Source: Hoeflea sp. IMCC20628
Lineage (GTDB): Bacteria > Pseudomonadota > Alphaproteobacteria > Rhizobiales > Rhizobiaceae
Direction of reading: 5' to 3'
Assembly: GCF_001011155.1 (NCBI RefSeq)
Contig: NZ_CP011479.1
Location: forward strand, 4,661,662-4,725,661
DNA: 64,000 nucleotides
Under the pieces are notes generated by a model that was given only the letters and a program-made list of their open reading frames with translations, was not told the origin of the DNA and did no database searches. Positions 1 to 64,000 of this stretch are shown piece after piece (position 1 is the stretch's first letter; each line of letters begins with the position of its first letter). The translations under genes were made by a program, and so were the position numbers.

Positions 1-182
1 CCGGTTTGTACGGCCCTCGCGCGTCGAAGGCCGGATCGCTGCGGTCCTGTAAAGGGCAGCAGGAATTTTGCCTCAAACCGCTGGCAGTTCAAGGATGCGT
101 GCAGCATGTGCTGGCACTGTATCAGGTTCCGCCGTGTCTGCGGGCGTCCGTGAAACCCGGCAGGCCGGTCAGAGCGTGCCGG
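1..182. other. No gene recognised at window edge
   Basis: No convincing gene lies between the window edge and the stop codon of rsfS. In related genomes rlmH often follows rsfS on the same strand, but the minus-strand reading here does not resemble the RlmH N-terminus. The open frames on the plus strand are GC-driven and match nothing I recognise. Confidence 0.5.
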
Positions 183-647
183 TCAGTGCAGTTTTTCGTC
201 CGTGACCTCTGGAGCCTGCCACATCTTTTCGAGATTGTAGAACTCCCGGATTTCGGGCCGGAAAACATGGATTATGATATCGTTGGCATCAATCAGCACC
301 CAATCTCCGGTCGCCAGACCCTCGACCCGCGGATTGCCGAAGCCGGCGTCCTTGAGTTCGGTGATCAGTCGATCGCAGATCGATGCCACATGGCGATTCG
401 ACCGGCCTGATGCGACGACCATGTGGTCGCCCAACGCCGATTTGCCCGCGATGTCGATGGCTACGATATCTTCTGCCTTGGAGTCCGCCAGACTGTCGCG
501 GACCAGCTGAAGCTGGCGCAAAGCGGCTCGGTCGCCACTTCCCGTCGCTTGTGAGAAATCGCCTTCGGCGTTTCCCTTTGTGTGTTCTGTTCTCAGAGTG
601 GTTCCTTTCCTTGTCCTGAACAGTCCAACAACCGCCGCAACTGTCAA
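183..647 (-). CDS. rsfS: Ribosome silencing factor RsfS
   Basis: RsfS (RsfA/Iojap family) binds ribosomal protein L14 and blocks 30S-50S joining in stationary phase or starvation. The family core is clear: KAEDIVAIDI, then GDHMVVASGRSNRHV, a GDWVLID strand and the C-terminal FRPEIREFYNLEKMW. The start is uncertain. The frame opens with TTG at 647, and the first 40 or so residues are not conserved; TTGACA at 642-647 could instead be a promoter -35 element. The true start may be internal and non-ATG, near an AGGAAAGGA tract. It follows nadD on the same strand, the usual order in rhizobia. Confidence 0.9.
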   Translation of the reverse strand: MTVAAVVGLFRTRKGTTLRTEHTKGNAEGDFSQATGSGDRAALRQLQLVRDSLADSKAEDIVAIDIAGKSALGDHMVVASGRSNRHVASICDRLITELKDAGFGNPRVEGLATGDWVLIDANDIIIHVFRPEIREFYNLEKMWQAPEVTDEKLH

Positions 648-693
648 CGCAGTCGCGACGCATCTCCAAGATAGTCATTGTCAGCGGCGTTTT

Positions 694-1338
694 TCAAGAT
701 GTGGAGCCCTGATTGTTGCCGCGCTCGCTGCGGATGGCGCTCGATGACAGCGAAGAGCGCGGGCCATGAATGAAGGTCCAGGCTGGGGCCTGGAGAAACG
801 GCAGCACGGCGGCGTCGTCTTCATCAACGCGGGCGTGATGATAGGTCTTGGCCATTTTTGACGACAGATAGGCAAGGGTCGATCCGGGCCGGTCGATCAC
901 AGCGATGGGGAAGGTTTCGGCGATGCCGCGCCAGTTCTGCCAGTGATGGAAATGCTTGAGATTGTCTGCGCCCATGATCCAGACAAACCTGACGCCGGGA
1001 TTGCGGGCCTTGACGAAAGCAAGCGTCTGCGCGGTGTAATGCAGGTTGTGAGCGGCTTCAAAGGCTGTGACCTTGACCTTGGGGCCAGGCGCTATGGCAC
1101 GACTCAGCGCTACCCGTTCCTCGAGGCTTGCCAGTTCATTGTGGTTCTTGAGCGGATTGCCCGGTGTCACCATCCACCACAGCTGGTCGAGGTCGATTCG
1201 GCGCAAGGCGATTTCGGCGACCAGTTCGTGGCCCTGATGCGGGGGATTGAAGGATCCGCCGAAAAGGCCGACGGTCATGCCCTTCTCAACGTAAGGCATC
1301 TTGAGGAATGAGGAAGCCTTGGCGCGCGTCACCCTCAA
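694..1338 (-). CDS. nadD: Nicotinate-nucleotide adenylyltransferase NadD
   Basis: NadD adenylylates nicotinate mononucleotide to deamido-NAD in NAD synthesis, in the cytoplasm. The nucleotidyltransferase signature [14 protein letters not shown] is near the N-terminus, [14 protein letters not shown] is the central motif, and a C-terminal SSLSSSAIR matches the ISSTxIR element. The frame starts with TTG at 1338, overlapping the proA stop (TTGA). GTG at 1332 and ATG at 1299 or 1278 are alternatives. I keep the longest form because, as I remember, relatives carry a similar N-terminal extension. Probably translationally coupled to proA. Confidence 0.92.
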
Positions 1339-2618
1339 GGCCGGATCTGGCCGGTACCGTGGACGCGATACTTGAAGGACGTCAGTTGCTCGACGCCCAC
1401 CGGGCCGCGGGCGTGCATCTTGCCGGTGGCAATGCCGATTTCCGCACCCATGCCGAATTCACCGCCATCGGCGAACTGGGTGGAAGCATTGTGCAGCAGG
1501 ATTGCCGAATCAACTTCCGAGAAGAAGCGGTCGGCCACATCTGGGTCTTCGGCAATCACCGCCTCGGTGTGGTTCGATGACCACTGGGCAATATGATTGA
1601 TGGCGCCATCGATGCCATCGACGAAACGCGCGGCGATGATGGCGTCAAGATATTCGGTGCGCCAGTCATCTTCCGTGGCGGGTATTGACTGGGGCAGCAG
1701 TTCCATGACGGCGTTGTCGCCATGGATTTCGCATCCGGCGGCGGTCAGGTCGGCGAGGATATCGGCAGCAAGCCCGCGGTCAATGGCGCCGTCGAGCAGG
1801 AGGGTTTCAGCGGCACCGCAAATGCCGGTGCGGCGCATCTTGGCGTTGACCACGATGGCGCGGGCCATCGCAGGATCGGCGGACTTGTCGACATAGATGT
1901 GGCACAGGCCCTCGAGATGGGCAAAGACCGGCACACGGGCATCGGCCTGAACGCGTGCAACAAGGCTCTTGCCGCCGCGCGGCACGATGACATCAACCGC
2001 GCCATTCAGGCCGGTGAGCAATTCGCCGACGGCAGCGCGGTCGCTGAGCGGAATCATCTGGATGGCGTCTGCGGGCAGCCCGGCGCTTTCAAGCCCCTCA
2101 ACCAGGCAGGCATGAATGGCGCGCGAGGAATGGAAAGAATCCGATCCGCCGCGCAAGATCACCGCATTGCCGGCCTTGAGGCACAGGGCGCCTGCGTCGG
2201 CGGTGACATTGGGGCGGCTTTCATAGATCACGCCGATAACGCCGAGCGGCGTGCGAACGCGCTCGATCCTGAGCCCGTTGGGCCGGTCCCATGCGGCGAT
2301 GACGCTGCCGACGGGATCAGGCAGACCGGCGATGGCGCGAATGCCGCTGACGATAGCGTCAATGCGGCTGTCATCAAGCTTCAGCCGGTCGAGAAAAGAT
2401 GATGCCATGCCAGTCGCCAGAGCGGCTTCGACGTCAATTGCATTGGCTGCCAGGATCTCCGGGCTGCGCGCGGAAATGGCGTCGGCCATGGCATTGAGCG
2501 CGGCGTTTTTCCGGTCGGTGCTGGCGATCGCCAAGGGTCGCGCCGCAGCCTTCGCGCGACGGCCGATATCGGCCATCAGGGCGGTGATGTCGGCTTGGCT
2601 ATTGGTCTTTTCCAGCAT
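1335..2618 (-). CDS. proA: Gamma-glutamyl phosphate reductase ProA
   Basis: ProA reduces gamma-glutamyl phosphate to glutamate 5-semialdehyde with NADPH, the second step of proline synthesis. The 427-residue length is typical. The aldehyde-dehydrogenase-like fold is shown by [28 protein letters not shown] and the catalytic cysteine in [13 protein letters not shown]. It lies 83 bp downstream of proB, which makes its substrate, and overlaps the start of nadD, so proB-proA-nadD-rsfS is probably one transcription unit. Confidence 0.97.
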
Positions 2619-2701
2619 GGCGGCTCTCCGGGCGCACGGTCAGGCGGTTTTCATACGCAATCGGCGTGACCTCGTAAAGCCGGGAGACGGCCTGAAGGCT
2701 G

Positions 2702-3823
2702 TCAGCTGATCACCATGTCGTCGCGGTGGATCATGGCGGCGCGGCCCGAATAGCCCAGGATGGCTTCGATCTCGGTGGATTTGCGCCCGGAAATGCGCCG
2801 CGCCTCGTCGGAATCATAGGCCGACAGGCCGCGGGCGATTTCGCGGCCGGCAGCATCGCAGATCGCAACCGGGTCGCCGCGGTGAAAGTCTCCCGAGACG
2901 GCGCGAACACCGGCCGGCAGCAGGCTCTTGCCGGAATGCAGTGCGGTTTCGGCACCTTGGTCGATGGTCAGTCGTCCGGCTGGGTCGAGCTGACCGGCGA
3001 TCCAGGTCTTGCGTGCGGTTTGCGGCGTGCCCGAGGGCTGGAACCAGCTCGACCGGGCGCCCTTGTCGATGGCCGAGAGCGGATGGTCGGTTTTGCCTGA
3101 GGCAATGATCATGGCGCAGCCGGCACTGGTGGCGATCTTGCCGGCGTCGATCTTGGTCTTCATGCCGCCACGCGACAGCTCCGATCCGGCGTCACCTGCC
3201 ATGGCCTCGATCTCGGGCGTGATCGCCTCGATGGTCTCGAGGTGCCGGGCGTCCGGATCAAGATGCGGCGGAGCGGTGTAGAGCCCGTCAATATCCGACA
3301 TCAGCACCAGAAGATCGGCGCCGGTCATGGTGGCGACACGGGCGGCGAGCCGGTCATTGTCGCCATAGCGGATTTCGCTGGTGGCGACGGTGTCGTTCTC
3401 GTTGATGATCGGCACCGCGCTGTGGCGCATCAGTTCGGCAATGGTGGCGCGGGCATTGAGGTAGCGCCGCCGCTCCTCGGTGTCGCCCAGTGTCAGCAGG
3501 ATTTGGCCGGCGACAATGCCGTGTGTCGACAGGCTCGCGGACCAGGCCCGGGCCAGCGCGATCTGGCCGACGGCTGCTGCGGCCTGGCTTTCCTCAAGCC
3601 GCAGGGCGCCCGGCGCAAGCCCGAGCACGGTGCGGCCCATGGCTATGGCGCCGGAAGACACCACCAGAACCTCGGCGCCGGTATTTTTCAGGGCTGCGAT
3701 GTCAGCGCACAGCGATTCAAGCCAGGCGCTCTTCAAGCCGCTGTCGCGGTCGACCAGCAGGGCGGAGCCGATCTTGATGACAATCCGCTTGTGTGCGGAA
3801 ACCGGTTTACGCATCGCCGTCAT
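2702..3823 (-). CDS. proB: Glutamate 5-kinase ProB
   Basis: ProB phosphorylates glutamate to gamma-glutamyl phosphate, the feedback-controlled first step of proline synthesis. The amino-acid-kinase domain covers about residues 1-260 ([50 protein letters not shown]). A C-terminal PUA domain covers about 280-370 ([16 protein letters not shown]). The start ATG is only 2 bp from the end of obgE, so it is co-transcribed with obgE and probably translationally coupled. Confidence 0.97.
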
Positions 3824-3825
3824 GA

Positions 3826-4968
<1,143 letters not shown>

Positions 4969-5013
4969 TCAAAGCCTATTGCGACTGGTGGTAAAGGTGC
5001 CGGCCGTGACGCC

Positions 5014-5550
5014 TCAGGGTTTGATGGCTTTCGCGCCTGCCAATGTCGGTGCGAAATTGACTTTTACGCGGGCAATGGGAAGAGCGAATTTGGTGACAAG
5101 AGCGGTGTTGCGCAGTGTGCCGTCGTCCTCAAGCACCAGCTTGTCATGGAAGCGGACAATGTTGGGTTTGCTGCCGGGATTGAGATCGACGCGATAGGTG
5201 AAGCGGGCGGTGTTGCCTGACAGGCGAACGGTGGTTTCGCCGACGACATCTTCGCGCGTGCCGGAATAGGTGTCTGATCCGGTGCGGGTGAAAATCCAGG
5301 TTTTCGTGTCGCGTTCGCCATCGTCATAGCGAAAATCCTCGCGCAGCGTCAGCACCTTGCCGCGGACGTTGCCGGTCAGGTCGACCCGGAAGGAACGTTT
5401 GAGCCCGGTGATGGCGCCGAACGAGCCATAGGCATAGGTTTTGCCCTTGAAGAAATCCTCTAGCCGCAGGTCAGTGGCGTGAGCGGGTAACGAGAACAGG
5501 ACGGAAAACAGCAGTGCAGCCAGAAGGCTGAAGCGGCGCAGAAGGGTCAT
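5014..5550 (-). CDS. DUF3833 family exported protein
   Basis: This 178-residue protein has a clear Sec signal peptide (RRFSLLAALLFSVLFSLPAHA) and then the DUF3833 pattern: LEDFFKGKTYAYGSFGAITG, RVDLTGNVRGKVLTLREDFRYDDGE, and a beta-strand-rich remainder. The family is predicted to be a periplasmic or outer-membrane-associated beta-barrel or lipocalin-like protein of unknown function. It is a single gene between obgE and an acetyltransferase, apparently with its own promoter. The family call rests on motif memory; no substrate can be inferred. Confidence 0.8.
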   Translation of the reverse strand: MTLLRRFSLLAALLFSVLFSLPAHATDLRLEDFFKGKTYAYGSFGAITGLKRSFRVDLTGNVRGKVLTLREDFRYDDGERDTKTWIFTRTGSDTYSGTREDVVGETTVRLSGNTARFTYRVDLNPGSKPNIVRFHDKLVLEDDGTLRNTALVTKFALPIARVKVNFAPTLAGAKAIKP

Positions 5551-5621
5551 GATGAGTTCCTTTCGGGGTCATGACCCTTCTACGTCAGCTCAGACTTGCC
5601 GGATTGGTCGAGCCGGCGGGT

Positions 5622-6308
5622 TTATGCCTTCTTCTTGCTTTCTTTTGACCAGCCGATCAGCGAGACCCAGGTCTTGCGGTCGAGCCGGTACCATTCGACG
5701 GCAGCACTGCCGGTGATCGCCAATATGCTGACCATGCCGCTGCCCTGAAACTGGAAGCCGCTTTTTTGCAGCACCCGGCGGGAGGCCGGGTTGATCACCC
5801 GGCAACTGGCATCGATATGGCTGATTTCGCGGGTCCGGAAGGCCATGTCGACCAGCGCGTGAACCGCCTCGGTGGCAATGCCGCGGCGCCAGAACGGCTC
5901 TCCGATCCAATAACCGATTTCGAGCGCTTTTCCGTCTTCGGAAGCGTCCAGCGAGCAACAGCCAAGCAGTTTGCCGGTTTCGGTTTCAGTGATGGCGTAG
6001 ACGCAATTGCCATTCTCGCGTTTGGTCGTTGATCGCACAAAGGATTCGGCGTCAGCTCGCCCATAAGGATGGGGAATGCGTAACACCATGGTGGCGATGG
6101 CCGGATTGTCGGCGAGAATGGCAATTGCGTCGATGTCCTCGGCGTGGGGCGCACGCAAGACCAGGTTTTCGGTCAGAAGAACCGGGCAATCATAGGCAGC
6201 CGCCCTCCGCTCGAAACTTTCCGTATCGTTCGGGCTACTGCTGTCTCCGAGGCTGTCTCTGGGTGCCCTGGCGCTGGCGCCGGGACTGCTGTGGGGGTCT
6301 TGTCTCAT
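5622..6308 (-). CDS. GNAT family N-acetyltransferase (RimJ-like)
   Basis: Putative acetyl-CoA-dependent N-acetyltransferase of the RimJ/RimL type. TENLVLRAPHAEDIDAIAIL opens the domain, followed by GCCSLDA, the acetyl-CoA loop region IGYWIGEPFWRRGIATEAV and the C-terminal NPASRRVLQKSGF. The start at 6308 is chosen because GGAGA lies 6 bp upstream; an ATG at 6314 directly abuts that Shine-Dalgarno and is less likely. An intrinsic terminator sits just upstream, between it and rpmA, so expression may depend on read-through or a local promoter. The substrate is unknown. Confidence 0.85.
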   Translation of the reverse strand: MRQDPHSSPGASARAPRDSLGDSSSPNDTESFERRAAAYDCPVLLTENLVLRAPHAEDIDAIAILADNPAIATMVLRIPHPYGRADAESFVRSTTKRENGNCVYAITETETGKLLGCCSLDASEDGKALEIGYWIGEPFWRRGIATEAVHALVDMAFRTREISHIDASCRVINPASRRVLQKSGFQFQGSGMVSILAITGSAAVEWYRLDRKTWVSLIGWSKESKKKA

Positions 6309-6329
6309 GGTCATTCTCCGGTTTTGGAC

Positions 6330-6362
6330 AAAAAGAAAGGGGAGATGGTGTCCCATCTCCCC
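6330..6362 (-). terminator. Intrinsic terminator of rplU-rpmA
   Basis: Perfect 10-bp stem (GGGGAGATGG at 6339-6348 with CCATCTCCCC at 6353-6362) and a 4-nt loop. On the minus strand it is followed by a TTTCTTTTT tract. It ends the L21-L27 operon about 20 bp before the acetyltransferase start codon. Confidence 0.85.
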
Positions 6363-6440
6363 TGTCCTTGTTCCGGTCGTCCGGAGGATGCCTATGCTGG
6401 CCGGGTCAATGAGACACCGGTTTGCAAAATGCGATCCGGC

Positions 6441-6710
6441 TTATTCCGCTGCTTCCGCTTTCGCGACAACAGATACATAGGTTCGGCCGTTGGCTTTCTT
6501 GCGAAAGTCAACATTGCCCGGCTGCACGGCAAAAATGGTGTGATCCTTGCCGAGGCCTACGCCTGTGCCGGGATGCCACTTGGTGCCGCGCTGACGCAGG
6601 ATGATGTTGCCTGAAATGACGGTTTCGCCACCGAACTTCTTCACGCCGAGGCGCTTGGATTCCGAATCGCGACCGTTACGCGTTGAACCGCCAGCTTTTT
6701 TGTGTGCCAT
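6441..6710 (-). CDS. rpmA: 50S ribosomal protein L27
   Basis: Ribosomal protein L27, 89 residues, whose N-terminus reaches the peptidyl transferase centre. The sequence begins [20 protein letters not shown], with the invariant GG and lysines, and contains the conserved [17 protein letters not shown] and GKDHTIFA segments. It lacks the N-terminal extension cleaved in Firmicutes. It is the second gene of the rplU-rpmA operon and is followed by a strong terminator. Confidence 0.98.
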
Positions 6711-6789
6711 GGGTCTGCTCCTGTTCCGCCCTCAAGGGCGATTGTCTCACGTGCGGCTTTTGGCCGCCAGGGCCCGAACGGGCGGTTGA

Positions 6790-7404
6790 TTACTTGGCGA
6801 GTGCCTTGGCCTGCTCGCGCCAATCGGAGATCTGGTCAGCGCTGAACGGCATGGCTTCGTCGATGGTGACGATGTCCTTGTCGCTCAACTTGGCGATCTG
6901 GGCAAATGTGGTGATGCCCTGCTCGTTGAGCTGACCGGCTGCGACCGGGCCGATGCCCTTGATCGTGGTCAGGTCATCGGACTTGCCCTTTGGCGCGGTG
7001 AACAGGGTTGCCGGCGCTGCGTCAGCCGATTTGGCTTCAGCCTTGGGTGCGGCTTCCTTCTTCGCGGCAGCCTTTTTCGATGGCTTGGCGCCACCGGTCA
7101 GGATGTCGATGATCTTGACGACCGTCTGATGCTGACGATGACCGCGCATGCGCTTGGAGTTCTGCCGGCGACGCTTCTTGAAGGCGATAACCTTGCGGGC
7201 GCGGCCCTGCTCGACAACTTCTGCAACAACCATGGCGCCTTCGACAAGCGGAGCGCCAACGGTTGCGCCGGCGCCTTCGCCGACCATGAGAATTTCGTTG
7301 AACTCGACGGTGTCGCCAGCGGCGCCCTCAAGCTTTTCGATCGTCAATACGTCATTGGCGGCGACGCGGTACTGCTTACCGCCGGTTTTAATGACTGCGA
7401 ACAT
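6790..7404 (-). CDS. rplU: 50S ribosomal protein L21 with C-terminal HhH extension
   Basis: Ribosomal protein L21, which binds 23S rRNA domain I. The start [20 protein letters not shown] is the universal N-terminus, and the L21 core ends near residue 105 ([20 protein letters not shown]). It continues to 204 residues, about twice the usual length: a Lys/Ala-rich linker, then a helix-hairpin-helix-like module ([20 protein letters not shown]) and a terminal helix. This extension is known in rhizobial L21 proteins; its role is not established. A good promoter lies upstream at 7585-7613. Confidence 0.96.
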
Positions 7405-7584
7405 CTTTTGTCCTTTCGTGTTCGTCCGGCTCTCGCTTTTCAGCGGGCCGTCTTTTTGCCAGTCGGAACTGATCGGCCGGTCCGTTGCCGGAACAACCGG
7501 GTGAAGCCTGATGGAGTTCCAGTTATCTGGATTACCCAATCAAAGGCCAACGGCGCAGGAAGCCCCACGCCGCATTCGGTTCGC

Positions 7585-7613
7585 GAGATACGTGAGGCGG
7601 TGGCGTGAGTCAA
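7585..7613 (-). promoter_or_regulatory. Predicted sigma-70 promoter of rplU-rpmA
   Basis: On the minus strand TTGACT (7608-7613) and TATCTC (7585-7590) are separated by 17 bp, a good housekeeping promoter. It would leave a leader of about 180 nt before the L21 start, room for ribosomal-protein autoregulation. A perfect 16-bp palindrome (TCAAACCCCGGTTTGA) lies just upstream of the -35 element, near 7628-7643. Confidence 0.55.
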
Positions 7614-7731
7614 GCCAAATTGGCTGTCAAACCCCGGTTTGAGAGGGAACAGGCAAACTTACCTCTTGTGCAAGCGGGCCACGCCGGTTATGGAGGCGAC
7701 CGCGCACTGATACTGCGCCGACCAAAGACGC

Positions 7732-7821
<90 letters not shown>

Positions 7822-8465
7822 CATGGCTTTGTAGGTCATTGTTTTAAATGGCTATTTAGTAGAGCGAGAGCTCTAATCCCACATTTCGTACCACATTCAT
7901 TTATGCATGGTGCGACATGTCGTTAGAGTCCGTTTTATGGCGTCTACGCGTTTGATGGCATCGTCCAGCCAGGCCGCTGTGGTAACTTGACCTCAGGTTT
8001 GTGAGCTACAAAGACCGTATTTCACTGTCAGACAATATGATTCTTCACCCACTCATCCGGCACATCACCTGGGTAACACAAAGAAAATTCCCCGGCAGCG
8101 GCGGAACTCATCATCCTGATGCATCAAAGACCCACCATGCACTGACTTTCAACATGGACCACTCAGGTGGGCCCGATTCGCAGTGTCCTTCACAATGCTT
8201 TTGCAGACTGATCAAGCGATTTTTCGACTCAGGCCGTTTAGTTGCATACGCTGAAATCTGATCCATGCAGCAATTCCCATGGCCGCGAGGGCTGTTCCGT
8301 CAGGTGAAAAACAAGTCTGACTTCTGTAGTTGCTGCAAGCCTGTGTTAACCACCGGGGAATGTTTCCGGCGATTTTGGCCCTAAAACGGCCAATCTGGAG
8401 TTTCTTAAGGAGAATAAACACTCGCTTCTGCGTTTGTAGGGAGATTGCACGCGAAGGATTAGTCC
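7822..8465. other. Gene-poor stretch after tRNA-Ser
   Basis: This stretch of about 640 bp has lower GC than its surroundings and no gene I can support. Short open frames exist on both strands, but none has a Shine-Dalgarno plus recognisable motif. tRNA 3' ends are common phage and island integration sites, so this could be a remnant, but no integrase, direct repeat of the tRNA end or other mobile signature is visible. Confidence 0.5.
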
Positions 8466-10316
8466 ATGCAAGCCAGACTTGATGCCGCATTGTCGGCACT
8501 GCAGAATGACATACTTGAGGCGGTGGCCACAGGCGTGCCCTTTGCCGTGGTCGCGGATAGGCTGTGTCGTCGCGCCGAGGGGCTGGCCCCGGGTGCGTTT
8601 TGCACGATCGCTGGAATTGACGCGGAAGGGCTGATCCGTCCGGTCGCCGGGCCTGCTCTGCCCAAGTCCTATGGCGAAGCGCTCAATGGATGCTCCATCG
8701 GGCCTGCGGTCGGGTCCTGCGGCACCGCTGCCTATTTCGGCATCCCGGTTGAAGTTTCCGACATCGCCACGGACTACCGCTGGAAGGATTACCAGCATCT
8801 CGCCCTTCCGCTGGGGCTGAAGGCCTGCTGGTCCAGCCCGATCAAATCTCCAGGGGGGCGGGTGGTTGGCACATTTGCGTTCTACTATAGAGAGCCTCGC
8901 GGGCCGAACGACATGGAGCGGCAGCTCGTTGATACCTGCGTCCATCTCTGTTCCATCGCCATGGAGCGAGACGAGGTCAGCCGCCGTCTGCAACACCTTG
9001 CCTATCATGACCAGCTGACCGGTCTGTTCAACCGCTACGCATTTGATGAAACCATCACCCAGAACATGAATGAGCCGGCGCGCCGTTTCGGTTTGTTGCT
9101 GCTCGATATCGACAATCTGAAGCAGATCAATGACCGCATGGGCCATTCGGTTGGAGATGCCCTGATCTGCGAAGTCGGTCGACGGCTTGCCAGTTTGGGC
9201 AGCGGAATCAATGTTTATCGGCTGGGCGGCGACGAGTTCGCGGTTATTTGCCCCGAATGCAATGATGCCGGAAACATGGCCGAGCTCGCCGGCCGACTTC
9301 TGGGCCAGATGGACCTGCCTTACGAATGCGATGGCAACACCATCCTGTTGCAAGTCACCATCGGTGGCGTTCTCAGCAGCAGGGATGGTAGCAGCGCCGA
9401 TATGCTGCGACAGAATGCCGATCTGGCTCTCTATCATGCCAAGCATACGGCCAGAGGCGGATATGTCCATTTTCACCCCGGTTTGCGCACCTCGATCCAG
9501 TGTCGCACCGAACAGATCGCGTTCCTGGACAAGGCGCTGGACGAGAACCGGGTCTTTGCCCATTTTCAGCCGATCATCTGCATGCAGCGCGCCAAAATCG
9601 TCGGGGTCGAATCCCTTGCCCGCATCCGCACCGATGAAGGCAAAATCATCAGCGCCGGCGCCTTTGCCATGGGACTGACCGATTCCAAGAATGCCTTTCG
9701 CCTGACCAGTTGCATGCTGGAACAGATTGCCAGCGCAATGCGCGGCTGGATCGATGAGGGACTGGAACTGCGCCATGTGGCGGTTAATCTGTCCACCATT
9801 GATTTCCAGCGCGGCAATCTCGAACAGCGTTTGTGTGCGGCTTTCGAGGCTCATAATGTGCCGCTGCACTACCTTCAGATTGAAGTCACCGAGAATGTGC
9901 TGATGGATGAGGAGGTGGCGAGCCAGGTTGCCCGTCTGCGTGCCAAGGGCATGCAGATAGCGCTTGACGATTTCGGCACCGGCTTTGCCTCACTCAGCCA
10001 CCTCAAGGATTTCCCGCTCGACTATATCAAGATCGACAAGTCCTTCGTCGACAACTTGCTGACGGACACAGCCTGCAGCGCAATTGTCGAGGCGTTGATC
10101 AGCATGGCGCAGAAAATGCAGATCGGCATTGTTGCTGAGGGGGTCGAAACCCCCGAACAGGCTGCACGCTTGTTCGAAATCGGCTGTCCGCTGGCCCAGG
10201 GTTACCATTTTGCCCGCCCTGTCGATGGCGAGACTATCGCCACCTTGCTGCGGTCGTTTGATGGCAAGATCAGCACACCGGCGCTCGGCGCGGATCACAT
10301 GCGCAATTCGGCCTGA
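8466..10316 (+). CDS. GAF-GGDEF-EAL cyclic-di-GMP signalling protein
   Basis: A 616-residue cytoplasmic protein with no membrane segment. An N-terminal GAF-like sensor spans about 1-170 (CSIGPAVGSCGTAAYF, WSSPIKSPGGRVVGTFAFYY), a GGDEF domain about 175-340 with intact GGDEF at 254-258, and an EAL domain about 355-600. The EAL signature reads ESL (382-384), and the downstream motif DDFGTGFASL (from 501) is intact, so it may retain phosphodiesterase activity. The GGDEF part could make c-di-GMP or sense GTP. GAF proteins of this layout often bind small molecules or sense redox; the ligand is unknown. It is monocistronic. Confidence 0.93.
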   Translation: MQARLDAALSALQNDILEAVATGVPFAVVADRLCRRAEGLAPGAFCTIAGIDAEGLIRPVAGPALPKSYGEALNGCSIGPAVGSCGTAAYFGIPVEVSDIATDYRWKDYQHLALPLGLKACWSSPIKSPGGRVVGTFAFYYREPRGPNDMERQLVDTCVHLCSIAMERDEVSRRLQHLAYHDQLTGLFNRYAFDETITQNMNEPARRFGLLLLDIDNLKQINDRMGHSVGDALICEVGRRLASLGSGINVYRLGGDEFAVICPECNDAGNMAELAGRLLGQMDLPYECDGNTILLQVTIGGVLSSRDGSSADMLRQNADLALYHAKHTARGGYVHFHPGLRTSIQCRTEQIAFLDKALDENRVFAHFQPIICMQRAKIVGVESLARIRTDEGKIISAGAFAMGLTDSKNAFRLTSCMLEQIASAMRGWIDEGLELRHVAVNLSTIDFQRGNLEQRLCAAFEAHNVPLHYLQIEVTENVLMDEEVASQVARLRAKGMQIALDDFGTGFASLSHLKDFPLDYIKIDKSFVDNLLTDTACSAIVEALISMAQKMQIGIVAEGVETPEQAARLFEIGCPLAQGYHFARPVDGETIATLLRSFDGKISTPALGADHMRNSA

Positions 10317-10426
10317 GCGGCTTACTGGCAGAAGCCTGATGGTTTCGAGCTGGAACCGGCGTCCGGCGCTGCTTCCGTGAAATCAGACGACTCAGCGCAG
10401 CAATGTTTGGCGCGGTGTGTCTCTTT

Positions 10427-10903
10427 CTATTGGCTGTCAATTTCCGGGGTAGCAGCCGGGTGCCCATTCAGATCGGCGATCAGGGCTTCCATTTCGGCAA
10501 TTTCGCGCTTCTGGGTCTCGATGATGCCGTCCGCCAGCTGGCGGACCCGCGGATCGGACAGGTTGGCGCGGGTGCTGGTCAGAATGGCGATGGAATGATG
10601 CGGGATCATGGCTTTCATCCAGGCTGTGTCGCCGACCGTATCCTGACTGCGCACCAGATAAAGCCCTGCCGCAAAGGCGATCACCGAGGCAGTGACAATC
10701 GCCATGTTGGCTTTGCGGTTGGTGTACATCGACAGCATGAATGCCAGCATGATGATCGCCATCACCCCGCCCATGTAAAGTGCCATCCACATCCGGGTCT
10801 GGCTGAACCAGATGTGACTGCTGTCCCAGGTGTTGAGGTACATCAGGGCGAACATCACCACGGTGGATGTCACGATCATTGCTATGAAGCGGGAATAGGC
10901 CAT
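10427..10903 (-). CDS. DUF305 membrane protein
   Basis: A 158-residue protein with four predicted membrane segments in the first 100 residues and a C-terminal half-length DUF305 domain containing MIPHHSIAIL, DPRVRQLADGIIETQKREIAEM. DUF305 proteins are helical, ferritin-like and often associated with copper or other metals; the His pair in the motif may bind metal. The start at 10903 is preceded by GGAG at a good distance. It is divergent from copA and shares the intergenic region holding the CueR operator, which suggests copper linkage by context only. Confidence 0.85.
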   Translation of the reverse strand: MAYSRFIAMIVTSTVVMFALMYLNTWDSSHIWFSQTRMWMALYMGGVMAIIMLAFMLSMYTNRKANMAIVTASVIAFAAGLYLVRSQDTVGDTAWMKAMIPHHSIAILTSTRANLSDPRVRQLADGIIETQKREIAEMEALIADLNGHPAATPEIDSQ

Positions 10904-10986
10904 CTGGATCTCCGAATTGTTGCTGTTCCCGGGGTTAACGATCCTGCCGCGCTGGAAGGTTCCACAAATTGTCAAAAATATATCAC

Positions 10987-11017
10987 TTGACCTTCCATTG
11001 ACTGGAAGGATTACAGT
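10987..11017 (+). promoter_or_regulatory. CueR-type operator/promoter of copA
   Basis: TTGACC (10987-10992) and TACAGT (11012-11017) are separated by 19 bp, the over-long spacer typical of MerR-family promoters. The spacer holds the inverted repeat CCTTCC-N7-GGAAGG (10991-11009), matching the CueR operator type. Cu(I)-loaded CueR would twist the spacer to activate copA. Confidence 0.88.
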
Positions 11018-11044
11018 CGTTCCAACTCAGCAAGGATTTGCGAA

Positions 11045-13450
11045 ATGGAACACCAGACTCACAGCCATGACCATGGTCAATGTGCACATCATCACGACGC
11101 ACCCACTGTCGACACCGACGCGCTTTTTCAGGCCGCCACCGTGCCGGTTGACGGCAAGGTGAAGGACCCGGTCTGCGGCATGGATGTTGCGCTCGACAAG
11201 GGCAAGCCCAGCCTCAGCTACAAGGGATCAGAGTTCCATTTCTGCTCGACCGGTTGCCATGACAAGTTCGAGCGCGATCCGTTTTTCTATCTGTCGGGCA
11301 ACAAGGCGCGACAGAAGAAGGCGGAACCAAAGAACGCCATGTACACCTGCCCGATGGATCCTGAAATCGTCCAGGAAGGGCCGGGCACCTGCCCGATCTG
11401 CGGAATGGCGCTGGAGCCGATGGATGGCGTTGCCGATGGCCCGAACCACGAGTTGATCGATTTCACCCGGCGGCTCTGGGTCAGCGCCGGGGCGGCGATT
11501 CCGCTGCTGATTTTGACCATGGCGCCGATGCTCGGGCTGCCGATCCGGTTATGGCTTGGGGAGACGCTCACTCTCTATCTGGAATTCGTGCTGGCAACGC
11601 CTGTGGTGCTGTGGGCGGCACGGCCGTTTTTCCATCGTGGCTGGACCTCGATCAAGACCTGGAACCTCAACATGTGGACGCTGATTATGATCGGTGTCGG
11701 CGCTGCCTATCTGTATTCGACCATCGCCACGTTCCTTCCTGGCCTGTTTCCGGAGGGGCTGCAGATGCCCGGCGGCCACATGCCGGTCTATTTCGAGGCC
11801 GCGGTGGTGATCATCGCGCTGGTCTTTGTCGGCCAGGTGCTGGAACTCAGGGCTCGGGAACGAACCGGCGACGCCATTCGCGCGCTGTTGGATCTGGCGC
11901 CAAAGACTGCCCGGCGGATAACGCCGGAGGGCGACGAATATGATGCGCCGCTGGAAAATATCGTCGAGGGCGACCGGCTGCGGGTGAGGCCCGGTGAGGC
12001 GATCCCGGTGGACTCGATTGTCATCGAAGGCCACACGGCGGTGGATGAAAGCATGCTGACCGGCGAACCGCTGGCAGTTGAAAAGGGCGAGGGCGATGAG
12101 GTCACTGGCGGCACGCTCAACAAGAATGGCAGCCTGGTTGTCCGGGCAGCGCGGGTTGGCGACGAGACCAAGCTGGCGCGGATCGTTGCCATGGTGTCGT
12201 CGGCACAGCGGTCGCGCGCGCCGATCCAGGGGCTTGCTGACCGGGTTGCGTCATACTTTGTGCCGACAGTGGTGATTGTTGCCGTTCTTGCGTTCGTCAC
12301 CTGGATGCTGATCGGGCCTGATCCGGCCTTCGTGTTTGCGATCGTCTCGGCGGTGTCGGTGCTGATCATCGCCTGCCCCTGTGCGCTGGGGCTGGCAACG
12401 CCGATGTCGATCATGACCGCGACGGGCCGTGGCGCTCAGGCCGGCGTGCTGATCAAGGATGCCGAGGCGCTCGAACGGATGGCCAAGGTCGATGTGCTGG
12501 TGGTCGACAAGACCGGCACGCTGACCGAAGGCAAGCCAGTGCTGACTGACGTTGTCAGCTTCGGGTCAATTGCAGAAAGCGACATGCTGGCGCTGGTGCG
12601 CGGTCTTGAGGCCGGTTCGGAGCACCCGCTGGCAGAAGCCATTGTTGACGGGATTGCCGAACGGGATATTGCGGCAGCACAGGTGTCCGATTTCGAATCT
12701 GTCACCGGCAAAGGCGTTGGCGGCAAGTCCGGCACGCAGCGGATTATGTTGGGCAACGCGGCAATGATGGATTTTGCTGGGGTCGATCATACTGAAGCCA
12801 ACGACAAGGCCGATGCATTGCGCAGCCAGGGCAAGACGGCGATGTATGTGGCGATCGACGGCAAGTTGGCTGGCCTCGTGGCGGTCGCCGATCCGATCAA
12901 GCCGACGACAAAAGAGGCCATTGCGGCGCTGCATCGTGCCGGCCTGGCCATCATCATGGCGACAGGCGACAATGAGACGACAGCGCGGGCGGTTGCCGGT
13001 CAGCTGGGCATCGACGATGTCCGCGCTGGGGTGTTGCCGGAAGACAAGAAGGCGCTGGTCGATGAGTTGCACAAGGCCGGTCACAAGGTTGCGATGGCTG
13101 GAGACGGCGTCAATGACGCGCCGGCCCTTGCTGCGGCCGAAGTGGGCATCGCCATGGGAACCGGCGCCGATGTGGCGGTCGAAAGTGCGGGCATCACTTT
13201 GCTGCGAGGCGATCTTGGCGGCATCCTGCGGGCGCGCAAACTGTCAGAAGCGACGCTGCGCAACATCAAGCAGAACCTGTTCTTTGCCTTTGCCTACAAC
13301 AGCGTAGGGATACCGATTGCCGCCGGACTGTTCTATCCGATCACCGGAACCCTGTTGTCGCCGATGATCGCGGCAGCAGCGATGAGCCTGTCCTCGGTGT
13401 CGGTGATCAGCAATGCCTTGCGGTTGCGACGGGTCAAACTTGATGCTTGA
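11045..13450 (+). CDS. copA: Copper-exporting P1B-type ATPase
   Basis: Exports Cu(I) from cytoplasm to periplasm. The N-terminus is His-rich ([13 protein letters not shown]), then a YHS domain (about 38-85, DPVCGMDV) and a heavy-metal-binding domain (about 99-125, YTCPMDPEI...CPICGM). The usual CxxC ferredoxin-like HMA domains are absent. The ATPase core has CPC at 444-446 in the transport helix, DKTGT with phosphorylated Asp488, LTGEP, the SEHPLAEAI His-Pro motif and GDGVNDAP. The last helices carry YN and MSLSS, the P1B-1 Cu(I) signature. It is driven by the CueR-type promoter just upstream and followed by cueR. Confidence 0.97.
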
Positions 13451-13477
13451 CCTTCCATCAGGTGGAAGGCGTAGGGA
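13447..13477 (+). promoter_or_regulatory. Second CueR-type operator/promoter, before cueR
   Basis: TTGACC (13447-13452) and TAGGGA (13472-13477) with a 19-bp spacer holding CCTTCC-N7-GGAAGG (13451-13469). The upstream half is identical to the copA operator. The -35 hexamer overlaps the copA stop codon (13448-13450). This would let CueR activate its own gene and the downstream cytochrome c. Confidence 0.82.
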
Positions 13478-13519
13478 TGGCGCCATGAGGACACAGCGTT
13501 CCAATCCAGGAGGCAGGCA

Positions 13520-13915
13520 ATGAATATCGGCGAAGCATCTGATGCGACCGGCCTGCCGGCCAAGACGATCCGGTATTATGAGGATATCAGCCTCATCAAG
13601 CCGGCGCGCGCCGCCAATGGTTACCGTGACTATGATGGCAAGGATGTGCATCGGCTGGCCTTCATTCAGCGCTCCCGAAGCCTCGGGTTTACCATCGATG
13701 AATGCCGCTCGCTGCTGTCGCTCTATGAGGACAAGGATCGCGCCAGTTCCGATGTGAAGGCGCTGGCGCTGGAGAAGATCACCGAGATTGACCGCAAGCT
13801 CAAGGAACTGAAGTCGCTGCGCAACACTCTCAAAGCCCTGGCGGATCATTGCCATGGCGATGATCGGCCGGATTGTCCGATTATTGATGAAATGGCCAAG
13901 GGAGTGGTGGCATGA
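13520..13915 (+). CDS. cueR: Cu(I)-responsive MerR-family regulator CueR
   Basis: Copper-sensing activator of the MerR family, 131 residues. The winged-helix N-terminus is MNIGEASDATGLPAKTIRYYED, followed by a dimerisation helix and the metal loop HCHGDDRPDCPIID, whose two cysteines match the CueR Cu(I) site. AGGAGG-like sequence lies just before the ATG. It would bind the two operators at 10991 and 13451. Its end overlaps the cytochrome c start by 4 bp (ATGA), so the two are translationally coupled. Confidence 0.95.
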   Translation: MNIGEASDATGLPAKTIRYYEDISLIKPARAANGYRDYDGKDVHRLAFIQRSRSLGFTIDECRSLLSLYEDKDRASSDVKALALEKITEIDRKLKELKSLRNTLKALADHCHGDDRPDCPIIDEMAKGVVA

Positions 13916-14325
13916 ACTGGCGGACCCTGGTTATTGCCGCCGTGGTGGTGGGGAGTGCGCTGTTTATCGGCCGCGCCCTTCTGGCGCCCACGCCAACTGC
14001 AACCGGCGAAGCGATGGCGAGCGTCGTCGTGCCCGATCTGTCGCCGGACGCGCAAGCGGGCGAAGTTCTGTTCAACCGCTCCTGTGCAACGTGTCACGGC
14101 GTCAATGCCGCAGGCCAGGATGGGGTCGCGCCGCCGCTGGTTCACAAGATCTACGAACCCAATCATCATGGCGACGCCGCATTCCATCTGGCTGCCAAAA
14201 ACGGGGCGCGCGCCCATCACTGGCAATTTGGAGACATGCCGCCGGTGGAGGGGATCACGGATCCGGAGCTTGAGAAGGTCGTGGGTTATGTGCGCGAGCT
14301 CCAGCGCGCCAACGGAATAAACTGA
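13912..14325 (+). CDS. Membrane-anchored c-type cytochrome
   Basis: A 137-residue monohaem cytochrome c with an N-terminal signal anchor (TLVIAAVVVGSALFIGRALL) and CATCH at 58-62. The likely axial Met is in FGDMPPVEG near residue 106. It acts in the periplasm. Coupling to cueR and placement in a copper island with a multicopper oxidase suggest it passes electrons to or from periplasmic copper oxidation, but that is inference. The histidine-rich middle (NHHGDAAFHLAAKNGARAHH) could also touch metal. Confidence 0.9.
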   Translation: MNWRTLVIAAVVVGSALFIGRALLAPTPTATGEAMASVVVPDLSPDAQAGEVLFNRSCATCHGVNAAGQDGVAPPLVHKIYEPNHHGDAAFHLAAKNGARAHHWQFGDMPPVEGITDPELEKVVGYVRELQRANGIN

Positions 14326-14425
14326 CGTTGTCCGGATGCACTGAAACAAAGACAGACATGACTTCACCGGCCTGTGATCGAACAGGTCATCATTGCTGCA
14401 CAATTCTAGGCTTAGTCATTCGTAG

Positions 14426-14845
14426 ATGAGTTTCTCGAACCGCCAAAGATCCCGTCACGGGCGCATGCTTCTGGTGTTGATGTTTGTTTTTACAAGCATC
14501 GTGCCGGGGTCTTTGCATGCTTTGGCCATGGCAGGGTCTCAGGCAGGCAGCGGCAGCGGACACCATGCAATGATGGGCCACATGTCTGGCGATCACCCCG
14601 CGGTCGCACACCATCAATCCCATGACGTGGCAGCTGATGTCGCGCAAGAACCTATCCCCGCGGATTCGGACACCGTCATAGACCGTTGCTGTCCCGCGAC
14701 ATGTTTTGTTGCCCTTTGCAGCTTTGATGTCGTGACTGCGGATCGCTTCGTTCCCGAGAGTTTCCAGCTCGAATCCACGGCTGAATTCATTGTCGTTGTC
14801 ATGGCGTTGCCCGAGCGGCCGCCGCGAGCCTTAAGTGTGACCTGA
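14426..14845 (+). CDS. His/Met-rich exported hypothetical protein
   Basis: A 139-residue protein with an N-terminal hydrophobic signal (MLLVLMFVFTSIVPGSLHALA), a His/Met-rich stretch (GHHAMMGHMSGDHPAVAHHQSHD) and two cysteine clusters (RCCPATC, then C near residue 97). I recognise no family. Metal-binding-like composition and its place inside the copper island suggest a periplasmic copper-binding or sensing role. The start ATG has only a weak Shine-Dalgarno, and the C-terminus (LPERPPRALSVT) is proline/arginine-rich. Confidence 0.65.
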   Translation: MSFSNRQRSRHGRMLLVLMFVFTSIVPGSLHALAMAGSQAGSGSGHHAMMGHMSGDHPAVAHHQSHDVAADVAQEPIPADSDTVIDRCCPATCFVALCSFDVVTADRFVPESFQLESTAEFIVVVMALPERPPRALSVT

Positions 14846-14912
14846 TCCGTCCAAGGGTCATCGACGCCGGAACTGACCGGCCATTCACACTCTCTATCGC
14901 AGTAGGACAATC

Positions 14913-15146
14913 ATGTTTCGTTATCTCTTGGCGGCTGCCATGCCGCTGGCGCTCGCCGGCTGTACGGCGGCGAACAGGCCTGCCGACGTCTTTTCGGTCA
15001 ATTCCCCGGTGGAATCAGACCTGGGTATTCGCAATACGCATCATCACACGGTCCTCAACGGATATACGCATCGCGTTCCGGTCGACCCGAAACCCTGGCG
15101 TCAGCAAAATGACGACCGGGCGCCCGGCGCGGGAGCCGGATCATGA
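14913..15146 (+). CDS. Small lipoprotein of the copper island
   Basis: A 77-residue protein with a lipoprotein signal: MFRYLLAAAMPLALAGC puts the lipobox cysteine at residue 17. The mature part has a THHHTVLNGYTHRVP stretch that may bind metal. It overlaps the downstream TolC-like gene by 4 bp (ATGA), so it is translationally coupled and probably belongs with that outer-membrane protein. The family is not recognised. Confidence 0.75.
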   Translation: MFRYLLAAAMPLALAGCTAANRPADVFSVNSPVESDLGIRNTHHHTVLNGYTHRVPVDPKPWRQQNDDRAPGAGAGS

Positions 15147-16657
15147 TCGCGCGGGGAGTGTTCAAAGCACGCCTTGTTCTGCCACTTGCAGCAATCGCTC
15201 TCTCGGGATGTGTAACCGATCAGGATCTTGCCGGATATTCGGCAAAAGACGCCGGGTTCGGGGTCGTTTCGGCCGCCGTTTCAATCGGCACCAAAGGCAA
15301 GGACACCATCTGGATTCAGAATCAGCAGCAGGCCAAGGCTGTTTCCGAGCGCGTCCAGGGTCTGGTTCACAAGAAAACCATAAATGCAGACACTGCGGTA
15401 CAGGTGGCGCTGCTCAACAATCGCGGACTTCAGGCAGCCTATGCCGACATTGGCATGAATGCGGCTGAAGCCTGGCAGCAGGGCATGCTCGAAAATCCGA
15501 CGGTCTCCATTGGCCTGCTCGGTATTGGCGCTCCGGAACTGGGCGCGTTCAGGGCCATCGAAGGCATGATCGCAACCAATATCCTGGCGCTGGCAACGCG
15601 CAAGGCGCGGGTCGATATCGCCGATACCCGTTTCAGGCAGGCACAGATGCGGGCGGTCGACGCAACGTTGAAGGTCGCCAATGACACGCGCCGGGCCTGG
15701 ATCAATTCGGTCTCGGCGTTCGAGACTGTCGCCTATCTCAATCAGGCCAAGGTCGCTGCCGACGCGGCATCGGAACTGGCACAAAAACTGGGTGAAAGCG
15801 GCGCCATGGGCAAAGGCGGCCAGGCGCGTGAACACGCGTTTTATGCCGAGCTGACCGGACAAATGGCCGAAGCGCGGCTGGCGTCACGGCTGGCGAAAGA
15901 AGAGCTGACCCGGCTGATGGGCCTGTGGGGCAGCGAGGTCGATTACTTCGTCCCTGACCGCTTGCCGCGGCTTCCAAGTGGCGTCATCAAGCGCAACCGC
16001 ATCGAGCAGGAAGCACTTGAAAACCGGGTCGATCTTCGCGTTGCGAAACTCGAACTGGAAGCTGTCGCCAAAAGCTATGGCCTGACCGAGGCCACGCGCT
16101 TTGTCACCGATCTGGAGATCATCTCCGGCGTTGAGGCCGAGCGGGAAATCGAGACTGAATACGAGATTGCCGGTGGCAATCTGGAGGAGACCAAAACCCG
16201 GAAAACGGTTGTTACTCCACAACTCGAACTGGAGTTCGTGATTCCGATCTTCGACAGCGGCAAAGCCCGTCTGCGCAAGGCCGAGCTCGCTTACATGCAG
16301 GCGGCCAATCAGCTTGCGGAAAAGGCCGTCAATATTCGGTCCGAGGCGCGTTCTGGCTACACAGCCTATAGCGCGACCCATGAGATCGCGCGGCACTACG
16401 TCAACGCCGTTGTGCCGCTGCGCACCACGATCGAGGCGGAATCCCTGCTGACTTATAACGGCATGATTTCCAACACTTTCGAGCTTCTCGCCGACACCCG
16501 CGCCAAGATTGGAACCCTGATGTTGGCGATCAACGCCAAGCGCGAGTTCTGGCTGGCCGATGTCAATCTGTCCGCTGCGATCTATGGCGGCGGAACCGGT
16601 GCGGGCAGCTCAGCTGCTGCACCATCCGTTGGCGATGCTGGCGGCGGCGGCCACTAA
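15143..16657 (+). CDS. TolC-family outer membrane efflux lipoprotein
   Basis: A 504-residue outer-membrane efflux protein. The N-terminus has a lipobox (LAAIALSGC). The body has the two-repeat alpha-helical pattern of the OEP family: ALLNNRGLQAAYADIGMNAAE near the start, ELEFVIPIFDSGKARLRKAELAYMQA in the second repeat and the late ALLTYNGMIS-like helix. No inner-membrane RND pump or membrane-fusion gene accompanies it, unlike CusCBA. It sits between a small lipoprotein and a multicopper oxidase, an arrangement seen in alphaproteobacterial copper islands where its partner is unclear. Confidence 0.9.
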   Translation: MIARGVFKARLVLPLAAIALSGCVTDQDLAGYSAKDAGFGVVSAAVSIGTKGKDTIWIQNQQQAKAVSERVQGLVHKKTINADTAVQVALLNNRGLQAAYADIGMNAAEAWQQGMLENPTVSIGLLGIGAPELGAFRAIEGMIATNILALATRKARVDIADTRFRQAQMRAVDATLKVANDTRRAWINSVSAFETVAYLNQAKVAADAASELAQKLGESGAMGKGGQAREHAFYAELTGQMAEARLASRLAKEELTRLMGLWGSEVDYFVPDRLPRLPSGVIKRNRIEQEALENRVDLRVAKLELEAVAKSYGLTEATRFVTDLEIISGVEAEREIETEYEIAGGNLEETKTRKTVVTPQLELEFVIPIFDSGKARLRKAELAYMQAANQLAEKAVNIRSEARSGYTAYSATHEIARHYVNAVVPLRTTIEAESLLTYNGMISNTFELLADTRAKIGTLMLAINAKREFWLADVNLSAAIYGGGTGAGSSAAAPSVGDAGGGGH

Positions 16658-16678
16658 CTTTCCGGAAAGGAAAAGACC

Positions 16679-18046
16679 ATGATGAACAGACGTCAATTAC
16701 TCGGCGCAAGCGCTGCCGGAGCGGCCCTTGTCTCCTCGACCGCCTGGTCGAAAACAACGAACATGGGTCTGCCCGATGCGGTGCTTATGGAAAGCCCGCT
16801 GACCCAGGCCCCGCTGATACCGTCCACCGGACCAGACTACAATCCGGTGGTGACACTCAACGGCTGGACCTTGCCGTTCCGGATGAACAACGGTGTCAAG
16901 GAATTCCATCTGGTGGCAGAGCCGGTGGAACGGGAACTTGCGGAAGGCATGACCGCCTATCTGTGGGGCTACAATGGCCAGTCCATCGGCCCGACCATCG
17001 AGGCCGTAGAAGGCGACCGGGTCCGGATCTATGTCACCAACAAGCTTCCGGAGCACACGACGGTGCATTGGCATGGGCTGATCCTTCCGTCCGGTATGGA
17101 TGGCGTGGGAGGTCTCTCGCAACCCCACATCCCTTCCGGAAAAACCTTCATCTACGAGTTCGATCTGGTGAAGTCGGGGACCTTCATGTACCACCCGCAC
17201 GCCGACGAGATGGTGCAGATGGCGATGGGCATGATGGGCTTCTTCATCGTCCATCCGAAGGATCCTTCCTTCATGCCGGTCGATCGTGATTTCCTGATCA
17301 TGCTCAACGCCTTCGATATCGATCCCGGCTCCTACGTGCCGAAGATCATGACGATGAACGACTTCAATCTGTGGACATGGAACAGCCGGATTTTTCCAGA
17401 CATCGATCCGCTGGTGGTGTCGAAGAACGATCGCGTCCGGGTCCGCGTCGGCAACCTGACCATGACCAACCACCCGATCCACATGCATGGCTACGATTTC
17501 GAGGTAACCGGCACCGATGGCGGCTGGGTCCGGCCCGAAGCACGTTGGCCGGAAGTGTCGATCGACATTCCGGTGGGCGCGATGCGGGCCTATGAATTTG
17601 ATGCCAAGTATCTGGGCGACTGGGCCATCCATTGCCACAAGTCCCATCACACCATGAACGCCATGGGACATGACGTGCCGACTTTCATCGGTGTCGACAA
17701 ATCGAAACTCACCAGGAAGATCCGGACCGTGCAGCCTGAATACATGCCGATGGGAACCGCCGGCATGGCCGACATGGCGGAAATGTCGATGGAACTGCCC
17801 GACAACACCATTCCGATGATGGCCGGATGGGGCCCCTACGGACCGCTGGAAATGGGCGGCATGTTCTCGGTCGTCAAGGTCCGCGAGGGCATCTCGGCTG
17901 GCGATTACAGCGATCCCGGCTGGTACGAAAACCCTCCCGGAACCCAGGCCTATGAGTGGACCGGCGAATTGCCGGAATTCGCCAAGGCGACAGACGCAGC
18001 CACAACAATCACGCCAGCGCCGGTGAAAGCCGGCAGCAATGGCTAA
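16679..18046 (+). CDS. Periplasmic multicopper oxidase (CopA/CueO-like)
   Basis: Probably oxidises Cu(I) to the less toxic Cu(II) in the periplasm. A twin-arginine signal opens it (NRRQLLGASAAGAALVSS). Copper ligands are complete: HWH at 130-132, YHPHADEM, HPIHMHGYDF from 265, and the HCHxxxHxxxxM type 1/type 3 segment from 318 with the axial Met. The 455-residue, two-domain-like length is at the short end for the family. A Met-rich stretch (MPMGTAGMADMAEMSME) near 355-375 recalls the Met-rich insert of CueO. It lies in tandem with a cupredoxin and a CusF-like protein. Confidence 0.94.
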   Translation: MMNRRQLLGASAAGAALVSSTAWSKTTNMGLPDAVLMESPLTQAPLIPSTGPDYNPVVTLNGWTLPFRMNNGVKEFHLVAEPVERELAEGMTAYLWGYNGQSIGPTIEAVEGDRVRIYVTNKLPEHTTVHWHGLILPSGMDGVGGLSQPHIPSGKTFIYEFDLVKSGTFMYHPHADEMVQMAMGMMGFFIVHPKDPSFMPVDRDFLIMLNAFDIDPGSYVPKIMTMNDFNLWTWNSRIFPDIDPLVVSKNDRVRVRVGNLTMTNHPIHMHGYDFEVTGTDGGWVRPEARWPEVSIDIPVGAMRAYEFDAKYLGDWAIHCHKSHHTMNAMGHDVPTFIGVDKSKLTRKIRTVQPEYMPMGTAGMADMAEMSMELPDNTIPMMAGWGPYGPLEMGGMFSVVKVREGISAGDYSDPGWYENPPGTQAYEWTGELPEFAKATDAATTITPAPVKAGSNG

Positions 18047-18085
18047 CCCCTTCGATCCGAAGTGTTCACGAAAGGAACAATACCC

Positions 18086-18568
18086 ATGAAAACTCTCCTG
18101 ATTGCATCCGCGTCATTCCTGGCGATGACAGCACTGGCTGGTGCCAGTGGAACCCATTCCAGCGGTCATGACAGCATGATGGCCATCGGCAACCCCGGCA
18201 AGGCATCCGAAGTCAGCCGAACAATCGAAGTGACCATGAAGGAAACCGACGACGGCGAAATGATCTTCGAACCCAAGGAAATCAACGTCGAGAAGGGCGA
18301 GACCATCCGCTTCATGGTGATGAACAGGGGCGAACTGGAGCATGAGTTCGTGCTCGATGATCATGACGGCGTGATGGAGCACAAGGGGCTGATGGAGCGG
18401 ATGCCCGAGATGGAGCATGACGATCCCAATTCCGTGCGTCTCGATCCGGGCATGGATGGCGAAGTCATCTGGAGCTTCGCGAATGCGGGACCGTTCGAAT
18501 TCGCATGCCTGATCCCCGGCCACTACGATTCCGGCATGAAAGGCATGCTCACTGTTACCGGCCATTAA
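18086..18568 (+). CDS. Periplasmic cupredoxin
   Basis: A blue copper protein of the plastocyanin/azurin fold, 160 residues with a Sec signal ending near residue 20. The type 1 ligands are visible: H86 in GELEHEF and C141, H146, M151 in CLIPGHYDSGM. There are extra His and Met residues near the N-terminus (THSSGHDSMM) and between the strands (MEHKGLMERMPEMEH). The start at 18086 has AAAGGA upstream; an upstream ATG at 18062 is less likely. It probably exchanges copper or electrons with the multicopper oxidase. Confidence 0.92.
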   Translation: MKTLLIASASFLAMTALAGASGTHSSGHDSMMAIGNPGKASEVSRTIEVTMKETDDGEMIFEPKEINVEKGETIRFMVMNRGELEHEFVLDDHDGVMEHKGLMERMPEMEHDDPNSVRLDPGMDGEVIWSFANAGPFEFACLIPGHYDSGMKGMLTVTGH

Positions 18569-18607
18569 ACCGATCAAGCCAATCTCAAGACCGACAGAGG
18601 TAATCCA

Positions 18608-18895
18608 ATGCGCAAAATCGCAACTCTCGCCCTTGCTTCGATGATCGCCATGACTGGCGTCACTGCGGCCTTCGCAACCGAATACACCAAAGGCGTCGTC
18701 AAGAAAGTCGACATGAAGGCTGGCAAGGTGACCATCATCCATGAGGAACTGGCCAATCTCGAAATGCCGGCCATGACCATGGTGTTTCGCACCGTCGACC
18801 CGGCCATGCTGGAGCGGATGAAGCCAGGAGACAATGTTGAGTTCATCGCCGACCGGGTGAAGGGCAAACTGACCGTTACAGAATTAAAGCCGTAG
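18608..18895 (+). CDS. CusF-like periplasmic copper-binding protein
   Basis: A 95-residue protein with a signal peptide (about 1-23) and the CusF OB-fold pattern: GKVTIIHEEL, then EMPAMTMVF and PGDNVEFIADRV. By alignment to E. coli CusF, His45, Met56 and Met58 match the Cu(I) ligands, while the capping Trp44 of CusF is Met53 here. It could act as a periplasmic copper chaperone handing metal to the oxidase, since CusB is absent. It ends the copper operon and is followed by a strong terminator. Confidence 0.88.
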   Translation: MRKIATLALASMIAMTGVTAAFATEYTKGVVKKVDMKAGKVTIIHEELANLEMPAMTMVFRTVDPAMLERMKPGDNVEFIADRVKGKLTVTELKP

Positions 18896-18919
18896 CCGAA
18901 CCAATTTTGCGGCACCAGG

Positions 18920-18957
18920 TGTGGCGGGATGAGCAATCGTCCCGCCACAGGTCTTTT
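18920..18957 (+). terminator. Intrinsic terminator of the copper operon
   Basis: Perfect 10-bp stem (TGTGGCGGGA at 18920-18929 with TCCCGCCACA at 18940-18949), a 10-nt loop and a trailing TCTTTT. It closes the copper island. Confidence 0.8.
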
Positions 18958-19065
18958 GTGCGTTCCTCTCAGGCAGATCCGCGATGGGCGGTTGCGTGTG
19001 AGTGGGGACAGGCTAAAACAGACCTCCGGCGCCAACAACGGCGTCAATCCTGTTGAGGTCTGCTC

Positions 19066-19842
19066 ATGCCGCGCTTCGCCGCCAACCTGTCGATGATGTT
19101 TACCGAGCACGCGTTTGCGGATCGCTTCCAGGCCGCCGCCGATGCCGGGTTCAGCGCGGTGGAATTCCTGTTTCCCTATGATCATCCGGCCGAGACCATT
19201 GCCAGATGGTGTGAGGCGGCACAGGTCGAGCAGGTGCTGTTCAACCTGAAGCCGGGCGATATGGAAGCCGGAGATCGTGGACTGGCCGCCCTGCCGGAGC
19301 GAAAGGCCGAGTTCCGCCAATCCGTCCAGACAGCGCTCGACTATGCAAGCGTCATCGGGACGCGGCGTCTGCACATGATGGCCGGCCTTGCTGATGCGGG
19401 CGATCCGCTGCAGCGCGCGGCCTATATCGACAGCATGGCCTTTGCCGCCGATGCGGCCGCGGAGCATGGCATCTGCATCCTGATCGAACCGATCAACCGG
19501 CGTGACATGCCGGGTTATTTCCTCAATGATTTCGGGCTTGCCGCAGATCTGCTCACCGAGCTTGATCATCCCAATGCCTGGCTGCAATTTGACATCTATC
19601 ACCGCCAGATCATGCATGGCGACGTGCTCAAGGGGCTTGAACAGCTGATGCCGATGATCGGTCATGTGCAGATTGCCTCGGTGTCCGACCGGCATGAACC
19701 CGGATCGGGCGAGCTTGATGATTTCCGGGTCTTCGAGGCGCTGGATGATCTGGGCTACCAGGGCTTTGTCGGCTGCGAATACAGGCCCGAAGCCGAAACA
19801 CTTGACGGGCTTGGCTGGATCCGGCGGACCCGCGCCACCTGA
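19066..19842 (+). CDS. hyi: Hydroxypyruvate isomerase
   Basis: Interconverts hydroxypyruvate and tartronate semialdehyde in glyoxylate metabolism. The 258-residue TIM-barrel protein begins MPRFAANLSMMFTEHAF, as in Hyi, with the family segments FLFPYDH, HMMAGLAD, ILIEPINRRDMPGYFL, WLQFDIYHRQIMHGD, HVQIASVSDRHEPGSGE and FVGCEYRP. The conserved Glu and His metal/base residues fall within these. It is a lone gene here, without glyoxylate carboligase or tartronate semialdehyde reductase next to it, and converges on an MFS gene only 18 bp away. Confidence 0.92.
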   Translation: MPRFAANLSMMFTEHAFADRFQAAADAGFSAVEFLFPYDHPAETIARWCEAAQVEQVLFNLKPGDMEAGDRGLAALPERKAEFRQSVQTALDYASVIGTRRLHMMAGLADAGDPLQRAAYIDSMAFAADAAAEHGICILIEPINRRDMPGYFLNDFGLAADLLTELDHPNAWLQFDIYHRQIMHGDVLKGLEQLMPMIGHVQIASVSDRHEPGSGELDDFRVFEALDDLGYQGFVGCEYRPEAETLDGLGWIRRTRAT

Positions 19843-19860
19843 TCCGGGGCTCGCCTTCGA

Positions 19861-21054
19861 TCAGCCCTGTGGCCGATCGGCGTGCCGCATCAGGCCGGAG
19901 AAGACCAGCGGCAGGATGACAAACACCGGCAAGGCCATGTAGATCAGCGCGAAGCCGGTGTGCTCGGCGATGAAGCCGATGACCGAGGGCGCGAACAGAA
20001 TGCCCGAATAGCCCATGAAGGTGACCACCGAGATTGCCAGTCCCTGCGGAAGGCCGGGCAGGTTGCCGGCGGCCGAGAAGGCGATCGGTACGGTGTTGGC
20101 AAATCCGAGGCCGGCGAGCGCAAAGCCGAAAATCGCGGCTTCCGCCGAAGGTGCTGCCCCGGCAAGACCGAGGCCGACCATGGCAAGGATGGCCGAGACC
20201 CGAAATGTGGTGACCGCGCCGAACCTGTCGCGCACAAAATCCCCGAGAAACCGCATCAGCGCCATGGCGGCCGAAAATGCTCCGAAGGCCAGTCCTGACA
20301 GGGCAGGGCTGGCGCCCAGTTCCTGCCGCAGATACAGCGCGCCCCAATCGAGGATGGCGCCTTCCGGTGTCATCATGATCAGGCAGATGATGCCGGTCAG
20401 CCACACGGTTGCGCCGGCAGCCAGCAGGCCAGGCCGCTTGGAAGGTTGTCCATGGATATGCGCCTCCTGCGGGTGCGGCGGATCGGCGAGGGCTCTGGGC
20501 CAGGCCAGAGCCACACCCACTAGAACCAGCGCGGAGGCGGCGAGCGCGTGAATGTGCTCCCCGTAGCCGGCAATCAACAATCCGCCAAGCCCGGCGCCGG
20601 CGACGCCGCCCAGGCTCCAGAAGCCATGACAGGAGGACATGATGGCGCGGCCCTGGCGTTTTTCCACCTCCACCGCATTGGCATTCATGGCGACATCCAT
20701 GCCGCCGATGACGCCGCCAAATACAAACAGTGCAATCGCCGCGACCCATATCGACGGCGCAATGGTCACGAACGGCAGGCAGGCAATCGTCGCTGCCGCC
20801 AATGCCAGCATCACACGGCGAGACCCCCGTCCTGCAATCAGCGCTCCGACAGCCGGCATGGCACAGAGCGAGCCGATGCCGAAACACATGATCATCAATC
20901 CGAGATCACTCTCATCGAGGTTCAGCCGCAGTGCAAATTCGGGAATTTTCGGCGCCCAGCTTCCCACCAGGAAGCCATTGACGAGGAACATCAGGGAGAC
21001 GGCAAAGCGCTGAGGGGAGAGGAGCGGCGCAGCAGCAAGGGTGGACGTGGACAT
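19861..21054 (-). CDS. MFS transporter (YbjJ-like)
   Basis: A 397-residue inner-membrane transporter with about 12 hydrophobic segments. The N-terminal motif FLVNGFLVGSWAPKIPEF and the loop GRGSRRVMLALA suit the YbjJ/FucP-like branch of the major facilitator superfamily. A His/Pro-rich cytoplasmic loop lies near the middle (DPPHPQEAHIHGQPSKRP). The substrate is unknown, possibly a sugar or drug. A perfect palindrome just upstream (21068-21079) may be an operator. Confidence 0.85.
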   Translation of the reverse strand: MSTSTLAAAPLLSPQRFAVSLMFLVNGFLVGSWAPKIPEFALRLNLDESDLGLMIMCFGIGSLCAMPAVGALIAGRGSRRVMLALAAATIACLPFVTIAPSIWVAAIALFVFGGVIGGMDVAMNANAVEVEKRQGRAIMSSCHGFWSLGGVAGAGLGGLLIAGYGEHIHALAASALVLVGVALAWPRALADPPHPQEAHIHGQPSKRPGLLAAGATVWLTGIICLIMMTPEGAILDWGALYLRQELGASPALSGLAFGAFSAAMALMRFLGDFVRDRFGAVTTFRVSAILAMVGLGLAGAAPSAEAAIFGFALAGLGFANTVPIAFSAAGNLPGLPQGLAISVVTFMGYSGILFAPSVIGFIAEHTGFALIYMALPVFVILPLVFSGLMRHADRPQG

Positions 21055-21067
21055 GGTTTTTCCGTAC

Positions 21068-21079
21068 TAAATCGATTTA
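21068..21079. promoter_or_regulatory. Candidate operator before MFS gene
   Basis: Perfect 12-bp palindrome TAAATCGATTTA, 14 bp upstream of the MFS start codon. AAATCGATTT cores are typical of LacI-family operators, but no LacI-family gene is in view, so the regulator is unknown. Confidence 0.4.
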
Positions 21080-21275
21080 AACGCCTTAACCTAATTCCCG
21101 GTAGAGGTAAATTAGGCCTGTGATCACACTCAGAGTGACGATGTGACACACCGTGAATTTTTACGGGTTTGCAGAAAAAGATGCCGTTTTCGACCTTGAC
21201 GTGTTAATGCCGCGCAACTGGGAGCGCAAGGCTGGGTATTCACTTAAGCCGGCAGGAAAAAACAGGAGAATACGG

Positions 21276-22292
21276 ATGGAGACAGCATCAGCGAGGGAAT
21301 GGGTTGGGCGCTTGCGGCCCTACAGGCAGCCGGATGACCGGCGTAGCGCATTTGAAACATTCCTTACCTGCGGGCTTCTGGTCTTCTTCTGGGTGTTGAT
21401 GTGGTTCGCGCTTTCCATCAGCACGCTTCTGACGCTGGCGCTGTCGATCCCGGCAGCCCTGATGATGGTGCGATTGTTCATCATTCAGCATGATTGCGGC
21501 CATGGATCGATGTTTTCGTCGGCCAAGTGGAATGATCGGGTCGGCCGTGCGCTGGGCGTGATCACGCTTACGCCTTATGATTACTGGCGCCGTTCTCATG
21601 CCATGCACCACGCGGCTTCTGGGAATCTTGATCGTCGCGGCATTGGCGACATTGATACGCTGACGGTGGAAGAATATCTCGCCCTGAGCAGTTTTGGTCG
21701 TCTGAAATATCGTCTTTATCGTCACCCCATAGTGATGTTCGGTATCGGGCCAGCCTTTATCTTCCTGCTGCAGCACCGCTTGCCGGTCGTTGCGCTGAAG
21801 GACGGGGTGATGTCCTGGGCAAGCGTCATGATTACCAACCTTGCCATTTTGACCACATGGGTGGCGCTCGGATTGCTGGTCGGCTTCAAGGCATTCCTGA
21901 TCATTCATCTGCCGATCATGCTGATTGGCGCTTCTGTCGGCGTCTGGATGTTCTATGTCCAGCACCAATTCGATCCAACCCATTGGGAGCGGACACCGGA
22001 GTGGGAGCGGGAATCGGCCGCTTTGCACGGCAGTTCGTTTTATGACCTGCCCAAGCCGTTGATGTGGCTGACCGGCAATATCGGTATTCATCACGTGCAT
22101 CATCTTTCGAGCCGTATCCCGTTTTACAAACTGCCTCAGGTTCTCAGGGATTTCCCTGAATTGGCCGACATCGGCCGATTGAGCCTGTGGCAGAGCTTCC
22201 GCTGCGTACGTCTGACGTTGTGGGATGAGGAGCGACGGCGGCTTGTTCCGTTCCGTTCGCTTCGCAACCGGACTGCGGCTGCCGCAGCTTGA
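21276..22292 (+). CDS. Membrane fatty acid desaturase
   Basis: A 338-residue di-iron membrane desaturase. The three histidine boxes are present: HDCGH at 72-76, HAMHH at 108-112 and HHVHH at 272-276. Hydrophobic segments flank them in the usual 2+2 pattern. It probably introduces a double bond in membrane acyl chains, raising fluidity; regiospecificity cannot be read from sequence. The start METASAREW is chosen because AGGAGA lies 6 bp upstream; the frame is open for 41 further codons. It sits before a cold-shock gene, consistent with cold adaptation but not proof. Confidence 0.92.
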   Translation: METASAREWVGRLRPYRQPDDRRSAFETFLTCGLLVFFWVLMWFALSISTLLTLALSIPAALMMVRLFIIQHDCGHGSMFSSAKWNDRVGRALGVITLTPYDYWRRSHAMHHAASGNLDRRGIGDIDTLTVEEYLALSSFGRLKYRLYRHPIVMFGIGPAFIFLLQHRLPVVALKDGVMSWASVMITNLAILTTWVALGLLVGFKAFLIIHLPIMLIGASVGVWMFYVQHQFDPTHWERTPEWERESAALHGSSFYDLPKPLMWLTGNIGIHHVHHLSSRIPFYKLPQVLRDFPELADIGRLSLWQSFRCVRLTLWDEERRRLVPFRSLRNRTAAAAA

Positions 22293-22495
22293 GGATGACC
22301 GGCAATTGATGCTGGGCACCAGCGTTCGGGTTGAGCCATTTGGCCTATCCGAACGCTTGATTGCGCTTTCGCTTGTGCAGGTCAAAAAAACAGTGTAAGA
22401 CTGAGCCATCGATTTTTGACCGGACGACTTGGTCGCGCACCGCCACAGGCGGAGACACGCTCAACACTTCAAATAAACTCGATGACTAACGCCTG

Positions 22496-22524
22496 CGCCG
22501 AGCGCTTTAAAGAGCGCTTGCGCC
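22496..22524 (+). promoter_or_regulatory. Hairpin in the csp 5' leader
   Basis: An imperfect inverted repeat (GCGCCGAGCGCTTT / AAAGAGCGCTTGCGC) about 36 nt before the cold-shock gene. It is not followed by T residues. A structured leader is common for cold-shock mRNAs, so this may be a temperature-sensitive element or an operator; evidence is only the symmetry. Confidence 0.35.
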
Positions 22525-22559
22525 GGAAAATGCATTCATGGACATAAAGGACTCCCCCC

Positions 22560-22769
22560 ATGAAAACCGGTACTGTCAAATTCTACAACGACCAAAAGGG
22601 CTTCGGCTTCATCGCACCTGACGACGGCAGCAAGGATGTATTCGTACACGCCACTGCACTTGAGCGTGCTGGCATGCGCGGTCTGGCCGAAGGCCAGAAG
22701 GTGACTTTCGACACCGCTGAAGACCGTCGCACCGGCAAGACCGCCGTTTCGACAATCCAGGCTGACTGA
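22560..22769 (+). CDS. cspA: Cold-shock protein, CspA family
   Basis: A 69-residue single-domain cold-shock protein, an RNA chaperone. It begins [23 protein letters not shown] with the RNP1 motif KGFGFI, and RNP2 DVFVHATAL follows. A long leader and a strong downstream terminator indicate a monocistronic transcript. Paralog assignment within the Csp family is not possible from sequence alone. Confidence 0.95.
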
Positions 22770-22819
22770 AAAGTCTCGTCTGAGATAGGCTGGCTCAGCT
22801 GGTCGCTGTGATTTGATTG

Positions 22820-22849
22820 CGCCCGGGAACTACGGTTCCCGGGCGTTTT
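22820..22849 (+). terminator. Intrinsic terminator of csp
   Basis: Perfect 11-bp stem (CGCCCGGGAAC, 22820-22830, with GTTCCCGGGCG, 22835-22845), loop TACG and a TTTTC tail. Confidence 0.9.
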
Positions 22850-22894
22850 CGTGTCCGCATGGTCGTTGAGAAGGTTCTCCTCGGCTGGCGACGA

Positions 22895-22928
22895 CAGCGC
22901 CGCGCATCCATATGTGAACGCGACATGC
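22895..22928 (-). repeat. Deleted copy of RIME-like intergenic repeat
   Basis: Read on the minus strand, this 34-bp segment joins the first about 14 bp and the last about 20 bp of the 108-bp element at 23357-23465 and 56309-56415 (GCATGTCGCGTTCA then TGGATGCGCGGCGCTG), with the middle about 55 bp missing. It lies downstream of rpmF, beyond its terminator. Confidence 0.55.
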
Positions 22929-22953
22929 TTTGGTTCTGCAAACGGAAACGCGA

Positions 22954-22980
22954 AAAGCCGGCCCCCGAAGGGCCGGCTTT
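22954..22980 (-). terminator. Intrinsic terminator of rpmF
   Basis: On the minus strand AAAGCCGGCCC pairs with GGGCCGGCTTT around a short loop, followed by TCG. The symmetry would allow some function in both directions; it lies between csp and rpmF, which converge. Confidence 0.75.
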
Positions 22981-23018
22981 CAAGCCAAGGTATCAAACCT
23001 CAGATGGTTCTGGAAAGC

Positions 23019-23204
23019 TTAGACGCTTTCTTTTGGCGTCAGAACCTGGCGGCCGCGATACATGCCTGTCTTCAGGTCAATGTGGTGCGGACGGCGCAGT
23101 TCGCCGGAATTCTTGTCCTCGACATAGGTCGGTGCCTTAAGGGCGTCAGCGGAGCGGCGCATGCCGCGCTTGGACGGGGTGGTTTTACGCTTCGGAACAG
23201 CCAT
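23019..23204 (-). CDS. rpmF: 50S ribosomal protein L32
   Basis: Ribosomal protein L32, 61 residues, starting [20 protein letters not shown], the invariant N-terminus, and containing [20 protein letters not shown]. It lacks the zinc-binding cysteines of some L32 forms, as usual in alphaproteobacteria. The frame is open upstream of the ATG at 23204, but that extension is non-conserved. It sits apart from plsX, its partner in many other bacteria. Confidence 0.97.
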
Positions 23205-23356
23205 GACGAACTCCAGTTCAATTTTCAGGCATGTCCAACGGTCGACCCAAGGGCCGAAACGGACACATGCCGATTTCGGAAATTTGCCGGGCTTATACAT
23301 GGCATTTCGGGGTTTGACCAGCGGTGCGCGCTTTTTTTTGAGTCCGGGTCTGCCAT

Positions 23357-23465
23357 CGCGCCTCCAGCGCCGCACATCCAATTGGATGCGCAAAGACAGC
23401 CTGTAATTTCTTGAACTGACGCATGGACGGCATCGTTCAAATGAATCCATTTGAATGCGATATGC
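23357..23465 (-). repeat. RIME-like intergenic repeat, copy A
   Basis: Read on the minus strand this 109-bp segment aligns over its whole length with 56309-56415 on the plus strand (roughly 75 percent by eye). It holds two palindromes: TTCAAATG-GATT-CATTTGAA and a GCATCCAATTGGATG core. Size and two-palindrome build recall the rhizobial intergenic mosaic element RIME. It begins 24 bp after the stop codon of the GST gene, in the same direction. Confidence 0.75.
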
Positions 23466-23489
23466 AATATCAGTTTTGAGGCCCGATGG

Positions 23490-24137
23490 TCAGGCTTCGT
23501 CATGTTCAACAATCCATGGCTCTGCGCGGCCTGCAGCTTCCCACTCGCGCCAGGCAGGCAGTGCTTTCATCGTTGCCATGTATTCGGCCACGACAGCGCT
23601 GGTCTGGAAGGCATACACATCGAGCCGGTTGACCACCGGGGCAAACATGGCGTCGGCAACCGAAAAGCCGCCGAACAGGAACGGTCCGCCATTTTGTTCC
23701 AGACAATCGTTCCAGAGCGTTTGAATGCGGCTTACATCCGCCAGTATGGCAGGTGAGGCCTCAATTGGCTGACGTGCGCGCCGCATGTTCATCGGGCAGG
23801 CTGATCGCAACGCCTGGAACGACGACATCATCTCGGCACTCATCGCCATTGCCCTGCTGCGATGCGCCGGGCGATCCGGCCACAAAGCGGTTTCAGGGTG
23901 CTTGCGGGCGAGGTGATCGAGGATGGCCAGTGATTCCCAGACGGTGAGGTCACCATCGACGAGAACCGGAACCTTGCCGGTGGGCGAAAACGCCTTGAAC
24001 GCGGGGTTTCCGCCGGCCATGTCGAACGGCACCAGTTTTTCCTCAAAGGCAATGCCGGCGACGCGCATGCCGATCCATGGCCGGAATGACCAGGACGAGT
24101 AATTCTTGTTGCCAATATAGAGCACCGGGTCGGCCAT
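23490..24137 (-). CDS. Glutathione S-transferase family protein
   Basis: A 215-residue two-domain GST-like protein. The thioredoxin-like N-domain starts MADPVLYIGNKNYSSWSFRPW; the Ser-rich SSWS turn holds the candidate catalytic serine. PTGKVPVLVDGDLTVWESLAI carries the cis-Pro and the glutathione-binding Glu-Ser pair. The C-terminal helical domain runs from about residue 85. AGGAGA lies 8 bp before the chosen start. The specific reaction is unknown; the YIGNKNYSSWS N-terminus recalls a YfcF-like subgroup. Confidence 0.88.
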   Translation of the reverse strand: MADPVLYIGNKNYSSWSFRPWIGMRVAGIAFEEKLVPFDMAGGNPAFKAFSPTGKVPVLVDGDLTVWESLAILDHLARKHPETALWPDRPAHRSRAMAMSAEMMSSFQALRSACPMNMRRARQPIEASPAILADVSRIQTLWNDCLEQNGGPFLFGGFSVADAMFAPVVNRLDVYAFQTSAVVAEYMATMKALPAWREWEAAGRAEPWIVEHDEA

Positions 24138-24212
24138 GACGCATATCTCCTGCTGGGTGGAGATCAATGTTTCGCATGAGCAGGCAGGCTGGAAAAGCCA
24201 AATCCCTTGAAC

Positions 24213-24959
24213 TCAGTCATAAAGGCATTTGATGTAAGCGCCGGACTGCTGTGCCCGTTTTTCGATGACGCCCGCCAGCCGGTTCATGCTGCGCGAGGGG
24301 TTGGCGGCATTGCGCTTGATCGGGTTGGGGAGGGTAACCGCCAGCAAGGCAGACTGGCGGCGTGAGAGCTTTTCAGCCGGCACGCCGAAATAGGCCTGTG
24401 ACGCGGCCTCGACGCCATAAATGCCGGGCGCCCATTCGGCGATGTTAAGATAGATCTCCATCAGCCGCCGTTTTGACCAGACTATGTCCATCCACATCGC
24501 CAGGGGGATCTCCAGCGCCTTGCGCAGCACAGACCGCGTGGGTGGCAGGAACAGGTTCTTGGCAGTCTGCATCGGAATGGTGCTCGCACCGCGCGTCGCC
24601 TCGCCCTCCAGCGCGTCATCTATGACGAGATTGAGCGCTTGCCAGTCGATGCCGGAATGCGTGCAATACTGGCCATCCTCCGACATCATCACCGATTGGA
24701 CCAGCACCGGAGCGATCTTGTCGAACGTGACCCATTGGCGTTGATAGGAACGGCCGGTGATGATCTCGCCCAGCATCAATGTCGATACCGGATGCATCTG
24801 CGGCAGGGCATAAAGCGGCACCAGCAGATAGGGCAGAGCTATCGCCATGAGGACGAGAGCAAGAACCCAGACCAGCATCCGCCGCACCGGAGACCGGCGC
24901 GGGCGTTTGACTGATTCCCGCTTCGGTTGCGGTTTTGGCTGATTTTTCGGTTTTGGCAC
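24213..24959 (-). CDS. mtgA: Monofunctional peptidoglycan glycosyltransferase MtgA
   Basis: Polymerises lipid II into glycan strands without transpeptidase activity. The 248-residue protein has a basic cytoplasmic tail, one membrane anchor (about 28-52) and a GT51 domain with the catalytic-Glu motif [14 protein letters not shown], the [16 protein letters not shown] motif and the [25 protein letters not shown] motif. All five family motifs are present, so it looks functional. It is divergent from the polyprenyl synthetase gene, which makes precursors of its lipid carrier. Confidence 0.95.
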
Positions 24960-25151
24960 CTGGCGTGTCCTGAGCGAGAGACGCCGTCGGCGCCAACTTC
25001 AGGAAACTCCTTAACGAGCTTGGCCGCGTATTGCCAGAGCCGGGGTGTCGGAAGCACAGGCCTGCAGCAGCACCGTGCCGGGCGCCTATTCAGCCTGACC
25101 GGGTTCAAATAAACCGTTGCCGCCTGCCGCGTGTCATGGCAAGAGACCCCA

Positions 25152-26069
25152 ATGACCAGCACTCACACAGACAGTTTCGAAGCACGGCTTGATGCCACAG
25201 CCAGGGACGTGGCGGCGACGCTGGAAACACTGCTGTCGCCAATGCATCTGAAGGGCGAGATCGCCCGGCCGGACCATCTGATGGCGGCTATGCGCCATGG
25301 CGTGTTGAATGGCGGCAAACGGCTTCGTCCGTTTCTGGTGTTGGAGAGTGCAAAGCTGTTGGGTGTGCCGCACGATGCGGCCATGCGAGTGGCTGCGGCG
25401 CTTGAATGCATCCACTGCTATTCGCTGATCCATGACGATCTTCCGGCGATGGACGATGACGACCTCAGGCGCGGCCAGCCGACGGTCCACATTGCCTTCG
25501 ATGAGGCAACGGCGATCCTGGCCGGCGATGCGCTTCTGACCCTGGCCTTTGATATCCTGTCGGCACCTGAGACTGAACTGCCTGCGGAGATCAAATTGGC
25601 ATTGATCAATCAGCTTGCCCGGGCGGCGGGTGTCGGCGGTATGGTCGGTGGACAGGCGCTGGACCTGCAAGCCGAGCAGGCAATGCCGGATGAAGCCGGC
25701 ATCTTGCAGCTGCAGGCCATGAAAACCGGCGCGCTGCTGCGCTATGCCTGCGCTGCGGGGGCCATTGCCGCTGGAGCAGACAACGAAACCCTGACCCGCA
25801 TGAACAGGTTTGGCGAAGTCATCGGGCTTGCATTTCAATTGGCCGATGATTTGCTCGATGTAACCTCGAATGCCGCGACCATGGGCAAGGCGACGGGCAA
25901 GGATGCCGGTCGCGGCAAGGCAACATTGCTGTCCTTGCATGGCAATGATGCAGTTCGGCGGCGGCTGGATATGCTGGTTGAGGAAGCGGCATTGCTGCTG
26001 GATCCGTTCGGTGCCAGGGCTGAGCCGCTGAAGCAGGCTGCAAAATTCATCGCCAGCCGCAACAGGTAG
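25152..26069 (+). CDS. ispA: Polyprenyl (farnesyl/geranyl) diphosphate synthase
   Basis: A short-chain trans-prenyl diphosphate synthase that condenses IPP with allylic diphosphates. The first Asp-rich motif DDLPAMDDDDLRRG begins at residue 95, and the second is FQLADDLLDV near 235. GGKRLRPFLV and the KTG-type motif MKTGALL are in place. The 305-residue length fits IspA. The start at 25152 follows an AAGAGA tract; an in-frame ATG at 25131 is possible. Product length (C15 or C20) is not certain from motifs. Confidence 0.92.
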   Translation: MTSTHTDSFEARLDATARDVAATLETLLSPMHLKGEIARPDHLMAAMRHGVLNGGKRLRPFLVLESAKLLGVPHDAAMRVAAALECIHCYSLIHDDLPAMDDDDLRRGQPTVHIAFDEATAILAGDALLTLAFDILSAPETELPAEIKLALINQLARAAGVGGMVGGQALDLQAEQAMPDEAGILQLQAMKTGALLRYACAAGAIAAGADNETLTRMNRFGEVIGLAFQLADDLLDVTSNAATMGKATGKDAGRGKATLLSLHGNDAVRRRLDMLVEEAALLLDPFGARAEPLKQAAKFIASRNR

Positions 26070-26123
26070 CAAGCTGGATCCGGTGATGGTAGAAAATTGC
26101 CAAAACCCAACGATTTTTCATAG

Positions 26124-28646
26124 ATGTTTATTAACCAACTGACGGCATTATCCTGCAAAATGGGTACTGCCAAAACTATGACACAAGCAGACAAAAAACA
26201 GGATGAAACGGCTGTCGCGCGGAGATCGATCATCTCCCTGCGTATCGGCTATATCGTATCGCTGGCAGCGCTCGCGATTATCTGTGCGTTCTTCTTCACC
26301 GAGCAAAACAAGCGCAACAGATCCATCCAGCAAATTGGCGAGCTGTCGGAGAGTCTGGCGAAACTCGACCTGGAAATGCGCGCCATCGCAGACCGTAGCA
26401 ACCGTCTGGCGCAGACTTACAGCGAGTATCAGGCCTATCAGGACCCGAGGCTTGTCAATGCAACGCTTACGGAAAAGCGGAAAATCCGTGATGCAATGCC
26501 GGTGGACCCAGACATCCTGTCTGCGCTTTCAAGCCTGGAGTTCCGTTTCGAGAAAACCCGCACGAGCCTCGAGAACCTGAGAAGAGAATGGCTTCAGGCA
26601 CCAACTGATCTGATCCATGAGATCCAGGTAAAATCGCGGTACATGACCAATAAGGATCCACTTCTGAATCATGCACAGATGCTTGGATCCGAACGCATAA
26701 AAGCGGTGCGGACGAAGAAGGATATCTATTGGGCGGGTCGGGAAATCAATGGGCTCTATGAGGAAATCATCCGGCCGACCAATCTGTATGTGCAGGAACA
26801 GTTCCGCGATTATCTGGCCAGTCTGTCACTGGCGCAGGGTGCGCTGCTTCAGCGTTACCTTCTGGCTACCATGGGGCTTTTGCTGGTGCTTGGGCTCGGC
26901 GTCTTTGTGCCGATCGATCTGATTATCCGCCAGATGATCAAGCGACTGCAGGATAAAACCCGTGAGGTCGATGCGGCTTTGACCAAGGCGCAACTGGGTG
27001 ACCGCGCCAAATCCGAGTTTCTCGCCACGATGAGTCATGAAATCCGCACACCGATGAACGGGGTGCTGGGTATGGCTGAACTGTTGACCCGGACCGAACT
27101 CGATACCAGGCAACGTACATTTACAGATGTGATCCTCAAATCAGGCAATGCGCTTCTGGAGATCATCAACGACATCCTCGACTTTTCCAAGATCGATGCT
27201 GGCCAATTGGTGCTGGATCCGAAACCGTTCAATCTTGTCGACACGGCCGAGGATGTGGCGACCTTGATGTCATCGCGCGTGGTCGAGAAGGACATCGAGC
27301 TGGTGGTTCGCATCGCGCCGGGTCTGCCGGACAAGCTGATCGGGGATCCTGGCCGGATAAGGCAGGTCCTGACCAACCTTATCGGCAATGCGGTGAAGTT
27401 TACCGAGCAAGGCCATGTCATGGTCGACATCAACTGGCGCGAAGCCGAGAAGGTCGGTCGAGCGGAGCGGCTGTCGATCTCCATTGCGGTTCGCGATACC
27501 GGGATCGGGATACCGGCCGCAAAGCTTGACGCCATTTTTGACAAGTTCAGCCAGGTGGATGGATCGTCAACCCGCAAACACGAGGGCACCGGTCTTGGCC
27601 TGGCGATAGCCACCCGATTGGTGGAGCTCATGGGCGGCAGGATTGAGGTCGAAAGTGAACTCGGCGTTGGGTCCACTTTCAGCTTTACCGTCGAAATGGA
27701 TGTGGACGGGGAAACCAGTGTCAAAGCGGCACCATCATACCAGGCGCCCGGCCGCCGGGTTCTGGTCATAGATGACAATGCGATCAACCGCATGATCCTG
27801 ACCGAGCAGATTCGCGACTGGGGATTTGATTGCGTGGCAGTGGAAGGCGGCGAGATTGGCCTCGATCTCTTGCGGCATGCCCGATCGAATCTCGGTATCG
27901 GCATTGATCTTGTGGTGCTCGATTTCCAGATGCCGGGCATGTCGGGTGCAGAAGTCGCCAAGGCGATCCGCTCCGATCCCCATATCAGCAACACGCCCAT
28001 TCTTGTGCTGTCCTCAGTCGACCAGGCAGATCAACTCGAGGCGCTGAAGAATCTCGATATCTTCGCGCAGTTGACCAAACCGGTCCGCACGGCGCAATTG
28101 CGCAAGACCGTGCAGACGGCTCTGCATCAACTCGACATTGAACCTGATCAGAAAAAGGCCGTGCCGGTTCGAACTCAGGAATTTCAGAATTCGACCACGC
28201 GGATTAAGACCGCTGGCGAGGCGGACCCTGCCCCGGCAAGCCGGACAGAGCCACTGGTGCTGGTGGCCGAAGACAATCCGATCAACCAGATTGTCTTTCA
28301 GCAAACGCTGGACGGTATGGGACATGTTCACAGACTGGCCGTCAACGGACGCGAAGCCGTCCGCTTGTGGAGGGAACTGCGCCCGACGCTGGTGCTGATG
28401 GATGTCTCCATGCCGGAGCTCAATGGCCTGGAGGCAACGGCGGAAATCCGTACGATCGAAGCACGTGAAGGGCTTTTGCCGACGCCGATCATTGCGGTTA
28501 CGGCGCATTCGCTCAAGGGCGATGAGGACCGGTGTCTTGCCGCCGGAATGGATGATTACCTGTCCAAACCGATATCGCCGGAAAAGCTGGGCGCCATGAT
28601 TGATCGCTGGCTGCCAATCGCAATGACCAACGTGAACGCCGCCTGA
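26124..28646 (+). CDS. Hybrid sensor histidine kinase with two receiver domains
   Basis: An 840-residue inner-membrane sensor. Two membrane segments (about 38-58 and 246-268) bracket a periplasmic helical sensor domain of about 190 residues of unknown ligand. The HisKA motif SHEIRTPMNG puts the phospho-His near 305. The ATPase domain has NLIGNAVKFT, DTGIGIP and GTGLGLAI. Two receivers follow, with Asp near 600 (VVLDFQMPG) and near 760 (VLMDVSMPE). No Hpt domain or cognate response regulator lies next to it. The start could be 26160 or 26178 instead. Confidence 0.92.
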   Translation: MFINQLTALSCKMGTAKTMTQADKKQDETAVARRSIISLRIGYIVSLAALAIICAFFFTEQNKRNRSIQQIGELSESLAKLDLEMRAIADRSNRLAQTYSEYQAYQDPRLVNATLTEKRKIRDAMPVDPDILSALSSLEFRFEKTRTSLENLRREWLQAPTDLIHEIQVKSRYMTNKDPLLNHAQMLGSERIKAVRTKKDIYWAGREINGLYEEIIRPTNLYVQEQFRDYLASLSLAQGALLQRYLLATMGLLLVLGLGVFVPIDLIIRQMIKRLQDKTREVDAALTKAQLGDRAKSEFLATMSHEIRTPMNGVLGMAELLTRTELDTRQRTFTDVILKSGNALLEIINDILDFSKIDAGQLVLDPKPFNLVDTAEDVATLMSSRVVEKDIELVVRIAPGLPDKLIGDPGRIRQVLTNLIGNAVKFTEQGHVMVDINWREAEKVGRAERLSISIAVRDTGIGIPAAKLDAIFDKFSQVDGSSTRKHEGTGLGLAIATRLVELMGGRIEVESELGVGSTFSFTVEMDVDGETSVKAAPSYQAPGRRVLVIDDNAINRMILTEQIRDWGFDCVAVEGGEIGLDLLRHARSNLGIGIDLVVLDFQMPGMSGAEVAKAIRSDPHISNTPILVLSSVDQADQLEALKNLDIFAQLTKPVRTAQLRKTVQTALHQLDIEPDQKKAVPVRTQEFQNSTTRIKTAGEADPAPASRTEPLVLVAEDNPINQIVFQQTLDGMGHVHRLAVNGREAVRLWRELRPTLVLMDVSMPELNGLEATAEIRTIEAREGLLPTPIIAVTAHSLKGDEDRCLAAGMDDYLSKPISPEKLGAMIDRWLPIAMTNVNAA

Positions 28647-28730
28647 CATCCGGCAGACTTCTTGCGCCGGTGATCGACCGATCAGCGTTTGGATAAGCGG
28701 ATCATTTCGCTCTGGATGTCGTGGGTTCCA

Positions 28731-29978
28731 TCAAGCCTGGGTGCCTTTTCCAAAGCGCTTCTCGATATAATCTGCGACCATCACCTGAAAGTCTTCTGCG
28801 ATCTTGGGGCCGCGCAGGGTGGCAGCTTTCTTGCCATCGATGAAGATCGGCGCTGCCGGGCTCTCGCCGGTACCGGGTAGCGAAATGCCGATATCGGCGT
28901 GCTTGGATTCGCCTGGCCCGTTGACGATGCAACCCATGACGGCGACCTGCAGCCCCTCGACGCCGGGATATTTGTCACGCCAGACTGGCATGTTGCGCCT
29001 CAGATCATCCTCGATGGTGCGCGCCAGTTGCTGAAACACGGTCGAGGTGGTGCGACCGCAGCCTGGGCAGGCGGCGACCACCGGCACGAATTGCCGGAAT
29101 CCCATGACCTGTAACAATTCCTGGGCGACGATGACCTCGCGAGTGCGGTCGCCGCCGGGCTCGGGGGTCAGCGACACACGAATGGTGTCGCCGATGCCGG
29201 CCTGCAGAATGATGCCCATGGCAGCGGAGGAGGCGACGATGCCTTTTGATCCCATTCCCGCTTCGGTGAGGCCCAGATGCAGCGCATGATCGGAGCGGCG
29301 GGCGAGTTCGGTATAGACGGCGATCAGGTCCTGCACCTGGCTGACCTTGGCCGACAGGATGATGCGATTGCGGGCGAGGCCGGTTTCCTCGGCCAGAGCG
29401 GCGGAATGCAGGGCTGACTGGATGATGGCTTCCCGCGTGACATCGCGGGCCGAGAGCGGCGAGCCGTTGGCATTGTTCTCGTCCATCAGCTTTGTCAGCA
29501 GAACCTGATCGAGCGAGCCCCAATTGACGCCGATGCGCACCGGCTTGCCATGACGGATTGCCATTTCGACAATCTCGATGAACTGACGGTCCTTCTTGTC
29601 CTTGAAGCCGACATTGCCCGGATTGATCCGGTATTTGGCCAGAGCCTCGGCGCAGGCTGGATGATTGGCGAGCAGCGTGTGGCCGATGTAGTGGAAATCG
29701 CCGATCAAGGGCACGTCGAGGCCGAGCCGTTCGAGCCGCTCGCGGATTTTTGGCACTGCCGCAGCACTCTCGTCGCGGTCAACTGTGATGCGGACGATCT
29801 CCGAACCGGCGCGATGCAAGGCTGCGACCTGAGCCACGGTGCCGTCAATGTCTGCGGTGTCGGTGTTGGTCATCGATTGCACCACCACCGGCGCACCGCC
29901 GCCAAGCAGAACGCCGCCAACATCCACCGCGACGCTCGAACGGCGGGCCTGCGGGACAATAAAGGGGGAAATGGTCAT
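28731..29978 (-). CDS. ispG: 4-hydroxy-3-methylbut-2-enyl diphosphate synthase IspG
   Basis: IspG (GcpE) reduces MEcPP to HMBPP in the methylerythritol phosphate pathway, using a [4Fe-4S] cluster. The start [20 protein letters not shown] is preferred over an upstream in-frame start. [13 protein letters not shown] opens the TIM-barrel domain. The cluster cysteines are in [11 protein letters not shown] (two) and [10 protein letters not shown] (one). About 415 residues, full length. Confidence 0.96.
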
Positions 29979-30083
29979 GGGCGGCCTCGTTTTGCAGTCT
30001 GCCAAAGGCTCGAAGCCTTGCGGATGGTCACTTCCTAAAACGGCAACTGGCGAATTGAAAGCGGTTTGATGGGGAGTGTCCGG

Positions 30084-30527
30084 TCAAACCGGGTTGAGCC
30101 GCCAGACTGCGCGATTGAGTGCGGCTGCGGTGATAACCCAGGCCGCGTAAGGCACGAACAGCAAGGCTGCCAGCGGCGAGATCAAGCTGGCCATGGCGAT
30201 ATAGGCGAGAATGACGATGAGCAGCAGGCAAATGTCGATGAAGGCCAGATCCATGCGGTGACGGCCGAAAAACAGCCAGGACCAGGCGCCGTTGAAGATC
30301 AGTTGCAAAATCCAGAGCGCCATGACGATGCCAATGCCCCCGGCTTGCCAGACCAGCCAGCCGGAAACGCCGATGGCAATGTAAAGGATGGTCCAGACCA
30401 CCGGAAATGCCCAATTCGGCGGTGTCCAGGACGGACGGCGCAATTGCCGGTACCACGGGCCTGGTTTGAAGAAGGCGCCGCTCGATGCGGTCGCAAGCAC
30501 AAGCACGGCAAACACGATGGCGGACAT
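30084..30527 (-). CDS. tspO: TspO/MBR family protein
   Basis: A 147-residue protein with five membrane helices and the TspO signature: WYRQLRRPSWTPPNWAFPVVWTILY near the N-terminus and WSWLFF and WVITAAALNRAVWRLNP at the end. TspO binds porphyrins and in alphaproteobacteria (Rhodobacter, Sinorhizobium) modulates tetrapyrrole-linked regulation. It sits alone between ispG and a DUF2189 gene. Confidence 0.93.
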   Translation of the reverse strand: MSAIVFAVLVLATASSGAFFKPGPWYRQLRRPSWTPPNWAFPVVWTILYIAIGVSGWLVWQAGGIGIVMALWILQLIFNGAWSWLFFGRHRMDLAFIDICLLLIVILAYIAMASLISPLAALLFVPYAAWVITAAALNRAVWRLNPV

Positions 30528-30796
30528 TTCATATTCTCCGGTCGACTGGGCGGTGGCAGGAATAGCGAAGCTGCGGCCTGTAAGTGGGATCGTCGATCAT
30601 TCAAAGGTAGTGTGCCGGCGCAAATTTGCCAGAGCCACCGATGTGAGGGCGTCATGTGCAGTTGCTGCCGTTTCGCCATTCCGCCAATCCGTTGGACGTG
30701 TGTCTGCAGGGGTATCGCTTGATCAGGATCATTGTCGGAAGGCTGCCTTTTCGACACAAGCAGGGCTAGAGGTGCAGGGCAGAGAGGGAGGATGAC

Positions 30797-31579
30797 ATGA
30801 CAAACACCACGTCAGGGCTGGACCGCGTGCCGCCGATTCGTGAAATTTCGCTCAGCGATGTGAGCGCCAGCCTGAAGGAAGGATGGAGCGATTTTCGCGC
30901 ATATCCCGGGTTTGGCCTGTTCTTCGGCGGTATCTACATGCTCGGCGGCTGGCTGATCCTTGGTTTTCTCACCCGTATCGGCGCGCCATGGATGATCATT
31001 CCGCTGGCCATCGGCTTTCCCTTGCTCGGTCCATTCGTTGCGGTAGGACTTTATGAAATCAGCCGCCGTCGGCAGCAGGGTGAACCGGTGACCCGCAAGG
31101 GGGTTCTGGCGCAGGTGTTTCATCAGCGCGAACGTCAGCTCGGCTGGATGGCCTTTGTGGTGATGTTCATTTTCTGGATCTGGGTTTACCAGGTCCGGTT
31201 GCTGTTCGCGCTGTTTCTTGGCTTCAAGTCGTTTTCCAGCTGGGACCGTTTTGTCGATATCGTGCTGTCGACACCGGAAGGCTGGGGGTTTTTGCTGGTA
31301 GGCACGATTGTTGGCGCCTTTCTGGCATCGGTGCTGTTTTCGACAACCGTGATCGCCTTGCCGATGCTGGCCGAGCGCGAGGTGGATTTCGTCACCGCCA
31401 TGATCACCAGCATTGCTGCCGTGATGAAGAACCCGCTGCCAATGTTTGCGTTCGGATTTGTGGTCGGTGTCATTACGCTTGTGGCATTGCTGCCGGCATT
31501 TGTCGGGCTGTTGGTGGCCTTGCCGGTGCTCGGCCATGCAACCTGGCATCTTTACCGCAAGGTGACGGCGCCGACGTGA
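30797..31579 (+). CDS. DUF2189 integral membrane protein
   Basis: A 260-residue inner-membrane protein with about six hydrophobic helices. The N-terminal REISLSDVSASLKEGWSDFRAYPGFGLFFGG is the DUF2189 hallmark. Function unknown; some family members sit near cytochrome oxidase genes, but no such gene is nearby. AGGGAGG lies just upstream of the ATG. It converges on the ArsR-family gene, with 7 bp between stop codons. Confidence 0.85.
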   Translation: MTNTTSGLDRVPPIREISLSDVSASLKEGWSDFRAYPGFGLFFGGIYMLGGWLILGFLTRIGAPWMIIPLAIGFPLLGPFVAVGLYEISRRRQQGEPVTRKGVLAQVFHQRERQLGWMAFVVMFIFWIWVYQVRLLFALFLGFKSFSSWDRFVDIVLSTPEGWGFLLVGTIVGAFLASVLFSTTVIALPMLAEREVDFVTAMITSIAAVMKNPLPMFAFGFVVGVITLVALLPAFVGLLVALPVLGHATWHLYRKVTAPT

Positions 31580-31586
31580 AAACGGG

Positions 31587-31916
31587 TCAGGTACAAGAAA
31601 TCTGGCGGATGACCGGTTGGCAGAGGTCAGGCTTGCCGCCGCAGCAATCCTCAAGCAGGAATCCCAGGAGGCCGCTGATACCGGAGTGATCTGCATGGTA
31701 GCGCACATTGCGGCCGTCGCGGACGCGGCGAACCAGTCCGGCCTTGAGCAAAATGCCGAGATTGGTCGACATGGTGTTCTGGCGGACGCCGAGACGGTCG
31801 CCGATTTCACCTGACGCCAGTCCTTCGGGGCCCGCGGCGACCAGAAGCCGGAACACGGCCAGCCGGGTTTCTTGGCTCAAGGCTGAAAATGCATCCAAGG
31901 CGGTTTGCTGCTCCAT
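31587..31916 (-). CDS. ArsR-family transcriptional regulator
   Basis: A 109-residue winged-helix repressor. MEQQTALDAFSALSQETRLAVFRLLV starts the domain, and QNTMSTNLGILLKAGLVRRVRDGRNVRYHAD covers the recognition helix and wing. The N-terminal ELCV-type metal box is absent, but the C-terminus EDCCGGKPDLCQP carries three cysteines, a tail seen in rhizobial ArsR proteins and likely a metalloid or metal site. It lies 64 bp downstream of the RpiR gene on the same strand. No arsenic genes are adjacent. Confidence 0.88.
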   Translation of the reverse strand: MEQQTALDAFSALSQETRLAVFRLLVAAGPEGLASGEIGDRLGVRQNTMSTNLGILLKAGLVRRVRDGRNVRYHADHSGISGLLGFLLEDCCGGKPDLCQPVIRQISCT

Positions 31917-31980
31917 GACCCAATGGATATTGGATGCAGCCGGTTTGCACAAGCGGCGGCTTAAAAGCCTCGGAACGGTT

Positions 31981-32826
31981 CTACCGCCCCGACGGGTTGT
32001 TCCAGTGGATATCTTCAAGTGTCTGCATGCGGGTGCGGGCGCTTTCCGATTGGGCGCACGAGACGCGGTCGATCAGTGCTTCGGCCAGCGCCAGCAGTGC
32101 AATGCTTGAATCCCAGGTCCGGTTGGTGTCGACGACGCAGGGAAGCACCACCCGAGCCGAACGGGCGATAGGTGACAGCCAGGGGTCGGTGATGAGCAGG
32201 ATGCGGGCCTTGCGTTCGACCATCAATTCTCCAAGCCGGACCAGATCGGCCTGATAGCGGCGGATATCGAACAACACCACGACATCGCCGGGCCGCACGT
32301 CGAGCAACTGGTCGCGCCAGGTCGAGGTTTGCCCGCCAAAGTGTTTGACGTTGGGACGGATGATCCGGAGATGTGCGGCCATGTAAGCGGCGATGGAGTC
32401 GGAGAACCTGCCGCCCAGCAGGTAGCAGGTCGACTTGTGATCCGAAAGCAAGTCGCAGGCCGCCTCGAACTCGCTTTCGGGCACGGCTCTGACGGTCGCC
32501 TCGAGATTGGCAGCGATGTTTGCAAAACTTGCCTTCAGCGCCGGGTTGTCGGTGACCGGTCCGGTGCTGCGGGCGCGCTCCAGCGGCGACATCAACTGTG
32601 CCTGAACATCGGCGCGCAGGACGCGCTGGAACTCCGGATAGGAGTTGAAGCCGAGGCGGGCGACAAAGCGCAGCACCGTCGGCGCGCTGGTGCCGGCGAG
32701 CGCTGCGAGCTCGGCGATCGTCGACAATCCGATGCTGGGATAATTGGCAAGAAACGCGTGGGCGATTTTTTTCTCGGCGCCGGGCAAGGTGCCAAGTGCA
32801 GCCTGAACCTGTTCGCGTATGGCCAT
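31981..32826 (-). CDS. MurR/RpiR-family regulator of the adjacent cluster
   Basis: A 281-residue regulator with an N-terminal HTH_6 domain (about 1-75: GLSTIAELAALAGTSAPTVLRFVARLGF) and a C-terminal SIS phosphosugar-type domain (about 120-260: TCYLLGGRFSDSIAAYMAAHL, PGDVVVLFDIRRY, ILLITDPWLSPIA). RpiR proteins sense sugar phosphates or other small metabolites. It is divergent from the N-formylglutamate amidohydrolase/TRAP/dehydrogenase genes; a perfect inverted repeat spans the shared region, so it is probably their regulator. The inducer is unknown. Confidence 0.9.
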   Translation of the reverse strand: MAIREQVQAALGTLPGAEKKIAHAFLANYPSIGLSTIAELAALAGTSAPTVLRFVARLGFNSYPEFQRVLRADVQAQLMSPLERARSTGPVTDNPALKASFANIAANLEATVRAVPESEFEAACDLLSDHKSTCYLLGGRFSDSIAAYMAAHLRIIRPNVKHFGGQTSTWRDQLLDVRPGDVVVLFDIRRYQADLVRLGELMVERKARILLITDPWLSPIARSARVVLPCVVDTNRTWDSSIALLALAEALIDRVSCAQSESARTRMQTLEDIHWNNPSGR

Positions 32827-32867
32827 TGCGGGTTCCCCGATTTCGATCTGCGGAAGGTGTAATAAAA

Positions 32868-32930
32868 ATTACAGGATTGACAACGATGGGGCAATCCTAA
32901 TCAATGTTACGAATAGAGAAATCCTGTAAT
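32868..32930. promoter_or_regulatory. Inverted-repeat operator in the divergent rpiR region
   Basis: Perfect 11-bp inverted arms ATTACAGGATT (32868-32878) and AATCCTGTAAT (32920-32930), 41 bp apart. A nested pair GGATTG (32874) and CAATCC (32892) lies inside. A TTGACA hexamer (32877-32882) could be the -35 of the rightward genes. The layout fits two oppositely oriented regulator sites that loop or bind a tetramer, most simply the neighbouring RpiR protein. Confidence 0.6.
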
Positions 32931-32955
32931 CGGCTGCCGGGGATCTGTTTGCAAA

Positions 32956-33750
32956 ATGCATGACGACGTGCTGATCCAATCACCAGAAGGGCCGGCTTTT
33001 GCTGTCCGCCGTCCCGACGGGGCAAGCGAGATTGTGCTTGTCTGCGAGCATGCCTCCAAAGCCATGCCGAAATCACTGGGAACCTTGGGGCTGGATGCTG
33101 CGGCGCTGGACAGCCACATCGCCTGGGATATAGGGGCGTTGGGTGTTGCCGAGATGCTGTCGGACGGTCTCGATGCGACGCTGGTCTCGCAACGGTTCTC
33201 GCGGCTGGCCTATGACTGCAACCGCCCGCCGGAATCGCCAGGCGCCTACCCCGAGCGCAGCGAGATTTTCGACGTGCCCGGAAATGCGGGCCTCAGTGCT
33301 GCTGAAAAAACATATCGCGCTGATGCGCTGTATCATCCGTTTCACAACGCCGTAGATGCGCTGATCGACAGCCGTTTGGCGCAGGGGCGAAATGTGGTTC
33401 TGGTGACGATTCACTCTTTCACACCGGTCTATTTCGGCAAGCTGCGCGATGGATATCTGGGTATCCTGCACGATAACGACAGCAGGCTGGCCGATGCCAT
33501 GCTGGCTGCGGCCGCGTCGGCAAGGACCGACAAGGTGAGCAGGAACTATCCTTATGGTCCGGAGGACGGTGTCACCCATACGCTCAAGCGGCATGGATTG
33601 ACCAGACAGATCGCCAACGTCATGCTTGAGATCCGCAACGATCTCATTTCCGACGATGCCGGCCAGACCATCTGGGCCAAGCGAATCGGGGAGCTTCTTG
33701 AAATGTCGCTTGAGCGGCTGAACGCAGAAGGGGGGCATCATCGTGCATGA
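32956..33750 (+). CDS. N-formylglutamate amidohydrolase-like protein
   Basis: A 264-residue zinc-hydrolase-like protein of the N-formylglutamate amidohydrolase family. Visible motifs include VLVCEHASKAMP, DSHIAWDIGALGVAEML, VSQRFSRLAYDCNRPPESPGAYPERSE, VLVTIHSFTPVY and MLEIRNDLI. It is not in a histidine-utilisation cluster: it begins a run with a TRAP transporter, a glutamine-synthetase-like ligase and two dehydrogenases. A role cleaving a gamma-glutamyl or N-acyl-glutamate intermediate is inferred from that context. Confidence 0.88.
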   Translation: MHDDVLIQSPEGPAFAVRRPDGASEIVLVCEHASKAMPKSLGTLGLDAAALDSHIAWDIGALGVAEMLSDGLDATLVSQRFSRLAYDCNRPPESPGAYPERSEIFDVPGNAGLSAAEKTYRADALYHPFHNAVDALIDSRLAQGRNVVLVTIHSFTPVYFGKLRDGYLGILHDNDSRLADAMLAAAASARTDKVSRNYPYGPEDGVTHTLKRHGLTRQIANVMLEIRNDLISDDAGQTIWAKRIGELLEMSLERLNAEGGHHRA

Positions 33751-33807
33751 ATGTACCTATCCGGCCGGCCAAAGCGGCCAGTCATGCTGTGCGGGGGACG
33801 TGCAGGC

Positions 33808-34335
33808 ATGAGATTCCTTGAAAACTACATCCGCACCGTCGACGCCTTCAACCGGCGTGTCGGGCGATTTGCGATGTACCTGATCTTCGCGCTGATGGGC
33901 GTGCTGTTCTGGTCTTCGATCTCGAAATATGCCGGCTCTCCAGCATTGTGGACGCTCGAATTGGCCCAGTTCATCATGGTTGGGTACTACCTGCTCGGCG
34001 GCGCCTATTCGATGCAGATGGGTGATCATGTGCGGATGGACCTGATCTATGGCAGCTGGTCGCCGCGCCGCAAGGCGGCGATCGATTCAGTCACGGTGTT
34101 GTTTCTGATCTTCTATCTCTGCGTGCTGCTTTATGGCGGAATCTCGAGCACGACCTATGCAATCGAGTGGGGCGAGCGGGCGCATTCTGTCTGGCGGCCT
34201 TACATGTGGCCGGTCAAGGTCGTCGCTGTCATCGGCATTCTGCTGATGCTGCTGCAGACCACGGCCGAATTGTTTCGTGACATTCTTTTCCTGCGCGGCG
34301 TCAGCGTAAACCATGCAAGTGAGGCGGGCCTTTGA
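33808..34335 (+). CDS. TRAP transporter small permease (DctQ family)
   Basis: The small membrane subunit of a tripartite ATP-independent periplasmic transporter, 175 residues with four helices. Family segments include LLGGAYSMQMGDHVRMDLIYG and the final helix after VWRPYMWPVKV. The start MRFLENYIRTV is chosen as the usual DctQ beginning; in-frame ATG codons upstream are possible. It overlaps the large permease gene by 4 bp. Confidence 0.92.
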   Translation: MRFLENYIRTVDAFNRRVGRFAMYLIFALMGVLFWSSISKYAGSPALWTLELAQFIMVGYYLLGGAYSMQMGDHVRMDLIYGSWSPRRKAAIDSVTVLFLIFYLCVLLYGGISSTTYAIEWGERAHSVWRPYMWPVKVVAVIGILLMLLQTTAELFRDILFLRGVSVNHASEAGL

Positions 34336-35666
34336 GCTACGAACTTATCGCGCTGTTCATGTTTGCCTCGATGATGGCGCTGCTCCTGACCGGGCAACGG
34401 GTGTTTGGCGTTATCGGCGCGGTCGCCGTGATTGCCGCTCTGCCGCTGTGGGGTACGGGTGGTGTCGAGATCGCGTTTACGCAATCGATCAAGCTTATGA
34501 AGTGGTATCCGCTGCTGACGCTGCCGATGTTCATTTTCATGGGCTACATGCTGTCGGAAAGCCGCATTGCCGACGATCTCTACCGGATGTTTCATGTCTG
34601 GTTCGGCCCGGTTCCGGGCGGGCTCGCCATAGGCACGATTTTCCTGATGGTGGTGATTTCGGCGATGAACGGCTTGTCCGTCGCCGGTATGGCGATCGGG
34701 GCAACGATTGCCCTGCCGGAACTGCTCAGGCGCAACTACGACAAGGTGATGATCACGGGTGTGATCCAGGGCGGGTCCTCACTCGGAATTCTCATTCCGC
34801 CCTCGGTGGTGCTGGTGCTTTATGGCATGATTGCGCGCCAGCCGGTCAGTCAGCTGTGGCTTGCGGGTGTCTTCCCGGGCTTGCTGATGGCCGGGCTGTT
34901 CATCCTTTATATTTTCGTGCGCTGCCAGTTGCAGCCGCATCTCGGACCGCCGCTTCCCAAGGAAGAGCGCGACGCTATCACCTGGAAAGAGCGGATCAGT
35001 CTGCTCAGAGCGGGCATCCTGCCGTTCATGATCTTCTTCCTGATGAACGGTCTGTTCCTGATGGGATATACCAGTCTGGTGGAAAGCTCGGCGGTGGGTG
35101 CGGTGTCTTCGATGGCGGCCGCGCTGATCAAGGGCCGTCTGAACCGTGAAGTGATGGAAAACGTCATGCGCAAGACGCTCGGCATTTCCTGCATGTTCAT
35201 GTGGATCATTCTGGCGGCTCTGTGTTTCGGCGCGGTGTTTGATGGTCTGGGCGCGGTGCGCGCCATCGAGAATTTCTTCCTCGGGCAGCTCGGCCTCGAG
35301 CCTTGGCATGTGCTGATCCTCATGCAGCTGAGCTTCCTGCTGATGGGAACATTCCTTGATGATACAGCGATGCTGGTGATCGTGGCGCCGCTCTATGTGC
35401 CGCTGGTCAAGATCCTTGGCTTCGATCTGGTCTGGTATGGTGTGCTCTACACGATCACTTGCCAGATCGCTTACATGACGCCACCATTCGGCTACAATCT
35501 GTTCCTGATGCGCGCGATGGCGCCACCGGAAATCAAACTGCGTCATATCTATCAGTCTGTCATTCCCTTCGTTGCGGTCATGCTGCTCACATTGGTGATC
35601 GTGATGATGTTCCCGGAAATCGCATTGTGGCTGCCGGAGCAATTCCGCGGCAAACTCCGGGGCTGA
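34332..35666 (+). CDS. TRAP transporter large permease (DctM family)
   Basis: The 12-helix transport subunit of the TRAP system, 444 residues. It starts at a TTG codon overlapping the DctQ stop (TTGA), with translational coupling as the likely mode. Family features include LTGQRVFGVIGAVAVIAA, LFIFMGYML, GGSSLGILIPPSVVLVLYG and DDTAMLVIVAPLYVPL. It couples sodium or proton flux to uptake of substrate delivered by the DctP protein. Confidence 0.95.
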   Translation: MSYELIALFMFASMMALLLTGQRVFGVIGAVAVIAALPLWGTGGVEIAFTQSIKLMKWYPLLTLPMFIFMGYMLSESRIADDLYRMFHVWFGPVPGGLAIGTIFLMVVISAMNGLSVAGMAIGATIALPELLRRNYDKVMITGVIQGGSSLGILIPPSVVLVLYGMIARQPVSQLWLAGVFPGLLMAGLFILYIFVRCQLQPHLGPPLPKEERDAITWKERISLLRAGILPFMIFFLMNGLFLMGYTSLVESSAVGAVSSMAAALIKGRLNREVMENVMRKTLGISCMFMWIILAALCFGAVFDGLGAVRAIENFFLGQLGLEPWHVLILMQLSFLLMGTFLDDTAMLVIVAPLYVPLVKILGFDLVWYGVLYTITCQIAYMTPPFGYNLFLMRAMAPPEIKLRHIYQSVIPFVAVMLLTLVIVMMFPEIALWLPEQFRGKLRG

Positions 35667-35709
35667 AATGAGCAAATCCGAAGAAGACAAAACGAAAAAG
35701 GAGAACAGC

Positions 35710-36762
35710 ATGAGCAATATCAAGAGGCGTCAATTTCTCACCAAGGCCGGTGTTGTCGCTGGCGCGGCCGCCGGAACAGCACTCGCGGCTCCCGCTGCCA
35801 TTGCCCAGGAACCGATCCGCTGGCGCATGCAGACCTATGCCGGTGCGACACTCGGCCAGTTCGTCACCCAGCCTTTCGTTGATGCCTTCAACAAGGCCGC
35901 CAATGGCGAAATGGTGATCGAGCTGTTCTTCGCCGACCAGATCGTGCCGACAGGCGAATTGTTCCGCGCCATGCAGGCTGGAACCATCGATGCCGTGCAT
36001 TCGGATGACGATTCCATGGCGTCGCCGGTGGAAGTGGGTCTGTTCGGCGGGTACTTCCCGTTCGCAACCCGCTCGATCCTCGATGTGCCGGTCTTGTTCC
36101 AGCAGTACGGCCTGGCCGACATCTGGCGCGAAGCCTATAATGGCACAGGCGTTGTCTGGCTTTCGGCTGCTGGCCAGGACCCGTGCAACTTCAACACCAA
36201 GAAGGAAATCAAGAGCGTTGCCGATCTCGACGGCCTGAAGCTCTACACCTTCCCGACGGCCGGCCGCTTCCTCACCCAGTTCGGTGTGGTTCCGGTGTCG
36301 ATTCCTTATGAAGATGCAGAAGTCGCGGTTCAGACTGGCGAGCTCGACGGCATGTCCTGGTCGGGCATCACCGAAGACTACACCGTTGGCTGGGCCGACG
36401 TGACCGACTACTTCCTGACCAACAACATCTCGGGCGCCTGGATCGGCTCCTGGTTTGCCAATGAAGACAAGTGGAACGCTCTGCCGGAACATCTCAAGGC
36501 GCTCTACATCTCCTGCATGGAAGCAACCCACACCTTCCGCAACCAGTGGTACTGGGGCGGCGAAGCCAAGCTGCGCGCCACCGGCGACAAGCTGCAGCTT
36601 CGCTCGGTTCCCGCTTCCGAGTGGAAGCAGGTCGAAGATGCCGCCGTGAAGTTCTGGGATGAAGTGGCCGCGGAAAGCGAAACCAAGGCCAAGGTGATTT
36701 CCGTCTTCAAGGACTACAACAAGGTGATTAACAGCGCCGGCTTCCCTTACGGCGAAAGCTGA
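35710..36762 (+). CDS. TRAP transporter periplasmic binding protein (DctP family)
   Basis: A 350-residue periplasmic solute-binding protein with a twin-arginine-like signal (IKRRQFLTKAGVVAGAAAGTALAAPAAIAQ). The mature domain has the DctP pattern: FVDAFNKAANGEMVIELF, the central GLKLYTFPTAGRFLTQFG segment, and QTGELDGMSWSG. AAGGAG lies upstream of the ATG. The ligand is unknown; aromatic residues (WRMQTY, MSWSG) are in pocket positions. A terminator follows, so the transporter genes may form a unit separate from the ligase. Confidence 0.92.
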   Translation: MSNIKRRQFLTKAGVVAGAAAGTALAAPAAIAQEPIRWRMQTYAGATLGQFVTQPFVDAFNKAANGEMVIELFFADQIVPTGELFRAMQAGTIDAVHSDDDSMASPVEVGLFGGYFPFATRSILDVPVLFQQYGLADIWREAYNGTGVVWLSAAGQDPCNFNTKKEIKSVADLDGLKLYTFPTAGRFLTQFGVVPVSIPYEDAEVAVQTGELDGMSWSGITEDYTVGWADVTDYFLTNNISGAWIGSWFANEDKWNALPEHLKALYISCMEATHTFRNQWYWGGEAKLRATGDKLQLRSVPASEWKQVEDAAVKFWDEVAAESETKAKVISVFKDYNKVINSAGFPYGES

Positions 36763-36782
36763 GCTGACAACCGCCAAGACTA

Positions 36783-36813
36783 CCGCCTCCCGACTTGCTT
36801 CGGGGGGCGGTTT
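36783..36813 (+). terminator. Terminator or attenuator after dctP
   Basis: Stem CCGCCTCCCGA (36783-36793) pairs with TCGGGGGGCGG (36800-36810), with one G-T pair and a TTT tail. It lies between the TRAP genes and the ligase gene, possibly reducing read-through. Confidence 0.7.
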
Positions 36814-36872
36814 GGCGCTACAGCGCCTCTCATATCCAAGCCCTACGGGGACGCTTATCAGGATCAGATCAC

Positions 36873-38237
36873 ATGGCTGGAAACCTTTCCTTTGACGAAT
36901 TGAAATCTGCCGCCAAATCAGGCGCCATCGATACGGTGCTGGTGTGCTGTGTCGACATGCAGGGACGGCTGATGGGCAAGCGTTTTCATGTCCAGAACTT
37001 CATCAATTCCAGCCATGAAGAAACCCATTGCTGCAACTACATGCTGGCGACCGACATCGAAATGGCGACGCCAGACGGCTATGCGACGACCAGTTGGCAG
37101 GCGGGCTATGGCGATTATGTGATGAAGCCCGATCTTTCGACCATGCGCCGCGTGCCCTGGCTTGAAGGCACCGCCATGGTGCTGTGTGATCTGCTTGATC
37201 ACCATACCCACAAGCCGGTACCGCAGTCGCCGCGCCAGATCCTGAAGGTGCAGATCGCCCGGCTCAAGGAGCTCGGCTATGAAGCGATGATGGCGACAGA
37301 GCTGGAGTTTTTCCTGTTCGAGCAGAGCTTCCGCGAACTGGCTCAGTCGGGTTATCGCGAGTTGACCCCGATCAGCGCCTACAATGAAGATTACCATATC
37401 CTGCAGACCACCAAGGAAGAGGGCGTCATGCGCCCGATACGCAATCACCTCTTCGCCGCAGGCATTCCGATTGAAAACTCCAAGGGCGAAGCCGAGGCCG
37501 GTCAGGAAGAGCTCAATATCCGCTATGCCGAAGCGCTCGATTGCGCTGATCACCACACCATTGCCAAGCACGCGGTCAAGGAAATTGCCTGGGCGCAGGG
37601 GCGCTCGGTGACATTCCTGCCGAAATGGAAGGCCGACAAGGTCGGCTCGTCGTCGCATGTGCATATGTCGCTTTGGCAGGGCAAGACGCCGGCGTTCCGG
37701 GATGAAAATGGCGCGCATGGGATGTCGGAGCTGATGCGTCATTTCATGGCAGGCCTGATCGAATATGCCCCCGATTACACCTGTTTCCTGGCGCCTTATG
37801 TCAACAGCTACAAGCGCTTCATGAAGGGCACATTCGCACCGACCCGCACGGTCTGGTCGGTTGACAACCGCACCGCAGGTTTTCGCCTGTGCGGTGAGGG
37901 CAGCAAGGCGGTTCGCGTCGAATGCCGCATTGGCGGCTCGGACATGAACCCCTATCTCGCCCAGGCCGCCTTGCTGGCTGCTGGTATCAAGGGAATCGAA
38001 AACAAGCTGGAACTGGCGCCGCCGACAGGCGGTGACATCTACGAGAATGCAGAGGCCAAGCACATTCCCTCGACGCTGCGCACGGCCATCGAAACATTGC
38101 GCGGCTCGAAGATGCTGCGCGAGGCGATGGGGGATGCAGTGGTTGACCACTATGTCCGCTGCGCCGAGTGGGAACAGGAAGAATTCGACAAGGCAGTGAC
38201 CGATTGGGAAATCGCCCGCGGGTTCGAGCGGGCCTGA
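36873..38237 (+). CDS. Glutamine synthetase-like gamma-glutamyl-amine ligase
   Basis: A 454-residue glutamine synthetase superfamily protein of the PuuA-like, short type. GS motifs: the Glu-rich MATELEFFLFE metal site, NIRYAEALDCADHH, SSSHVHMSLW and the RTVWSVDNRTAGFR and RVECRIGGSDMNPYLA substrate/ATP segments. The Tyr adenylylation tail of GlnA is absent. Such ligases (PuuA, IpuC, GlnA4) attach glutamate to amines or amino alcohols. With the dehydrogenases it suggests gamma-glutamylation of an amine substrate; this is inference. Confidence 0.9.
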   Translation: MAGNLSFDELKSAAKSGAIDTVLVCCVDMQGRLMGKRFHVQNFINSSHEETHCCNYMLATDIEMATPDGYATTSWQAGYGDYVMKPDLSTMRRVPWLEGTAMVLCDLLDHHTHKPVPQSPRQILKVQIARLKELGYEAMMATELEFFLFEQSFRELAQSGYRELTPISAYNEDYHILQTTKEEGVMRPIRNHLFAAGIPIENSKGEAEAGQEELNIRYAEALDCADHHTIAKHAVKEIAWAQGRSVTFLPKWKADKVGSSSHVHMSLWQGKTPAFRDENGAHGMSELMRHFMAGLIEYAPDYTCFLAPYVNSYKRFMKGTFAPTRTVWSVDNRTAGFRLCGEGSKAVRVECRIGGSDMNPYLAQAALLAAGIKGIENKLELAPPTGGDIYENAEAKHIPSTLRTAIETLRGSKMLREAMGDAVVDHYVRCAEWEQEEFDKAVTDWEIARGFERA

Positions 38238-38312
38238 CCGTAACACCAAACACAAATGATCAACGGCTGGCACTGCACGGATACGTGGCGGGGCCGCCGA
38301 AGGAGACAAGCA

Positions 38313-39701
38313 ATGAGCAGTTTGAAACTGATTTCGCCAGTTGACGGGTCGGTCTATGCCGAACGTCCGGTTATGGGCGTCGATGACGCGGCGGCAGCTG
38401 TCGCCCGGTCGCGCAAGGCGCAGAAGGACTGGGCCCGGCGGCCGCTGGAAGAGCGCATCGCGCTGGTTCGTGCCGGTGTGGCGCGGCTCAACGAAATGAG
38501 CGACGAGGTTGTGCCGGAACTGGCCTGGATGATGGGCCGCCCGATCCGTTATGGCGGCGAGTTTGGTGGCGTCAACGAGCGAACCAATTACATGGCAGAG
38601 ATCGCCCAGCGGGCGCTGGCGCCGATCGAGATTGAGAACTCGGCACAGTTTGAACGCCGCATCGAGCACGTTCCGCATGGCGTCGTTTTCGTCGTCGCGC
38701 CGTGGAACTATCCCTACATGACTGCGATCAATACGGTCGCCCCGGCGTTGATTGCCGGCAACACCGTGGTGCTCAAGCATGCAACCCAGACGCTGCTGGT
38801 CGGCGAGCGCATGGTTCGCGCCTTCACCGAAGCCGGATTGCCGGAAGACGTGTTCATCAACCTGTTCCTGGATCATCAGGGCAGCGAGAAGCTGATTTCG
38901 GCGGGAAGCTTCAACTTCATCAATTTCACCGGCTCGGTTGGCGGCGGCAAGGCGATTGAGCGCGCTGCTGCCGGCACCTTCACCGGCCTCGGCCTGGAGC
39001 TTGGCGGCAAGGATCCGGGCTATGTCATGGAAGATGCCGATCTCGACTGGGCCGTCGATACGCTGATGGACGGAGCGATGTTCAATGCCGGGCAGTGCTG
39101 CTGCGGCATCGAGCGGCTCTACATTGCGCGTCCGCTCTATGAGGCGTTCGTCGAGAAGGCAGCCGCCTGGGTCACTGCCGGACTCAAGCTTGGCAATCCG
39201 CTGGAGCAGGACACCACCATCGGTCCGATGGCCAGTGTGCGCTTTGCCAAGGAAGTCCGGGCCCAGACTGCTGAAGCCATCACCGCTGGCGCGCGCGGGC
39301 TGATCGATCCGAAACTGTATCCGGCCGATGATGGCGGCGCCTATCTGATGCCGCAGGTTCTCGTCGACGTGACCAACGACATGCGGGTGATGCGCGACGA
39401 GAGCTTTGGCCCGGTTGTCGGCATCATGCCGGTCGACAGCGACGAGCAGGCGCTTGGCCTGATGAACGACAGCCCGTTTGGTCTGACAGCTTCGCTGTGG
39501 ACCAACGATACTGAGCGTGCCGCCCGACTTGGTGACGAGCTTGAGACCGGAACCGTGTTCATGAACCGGGCTGACTATCTCGACCCGGCGCTGTGCTGGA
39601 CCGGCTGCAAGGCCACCGGTCGCGGTGGTTCGCTGTCGGAAATCGGCTTCCAAAACCTCACCCGTCCCAAATCCTATCACCTGAGAAAGAAATCCGCATG
39701 A
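38313..39701 (+). CDS. NAD(P)-dependent aldehyde dehydrogenase
   Basis: A 462-residue ALDH. VAPWNYPYMTAINTVAPALIAGNTVVLKHA binds cofactor, FTGSVGGG and LELGGKDPGYVM carry the general base Glu, and GQCCCG holds the catalytic Cys263 (GQxC) flanked by two more cysteines. AGGAGA precedes the start. It overlaps the next gene by 4 bp. In context it would oxidise a gamma-glutamyl-amino aldehyde or free aldehyde. Confidence 0.94.
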   Translation: MSSLKLISPVDGSVYAERPVMGVDDAAAAVARSRKAQKDWARRPLEERIALVRAGVARLNEMSDEVVPELAWMMGRPIRYGGEFGGVNERTNYMAEIAQRALAPIEIENSAQFERRIEHVPHGVVFVVAPWNYPYMTAINTVAPALIAGNTVVLKHATQTLLVGERMVRAFTEAGLPEDVFINLFLDHQGSEKLISAGSFNFINFTGSVGGGKAIERAAAGTFTGLGLELGGKDPGYVMEDADLDWAVDTLMDGAMFNAGQCCCGIERLYIARPLYEAFVEKAAAWVTAGLKLGNPLEQDTTIGPMASVRFAKEVRAQTAEAITAGARGLIDPKLYPADDGGAYLMPQVLVDVTNDMRVMRDESFGPVVGIMPVDSDEQALGLMNDSPFGLTASLWTNDTERAARLGDELETGTVFMNRADYLDPALCWTGCKATGRGGSLSEIGFQNLTRPKSYHLRKKSA

Positions 39702-40843
39702 GCCCGCGCGCCAACTGGTCCTACCCCACCGCAATCCGTTTTGGCGCAGGGCGCATTTCGGAACTCGCTGAAGCCTGTACTGCAGCAGGCATGAAGAAGC
39801 CGCTCCTGGTCACCGACCGGGGACTGGCCTCGCTGCCGATCACAACCAATGCGCTTGACCTGATGGAGGCCGCCGGCCTTGGCCGGGCCGTCTTCGCCGA
39901 GGTCGACCCCAACCCGAACGAGAAGAACCTTGAAGCCGGCGTTGCGGTGTTCAAGGCTGGCGGCCATGACGGCGTTATCGCCTTTGGCGGCGGTTCGGGA
40001 CTTGATCTGGGCAAACTGATCGCGTTTCAGGCCGGACAAACCCGTCCTGTCTGGGATTTCGAAGATGTCGGTGATTGGTGGACTCGCGCCAATGGTGATG
40101 CCATTGCGCCGATCATCGCGGTGCCGACAACAGCGGGCACGGGCTCTGAAGTCGGACGCGCCGGTGTGCTGACCAACTCGGTCACCCACGTCAAGAAAAT
40201 CATCTTCCACCCGAAGTTGCTTCCGGCTGTCACCATCTGTGACCCGGAACTGACTGTCGGCATGCCGCGGATCATCACGGTGGGCACAGGCATGGATGCG
40301 TTCGCGCATTGCCTCGAAGCCTATTCGTCACCGTTCTACCATCCGATGAGCCAGGGCATTGCGCTTGAGGGTATGCGGCTGGTCAAGGAAAACTTGCCAC
40401 TGGTTGTTGCCGACGGCTCGAATATCGATGCCCGCGCCGAAATGATGAGTGCGGCTGCGATGGGCGCGGTGGCGTTCCAGAAGGGTCTCGGCGCGATCCA
40501 TGCGCTGTCGCACCCGATCGGCGCGGTTTACAACACCCATCACGGCATGACCAATGCGGTGGTGATGCCTCCTGTGCTTCGGATGAACCGTCCGGCAATC
40601 GAAGACCGCATCGCGCGCGCTGCAGCCTATATGGGCATCGATGGCGGCTTCGACGGGTTTTACGAATACGTGCTGAAGCTGCGTGCCGATCTGGGTGTCC
40701 CTGACAAGCTGGCCGAGCTTGGCGTTGGCCGGGACCGGATTGATGAAATGACAGCAATGGCTCTGGAAGATCCGAGCGCCGGCGGCAATCCGGTGACGCT
40801 GACCACCGAGAACACCAAAGCGCTGTTCGAAGCCTGCATCTGA
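39698..40843 (+). CDS. Iron-containing alcohol dehydrogenase
   Basis: A 381-residue group III (iron-dependent) alcohol dehydrogenase. The NAD site is GVIAFGGGSGLDLGKLIAF; metal ligands are in GMDAFAHCLEAY (Asp and His) and in AIHALSHPIGAVYNTHHG (two His). The ATG overlaps the ALDH stop (ATGA), coupling translation. Paired with the aldehyde dehydrogenase it can take an alcohol to the acid, as for amino alcohols. A hairpin follows the stop codon. Confidence 0.94.
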   Translation: MSPRANWSYPTAIRFGAGRISELAEACTAAGMKKPLLVTDRGLASLPITTNALDLMEAAGLGRAVFAEVDPNPNEKNLEAGVAVFKAGGHDGVIAFGGGSGLDLGKLIAFQAGQTRPVWDFEDVGDWWTRANGDAIAPIIAVPTTAGTGSEVGRAGVLTNSVTHVKKIIFHPKLLPAVTICDPELTVGMPRIITVGTGMDAFAHCLEAYSSPFYHPMSQGIALEGMRLVKENLPLVVADGSNIDARAEMMSAAAMGAVAFQKGLGAIHALSHPIGAVYNTHHGMTNAVVMPPVLRMNRPAIEDRIARAAAYMGIDGGFDGFYEYVLKLRADLGVPDKLAELGVGRDRIDEMTAMALEDPSAGGNPVTLTTENTKALFEACI

Positions 40844-40851
40844 AAGGTTTG

Positions 40852-40889
40852 GCTGCGTCGTGCAGAAAATAACAGCGGCACGACGCAGC
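40852..40889 (+). terminator. Hairpin after the alcohol dehydrogenase gene
   Basis: Perfect 12-bp stem (GCTGCGTCGTGC, 40852-40863, with GCACGACGCAGC, 40878-40889) and a 14-nt loop. There is no T-run, so it may act with Rho or protect the mRNA end rather than be a classical terminator. Confidence 0.5.
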
Positions 40890-41262
40890 AGTAATCTGGT
40901 GATCTTGCGTGGCAATTCGCTTGTCATCTCCGATGCTTCAGGCAGTCGCGCTCAAGTGGATCCAATTGTCTGCTAGCGTACGCGCGCTGCCGTGAGGGGT
41001 TACACGACGCATATTGTGCGTTTTAGTAAATGATGGCGCTGCGACTTTCAGATCCAATCGGCTTTTTGATATTCTTGCACGGGACAGTTTGTGGCATTTT
41101 TGCACGGGATCTGGGTAGTGCCGGTGCCTGTGGGGGTCTTGAAAAGAGCCCATGTTGCAATTACAAAATTTGCATCCGTTCAAACAGAATAAGCCGGGTT
41201 TTCTTGTGAAAATCGTTTGTAATGAATAAAAACCAAAGGTTTAATCCCCTGCGGAGGCAACT
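40890..41262. promoter_or_regulatory. luxR upstream region with repeats
   Basis: About 370 bp without a gene. It holds a 15-bp interrupted palindrome ACGCA-N5-TGCGT (41007-41021) and two direct copies of TTGCACGGGA (41075-41084 and 41100-41109) spaced 25 bp apart. These could be operators of the downstream LuxR-family protein or of another regulator. AT content rises toward the luxR start. No promoter can be named with confidence. Confidence 0.4.
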
Positions 41263-42006
41263 ATGGGTATGAATGCTGTTCTGCAGTTTCTGGAAAACGA
41301 AAGCAACGGAGCGGCAGATGCTGACGCCATTCGTGCGCAACTGGGTGATGTTGTCAGAAAGCTTGGCTTCGACTTTTTTACCCTTGTTCGGCAGCCGGGC
41401 CCGGAGAGCGATGCTGAGAAGATCATGCTTGCAGGTCAATGGCCCAAAGGCTGGCCCGAAATCTATGTGAAGCGGAAATATGCGGCGATCGATCCGATTG
41501 TCCGTTATCTCGGGCATAGCCAACGGGGTTATCGCTGGCGCGAACCATTGCAGGTATTCCAGGATGATCCGCATCGCAAGCGGATGGAGCGGATGATGGT
41601 TGATGCGCGGCGCCACGGGCTGGAGGACGGATATGTGTTTCCGATCCACGGACGGCGCGGACTGGTCGGCGTGCTTGCGGTGGCAGGTCAGGAAATCGAT
41701 CTGTCGCCGTCCCAGATGGCGTTGATGGATGCGGTGGCGAAGAAAGTGTTCTGGGAGCTTCTGGAGGCTTTGGATCCGGGCGCCTATGAGAGGATCAGCA
41801 AACCGGTTGTGGTGCAATTGACTCGCCGTGAGATGGAGACGCTTGAATATCTCGGCTATGGCATGACCTCCAATGAGATGGGCGCCACACTCGGTTTGTC
41901 GGCGCACACGGTTGATTGGTACATGAACGGCATTCAGGAAAAGCTGCATGCCAAAAACCGGCATCACGTGGTGGCGATTGCGTTCAGGCTCGGACTGATC
42001 TCCTAA
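41263..42006 (+). CDS. LuxR-family quorum-sensing-type regulator (solo)
   Basis: A 247-residue protein with an N-terminal autoinducer-binding domain and a C-terminal LuxR helix-turn-helix (LTRREMETLEYLGYGMTSNEMG, LSAHTVDWYMNGIQEKL). The residues that bind acyl-homoserine lactone in TraR are matched by W64, Y68, D77, W92 and probably G123, with the same spacing for the first four. GGAGG lies before the ATG. No LuxI-type synthase is in the window, so it may answer a distant or foreign signal. Confidence 0.92.
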   Translation: MGMNAVLQFLENESNGAADADAIRAQLGDVVRKLGFDFFTLVRQPGPESDAEKIMLAGQWPKGWPEIYVKRKYAAIDPIVRYLGHSQRGYRWREPLQVFQDDPHRKRMERMMVDARRHGLEDGYVFPIHGRRGLVGVLAVAGQEIDLSPSQMALMDAVAKKVFWELLEALDPGAYERISKPVVVQLTRREMETLEYLGYGMTSNEMGATLGLSAHTVDWYMNGIQEKLHAKNRHHVVAIAFRLGLIS

Positions 42007-42188
42007 CGCGCGGCGTTTCCGATCGGTTGGTGCGGTCGTGAGCCCGCGGGGCTTGGAACGTCTCACCGCCATTTCCAGCCTCGGCGATGAGGCTCGATCC
42101 TATTTGCACTGCAATAAAACAGACGCTAATGATTGGATGCGGGGTTTATCCAGCCCCGGTCCCTTCGCCCAAACCCGGGAGCCTGTCT

Positions 42189-45100
42189 GTGCCGATTTCC
42201 AAAATTCTTGTCGCCAACCGATCAGAAATTGCCATTCGCGTTTTTCGCGCGGCCAACGAACTCGGCATAAAAACCGTCGCCATCTGGGCTGAGGAAGACA
42301 AGCTTGCGCTGCACCGGTTCAAGGCAGACGAATCCTATCAGGTCGGTCGCGGCCCGCATCTGGCGCGCGACATGGGTCCGATCGAGAGCTATCTTTCGAT
42401 TGAAGAGGTGATCCGCGTTGCCAAGCAATCAGGCGCCGATGCGATCCACCCCGGCTACGGTCTGTTGTCGGAGAGCCCCGAATTCGTAGACGCCTGCGAT
42501 GAAGCCGGGATCATCTTCATCGGCCCGCGTGCCGAAACCATGCGCCGCCTTGGCAACAAGGTCGCCGCCCGCAATCTCGCCATCGAAATCGGCGTTCCGG
42601 TGGTGCCGGCAACAGAGCCGCTTCCTGACGACATGGCGGAAGTGGCGCGGATGGCCGAAACGATCGGATATCCGATCATGCTGAAGGCATCCTGGGGCGG
42701 CGGAGGTCGCGGCATGCGCGCCATCCGTGATCCCAAGGACCTGTCACGCGAGGTCATCGAAGCCAAGCGCGAAGCCATGGCTGCTTTCGGCAAGGACGAG
42801 GTCTATCTCGAAAAGCTGGTCGAACGGGCCCGCCATGTCGAAAGCCAGATTCTCGGCGATACCCATGGCAATGCTGTGCATCTTTTCGAGCGCGACTGTT
42901 CTGTGCAGCGCCGCAACCAGAAGGTCGTCGAGCGGGCACCTGCGCCCTATCTGAGCGAAGATCAGCGGCAGGAACTGGCGGCCTATTCGCTGAAGATCGC
43001 CAATGCCACCGGCTATGTCGGCGCCGGTACGGTCGAATACCTGATGGATATCGACACGGGCGCGTTCTATTTCATCGAAGTCAATCCGCGCATCCAGGTC
43101 GAGCATACGGTCACCGAGGAAGTCACCGGCATCGATATCGTCAAGGCGCAGATCCACATTCTCGATGGCGAGGTGATCGGCACGCCAGGGTCCGGTGTGC
43201 CGGCGCAGGCCGACATCCGCCTCAATGGCCACGCGCTGCAATGCCGCATAACCACCGAAGACCCGGAACAGAATTTCATTCCCGATTACGGACGTATCAC
43301 GGCCTATCGCGGCGCCACCGGCTTCGGCATCCGGCTTGATGGCGGCACCGCCTATTCGGGCGCGGTGATCACCCGGTTTTATGATCCGCTTCTGGAAAAG
43401 GTCACCGCCTGGGCTCCGACGGCGGAAGAGACCATCCGTCGGATGGACCGGGCGCTCAGGGAGTTCCGGATCCGTGGCGTGGCCACCAACCTGACCTTCC
43501 TGGAAGCGATCATCACGCACCCGAGTTTTCTCGACAACACCTATACGACGCAGTTCATCGACACGACGCCGGAACTGTTCGAGCAGGTCAAGCGTCAGGA
43601 CCGGGCGACAAAGCTGCTGACCTATCTTGCCGATGTCACTGTCAATGGCCACCCGGAAGCAAGAGGCCGTCCGCGGCCGTTGGAAGACGCCGCCAAACCG
43701 CGCATCCCTTACAAGGATGTGCCGATTGTCGACGGCAGCAAGCAGAAGCTCGATCAGCTTGGCCCGAAAGGTTTTGGCGCGTGGATGCGCAATGAGAATC
43801 GCGTGCTGATCACCGATACGACGATGCGTGACGGGCACCAGTCGCTGTTGGCCACCCGCATGCGCACCAACGACATTGCCCGCATCGCCGACACCTATGC
43901 CAAGGTGCTGCCGAACCTTTTGTCGCTGGAATGCTGGGGTGGCGCCACCTTCGACGTGTCGATGCGGTTCCTGACCGAGGACCCGTGGGAGCGGCTGGAG
44001 ATGGTGCGCCAGGGCGCGCCGAATCTGTTGCTGCAGATGCTGCTGCGCGGCGCCAACGGCGTTGGCTACAAGAATTATCCCGACAATGTGGTCAAGCATT
44101 TCGTGCGCCAGGCTGCCAGCGGTGGCATCGACCTGTTCCGTGTGTTCGATTGCCTCAACTGGGTCGAGAACATGCGTGTGTCGATGGATGCGGTGTGCGA
44201 GGAGAGCAAGCTTTGCGAAGCCGCGATCTGTTACACCGGCGATATCCTCAGTTCGGCACGGCCGAAATATGATCTGAAATACTACACCAGCCTTGCGGCC
44301 GAACTGGAAAAGGCCGGCGCGCACATCATTGCGGTCAAGGACATGGCCGGATTGCTGAAGCCGGCGGCGGCGCGGCAGTTGTTCACCGCACTGCGCGAAG
44401 CCACAGATCTGCCGATCCACTTCCATACCCATGACACGTCGGGGATTTCGGCTGCCACAGTGCTTGCTGCGGTCGACAGCGGTGTTGACGCTATCGACGC
44501 GGCGATGGACGCGTTGTCGGGCAACACCTCGCAGCCATGCCTCGGCTCGATTGTCGAGGCACTCCGTGGCCATGAGCGCGATCCCGAACTTGATCCAGAA
44601 TGGATCCGCCGGATTTCGTTTTACTGGGAAGCGGTGCGCAATCAGTACGCGGCGTTTGAAAGCGACCTCAAGGGGCCGGCATCAGAAGTTTATCTGCACG
44701 AAATGCCAGGTGGTCAGTTTACCAATCTCAAGGAGCAGGCGCGTTCGCTGGGGCTGGAAACCCGCTGGCACGAGGTGGCGCAGGCCTATGCCGACGCCAA
44801 CCAGATGTTCGGCGACATCGTCAAGGTGACACCATCGTCGAAGGTGGTTGGCGACATGGCGCTGATGATGGTCAGCCAGGATCTGAGCGTCGCCGACGTC
44901 GAGGATCCGGCCAAGGATGTTTCGTTCCCCGAATCGGTGGTGTCGATGATGCGCGGCGATCTGGGTCAGCCGCCGGCCGGCTGGCCGAAAGCCCTTCAGG
45001 ACAAGGTGCTCAAGGGTGAGGATGCCTTCACGGCCCGTCCCGGCTCATTGCTGCCGGATGCGGATCTCGATGCCGAACGCAAGGAAATCGAGACCAAGTT

Positions 45101-45647
45101 GGAACGCGAAATCAGCGAAAACGAGTTCGCCTCCTATCTGATGTATCCGAAAGTGTTCACCGACTTTGCCCTGGTAAGCGAAACATACGGCCCGGTGAGC
45201 ATGTTGCCGACACCTGCCTATTTCTACGGAATCCCGGTCGGTGGCGAGTTGTTCATCGAGATTGAGAAAGGCAAGACGCTTGTCGTTCAGAATCTGGCCG
45301 AAAGCGAACCCGACGACAAGGGCATGGTCACTGTGTTTTTCGAGCTCAATGGCCAGCCGCGGCGGATCAAGGTGCCGGACCGGGCGCATGGCGCATCGGG
45401 CTCGGCTGTACGTCGCAAGGCCGAACTGGGCAACGATGCCCATGTTGGAGCCCCGATGCCGGGCGTGATCTCGACTGTTTCCGTTGCTGCGGGACAGGAG
45501 GTCACCGCAGGTGATGTGCTGGTCTCAATCGAGGCAATGAAAATGGAAACCGCGATCCATGCCGAGCGCGACGGGGTGCTGGCCGAGGTTCTGGTCAAGA
45601 CCGGCGACCAGATCGACGCCAAGGATCTTCTGGCTGTCTATGACTGA
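42189..45647 (+). CDS. pyc: Pyruvate carboxylase
   Basis: Biotin-dependent carboxylation of pyruvate to oxaloacetate, an anaplerotic reaction. The 1152-residue protein has a biotin carboxylase domain (about 1-470; ILVANRSEIAIRVFRAA, GGGGRGMR, EVNPRIQVEHTVTEEVTG), a carboxyltransferase domain (about 550-820; DTTMRDGHQSLLATR, HFHTHDTSG) and a C-terminal biotinyl domain with EAMKMET. The GTG at 42189 with GGGAG 7 bp upstream is preferred to an upstream ATG. This is the length typical of rhizobial Pyc. Monocistronic. Confidence 0.97.
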   Translation: MPISKILVANRSEIAIRVFRAANELGIKTVAIWAEEDKLALHRFKADESYQVGRGPHLARDMGPIESYLSIEEVIRVAKQSGADAIHPGYGLLSESPEFVDACDEAGIIFIGPRAETMRRLGNKVAARNLAIEIGVPVVPATEPLPDDMAEVARMAETIGYPIMLKASWGGGGRGMRAIRDPKDLSREVIEAKREAMAAFGKDEVYLEKLVERARHVESQILGDTHGNAVHLFERDCSVQRRNQKVVERAPAPYLSEDQRQELAAYSLKIANATGYVGAGTVEYLMDIDTGAFYFIEVNPRIQVEHTVTEEVTGIDIVKAQIHILDGEVIGTPGSGVPAQADIRLNGHALQCRITTEDPEQNFIPDYGRITAYRGATGFGIRLDGGTAYSGAVITRFYDPLLEKVTAWAPTAEETIRRMDRALREFRIRGVATNLTFLEAIITHPSFLDNTYTTQFIDTTPELFEQVKRQDRATKLLTYLADVTVNGHPEARGRPRPLEDAAKPRIPYKDVPIVDGSKQKLDQLGPKGFGAWMRNENRVLITDTTMRDGHQSLLATRMRTNDIARIADTYAKVLPNLLSLECWGGATFDVSMRFLTEDPWERLEMVRQGAPNLLLQMLLRGANGVGYKNYPDNVVKHFVRQAASGGIDLFRVFDCLNWVENMRVSMDAVCEESKLCEAAICYTGDILSSARPKYDLKYYTSLAAELEKAGAHIIAVKDMAGLLKPAAARQLFTALREATDLPIHFHTHDTSGISAATVLAAVDSGVDAIDAAMDALSGNTSQPCLGSIVEALRGHERDPELDPEWIRRISFYWEAVRNQYAAFESDLKGPASEVYLHEMPGGQFTNLKEQARSLGLETRWHEVAQAYADANQMFGDIVKVTPSSKVVGDMALMMVSQDLSVADVEDPAKDVSFPESVVSMMRGDLGQPPAGWPKALQDKVLKGEDAFTARPGSLLPDADLDAERKEIETKLEREISENEFASYLMYPKVFTDFALVSETYGPVSMLPTPAYFYGIPVGGELFIEIEKGKTLVVQNLAESEPDDKGMVTVFFELNGQPRRIKVPDRAHGASGSAVRRKAELGNDAHVGAPMPGVISTVSVAAGQEVTAGDVLVSIEAMKMETAIHAERDGVLAEVLVKTGDQIDAKDLLAVYD

Positions 45648-45743
45648 AGCATCCGCCCGATCCTGTGCCGGAAACAGCGCGGCGGGCTTGCGCATGACGG
45701 ATTGATTTCGCATTGTCGTCCCGGATTACACTCCGGGGCGCGC

Positions 45744-46187
45744 ATGAACACGCTGCCTGTTTATGTTATGAGGATTTCTGCCATGCTCGCCGCCATTCCG
45801 CTGATGATTGTGCCGCTGATTGTCTATAACCTGGTCATAATCGGGGTGATCGGCGGTGGTGTCGCCGGGCTTGGGTCGACCATCACATCGCTGTCGATGA
45901 TGTCGGGCGCAACCTGGACCATGAGTCTGGGCGACTTGCTGATCGTTGTCTCGCTGGCGTTGTTGTTCATCGAGGTTTTGAAGGCGACACGAACCGGCCC
46001 ATGGTCAGTGATTGACCACATGCTGTCGATGTTTGTCTTTGTTGCGTTCCTGGTGGAATTCCTGCTCGTTCGGGATGCCGCCACGCAGGTGTTTTTCATC
46101 CTGATGGTGATTGCATTCATCGACGTGATCGCCGGATTTTCCGTGTCGATTCGTTCGGCGGGCCGTGACGTTTCGATCGGGTTGTAA
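45744..46187 (+). CDS. Small integral membrane protein
   Basis: An about 147-residue protein with four hydrophobic helices (PLMIVPLIVYNLVIIGVIGG, LGDLLIVVSLALLFIEVL, a third after MLSMFVFVAF, FFILMVIAFIDVIAGF). I recognise no characterised family, though proteins of this type are widespread in rhizobia. The start could be 45768 or 45783 instead; the last follows a GAGG tract. It converges on a heme-binding-like gene. Confidence 0.7.
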   Translation: MNTLPVYVMRISAMLAAIPLMIVPLIVYNLVIIGVIGGGVAGLGSTITSLSMMSGATWTMSLGDLLIVVSLALLFIEVLKATRTGPWSVIDHMLSMFVFVAFLVEFLLVRDAATQVFFILMVIAFIDVIAGFSVSIRSAGRDVSIGL

Positions 46188-46202
46188 CCCGGCGATCAGA
46201 TG

Positions 46203-46634
46203 TCAGCCGGCGTCGGGCGTAAAGCCTGCGGCTTCGACGCCGGCGATTGCGGCAATCTCGTCATTGTCGGACGAATCGCCGGTGATGCCGACCGCGCCGA
46301 TGATCGCGCCCTTGCGGTCCTTGACCAGCACGCCGCCGGGCACGGCAACGATCTTGCCGCCGGATACTGCTGAGAGGCCTTCAAGAAAATGCGGCCGGGT
46401 TTCGGCCTGGGTGTTGAGCCAGCGCGAGCCGACGCCGACAGCCAGCGCGCCATAGGCCTTGCCGCTGGCGATCTCGAAGCGCAGCATCGATGCGCCATCC
46501 TGTCGCTGGACAGCTTTGACATGACCGCCGGCATCGAGCACCACAACGGCCAGTGGCTTGAGACCCAGTTCCTTGCCCTTTGCGAGCGCTGCGGTGATGA
46601 TCTTGAGTGCCTTGTTAAGCGTGAGGTCCGTCAT
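46203..46634 (-). CDS. GlcG/HbpS-type heme-binding family protein
   Basis: A 143-residue protein of the GlcG/HbpS family (DUF336): LKPLAVVVLDAGGHVKAVQRQDGASMLRFEIASGKA and VPGGVLVKDRKGAIIGAVGITGDSSDNDE are its two conserved blocks. Members have been linked to heme binding, glycolate metabolism or cofactor sensing. It lacks a signal peptide and sits alone, so no specific role can be assigned. Confidence 0.88.
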   Translation of the reverse strand: MTDLTLNKALKIITAALAKGKELGLKPLAVVVLDAGGHVKAVQRQDGASMLRFEIASGKAYGALAVGVGSRWLNTQAETRPHFLEGLSAVSGGKIVAVPGGVLVKDRKGAIIGAVGITGDSSDNDEIAAIAGVEAAGFTPDAG

Positions 46635-46850
46635 GATGAATGCCTTTCAAATCAAAGTCAGAAACTGATCAGAGGCTTATAGGCACTGAACCGTGACCTG
46701 TGCCACTGATTTGGCATGATCGGGGCAGGAAATAATGCTTTTTATGGAGCGCAATCAACAGGCAACGGCCTGAGTCTCCCCGACTCCGCCGGGCTCTGAA
46801 GCAAGCCAGTCGCTGTGCAAGGCGCTGAGCCGCAGCCGGGCGATTTCAGA

Positions 46851-47444
46851 TCAGCTGTCGATGGAGTTGATCTTGTCCTGAAGCGACTTGAGCTGGTCCT
46901 TGAGATCGTCGATGTCCTTGGAGGTGTCGGACTGTTTCGGGGTTTCCTCGGTCTTGGCCGAATGGGCGAGCGCGAAGGGCGAGAACATCTGCATCGCCTT
47001 CTGGAACATCTCGGTGTTGCGGCGAACCTGATCCTCGACTATCTGGATTGGCAGCTGGATGTTGCGGGCCACCGGATTGTCGCCAAAGGATTTGGTGATC
47101 TGTTCGCGGACCTGCTCCTGCTGTTCGGTCAAAGCTGACATGGAGTGCTCGAGATAGCTCGGCACCACCATTTGCAGTTGATCGCCGTAGATGGAAATCA
47201 ACTGCCTCAGGAAGGACACCGGCAGCAGTGTGTTGCCGGTTTTGGATTCCTGCTCGAAAATGATCTGCGTGAGGACCGTGTGGGTGATGTCATCACCGCT
47301 CTTTGCGTCCAGGACGGAAAAATCTTCGCCCTTCTTGACCATGACGGCCAGATCATCAAGCGTCACATAGGTGCTGGTGCCGGTGTTGTAGAGACGGCGA
47401 TTGGCATATTTCTTGATGGTGATTGGGCCACTTTTTTTCGCCAT
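46851..47444 (-). CDS. phaR: PHB synthesis repressor PhaR
   Basis: A regulator of polyhydroxybutyrate granule formation. The start MAKKSGPITIKKYANRRLYNTGTS is the PhaR N-terminal DNA-binding domain; a second domain follows (QIIFEQESKTGNTLLPVSFLRQLI), and the C-terminus is a coiled coil (DIDDLKDQLKSLQDKINS). PhaR binds both DNA and PHB, repressing phasin genes until polymer appears. GAGGAG precedes the ATG. It is divergent from phaA, matching the rhizobial arrangement. Confidence 0.95.
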   Translation of the reverse strand: MAKKSGPITIKKYANRRLYNTGTSTYVTLDDLAVMVKKGEDFSVLDAKSGDDITHTVLTQIIFEQESKTGNTLLPVSFLRQLISIYGDQLQMVVPSYLEHSMSALTEQQEQVREQITKSFGDNPVARNIQLPIQIVEDQVRRNTEMFQKAMQMFSPFALAHSAKTEETPKQSDTSKDIDDLKDQLKSLQDKINSIDS

Positions 47445-47687
47445 TCGTGCTCTCCTCAAAGGTCTCGCCAGACCAGAACCTCGTTTTGTCGAGCAGACTG
47501 TAGGCGAAAATGACCAGCAATGACAATTCCTTTGTGCATTGCGGCGAATGGAACCGGAAAACCTCAGACCATGGTCCTGATTTAACCGATTGCATGCGGA
47601 ATTCGGCTTTCTGATATTTGACAGCGGCACTAAGCTCGGTCACGTTCAGGTCAACTACACACCACCACATGACAGGGAAAATCCATC

Positions 47688-48863
47688 ATGAGTTCTATCG
47701 TTATCGCCAGCGCTGCCCGCACTCCCGTCGGGTCTTTCAACGGCGCACTGTCCTCCGTCCCCGCCCATGAGTTGGGCGCGGTCGCCATTCGAGCGGCGCT
47801 CGAGCGCGCAGGTGTTGCACCGGCGGAAGTCGACGAAGTCATTCTCGGTCAGATTCTGTCCGCAGGCCAGGGACAGAACCCGGCGCGTCAGGCGGCCATG
47901 GCCGCGGGTATCCCGCAGGAAGCCACCGCCTGGGGTCTCAACCAGCTCTGCGGTTCCGGCTTGCGCGCGGTTGCTCTCGGCATGCAGCAGATTGCATCGG
48001 GTGATGCAAACATCATCGTCGCCGGTGGCCAGGAATCGATGTCACTGGCGCCGCATGCCATGCATCTGCGCAACGGCGTGAAAATGGGGCCGGCCGGAAT
48101 GGTCGACACCATGATGCTCGATGCACTGACCGATGCGTTTTACAATTACCTGATGGGCAACACAGCCGAGAATGTTGCCAAGCAGTGGCAGCTGACGCGC
48201 GAAGAGCAGGATACATTTGCAGTCAATTCGCAGAATAAGGCTGAAGCGGCGCAGAAGGCCGGCAAGTTCAAGGACGAGATCGCCGCAGTGACGATCAAGG
48301 GCCGGAAGGGCGATACCGTTGTCGAAGACGATGAGTACATCAAGCATGGTGTGACCATCGAGGGCATTGCCAAGCTGCGTCCGGCCTTCGACAAGGAAGG
48401 TACGGTCACCGCTGCCAACGCATCAGGCATTAATGATGGCGGCGCGGCAACGGTGCTGATGAGCGAAGCCGAGGCCTCCAAACGCGGTATCACGCCGATG
48501 GCGCGGATTGCCTCATGGGCCACTGCCGGCGTTGATCCGCAGATCATGGGCACCGGCCCGATCCCCGCTTCGCGCAAGGCGCTGGCCAAGGCCGGCTGGA
48601 GTGTCGGTGATCTCGATCTGGTGGAAGCCAATGAAGCCTTTGCCGCTCAGGCATGTGCGGTCAACAAGGAAATGGGCTGGGATCCGGCAATCGTCAACGT
48701 CAATGGCGGCGCCATTGCCATTGGTCACCCGGTCGGCGCCTCCGGCGCGCGCATTCTCAACACACTGCTGTTCGAGATGGTTCGTCGCGACGCCAAGAAG
48801 GGTCTGGCAACCCTGTGCATCGGCGGCGGCATGGGCGTGGCGCTCTGCGTCGAACGCGGCTGA
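47688..48863 (+). CDS. phaA: Acetyl-CoA acetyltransferase (beta-ketothiolase)
   Basis: Condenses two acetyl-CoA to acetoacetyl-CoA, first step of PHB synthesis. The 391-residue thiolase has the acylation-site cysteine in [12 protein letters not shown] (near residue 89), [19 protein letters not shown] and the C-terminal CIGGGMG base cysteine. It is followed by phaB after 222 bp, so both may be one operon or have their own promoters. phaC is not in the window. Confidence 0.96.
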
Positions 48864-49085
48864 TCCGCCATGATGGAGTATTCCGGGCATATTGTTGGAT
48901 GGTGCAAACCTCAAAGAAGATTCTCCATCCATACTGTCTGGCATACTCCGAGTTCACGAACTGACAAATACATGACGCATTGCATCCCCACTGAGACCGT
49001 TTAGCACACTGCGAAGCTGGTTTCGGTGGCGCAAGACGTTCTCGGGTCTGGAAAAAGATAAGAACCACCTTGGAGGAGGAACAAC

Positions 49086-49811
49086 ATGAGCAAAGTAGCA
49101 ATTGTGACTGGAGGGTCACGTGGCATCGGAGCGGCGATTTCGGTCGCCTTGAAGGCGGCTGGTTACACGGTCGCCGCCAATTATGCCGGCAATGATGAGG
49201 CTGCGGCGAAGTTCACCGGCGAAACCGGCATCAAGACCTACAAATGGTCGGTCGCCGACTATGACGCTTGCGTTGCCGGTATTGCCCAGGTCGAAGCCGA
49301 TCTCGGTCCGGTTGCCGTGCTGGTCAACAATGCCGGCATCACCCGCGACGGCATGTTTCACAAGATGACGCCGCAGATGTGGTCCGAAGTGATCAACACC
49401 AACCTCACCGGCCTGTTCAACATGACCAATCCGGTCTGGGGTGGCATGCGCGAGCGCAAATTCGGCCGCGTCATCAACATCTCCTCGATCAATGGCCAGA
49501 AGGGTCAGGCCGGCCAGGTCAATTACTCGGCCGCCAAGGCCGGTGATATCGGCTTTACGCGGGCTCTGGCTCAAGAAGGCGCGCGCGCCGGCATCACCGT
49601 CAACGCCATCTGCCCGGGCTATATCGGCACCGACATGGTCAAGGCCATTGACGAGAAGGTGCTCAAAGAGCGCATCATCCCGCAAATCCCGGTAGGCCGT
49701 CTCGGCGAGCCGGAAGAAATCGCACGGGCCGTGGTGTTTCTGGCTGCCGATGATGCAGGATTCATCACCGGATCGACGATTTCTGCCAATGGCGGCCAGT
49801 ATTTCAGCTGA
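49086..49811 (+). CDS. phaB: Acetoacetyl-CoA reductase
   Basis: NADPH-dependent reduction of acetoacetyl-CoA to (R)-3-hydroxybutyryl-CoA, the monomer for PHB. The 241-residue short-chain dehydrogenase has the nucleotide motif TGGSRGIGAAI, NNAGITRDGMFHKM, the active-site Ser in INISSINGQKGQ and YSAAKAG with the catalytic Tyr and Lys. GGAGGA directly upstream gives a strong ribosome site. A perfect terminator follows the stop codon. Confidence 0.96.
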   Translation: MSKVAIVTGGSRGIGAAISVALKAAGYTVAANYAGNDEAAAKFTGETGIKTYKWSVADYDACVAGIAQVEADLGPVAVLVNNAGITRDGMFHKMTPQMWSEVINTNLTGLFNMTNPVWGGMRERKFGRVINISSINGQKGQAGQVNYSAAKAGDIGFTRALAQEGARAGITVNAICPGYIGTDMVKAIDEKVLKERIIPQIPVGRLGEPEEIARAVVFLAADDAGFITGSTISANGGQYFS

Positions 49812-49836
49812 TCGCGCCGGGTGACGGACAAGATTT

Positions 49837-49865
49837 GCGCCCGGCGGGAAACTGCCGGGCGCTTT
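49837..49865 (+). terminator. Intrinsic terminator of phaB
   Basis: Perfect 9-bp stem (GCGCCCGGC, 49837-49845, with GCCGGGCGC, 49854-49862), 8-nt loop and a TTTC tail. Confidence 0.8.
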
Positions 49866-49907
49866 CGTTGCGGGACCGGATTTTTCGGGTTTTTGGGAAG
49901 ACGGATC

Positions 49908-50618
49908 ATGGCTGACTACACGCTTTATTACTGGCCTATCCCGTTTCGCGGGCAGTTCGTCCGGGCGGTGCTGTCTTACGTTGGCGCATCATGGCAGGAA
50001 GCTGGATTTGATGAGACTGCCAGCCAAAGTGCTTTGGAGCCGAGCGCGCAACTGATCCCGCATATGGGGCCGCCGGTGCTGACCGATCACAGCTGCAATT
50101 TCCATATCTCGCAGATGCCTGCGATCCTGGCTTACCTGGGTGAAAAACACGGGCTGATGCCTGGTAATCCGGAGCACACCGCTCTCACTCACAAGGTCAT
50201 CGCCGATGCCAATGATGTGCTTTACGAAATGACCCGTCACAATGGCGCGCAGATGTGGACCGACGCGTCGTGGAAGCAATTCCAGCCCCGCCTGTGTCGC
50301 TGGATGGATATTTTCGAAGATACCGGCCGCCGCAATGGTCTGACAGCCGGGTCAGGCTTCATGCTTGGCGCCGAAGCGCCCACACTGGCCGACCTGGTCA
50401 CAGCCATATTGTGGGGGACGATGACTGCCAAGCTCGCGCCGCTGCGGGCCTTGCTCGACAGGCAGGCGCCAGCAATGGCCGGGCTGACTGATCGTGTCGC
50501 GGCGCTGCCTTCACTGGTGGACCTTCGAGACCGCAGCGATGCGCTTTATGGTGATGCGTGGTGCGGCGGTCAGATCGAGGCGTCGCTGCGCGCGGTGCTG
50601 TCACCGGTTTCCGCATAG
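49908..50618 (+). CDS. Glutathione S-transferase family protein
   Basis: A 236-residue GST-like protein. MADYTLYYWPIPFRGQFVRAVL is the thioredoxin-like start, and HISQMPAILAYLGEKHGLMPG the glutathione-binding segment and linker to the helical domain. It differs from the other GST at 23490-24137 in both domains, so they are not recent copies. The start at 49908 begins the domain; no strong Shine-Dalgarno is seen. Just downstream lies the tandem SOS-box array. Confidence 0.87.
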   Translation: MADYTLYYWPIPFRGQFVRAVLSYVGASWQEAGFDETASQSALEPSAQLIPHMGPPVLTDHSCNFHISQMPAILAYLGEKHGLMPGNPEHTALTHKVIADANDVLYEMTRHNGAQMWTDASWKQFQPRLCRWMDIFEDTGRRNGLTAGSGFMLGAEAPTLADLVTAILWGTMTAKLAPLRALLDRQAPAMAGLTDRVAALPSLVDLRDRSDALYGDAWCGGQIEASLRAVLSPVSA

Positions 50619-50821
50619 GAGTGTTTGGCCGGGCAGACATCCAGGCGACTAAGGTTGTCGTCTTTTTGCTGACGGCGATGAATTCGTTAACAGATGCGAC
50701 CGTGAGGCCGCCATAATGGCTGCAGTTTTCCGCTCTGGTAGAAGCTGCGGTCGGCAAATACACAAGATCTGGTAGGGAACAAAGCGGGAAATCAGCTTGA
50801 AAGCTGATACGGTTCCGGTTC

Positions 50822-50836
50822 GTTCCATGGCTGTTC
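50822..50836 (+). promoter_or_regulatory. LexA-type SOS box 1
   Basis: Perfect GTTC-CATGGCT-GTTC. Opposed near-box GAAC-N7-GAAA at 50777-50791. First of five. Confidence 0.7.
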
Positions 50837-51098
50837 CGGAAGTTAACAGGAATGGCCCGACCTCGATGTCTGTTAACGAAGCCTTTGGAATTGTTACTAA
50901 AATTCTAATGTTCCACTAGTGGAGCGAAACACGCACAAGATTCGCGATTACCTGAAATCAAAGGTTAACAGCGTACCGGATTCTACGCCGGACACTTCAC
51001 CGACACATCTGCATCTGGTGGGCAGTTTGCCTGAAACTGGCAGATGTTGGGCAGAACAAAATGACAACACAGACAGGTCGGTGATTCGGTTCCGGTTC

Positions 51099-51113
51099 GT
51101 TCCGGGGCTGTTC
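51099..51113 (+). promoter_or_regulatory. LexA-type SOS box 2
   Basis: Perfect GTTC-CGGGGCT-GTTC. Opposed near-box GAAC-N7-CAAC at 51054-51068. GATTC (a GANTC site) lies 15 bp upstream of the box. Confidence 0.7.
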
Positions 51114-51377
51114 CGAAGGTTAACGGGGTCGATCAGATATTCCAGGTTGGCTTAACGAAGTGTTTGGAATGATTAATAGACTCTCACCACTTCCGAAACC
51201 TGACAATCCGCGCCGGAGGCCGGAGAACGGGTGATTTCAAAGGTTAACGGCAGCCGCGGATTTGGCGCCAGATCCCGCACGGGCAATCTGCATCTGGTAG
51301 ACGCTTGGTCTCAATCTGGCAGATATTGCGAAGAACAAAGCGCCAACACAGACAGGTCGGTGATTCGGTGCCGGTTC

Positions 51378-51392
51378 GTTCTGCGGCTGTTC
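51378..51392 (+). promoter_or_regulatory. LexA-type SOS box 3
   Basis: Perfect GTTC-TGCGGCT-GTTC. Opposed near-box GAAC-N7-CAAC at 51333-51347. Confidence 0.7.
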
Positions 51393-51665
51393 CGAAAGTT
51401 AACAGGCTCGACGGCAGGCTTCGGCCGAAACTCATGAAGTGCTTGGAAAACCTAACAATTTCTGAACGGTTCAGGAGAAAAATTCGCACCAAAATACCGT
51501 GCAGGCAAGGCGAAACCTTCGGTTCAAAGATTAATTTCGAGAGTGAAAGCGATCGGTGACGTGTGCCAATGATGCCAAAATTAGTGGCATTGGGGCGAGA
51601 AGAAAACCACATATTGTGGTGAACAAACCGCCAACACAGATCGATCTGTGATTCGTAGCCGATTC

Positions 51666-51680
51666 GTTCTGCCACTGTTC
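51666..51680 (+). promoter_or_regulatory. LexA-type SOS box 4
   Basis: Perfect GTTC-TGCCACT-GTTC. Opposed near-box GAAC-N7-CAAC at 51621-51635. Two GATTC sites precede the box. Confidence 0.7.
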
Positions 51681-51948
51681 CAAAAGTTAACAGCGATCAT
51701 TAAAATGCGAGCTAATGCGTTCATGAACTGTTTGGAATTCTTAACAAATCAAGAACAGATCAGGGCCATGATGCGAGCCTGCGCCGAGCTCCGGCGACGG
51801 CTCGGCACAAAGGTTAACGGCAGCGGTTCAATCGCGGTCAGATGCGGTCGCGGCGATTCAGCATATGGTGGCTGGAAGGGGCTGCGTTGCAAGATGTTGC
51901 GGTGAACAAAAGCGGAATCGGGATGAGTCAGTGATTCGTCGCTGATTC

Positions 51949-51963
51949 GTTCCGCCACTGTTC
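51949..51963 (+). promoter_or_regulatory. LexA-type SOS box 5, nearest the helicase
   Basis: Perfect GTTC-CGCCACT-GTTC. Opposed near-box GAAC-N7-GAAT at 51904-51918. A TTGACA hexamer (51994-51999) follows 30 bp later and could be the helicase -35 element, though no convincing -10 is seen. Confidence 0.7.
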
Positions 51964-52064
51964 CAAGTGTTAATTTGAATGGCACCGGACTGTTTGACAT
52001 TTGCTCTGTTTACGCTGCTCTGATGTGTTAGATAACAGCCGTCTTGAGTTTGATACGGACACTT

Positions 52065-55000
52065 ATGCCCGCTTTGCGCAGCCATCCTCCAAAACCTTTG
52101 ATCCTGTCCGGGCGTGGCGTCACAGCCGTGCTGGGCCCGACCAATACCGGCAAGACCCACTATGCCATCGAGCGCATGGCGGCGCACTCTTCCGGGGTGA
52201 TCGGGCTGCCACTGAGATTGCTGGCGCGCGAAGTCTATGGTCGCATGGTCGACAAGGTCGGCGTCAGCCACGTGTCGCTGGTTACCGGCGAGGAAAAGAT
52301 CACGCCTCCTGGTGCGCGCTATTCGGTCTGCACGGTCGAGGCGATGCCGCAGGAAACCACTGCCGCTTTTGTTGCAATCGATGAAGTCCAGATCGCCGGC
52401 GATCTCGAGCGCGGGCATGTGTTCACCGACCGTATCCTGTCGCTGCGCGGCCGCGCGGAGACACTTCTGCTCGGCTCGGCGACGGCGCGCGGGATCCTCG
52501 AGCAATTGCTTCCTGGTATCGTTATTGTCGAACGGCCACGCTTGTCCGAGCTGCATTATGCCGGCTCGAAAAAGATCACCCGGCTGCCACGGCGTTCCGC
52601 CATCGTGGCGTTTTCGGCTGAAGAGGTCTATGCGATTGCCGAACTGGTGCGGCGTCAGCGCGGCGGCGCTGCGGTGGTGCTCGGCGCGCTTAGCCCGCGC
52701 ACCCGCAATGCCCAGGTCGAGCTCTACCAGAACGGCGATGTCGATTATCTGGTGGCGACTGATGCCATCGGCATGGGGCTCAATCTCGATGTCGACCATG
52801 TTGCCTTCGCCCAGGACCGGAAATTCGACGGTCATTCGTACAGGCAACTGACCGCTTCCGAATTCGGCCAGATTGCCGGCCGGGCCGGACGACATTTGCG
52901 CGACGGGACATTCGGCGTCACCGGCCAGGTGCAGCCGTTGCCCGACGATCTTGTGCAGCGGCTTGAAAGCCATGTGTTCGAGCCGATCAAGATCCTGCAA
53001 TGGCGTTCCAAGCAGCTGGATTTTTCCAGTTTGCAGATGCTGCAGGCGAGTCTGGAGCAAATTCCGGCGGTTCAGGGCCTGACCAGAGCGCTGCCGGCGG
53101 TCGACCAGAGGGCGCTTGAGCATCTGATCAATGATTTCGAGGTGCGCGATCTCGCCAGCACCCCGCAAAATGTCGCCACGCTGTGGGACGTCTGTTCGCT
53201 GCCGGATTACCGGCGGATTGCGCCGGCGCAGCACTCGGATCTGATCGCCACGATCTACCGTGATCTGATCCGCACCGGTTCGGTCAACGAAGATTTTATG
53301 GCAGAACAGGTGCGCAGAACCGATTCCACCGATGGTGAAATCGACACTTTATCGGCCCGGATTTCACAGATCCGGACCTGGACTTATGTTTCCAACAGAC
53401 CTGAATGGCTTGCCGATCCGACACACTGGCAGGAAAAGACGCGCGAAATCGAAGATCGATTGTCCGATGCGTTGCATGAAAGGTTGACGAAACGCTTTGT
53501 TGACCGCAGGACATCTGTGCTCATGAAGCGCCTGAGAGAGAACGCGATGCTCGAAGCTGAAATCAGTGTAAACGGTGATGTCTTTGTTGAAGGTCACCAT
53601 ATTGGACAATTAGCCGGATTCCGGTTCATGGCCGATGCGTCGGCCGATGGGCCAGATGCGAAGGCGGTGATAGCCGCTGCGCAGAAAGCGCTGGGGCTGG
53701 AATTTGAAGCGCGGGCTGCCCGACTGCATGCGTCGGGCAATTCCGACTTCGCTATCGGGTCGGACGGCACGGTGCGCTGGATGGGTGATCCTGTGGCGCG
53801 TCTGGTCGCCGGCGATCATATCCTCAAGCCGCGATCGATCCTGCTTGCCGACGAGCAACTGGCCGGCGGCGCCCGCGATTTTGTCGCTGCGCGCATCGAC
53901 CGCTTCGTCAATCACCACATCGCCACCGTGCTCAAGCCGCTCGATGATCTGACCCGCGCCGAGGACCTGGATGGGTTGTCACGTGGACTGGCATTCCGCC
54001 TGGCCGAAAGTCTGGGTGTTCTGTTCCGCCGCGATGTCTCCGAGATGATTAAGGATCTTGACCAGGGCGCGCGCGCCAGCCTGCGCAAATACGGTATCCG
54101 TTTTGGCGCCTACCACATTTTCATGCCTGCGCTGCTCAAGCCTGCGCCAGCCGAGCTGGTGACGCTGTTGTGGGCGCTGGTCAATGACGGCTTTACCAAG
54201 CCTGGTTATGGCGACGTGACGCCGCTCCTGGCAGCCGGCCGCACCTCGGTGGCGACCGATCCGGAGATTGATCGGGAATTCTACCGTCTCGCCGGTTTCC
54301 GTTTTTTGGGCAAACGCGCTGTGCGCATCGACATTCTCGAGCGGTTGGCCGACCTGATCCGTCCAGCGCTGCAATGGAAACCGGGCGCTCAGGGCGCGCG
54401 GCCGGAAGCGGCCTATGATGGCCGCCGCTTCATCACCACCACGGGTATGCTGTCGATCCTCGGGGCGACACAGGACGATATCGAGGAAATTCTCAAGGGG
54501 CTGGGCTATCGTGCCGATGCTGTGCCCGCCGAGGAGGCGCAGACCTATATGGCCGGACTTGATGCCGCACAGGTGGAAACCGGCGCTGCGACTGGCACCG
54601 GACCTGTGGTGGAAGTCGTGGTCTCACGCACTGCCGCTGACCGTCCGCACAAGCTGACGGCGCCTGCTGCCAAGGACGATGCCGCACAGGCAGAGACGGC
54701 ATCGCCGGTTGAAGCGACTGCTGCTGATACTTCAAACGAGGTTGCTGCTCAGACAGCTGCACCTGAAGAAACGGCTGAGCCGTCCACGCAAATGGCCGTG
54801 GAAGCCCCGGCTGAAGTTTCTGAAACGGCAGCTGCTGATGCGGCTCCGGCTGCAGCGACAGCGGCTGAAGAGCCGAAAGCCGAGGCAGCCGCAGAGACCG
54901 GCGCAGAAGTCGAAGCGCCGCGTCCGGTGCTGTTGTGGCGGCCAGGTGGCCGGCAGGACGGCCAGCGCGGTCCACGTCAGGCTCCCGGCGAAGGCCGTGG

Positions 55001-55286
55001 CCGGCGTGAAGGTGGCAATCGCAATCCCCGCTCCGACACCAAGCCGGTCGGCGAGGCCGGTGCGGAGGCTGACGCGCGGCCCAAAAAGGGCCGTCGCGGC
55101 AAGCCGGATCATTCCGGCAAGCCGCCACATGGCAAGGGTGGCCAGGGCAAGGGCGGTCCCGGCAGAGGCGACGACGCCAATCGTGGCAACCGGACGGAAC
55201 GGCCACCGCAGCGCAAGGAGCGGCCGATTGACCCCGATTCTCCGTTCGCAGCCTTGGCGGCGTTGCGCGACAAACTCAAGAAATAG
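52065..55286 (+). CDS. SUV3-like DEAD/DEAH-type helicase
   Basis: A roughly 1073-residue helicase related to mitochondrial SUV3. RecA-like domain 1 has the P-loop GPTNTGKTHYA, LLAREVYGRM, DEVQ in FVAIDEVQIAG and GSATARG; domain 2 has LGALSPRTRNAQVELY, LVATDAIGMGLNLD and QIAGRAGRH. The last about 230 residues are low complexity: an Ala/Glu/Pro stretch, then Arg/Gly-rich and basic, suited to RNA or DNA binding. The frame also opens at TTG 52044; I prefer ATG 52065. It follows the five-unit LexA-box array and precedes an S4 gene by 11 bp, so RNA or DNA repair is possible; SOS control is inference. Confidence 0.9.
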   Translation: MPALRSHPPKPLILSGRGVTAVLGPTNTGKTHYAIERMAAHSSGVIGLPLRLLAREVYGRMVDKVGVSHVSLVTGEEKITPPGARYSVCTVEAMPQETTAAFVAIDEVQIAGDLERGHVFTDRILSLRGRAETLLLGSATARGILEQLLPGIVIVERPRLSELHYAGSKKITRLPRRSAIVAFSAEEVYAIAELVRRQRGGAAVVLGALSPRTRNAQVELYQNGDVDYLVATDAIGMGLNLDVDHVAFAQDRKFDGHSYRQLTASEFGQIAGRAGRHLRDGTFGVTGQVQPLPDDLVQRLESHVFEPIKILQWRSKQLDFSSLQMLQASLEQIPAVQGLTRALPAVDQRALEHLINDFEVRDLASTPQNVATLWDVCSLPDYRRIAPAQHSDLIATIYRDLIRTGSVNEDFMAEQVRRTDSTDGEIDTLSARISQIRTWTYVSNRPEWLADPTHWQEKTREIEDRLSDALHERLTKRFVDRRTSVLMKRLRENAMLEAEISVNGDVFVEGHHIGQLAGFRFMADASADGPDAKAVIAAAQKALGLEFEARAARLHASGNSDFAIGSDGTVRWMGDPVARLVAGDHILKPRSILLADEQLAGGARDFVAARIDRFVNHHIATVLKPLDDLTRAEDLDGLSRGLAFRLAESLGVLFRRDVSEMIKDLDQGARASLRKYGIRFGAYHIFMPALLKPAPAELVTLLWALVNDGFTKPGYGDVTPLLAAGRTSVATDPEIDREFYRLAGFRFLGKRAVRIDILERLADLIRPALQWKPGAQGARPEAAYDGRRFITTTGMLSILGATQDDIEEILKGLGYRADAVPAEEAQTYMAGLDAAQVETGAATGTGPVVEVVVSRTAADRPHKLTAPAAKDDAAQAETASPVEATAADTSNEVAAQTAAPEETAEPSTQMAVEAPAEVSETAAADAAPAAATAAEEPKAEAAAETGAEVEAPRPVLLWRPGGRQDGQRGPRQAPGEGRGRREGGNRNPRSDTKPVGEAGAEADARPKKGRRGKPDHSGKPPHGKGGQGKGGPGRGDDANRGNRTERPPQRKERPIDPDSPFAALAALRDKLKK

Positions 55287-55297
55287 GCATTACTCTG

Positions 55298-55687
55298 GTG
55301 GATCAGCCGGCGCGACAGCGGATAGACAAATGGCTGTTTTTCGCGCGCGTCGTCAAATCCCGAACCCTGGCGGGCAAGTTTGTCGGCAGCGGCAATGTCA
55401 GGGTCAACCGGGAAAAGATCGATCAGGCCAGTTTCCTGGTCAAGCCGGATGATGTGCTGACAATTTCACTGGACCGGCGCATTGTGGTTCTGAAAATTCT
55501 GGGCTGTGGCCTTCGTCGCGGCCCGGCACCGGAAGCGCAACTTCTGTATGAGGATGTTACCCCCAAACCCGCCGACCCCGGTCAGGCGCCAACGGTTCCT
55601 GCACAGCGAGAGCCTGGCGCGGGTCGGCCGACCAAGCGGGACCGGCGAAAAATAGATCAATTCAACAACCCGGATTCTGACGCATAA
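55298..55687 (+). CDS. S4-domain RNA-binding protein (Hsp15-like)
   Basis: A 129-residue protein with an N-terminal S4 RNA-binding domain: RQRIDKWLFFARVVKSRTLAGKFVGSGNVRVN, then KPDDVLTISLDRRIVVLKIL. Similar to Hsp15, which rescues stalled 50S particles with attached peptidyl-tRNA. The C-terminus is Pro/Arg-rich and basic. The start codon is a GTG (55298). It follows the helicase by 11 bp and is likely co-transcribed. Confidence 0.88.
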   Translation: MDQPARQRIDKWLFFARVVKSRTLAGKFVGSGNVRVNREKIDQASFLVKPDDVLTISLDRRIVVLKILGCGLRRGPAPEAQLLYEDVTPKPADPGQAPTVPAQREPGAGRPTKRDRRKIDQFNNPDSDA

Positions 55688-55961
55688 TTTTGTCTTGACC
55701 GGCGCCTGTTTGGGCAAAGTCATGCGCAAATAGGTCCGGCTGCCGCGAGCTTCGTCCCTGATCAACCAGGTGCGGCGCCATGGCGAAACCAGATGTCTTG
55801 CAAAGTGCTGGCAAAGCCGGTACCTCACCGCCGTTGTTTGCAGCCGTGTAGCGAGTCTGTCCTGACCCGCTCGGTCGGCTTCAACGCTCGAAAATGACGC
55901 ATGCGTTTCGGCCAGAATGAAACCGCCCGCCGCGCCATGCATGAAGCTTCAGGAGAGACGT

Positions 55962-56300
55962 ATGACCTATGTGGTGACTGACAATTGCATTCGCTGCAAA
56001 TACATGGATTGCGTTGAGGTCTGCCCCGTGGATTGCTTCTACGAGGGTGACAACATGCTGGTCATTCATCCTGATGAATGCATCGACTGCGGTGTTTGCG
56101 AGCCCGAATGCCCGGCGGAGGCGATCAAGCCGGATACCGAGCCGGGTCTGGAAAAATGGCTCGAGGTCAACACCGAGTATGCCGACAAATGGCCCAATAT
56201 CACCATCAAGCGTGAGGCCCCGGAAGACGCGAAGAAGTTCGACGGAGAGGCAGGCAAGTTCGAGAAGTACTTCTCGGAGGCTCCCGGCGAAGGCGATTAA
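55962..56300 (+). CDS. fdxA: Ferredoxin FdxA (7Fe type)
   Basis: A 112-residue ferredoxin with one [3Fe-4S] and one [4Fe-4S] cluster. [17 protein letters not shown] and [12 protein letters not shown] hold the cluster cysteines, and the C-terminal extension ([19 protein letters not shown]) is the FdxA type of rhizobia. AGGAGA precedes the ATG at 55962. A RIME-like repeat begins 9 bp after the stop codon. Confidence 0.96.
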
Positions 56301-56308
56301 TCACTACT

Positions 56309-56415
56309 GCATGTCGCGTTGAAATGAATTCATCTGAACGATAACGCACATGCATTGATTGAGAGCGTTACAGCGGCCTTTGCGCATCCAATTATAGGTG
56401 CGGCGCTGGAGCGCG
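56309..56415 (+). repeat. RIME-like intergenic repeat, copy B
   Basis: A 107-bp segment matching the minus strand of 23357-23465 end to end (GCATGTCGCGTTGAAATG... through TTTGCGCATCCAATT to GGTGCGGCGCTGGAG). It has the same two palindromes, less perfect. It lies 9 bp after the fdxA stop codon in the same orientation as the gene, just as copy A follows the GST gene. Confidence 0.75.
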
Positions 56416-56921
56416 TGCCGATGCCGCAGCAGTTGAGTTTAGCCGGATGACAGGTACGTGCGCATTAATGAACAAGCGTGGTGACTTGCGGACGCCGGAT
56501 GGAACCCACGGCGTTGCAATGGAAATTGGTGTCGCATCGCAGCAATATGGTGGTTGCGCTGCCGCATGGATCAGCGAGCCATGACGGAGTTTTGCCGCAG
56601 GTTCTGCAGCCTCTCGCGCAAATCATTGATTTACCCCATATTTTGTGGTACACATCTTATTACTGACATCTTCAAGGCGCCGTCCGGGCGAAACAAGAAG
56701 CAAAAACGGAAGCAAACGTCCCTTACAGCGGTTTCCCTTTCCTTGCAGCGCAACGCTGCCGGATGACCTTAATTCCGCGCGGTGTTCGCCTCTGAAATTT
56801 GCCTCGTATTGTTTGAACGGCGTAGTCAGTGCGATTGCCTTCCGGCCTTCGCAGGACCTGTCCGGACAACCCATGTCCGGCTGCCAGTGTCCGTTTCCGT
56901 AACAGGGAGTTTTGAAAACGC
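56416..56921. other. Leader region before carD
   Basis: About 500 bp without a supported gene. Short open frames on both strands have no Shine-Dalgarno-linked starts or motifs I know. It should contain the carD promoter; I cannot identify one with certainty. Confidence 0.5.
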
Positions 56922-57491
56922 ATGACAACCCAGCAGAAAAAGCCTTCACAGAGACAGGGTTTCAAGACCGGTGAATCGATTGTCTATCCCGCCCACGGCG
57001 TCGGACAGATTGTTGCCATCGAAGAGCAGGAAGTTGCGGGCCACAAACTTGAGTTGTTTGTGATTGATTTCGAAAAAGACAAGATGCGCCTCAAGGTGCC
57101 GGTCGCCAAGGCGTCAGTCATCGGCATGCGCAAATTGTCCGAAACGGATTTCGTCGAACGCGCGCTGAAAGTGGTTCAGGGCCGCGCCCGGGTCAAGCGG
57201 ACCATGTGGTCCCGCCGTGCACAGGAATATGATGCGAAGATCAATTCCGGCGATCTGATTTCGATCGCGGAAGTGGTTCGGGATCTGTATCGCGCCGAGA
57301 ACCAGCCTGAGCAGTCCTATTCGGAGCGTCAGCTTTATGAGGCCGCACTCGACCGGATGGCGCGCGAACTCGCCGCCGTCAACAAGATGTCGGACACCGA
57401 GTCGGTGCGCTTGATCGAGGTAAACCTGAACAAGGGTCCCAAGCGCGGCAAAGCCGGTGAAGAAGAAGGCGCGCAGGAAGAAGCCGCCTGA
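56922..57491 (+). CDS. carD: CarD-family transcription regulator
   Basis: A 189-residue CarD/CdnL-like protein that binds the RNA polymerase beta subunit and stabilises open promoter complexes. The N-terminal Tudor-like domain is GFKTGESIVYPAHGVGQIVAIEEQEVAG, and the helical DNA-binding domain follows (VKRTMWSRRAQEYDAKINSGDLISIAEVVRDL). The acidic tail (GEEEGAQEEAA) is common in rhizobia. A terminator lies 27 bp downstream. Confidence 0.95.
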   Translation: MTTQQKKPSQRQGFKTGESIVYPAHGVGQIVAIEEQEVAGHKLELFVIDFEKDKMRLKVPVAKASVIGMRKLSETDFVERALKVVQGRARVKRTMWSRRAQEYDAKINSGDLISIAEVVRDLYRAENQPEQSYSERQLYEAALDRMARELAAVNKMSDTESVRLIEVNLNKGPKRGKAGEEEGAQEEAA

Positions 57492-57517
57492 TTTCCAATA
57501 CCCGCTAAGATCTGATC

Positions 57518-57550
57518 AAGCCCGGGCCGCCTAGCGTGCCCGGGCTTTTT
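57518..57550 (+). terminator. Intrinsic terminator of carD
   Basis: Stem AAGCCCGGGC (57518-57527) with GCCCGGGCTT (57538-57547), followed by a T-run. A second long T-tract follows at about 57555. Confidence 0.9.
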
Positions 57551-57723
57551 TGCGTTTTTTTTTGCCAGATGCAGGGGTATTTTCAGTGAGGTTCGGTGCT
57601 GTGGTCATGGCTGTTCGATTTGTGCGTGCACATGGATCACAGCAAATTTATCCGTCTTGATGAACCAATTGGCGTCTTGGTGCGTAGAGTCAGTGAACAC
57701 AGCAACAATCTCAGGAGGGTGTC

Positions 57724-58593
57724 ATGGTCACGAAAGCTATCACAGCAAATCGGCAAATGGTTCGTGCCGCCATGGCTGCCCCTTATCTTGAACGCGACCA
57801 AGAGCATGATCTGGCTGTGCGCTGGAAAGACAACAAGGACCAGGAGGCGCTCCACCAGATCACCATGGCGCATATGCGGCTGGTGATTTCGATGGCGGCA
57901 AAATTCCGCAACTACGGTTTGCCGATGAGCGATCTGATCCAGGAAGGCCATGTAGGACTGCTGGAGGCGGCCGCCAGGTTCGACCCCGAGCGCGAGGTCC
58001 GCTTCTCCACCTACGCCACCTGGTGGATCAGGGCATCGGTTCAGGATTATGTCTTGCGCAACTGGTCGATCGTGCGTGGAGGCACCAGTTCTGCGCAGAA
58101 GTCGCTGTTTTTCAATTTACGCCGGTTGCGGATGCGGCTGGCGCAAGACGATCCCGATATGACAGAGAGTGCGATCCATACCAAGATCGCCGATACACTT
58201 GGCGTTCGCGCCAAGGATGTGGCGGTAATGGACGCGCGGCTGTCCGGGTCGGATTCATCGCTGAACGCACCAATGTCAAACGGCGAGTCGGGCGGGTCCT
58301 CGGACCGGATGGACTTTCTCAAAAGCGACGAACCTTTGCCCGATGAGCAGGTTTCAACGATGATTGACGAGGAACGTCGTCATCTCTGGCTCAGCGATGC
58401 GCTCGACACCCTCAATCCGCGTGAATTGCGCATCATTCGAGAGCGCCGACTGGCCGAAGATGGAGCGACGCTTGAATCGCTCGGCGCGGTTCTGGGTATT
58501 TCCAAGGAGCGGGTGCGCCAGATCGAGAATCGGGCGCTTGAAAAATTGCGGATGGTGCTGACAACACGGACCCCGGAAATCGCCAGTCTCTGA
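57724..58593 (+). CDS. rpoH: RNA polymerase sigma-32 factor RpoH (RpoH2-like)
   Basis: A 289-residue heat-shock-type sigma factor. Region 2 reads HMRLVISMAAKFRNYGLPMSDLIQEGHVGLLEAAARFDPEREVRFSTYATWWIRASVQDYVLRNWS, and region 4 has LRIIRERRLAEDGATLESLGAVLGISKERVRQIENRALEKL. The position after carD matches the second rpoH copy of rhizobia (RpoH2), which serves oxidative and other stress. AGGAGGG precedes the ATG. It converges on the M48 protease gene with 11 bp between the stop codons. Confidence 0.95.
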   Translation: MVTKAITANRQMVRAAMAAPYLERDQEHDLAVRWKDNKDQEALHQITMAHMRLVISMAAKFRNYGLPMSDLIQEGHVGLLEAAARFDPEREVRFSTYATWWIRASVQDYVLRNWSIVRGGTSSAQKSLFFNLRRLRMRLAQDDPDMTESAIHTKIADTLGVRAKDVAVMDARLSGSDSSLNAPMSNGESGGSSDRMDFLKSDEPLPDEQVSTMIDEERRHLWLSDALDTLNPRELRIIRERRLAEDGATLESLGAVLGISKERVRQIENRALEKLRMVLTTRTPEIASL

Positions 58594-58604
58594 TCTGACA
58601 GACC

Positions 58605-60116
58605 TTACTGGTCAGTGATGATCTTGACCTTCTCGCCTGGGGTGAGGTTCGCCCCCTGTGCGATGGCGTTGAGCAACATGAACAGCTCGACCTTGCGTTC
58701 AACGCCCCTCATCTGTCCCGCCAATGAGGTGACCGTGTCGCCCTGTTTGATGGTGACGATACGGACGCGCAGGGGCTGAAGCGCCTTGATGTCACGCGCC
58801 GACATTTTCTTGAAACTGGCCCGAACGACCGCCGCAGTGGCGTCAAGGTCGGCGCTGTTGCGTGGCGCGGCAGTCAGAAACCGGTAAATCCGGTCTTTCA
58901 GGCGAATGACGGTGATGTCGAAGTCCCATTCGTCGGCGCTGGCCCGGGCTGTTACCGCGGGCAGGCCGTTGATGCGGGTTTCCCGGATCGAGTTGGCGTC
59001 GAGTCCGGTGACCCAGCCGCTTGCCATGTACTGTTCCAACGACCGGCGGCTATTGTCCGTCACCCCGTCAAAGCGGATCGCCAGGTCATTCGGGCCGGTT
59101 GCGACCACTGCTTCGGCAGTGTTGTCTATCCGGAAGCCCTCAGGCACCGAAAAGCGGACGCCCAGCACCGGATGAAGAAATTCGGTGCCGCGGACATATC
59201 CTTCATTGGGACTGTCGCCAAACAGCAAGCCGTCGATGCCGTCGAGATAATAGTCGCGGCCGCGGTTTCCGACACCCTCCTGCCCGAACGCCCGGGCATG
59301 ACTTCTGGCGAGGTCGATCCGCTGCGGCGGATTGGGGTGACTTGCAAGGAAGTCGAGGCTGACATCCGCGCCGGGATCGATCGCGCCAAAGCGCTGGTTG
59401 GCATTCATCGATTCGAGGAACCGCGGCGCGGCATAGGGGTCATAGCCGGCTTCACCCAGCATCCGGACACCGATCACGTCGGCCTGAAGCTCCTGGTTGC
59501 GGGAGAATGCCGCGAGCGACAATTTGTTGCGCGCGACCGCCTGGCGTCCGGCGATGGAATTGGCAAACAGTTCCTCCGCCACCTGGCCGGCAATCTCGAC
59601 CTCTTTCTCGCGGCGCTGCCGTTCAAGACCGTGATTGGCGGTGACGTGCGCCATTTCATGCGACAGAACCGCGGCAACCTCGGAGGCGTCATTGGCCAGC
59701 GCCAACAGGCCGCGGGTCACATAGAGATAGCCACCGGGCAAGGCAAAGGCGTTGACCGCAGGCGAATTGAGCACTGTGATGCGATAGGCTTGGCTCGGAT
59801 TTTCCGAGACCAGCGTCAGGGCGCCGACGATGCGGGCCACCAGCCGTTCGGTCTTGGCGTCACGAAATTCACCACCATAACTTGCGATGATGCGCGGGTG
59901 CTCATTTGCGCCGATCCGCGTGCGTGGATCGGATGCGCCGGCTTTTTCGGCGGTTTGCGGTGAATTCGAAGGGCTGACGCTTGGCTCATAGACATCGACA
60001 CCCAGTGTCTGACAGCCGGACAGCACCAAAACGCCACCCAAAACCGCCATGGCGATCGGGAGCATTATCTTGCCTGAGGCTGTCTTTCGGGAATGGGGCG
60101 CTGCAATCTTGGCCAT
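58605..60116 (-). CDS. M48-family metalloprotease lipoprotein
   Basis: A 503-residue exported protease. The lipobox is LSGCQTLG near residue 35. The zinc motif HEMAH with downstream Glu (NQELQADVIG) is intact, as in BepA/YfgC-type enzymes. The C-terminal half (about 270-500) is family-specific, ending in a LysM-like KQGDTVTSLAGQMRG module. The BepA TPR region is not evident. The start MAKIAAPHS is chosen over an upstream in-frame start. Probably works in outer membrane protein quality control. Confidence 0.9.
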   Translation of the reverse strand: MAKIAAPHSRKTASGKIMLPIAMAVLGGVLVLSGCQTLGVDVYEPSVSPSNSPQTAEKAGASDPRTRIGANEHPRIIASYGGEFRDAKTERLVARIVGALTLVSENPSQAYRITVLNSPAVNAFALPGGYLYVTRGLLALANDASEVAAVLSHEMAHVTANHGLERQRREKEVEIAGQVAEELFANSIAGRQAVARNKLSLAAFSRNQELQADVIGVRMLGEAGYDPYAAPRFLESMNANQRFGAIDPGADVSLDFLASHPNPPQRIDLARSHARAFGQEGVGNRGRDYYLDGIDGLLFGDSPNEGYVRGTEFLHPVLGVRFSVPEGFRIDNTAEAVVATGPNDLAIRFDGVTDNSRRSLEQYMASGWVTGLDANSIRETRINGLPAVTARASADEWDFDITVIRLKDRIYRFLTAAPRNSADLDATAAVVRASFKKMSARDIKALQPLRVRIVTIKQGDTVTSLAGQMRGVERKVELFMLLNAIAQGANLTPGEKVKIITDQ

Positions 60117-60254
60117 GGTCCGGTTATATGCTCGATGGTTATCATGCCGGTACGAAGGCTTGGTGTTTCGCAAGCCGGGCGAAGGCTCACGGTCTATCTG
60201 ACTTTGCGGCGGTTCTCCAGTGCCAAAAGCTCGCGTCGAAATTGTGGCAAGGCT

Positions 60255-60980
60255 TCAGTCGCCGGACGTTTTGCCGAGATAGGTCACGAGTTCGGGCAAG
60301 TCGAGTCGCTCGAAAAATCCCACCGCCGGCGCGTCAGCGGCGATTCGGCCCCTGGAGATGAACAGGATTTCACCGGCTGCAGCACGAGCCTCGTCGGGGT
60401 CGTGGGTAACCATCAGCACAGTTGCGCCGACGTCAGCGCTTATCTCGAGCATCAGGCTCAGCATGTCTGCGGCGAGGCCAGGTCCGAGGCCATCGAAGGG
60501 CTCGTCCAGCAGCAGCAATGGCTGGCGGCGGACAAAGGCGCGGGCCAGAGCCACACGCTGCCGCTCACCACCTGACAGCGAACCGGGCATGCGTCGGCCC
60601 AACCCGGCGAGGCCGACCCGTTCGAGCGCGGCCTCGACCCTGGTCCAGTCGGAGGCGGAGAGCCGCAAAGCGGGATTGAGCCCCAGTCCGATATTGGTGC
60701 GGATGTCGAGATGGGCAAACAGGTTGTTGTCCTGAAAGACCATCGAGACGCCGCGCTCGGAGGGCGGCAGTTGGTTCATCAGCTTGCCGTTGAGCAGGAT
60801 CTGGCCGCTGCGTGGGGCGAGGAACCCGGCGGCGAGATTGAGCAGGGTCGATTTGCCCGCACCCGACGCGCCAAGAATGGCGGTCACGCTTCCGGCCTGG
60901 CGGCTGAAGGTGAATTCGGCGCTGAGTTCGCCGATCCCGTAGGCGACGGCTTCTAAGGCGATTGCGGGCTGTTGTGTCAT
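60255..60980 (-). CDS. thiQ: Thiamine ABC transporter ATPase ThiQ
   Basis: The ATP-binding subunit of the ThiBPQ importer, 241 residues. Walker A GASGAGKST, the signature LSGGERQRVALARA and Walker B LLLLDEPFDGLGPGLA are complete. The start MTQQPAIALEAV overlaps the end of thiP by 4 bp (ATGA). Together with thiP and thiB it takes up thiamine or its phosphates and lies under the TPP riboswitch at about 63672-63762. Confidence 0.95.
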   Translation of the reverse strand: MTQQPAIALEAVAYGIGELSAEFTFSRQAGSVTAILGASGAGKSTLLNLAAGFLAPRSGQILLNGKLMNQLPPSERGVSMVFQDNNLFAHLDIRTNIGLGLNPALRLSASDWTRVEAALERVGLAGLGRRMPGSLSGGERQRVALARAFVRRQPLLLLDEPFDGLGPGLAADMLSLMLEISADVGATVLMVTHDPDEARAAAGEILFISRGRIAADAPAVGFFERLDLPELVTYLGKTSGD

Positions 60981-62599
60981 CGCTGCTGGTTTCCGTTCCA
61001 ATTGCCGAGCCGGTCGGCGGCAAGCATCAGCCCCATGGTAATTCCGCCCAGAAGCAGAGCCAGTCCGGCGGCATCATCGGTCCGGTAACTGCCCAGTTTT
61101 TGATACAGCAACCAAGGCAGGGTGATGATGCGGTCACTGCCAAACAGCGCGATGGCGCCAAGATCGCCCAGAGACAGGGCGATGGCAAAGACAAAACCTG
61201 TGGTCAGCGGCAGAGCCATGGCGGGAATGTCGATCTGCCGGAGACGGGAAATACCGGTGATGCCCAGTGAAAGGGCGAGGCGGGAATTGCGCTCCATGGC
61301 GCTGCGGTGCGCAGGCTCGATCACCCGCATGACAAAGGGCAGCGCCATCAGCGCATTGACCGTGACAATGACGCACAGCGGCGCCAACAATTGTCCGACA
61401 CCACCGCCGAGCATCAGGAACCAGCCGGCGCCAAGCACGACGGGGGGAACCAGAAGGGTCAGCGACCCGGCGGCACCCGACAGGCCCGACAACAGGCCCA
61501 ATGCCGGCGAAGCGAGAACGTTGTCTGCGGAATAGCGCGCCCGGACCAACACGCCGGCCAGCAACACGGCGAGCATTGCCGCTGAAACACCGATCAGCAG
61601 ACTGGTCGTCGCTGCCCGCCAGAACAGTGGATCGGCAAGAAGGCGGCTCAGGTCGGCTCCAAGTCCGGAGGCAACCACAGCCACCATAGGCGTGCAGACA
61701 AACAGGCCCACCAATCCGATCAGAATAGCGTCAGGCAAGGCCCGGAGACCGCCGGGGGCATCGGGGCGGCTGGTGCGGCCGCCGCTGGTGCTCCCAGCCT
61801 CGGAGGGCGCAGAGATCAGTTTGAGCCCCAGCATCACCGCGAGGGTCAGGCCGATCTGGATCGCCGCCAGCAACACCGCGCGGCCGGGATCGAAATCGAA
61901 CCGCAGCGCCTGGTAGATGGCCACTTCCAGGGTGGTGGCGGCCGGACCGCCGCCGAGCACCAGGACGAGGGTGAATGAAGTGGCGCAGAGCATGAACACC
62001 AGCCCGGCGGCGCCTGCCGCAGAACGCCGCATGGCCGGCCATTCGATCAGCCGGAACAGGCTGAGACCGCCCATGCCGAGATTGGCGGCGGTCTTCCAGT
62101 ATTCCGATGGCAACCGCTCGAGCGCCGGCAGAATGAATCGCACAGCCAGCGGCAGATTGAAAAACACATGGGCGAGCAGAATGCCGCTGAGGCCGTAAAT
62201 CGAGAACGGGGTCTGGACTCCCAAAAACTCCAGACCCTTGTTGACCACGCCATTGCGGCCCCAGACCTCGATCAGACCCAGCGCTGCGACCAGCGGCGGC
62301 AGGCCAAGCGGAACAGCAAACAGGCTGACAAGCCAGCGCCGCCCGAGAAATGCGGGGCGGCGGGCCAGGGCCCGGGCCAGCGGGATCGCAATCAGCAGGC
62401 TCAGCAAAGTCGACAGGCCGGCCTGCATCAGGGTGAAGCGGGTGATCCGCACCAGATAGTCAGTTTGCGTGGAGGATAGGCCCGTCGCCGCGCCGTGCAG
62501 CAAAAGCACGGACACGGGGACGGCCAGGGCCAGGCCGACTGCGAGCAAGGCGGCAAAGCCGCTTGCCCGTGCGGCGCGATGTTCGGCCCTGGTCAGCAT
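60977..62599 (-). CDS. thiP: Thiamine ABC transporter permease ThiP
   Basis: A 540-residue permease with two fused permease halves of about six helices each, the typical ThiP layout. EAA-loop-like segments are seen in each half (ERLPSEYWKTAANLGMGGLSLFRLIEWP; NSRLALSLGITGISRLRQIDIP). It is 10 bp downstream of thiB and overlaps thiQ. Confidence 0.95.
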   Translation of the reverse strand: MLTRAEHRAARASGFAALLAVGLALAVPVSVLLLHGAATGLSSTQTDYLVRITRFTLMQAGLSTLLSLLIAIPLARALARRPAFLGRRWLVSLFAVPLGLPPLVAALGLIEVWGRNGVVNKGLEFLGVQTPFSIYGLSGILLAHVFFNLPLAVRFILPALERLPSEYWKTAANLGMGGLSLFRLIEWPAMRRSAAGAAGLVFMLCATSFTLVLVLGGGPAATTLEVAIYQALRFDFDPGRAVLLAAIQIGLTLAVMLGLKLISAPSEAGSTSGGRTSRPDAPGGLRALPDAILIGLVGLFVCTPMVAVVASGLGADLSRLLADPLFWRAATTSLLIGVSAAMLAVLLAGVLVRARYSADNVLASPALGLLSGLSGAAGSLTLLVPPVVLGAGWFLMLGGGVGQLLAPLCVIVTVNALMALPFVMRVIEPAHRSAMERNSRLALSLGITGISRLRQIDIPAMALPLTTGFVFAIALSLGDLGAIALFGSDRIITLPWLLYQKLGSYRTDDAAGLALLLGGITMGLMLAADRLGNWNGNQQR

Positions 62600-62609
62600 C
62601 AGGTCAGGT

Positions 62610-63620
62610 TCACCGGCTCATGGCGCCGAGCCATTCCTCGATCCAGGCGGCGCGATTTTCAGCCACTTCGTCGGAGCTGTAGAGGAATGTCTTTTCAGGC
62701 GAGACCAGCTTCGAGAACGCCTCCGGCAGATCCATGCTGACGGGGGCTGCCGGCATCATCCAGTTGTTGGTCGGGATCTCGTTCTGGAAGGCCGGCGTCA
62801 TCATGAAACTCAAGAATTGGCGTGCCAGATCCTTGTCAGGCGCATTGGCCAGCAAGCCAGCGACCTCGATTTGCAGATAATGGCCTTCGGCAAATTCGGC
62901 GGCCTGATAGCGGTCTGTCTCCTCAGCCACCATGTGATAGGCCGGAGATGTTGTGTAGGACAGAACCATTGGCGCTTCGCCCGAGGTGAACAGGCCATAG
63001 GATTCCGACCAGCCCGGGGTGACGGTCAGAACCCGCTTGCCCAGCTTCTCCCAGGCTGCCGCGGCATCATCGCCATAGACGGATTTCATCCACAACAGCA
63101 GCCCCAGACCAGGGGTCGAGGTGCGTGGGTCCTGAATGACGATCTTTTGTTTGGGATCGCCCTCAACCAGATCATTGAGGCTTTTTGGCGGATTGCTGAT
63201 TGTCTCGGTGTCGTAGATCACGGCGAAATGGCCGTAATCATAGGGTATGAACACGTCATCGCTATAGCCGCCGGGAACCGAGACGGCGTCCGTGTCTAGG
63301 CCATGGGCCTCGAACAGGCCAGTGGCCTTGGCTTCAGTGACCAGATTGGTGTCGAGGCCAAGCACGATGCCGGCTTCGGCGTTTTTGCCCTCGAGCTTGA
63401 GGCGGTTTAAAAGTGCAACGCCATCGGCGACGCCGACCCATTTGAGATCGCAATCACAATTGGCTTCAAACGCCGCTTCGATCTTGGGGCCGGGGCCCCA
63501 TTCGGAGGTGAAGCTGTCATAGGTGTAGATGGTCAGTGTCTTGTCGGCACTGGCTGCAGCATTGGGTAAAAAGGGGAGAATGGCTGCCAGGGCAACGGGA
63601 AGATAACGAGATATGCGCAT
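62610..63620 (-). CDS. thiB: Thiamine-binding periplasmic protein ThiB
   Basis: A 336-residue periplasmic substrate-binding protein. The signal peptide [19 protein letters not shown]...A ends near residue 24, followed by [35 protein letters not shown] and [12 protein letters not shown], as in TbpA/ThiB. It is the first gene of the thiBPQ operon, downstream of the TPP riboswitch. Confidence 0.95.
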
Positions 63621-63671
63621 TGTTCGCGCCTCCTTTTGGTCAAAAAAACAGGAATAGGCGCGATGTGCACG

Positions 63672-63762
63672 TCTAATCCCTCCGCCGGTACAAACCGGAT
63701 CAGGTTCTTCGGGTTGGCCATCTGGCCTCTCAGCCCGGCGAAAACGCCAGGCACCCCGTTAG
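63672..63762 (-). promoter_or_regulatory. TPP riboswitch (THI element)
   Basis: Read on the minus strand: GGGGTGCC, GGGCTGAGAGG, ACCCGAAGAACCTGATCCGG and GGCGGAGGGATTAGAC, the conserved THI-box blocks in order. It precedes thiB by about 50 nt. Thiamine pyrophosphate binding would turn down transport gene expression, probably by hiding the ribosome site or by termination. Confidence 0.93.
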
Positions 63763-63831
63763 AGCGAGACAAGACATAGAATTTCTTCCAGACGCTGGCA
63801 AGTGGGCGCAAAGCTGCTATTGGCATGCGCC

Positions 63832-64000
63832 ATGACATCTATTCCAACATTTGCAATCCTGCTTGGCGGGGCGCTCGAAATTGATGACCGCGTCCGCGCG
63901 CTGATCAAGGACGCGCGCGCCATCGCAGCTGATGGCGGCATGGCGCATGCCCGGGCGTTGGGGATCACGCCCGAATTGTGGGTCGGCGATTTCGATTCCA
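63832..64000 (+). CDS. thiN: Thiamine pyrophosphokinase (partial at window end)
   Basis: The first 56 codons of a thiamine pyrophosphokinase, which makes TPP from thiamine. The protein begins MTSIPTFAILLGGALEIDDR and reaches AADGGMAHARALGI and LWVGDFDS, the conserved Asp-rich motif of the family. The gene continues beyond the window. It is divergent from the thiamine importer, so uptake and activation genes are adjacent. Confidence 0.92.
   Translation, partial: MTSIPTFAILLGGALEIDDRVRALIKDARAIAADGGMAHARALGITPELWVGDFDS

Follow-up and report, generated by a model that had tools for sequence, protein, structure and literature searches.

The array and its genomic context

The whole stretch of DNA that was analysed here, referred to below as the window, is 64 kb long. 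A gene for a Suv3-like helicase is located in it on the plus strand at positions 52044-55286, with TTG at 52044 or ATG at 52065 as the start codon, and its product matches the DEXQc_Suv3 (E 1.4e-26) and Helicase_C (E 6.1e-9) domains. To our knowledge, little has been established about the role of Suv3-type helicases in bacteria. The helicase genes found on named Hoeflea contigs match that of the window at 92.6% and 95.7% (best tblastn piece). An array of tandem units ends directly before the helicase gene; upstream of the array there are genes for a PHB regulator, a thiolase, a short-chain reductase and a GST, and downstream of the helicase gene there are those for an S4 protein, a ferredoxin and CarD. 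A putative core promoter of the helicase gene, CTGTTT-N17-TAGATA (52006-52034, plus strand), was picked out by eye after the last unit, and similar promoter-like sequences are seen, likewise by eye, at this place in several members of the genus. At the far end of the window, a TPP riboswitch (70.6 bits) is present on the minus strand at 63660-63768.

The sequence GTTC-N7-GTTC is the operator of alphaproteobacterial LexA. The initial annotation reported five perfect boxes of this kind in the array, and pattern matching finds every one of them, on the plus strand, at 50822-50836, 51099-51113, 51378-51392, 51666-51680 and 51949-51963; these are the only matches of the pattern within the window. 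Shuffling of the window gives 1.94 boxes on average, and 6 of 100 shuffles reached five, so that the box count alone is unexceptional; it is the clustering of the boxes that is exceptional. The 5.12-Mb genome contains 79 matches on the forward and 79 on the reverse strand (61 and 69, respectively, for the reversed control pattern), and the density of the array stood out in a genome scan, where only pairs and no trio within 1.2 kb were found among the 100 listed of the 158 places, namely those on contig 1 up to 3.0 Mb, the window being located beyond this point.

The boxes were described as lying in diverged tandem repeats of 277-288 bp. This is confirmed by the detection of a tandem family of 86 nt with 5 copies, four of which are 65-87% identical to the reference copy, at spacings of 277, 279, 288 and 283 bp. 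Since the five copies are homologous, the boxes do not represent five independent events. It was also proposed that the bases of the box resist the drift of the surrounding unit, which is true but incomplete: GAACAAA, TTCGTTC, CTGTTCC and GTTAA are likewise invariant in the five units.

When delimited with the profile described below, the copies are longer than the 86-nt family and all are oriented along the plus strand. Copy 1, the most distal one (50761-50853), carries the central motif TGATACG and is therefore devoid of YGATTCG, the extended CcrM/GcrA motif, which can be read from the sequence of each of the other four. Copy 2 (51038-51130, with YGATTCG at 51082-51088) and copy 3 (51317-51409, with YGATTCG at 51361-51367) are 85% identical and thus probably result from a recent duplication. 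Copy 4 (51605-51697, with YGATTCG at 51649-51655) is, like the other copies, recognized both as a member of the tandem family and by the profile. Copy 5, the promoter-proximal one (51888-51980, with YGATTCG at 51932-51938), is a profile match, and the four units of other genomes that are most similar to it are each the last of their locus.

The array is also rich in TTAAC. There are 21 occurrences in the 1.36 kb between positions 50680 and 52043 (15.4 per kb) compared with 13 in the remaining 62.6 kb of the window (0.21 per kb), i.e., an approximately 70-fold difference, and GTTAAC is found nine times in the same interval and twice in the rest of the window. The dense TTAAC is possibly the site of another regulator, e.g., CtrA; the spacing of TTAAC pairs was viewed by eye.

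An element of about 93 bp

As judged from the alignment of related units, the GTTC-N7-GTTC box is one piece of a larger, gap-poor element of about 93 bp. Among 62 units of the genus and family that were found by profile, 61 align gap-free over 96 columns; the remaining one, at locus L029, has an 11-base gap and was omitted from the alignment. A few gaps are present when more diverse units are included. The 411 matches in the retrieved loci include 384 distinct ones with fewer than 25 gaps, 288 of which remain after filtering at 88% identity, and the profile of these 288 units reads CACnAnATnTnGyvGTGAACRAAncnnGAA(n9)gTCagYGATTCGkcscyGaTTYGTTCc(n5)tGtTCcrawngTTAAC.

The blocks CnAnATnTnG, GAACRAA, YGATTCG, TTYGTTC and TTAA are kept as well as the box or better. 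The left GAAC is intact in 283 of the 288 units, YGATTCG in 279, the first GTTC in 277 and CnAnATnTnG in 233, while the second GTTC is intact in 166 and both GTTC half-sites together in 157; TTAA is intact in 210 of the 238 units that have letters at its position. The profile has a dyad centred on column 41, formed by the GAACRAA/TTYGTTC pair (p 0.0055 against column shuffles). Helical periodicity, with a peak at 11.0 bp, is marginal (p 0.05-0.12).

Distribution and linkage to the helicase gene

A sequence model of the element, R1, finds exactly the five copies of the array in its own genome, the next match having an E-value of 0.3. The array as a blastn query matches 17 of 17 genomes of the same genus, 11 of 19 of the same family and 1 of 24 other genomes of the order. 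With the R1 profile (E ≤ 0.001, the own genome counted in), at least one element was detected in 291 of 397 genomes and 100 of 142 genera of the order. A broader model, R2, detected the element in 48 of 385 genomes sampled from the class at E ≤ 0.01 and in none of the remaining 337; at E ≤ 1e-6 there are 40 strong carriers among the 385, of which 36 are outside the order, small AT-rich genomes being among them. A degenerate 20-letter pattern matches at least 119 stretches in named genomes, 113 of 119 containing the element by profile. The names given for 80 of the at least 119 include Rhizobium, Ensifer, Mesorhizobium, Neorhizobium, Brucella and Bartonella; Ahrensia, Nitratireductor, Martelella and a Hyphomonadaceae MAG are further named matches. 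On contig 1 of genome G055, the array has a blastn match at 3896368 (E 6.8e-5), the R1 match being at 3718948, about 177 kb away, and this genome may thus have elements at a second place. No description of the element was found among the results listed by searches of an open-access library (subscription journals and supplements being outside their scope), and the control element of about 93 bp is apparently undescribed.

The linkage of the element to the helicase gene was assessed in 217 pooled loci, some of them overlapping, that were chosen for carrying an element at E ≤ 1e-4. At 194 of the 202 loci with at least 900 bp of downstream sequence, the helicase gene follows the element in the same orientation; the other 15 loci have less than 900 bp downstream, and the helicase gene is absent from 8. 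The distance from the start of the unit to codon 1 of the helicase gene has a median of 224 bp and ranges from 78 to 805 bp. The 194 helicase loci, some of which are cut by the end of the stretch, contain one unit in 65 cases, two in 85, three in 32, four in 10 and five in 2. The comparison of unit number in related genomes thus bears out the initial annotation in that the array is unusual, five units being found at 2 of the 194 loci. The median spacing of neighbouring units is 274 bp, with quartiles of 245 and 283 bp (196 spacings). In S. meliloti Ak57, two units are located between phb genes and the helicase gene, and plasmid p3 of Rhizobium sp. NLR16a (L193) carries phaR-phb genes, three units, the helicase gene, the S4 gene, fdxA and carD together.

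The eight loci at which an element has no adjacent helicase gene comprise six strong matches (E 4.3e-12 or better) and two weak ones, L126 and L147 (E 2e-5 and 3e-6), which have another gene context. Four of the strong ones (L194, L196, L202 and L203, each at about position 5000) are element copies located away from the helicase gene in large genomes of one family (f35), and the strong elements of L223 and L231 are unexplained exceptions. By eye, three of the four copies in the f35 family are near GST and cupin-like genes.

Taken directly from these data, the element exists as a unit, is conserved, occupies a single locus in its own genome and has a near-obligate link to the helicase gene in one orientation.

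No match to the array was found by blastn in 50,697 phage records. Two proviral contigs carry one element each (L282:9993 and L283:1850), at about 1 and 2.4 kb from genes that, by eye, are spanin-like; L283 runs on into the helicase gene, and the roughly 600 bp that remain in L282 up to its end do not contain this gene. The neighbourhood in these two contigs may be a prophage integration site.

Promoter-proximal and distal units: a possible role of LexA

Units were recounted by class at the 194 loci with a confirmed helicase gene, distinct sequences being counted. The genus of the window is represented by 19 loci, three of which (the Hoeflea-like L138, L143 and L177) were placed there by helicase identity or by name, and all 52 of its distinct units (36 of 36 upstream and 16 of 16 last ones) contain GTTC-N7-GTTC. 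At 151 other loci, nearly all of the same order but including a Hyphomonadaceae MAG and a proviral contig, the box is present in 139 of 148 last units and in 9 of 142 upstream units, while YGATTCG is present in 148 of 148 and 138 of 142, respectively. Outside the order (24 loci), the box is found in 2 of 24 last units and YGATTCG in 24 of 24. In the order, the usual sequence of distal units is GTTC-N7-GgTC. Thus, a perfect box is characteristic of the promoter-proximal unit in the order and of every unit in the genus of the window, and outside this genus the order contains two types of units, a proximal one with GTTC-N7-GTTC and a distal one usually without it. For 55 of 62 units, the closest relative in another genome is of their own class, last or not last; for 13 of 20 first units it is again a first unit.

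These counts are important for the reading proposed in the initial annotation, an SOS control region in which LexA binds the boxes, as an operator array or as a sink, and the helicase gene is SOS-controlled. The idea of a repeated cis-acting region tied to the helicase gene is supported by the comparison of loci; the retention of the box in only 9 of 142 distal units speaks against LexA as its general explanation. The involvement of LexA is consistent with the five perfect half-site pairs at N7 spacing, with the retention of the box in every distinct unit of the genus and in most proximal units of the nearly all same-order loci outside it, with the GGAAC-N6-GGAAC box, which is of the same type, 81 bp upstream of the lexA gene of this genome, and with the presence of lexA in 52 of 54 genomes checked (53 of the 54 with a listed element). 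In addition, when the window is scored with a matrix of SOS-type boxes, the highest value (11.9) falls on box 1. On the other hand, distal units outside the genus and last units outside the order mostly lack the second half of the box and keep YGATTCG, and in the whole set the box, found in 157 units compared with 279 for YGATTCG, is not the conserved part across relatives. In genome G669, which is 99% complete, the element contains a perfect box but lexA gave no match; no lexA match was found in G042 either, although two of its genus-mates have lexA.

Boxes 2-5 score 2.5, 1.7, 0.8 and -3.1 with the same matrix, the lowest value belonging to the box nearest to the gene, and eight other GTTC-N7-GTTC sites score from -10.8 to 1.9. 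The 12 distinct training boxes, a small set scored on itself, reach 19.1-37.8. They come mostly from lexA promoters, with others near uvrA and dinB (assigned by eye) and one near an uncertain dnaE-like gene, and the scores are for this reason only indicative. By these scores, four of the five spacers of the array appear to differ from those of the genus's own SOS-type boxes. Unlike in LexA operators, the conserved region here is about 93 bp long and contains further blocks that are no weaker than the box, and LexA leaves these blocks unexplained. Because of the unit-class counts, the block counts and the matrix scores, LexA is weakened as a general explanation, and we regard SOS control of the helicase gene through these boxes as rather unlikely; binding of LexA at the proximal unit in this order is possible.

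A possible role of GcrA and CcrM

YGAKTCG is described as the extended motif of the methylated promoters that GcrA activates (PMC7987155); according to the same study, overlaps between LexA boxes and GANTC sites arise easily, and promoters of Brevundimonas did not show the extended motif. The Y position of YGATTCG in the profile of the element is C in 52% and T in 48% of units (weighted) and is followed by GATTCG. There are on average 2.54 GANTC sites per unit compared with 0.33 in mononucleotide shuffles. A match to GcrA is present in 245 of the 385 class genomes, including 40 of 40 strong carriers of the element and 4 of 8 weak carriers, and in 54 of 54 genomes checked in a separate search; phylogeny is a confounder of this distribution, and one archaeal control genome is matched by the GcrA model as well.

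The element thus resembles GcrA/CcrM promoters in having the motif and in co-occurring with GcrA in all strong carriers across the class. It differs from them in that the motif is embedded in a long element with fixed spacing, which is repeated one to five times and is apparently located upstream of the core promoter. In the proximal copy, YGATTCG would occupy positions from about -109 to -103 relative to the start predicted from the promoter that was picked out by eye; if this promoter is right, a position so far upstream is unusual for a GcrA site. Our guess is that methylation read through GcrA/CcrM is an input of the element in general.

The array as an upstream regulatory sequence

On balance, we consider it probable, if only somewhat, that the array serves as an old regulatory sequence upstream of the Suv3-like helicase gene and is read by several proteins together. 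From sequence comparison, we infer that the element acts as DNA and that it controls transcription of the helicase gene from the putative promoter, as well as the proteins through which it would do so. Each element of about 93 bp would then be a DNA platform with nearly fixed spacing to which several proteins bind jointly. The parts of the platform would be the palindrome CnAnATnTnG; inverted half-sites GAACRAA and TTYGTTC about 35 bp apart; the central YGATTCG, which would be a substrate of CcrM and could be recognized by GcrA; another half-site resembling GTTC; and TTAA. The proximal copy would be located just upstream of the predicted core promoter, at about -153 to -61, and further copies, whose number varies by tandem duplication, would add regulatory input. 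As a general input, cell-cycle methylation through GcrA/CcrM would be the most likely one, with LexA as a possible second input at the proximal copy in this order. Against this reading are the eight loci without the helicase gene, the lack of YGATTCG in copy 1 and the fact that the element was undetected in 337 of the 385 class genomes.

Repeated upstream operator arrays are known from bacterial promoters. The array described here resembles them in that tandem binding units of variable copy number are located upstream of one gene; it differs from them in that the unit is about 93 bp long and has been preserved next to a single gene in many genera of one bacterial class. A non-coding element of this length that is preserved almost gap-free beside one gene in many genera of Alphaproteobacteria, in one to five copies, is unusual, and its conservation would imply a strong and old control of the Suv3-type helicase. 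The element may therefore be a test bed for studying how several regulators share one operator, and it also calls for caution, since a perfect SOS box can be a fragment of a larger site.

A more elaborate version of the regulatory reading is that the platform serves as a sensor of replication state: it would read GANTC methylation through GcrA/CcrM and, in this order, also DNA damage, with LexA acting on the proximal unit. Signals from nucleotides or from the cell cycle might be added through the NrdR-like palindrome and TTAAC, and the sum would be passed to the helicase, with the number of units setting the gain. We regard this version as doubtful, and if it is true, such a sensor would be common to much of the class.

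Other explanations

It is also conceivable that the element is a chromosome-positional site involved in replication, segregation or nucleoid organisation, which is adjacent to the helicase gene by chance. Positions of both the element and rsmG/gidB, which we take to indicate the origin region, are listed for 22 of 34 searched genomes, and in these the best listed element is located 31-736 kb from rsmG/gidB (helicase linkage having been checked at the retrieved loci only); tandem arrays with fixed internal spacing as well as lone copies without the helicase gene in one family would fit a site of this kind. However, the distance between the element and rsmG/gidB varies more than 20-fold, synteny alone could produce the closeness, the array of one Rhizobium is on a plasmid together with the helicase operon, and the second copies in G230 and G071 are located about 1.5 and 1.9 Mb from gidB. 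A positional function thus appears quite improbable.

Another explanation is that the units are tandem small-RNA genes or form a structured leader RNA of the helicase mRNA; the initial annotation had likewise considered a set of repeated SOS-controlled transcripts. When eight units were folded singly, four had z-scores of -3.3, -3.0, -2.7 and -2.1, the others ranging from -1.7 to +1.1. In the best hairpin of the 288 units, 5 of 16 pairs are more frequent than in shuffled columns, two of them at z 4.5-4.6, but the other 11 are rarer, down to z -7.4. The outer stem, GAAC/GTTC, contains one favourable pair, 21-61 (z 4.9), but this pair is formed in only 40% of units, and the stem is otherwise almost invariant and for this reason uninformative about an RNA fold. 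The consensus fold of 61 units has 6 pairs, none of them with a double compensatory change. A search against Rfam gave no family at the gathering score in or near the array, with weak sub-threshold matches only. A conserved RNA fold of the element is not supported by these comparisons, and we consider the RNA explanation very improbable.

The weakest alternative, namely autoregulation through binding of the element by the helicase itself or by another product of the same operon, would agree with the position of the element beside one gene only in its own genome and with its travelling together with the helicase gene elsewhere, but it is hardly credible given the strong lone elements away from the helicase gene and the absence of any Pfam DNA-binding domain at E ≤ 0.001 from the helicase beyond its helicase domains.

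Several further candidates were set aside. A tRNA-like reading was dropped, the single tRNA of the window being far from the array. A coding function of the units was judged unlikely by eye from the open reading frames and from the stop codons created by TGATTC and TTAA. A replication origin was rejected because the GC skew keeps its sign throughout the window. The left block of the element, CnAnATnTnG, is similar to the consensus of the NrdR palindrome at its strong positions; the gene beside the element is, in contrast to what is expected for NrdR boxes, not a ribonucleotide reductase gene. An NrdR operator consisting of two boxes about 15-16 bp apart was rejected because the profile contains a single CnAnATnTnG block per unit. 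In E. coli, the pairs of NrdR boxes of nrdHIEF and nrdDG are 15 bp apart according to a published study (PMC12176259).

Palindromic GAACGAATC...GATTCGTTC sites are present at L126:1911, L147:3082 and L204:3562. Two of these loci, L126 and L147, are without the helicase gene, and the site in L147 is, by eye, near a clpB-like gene. The existence of such sites suggests that GATTCGTTC is a half-site of a factor which has other targets.
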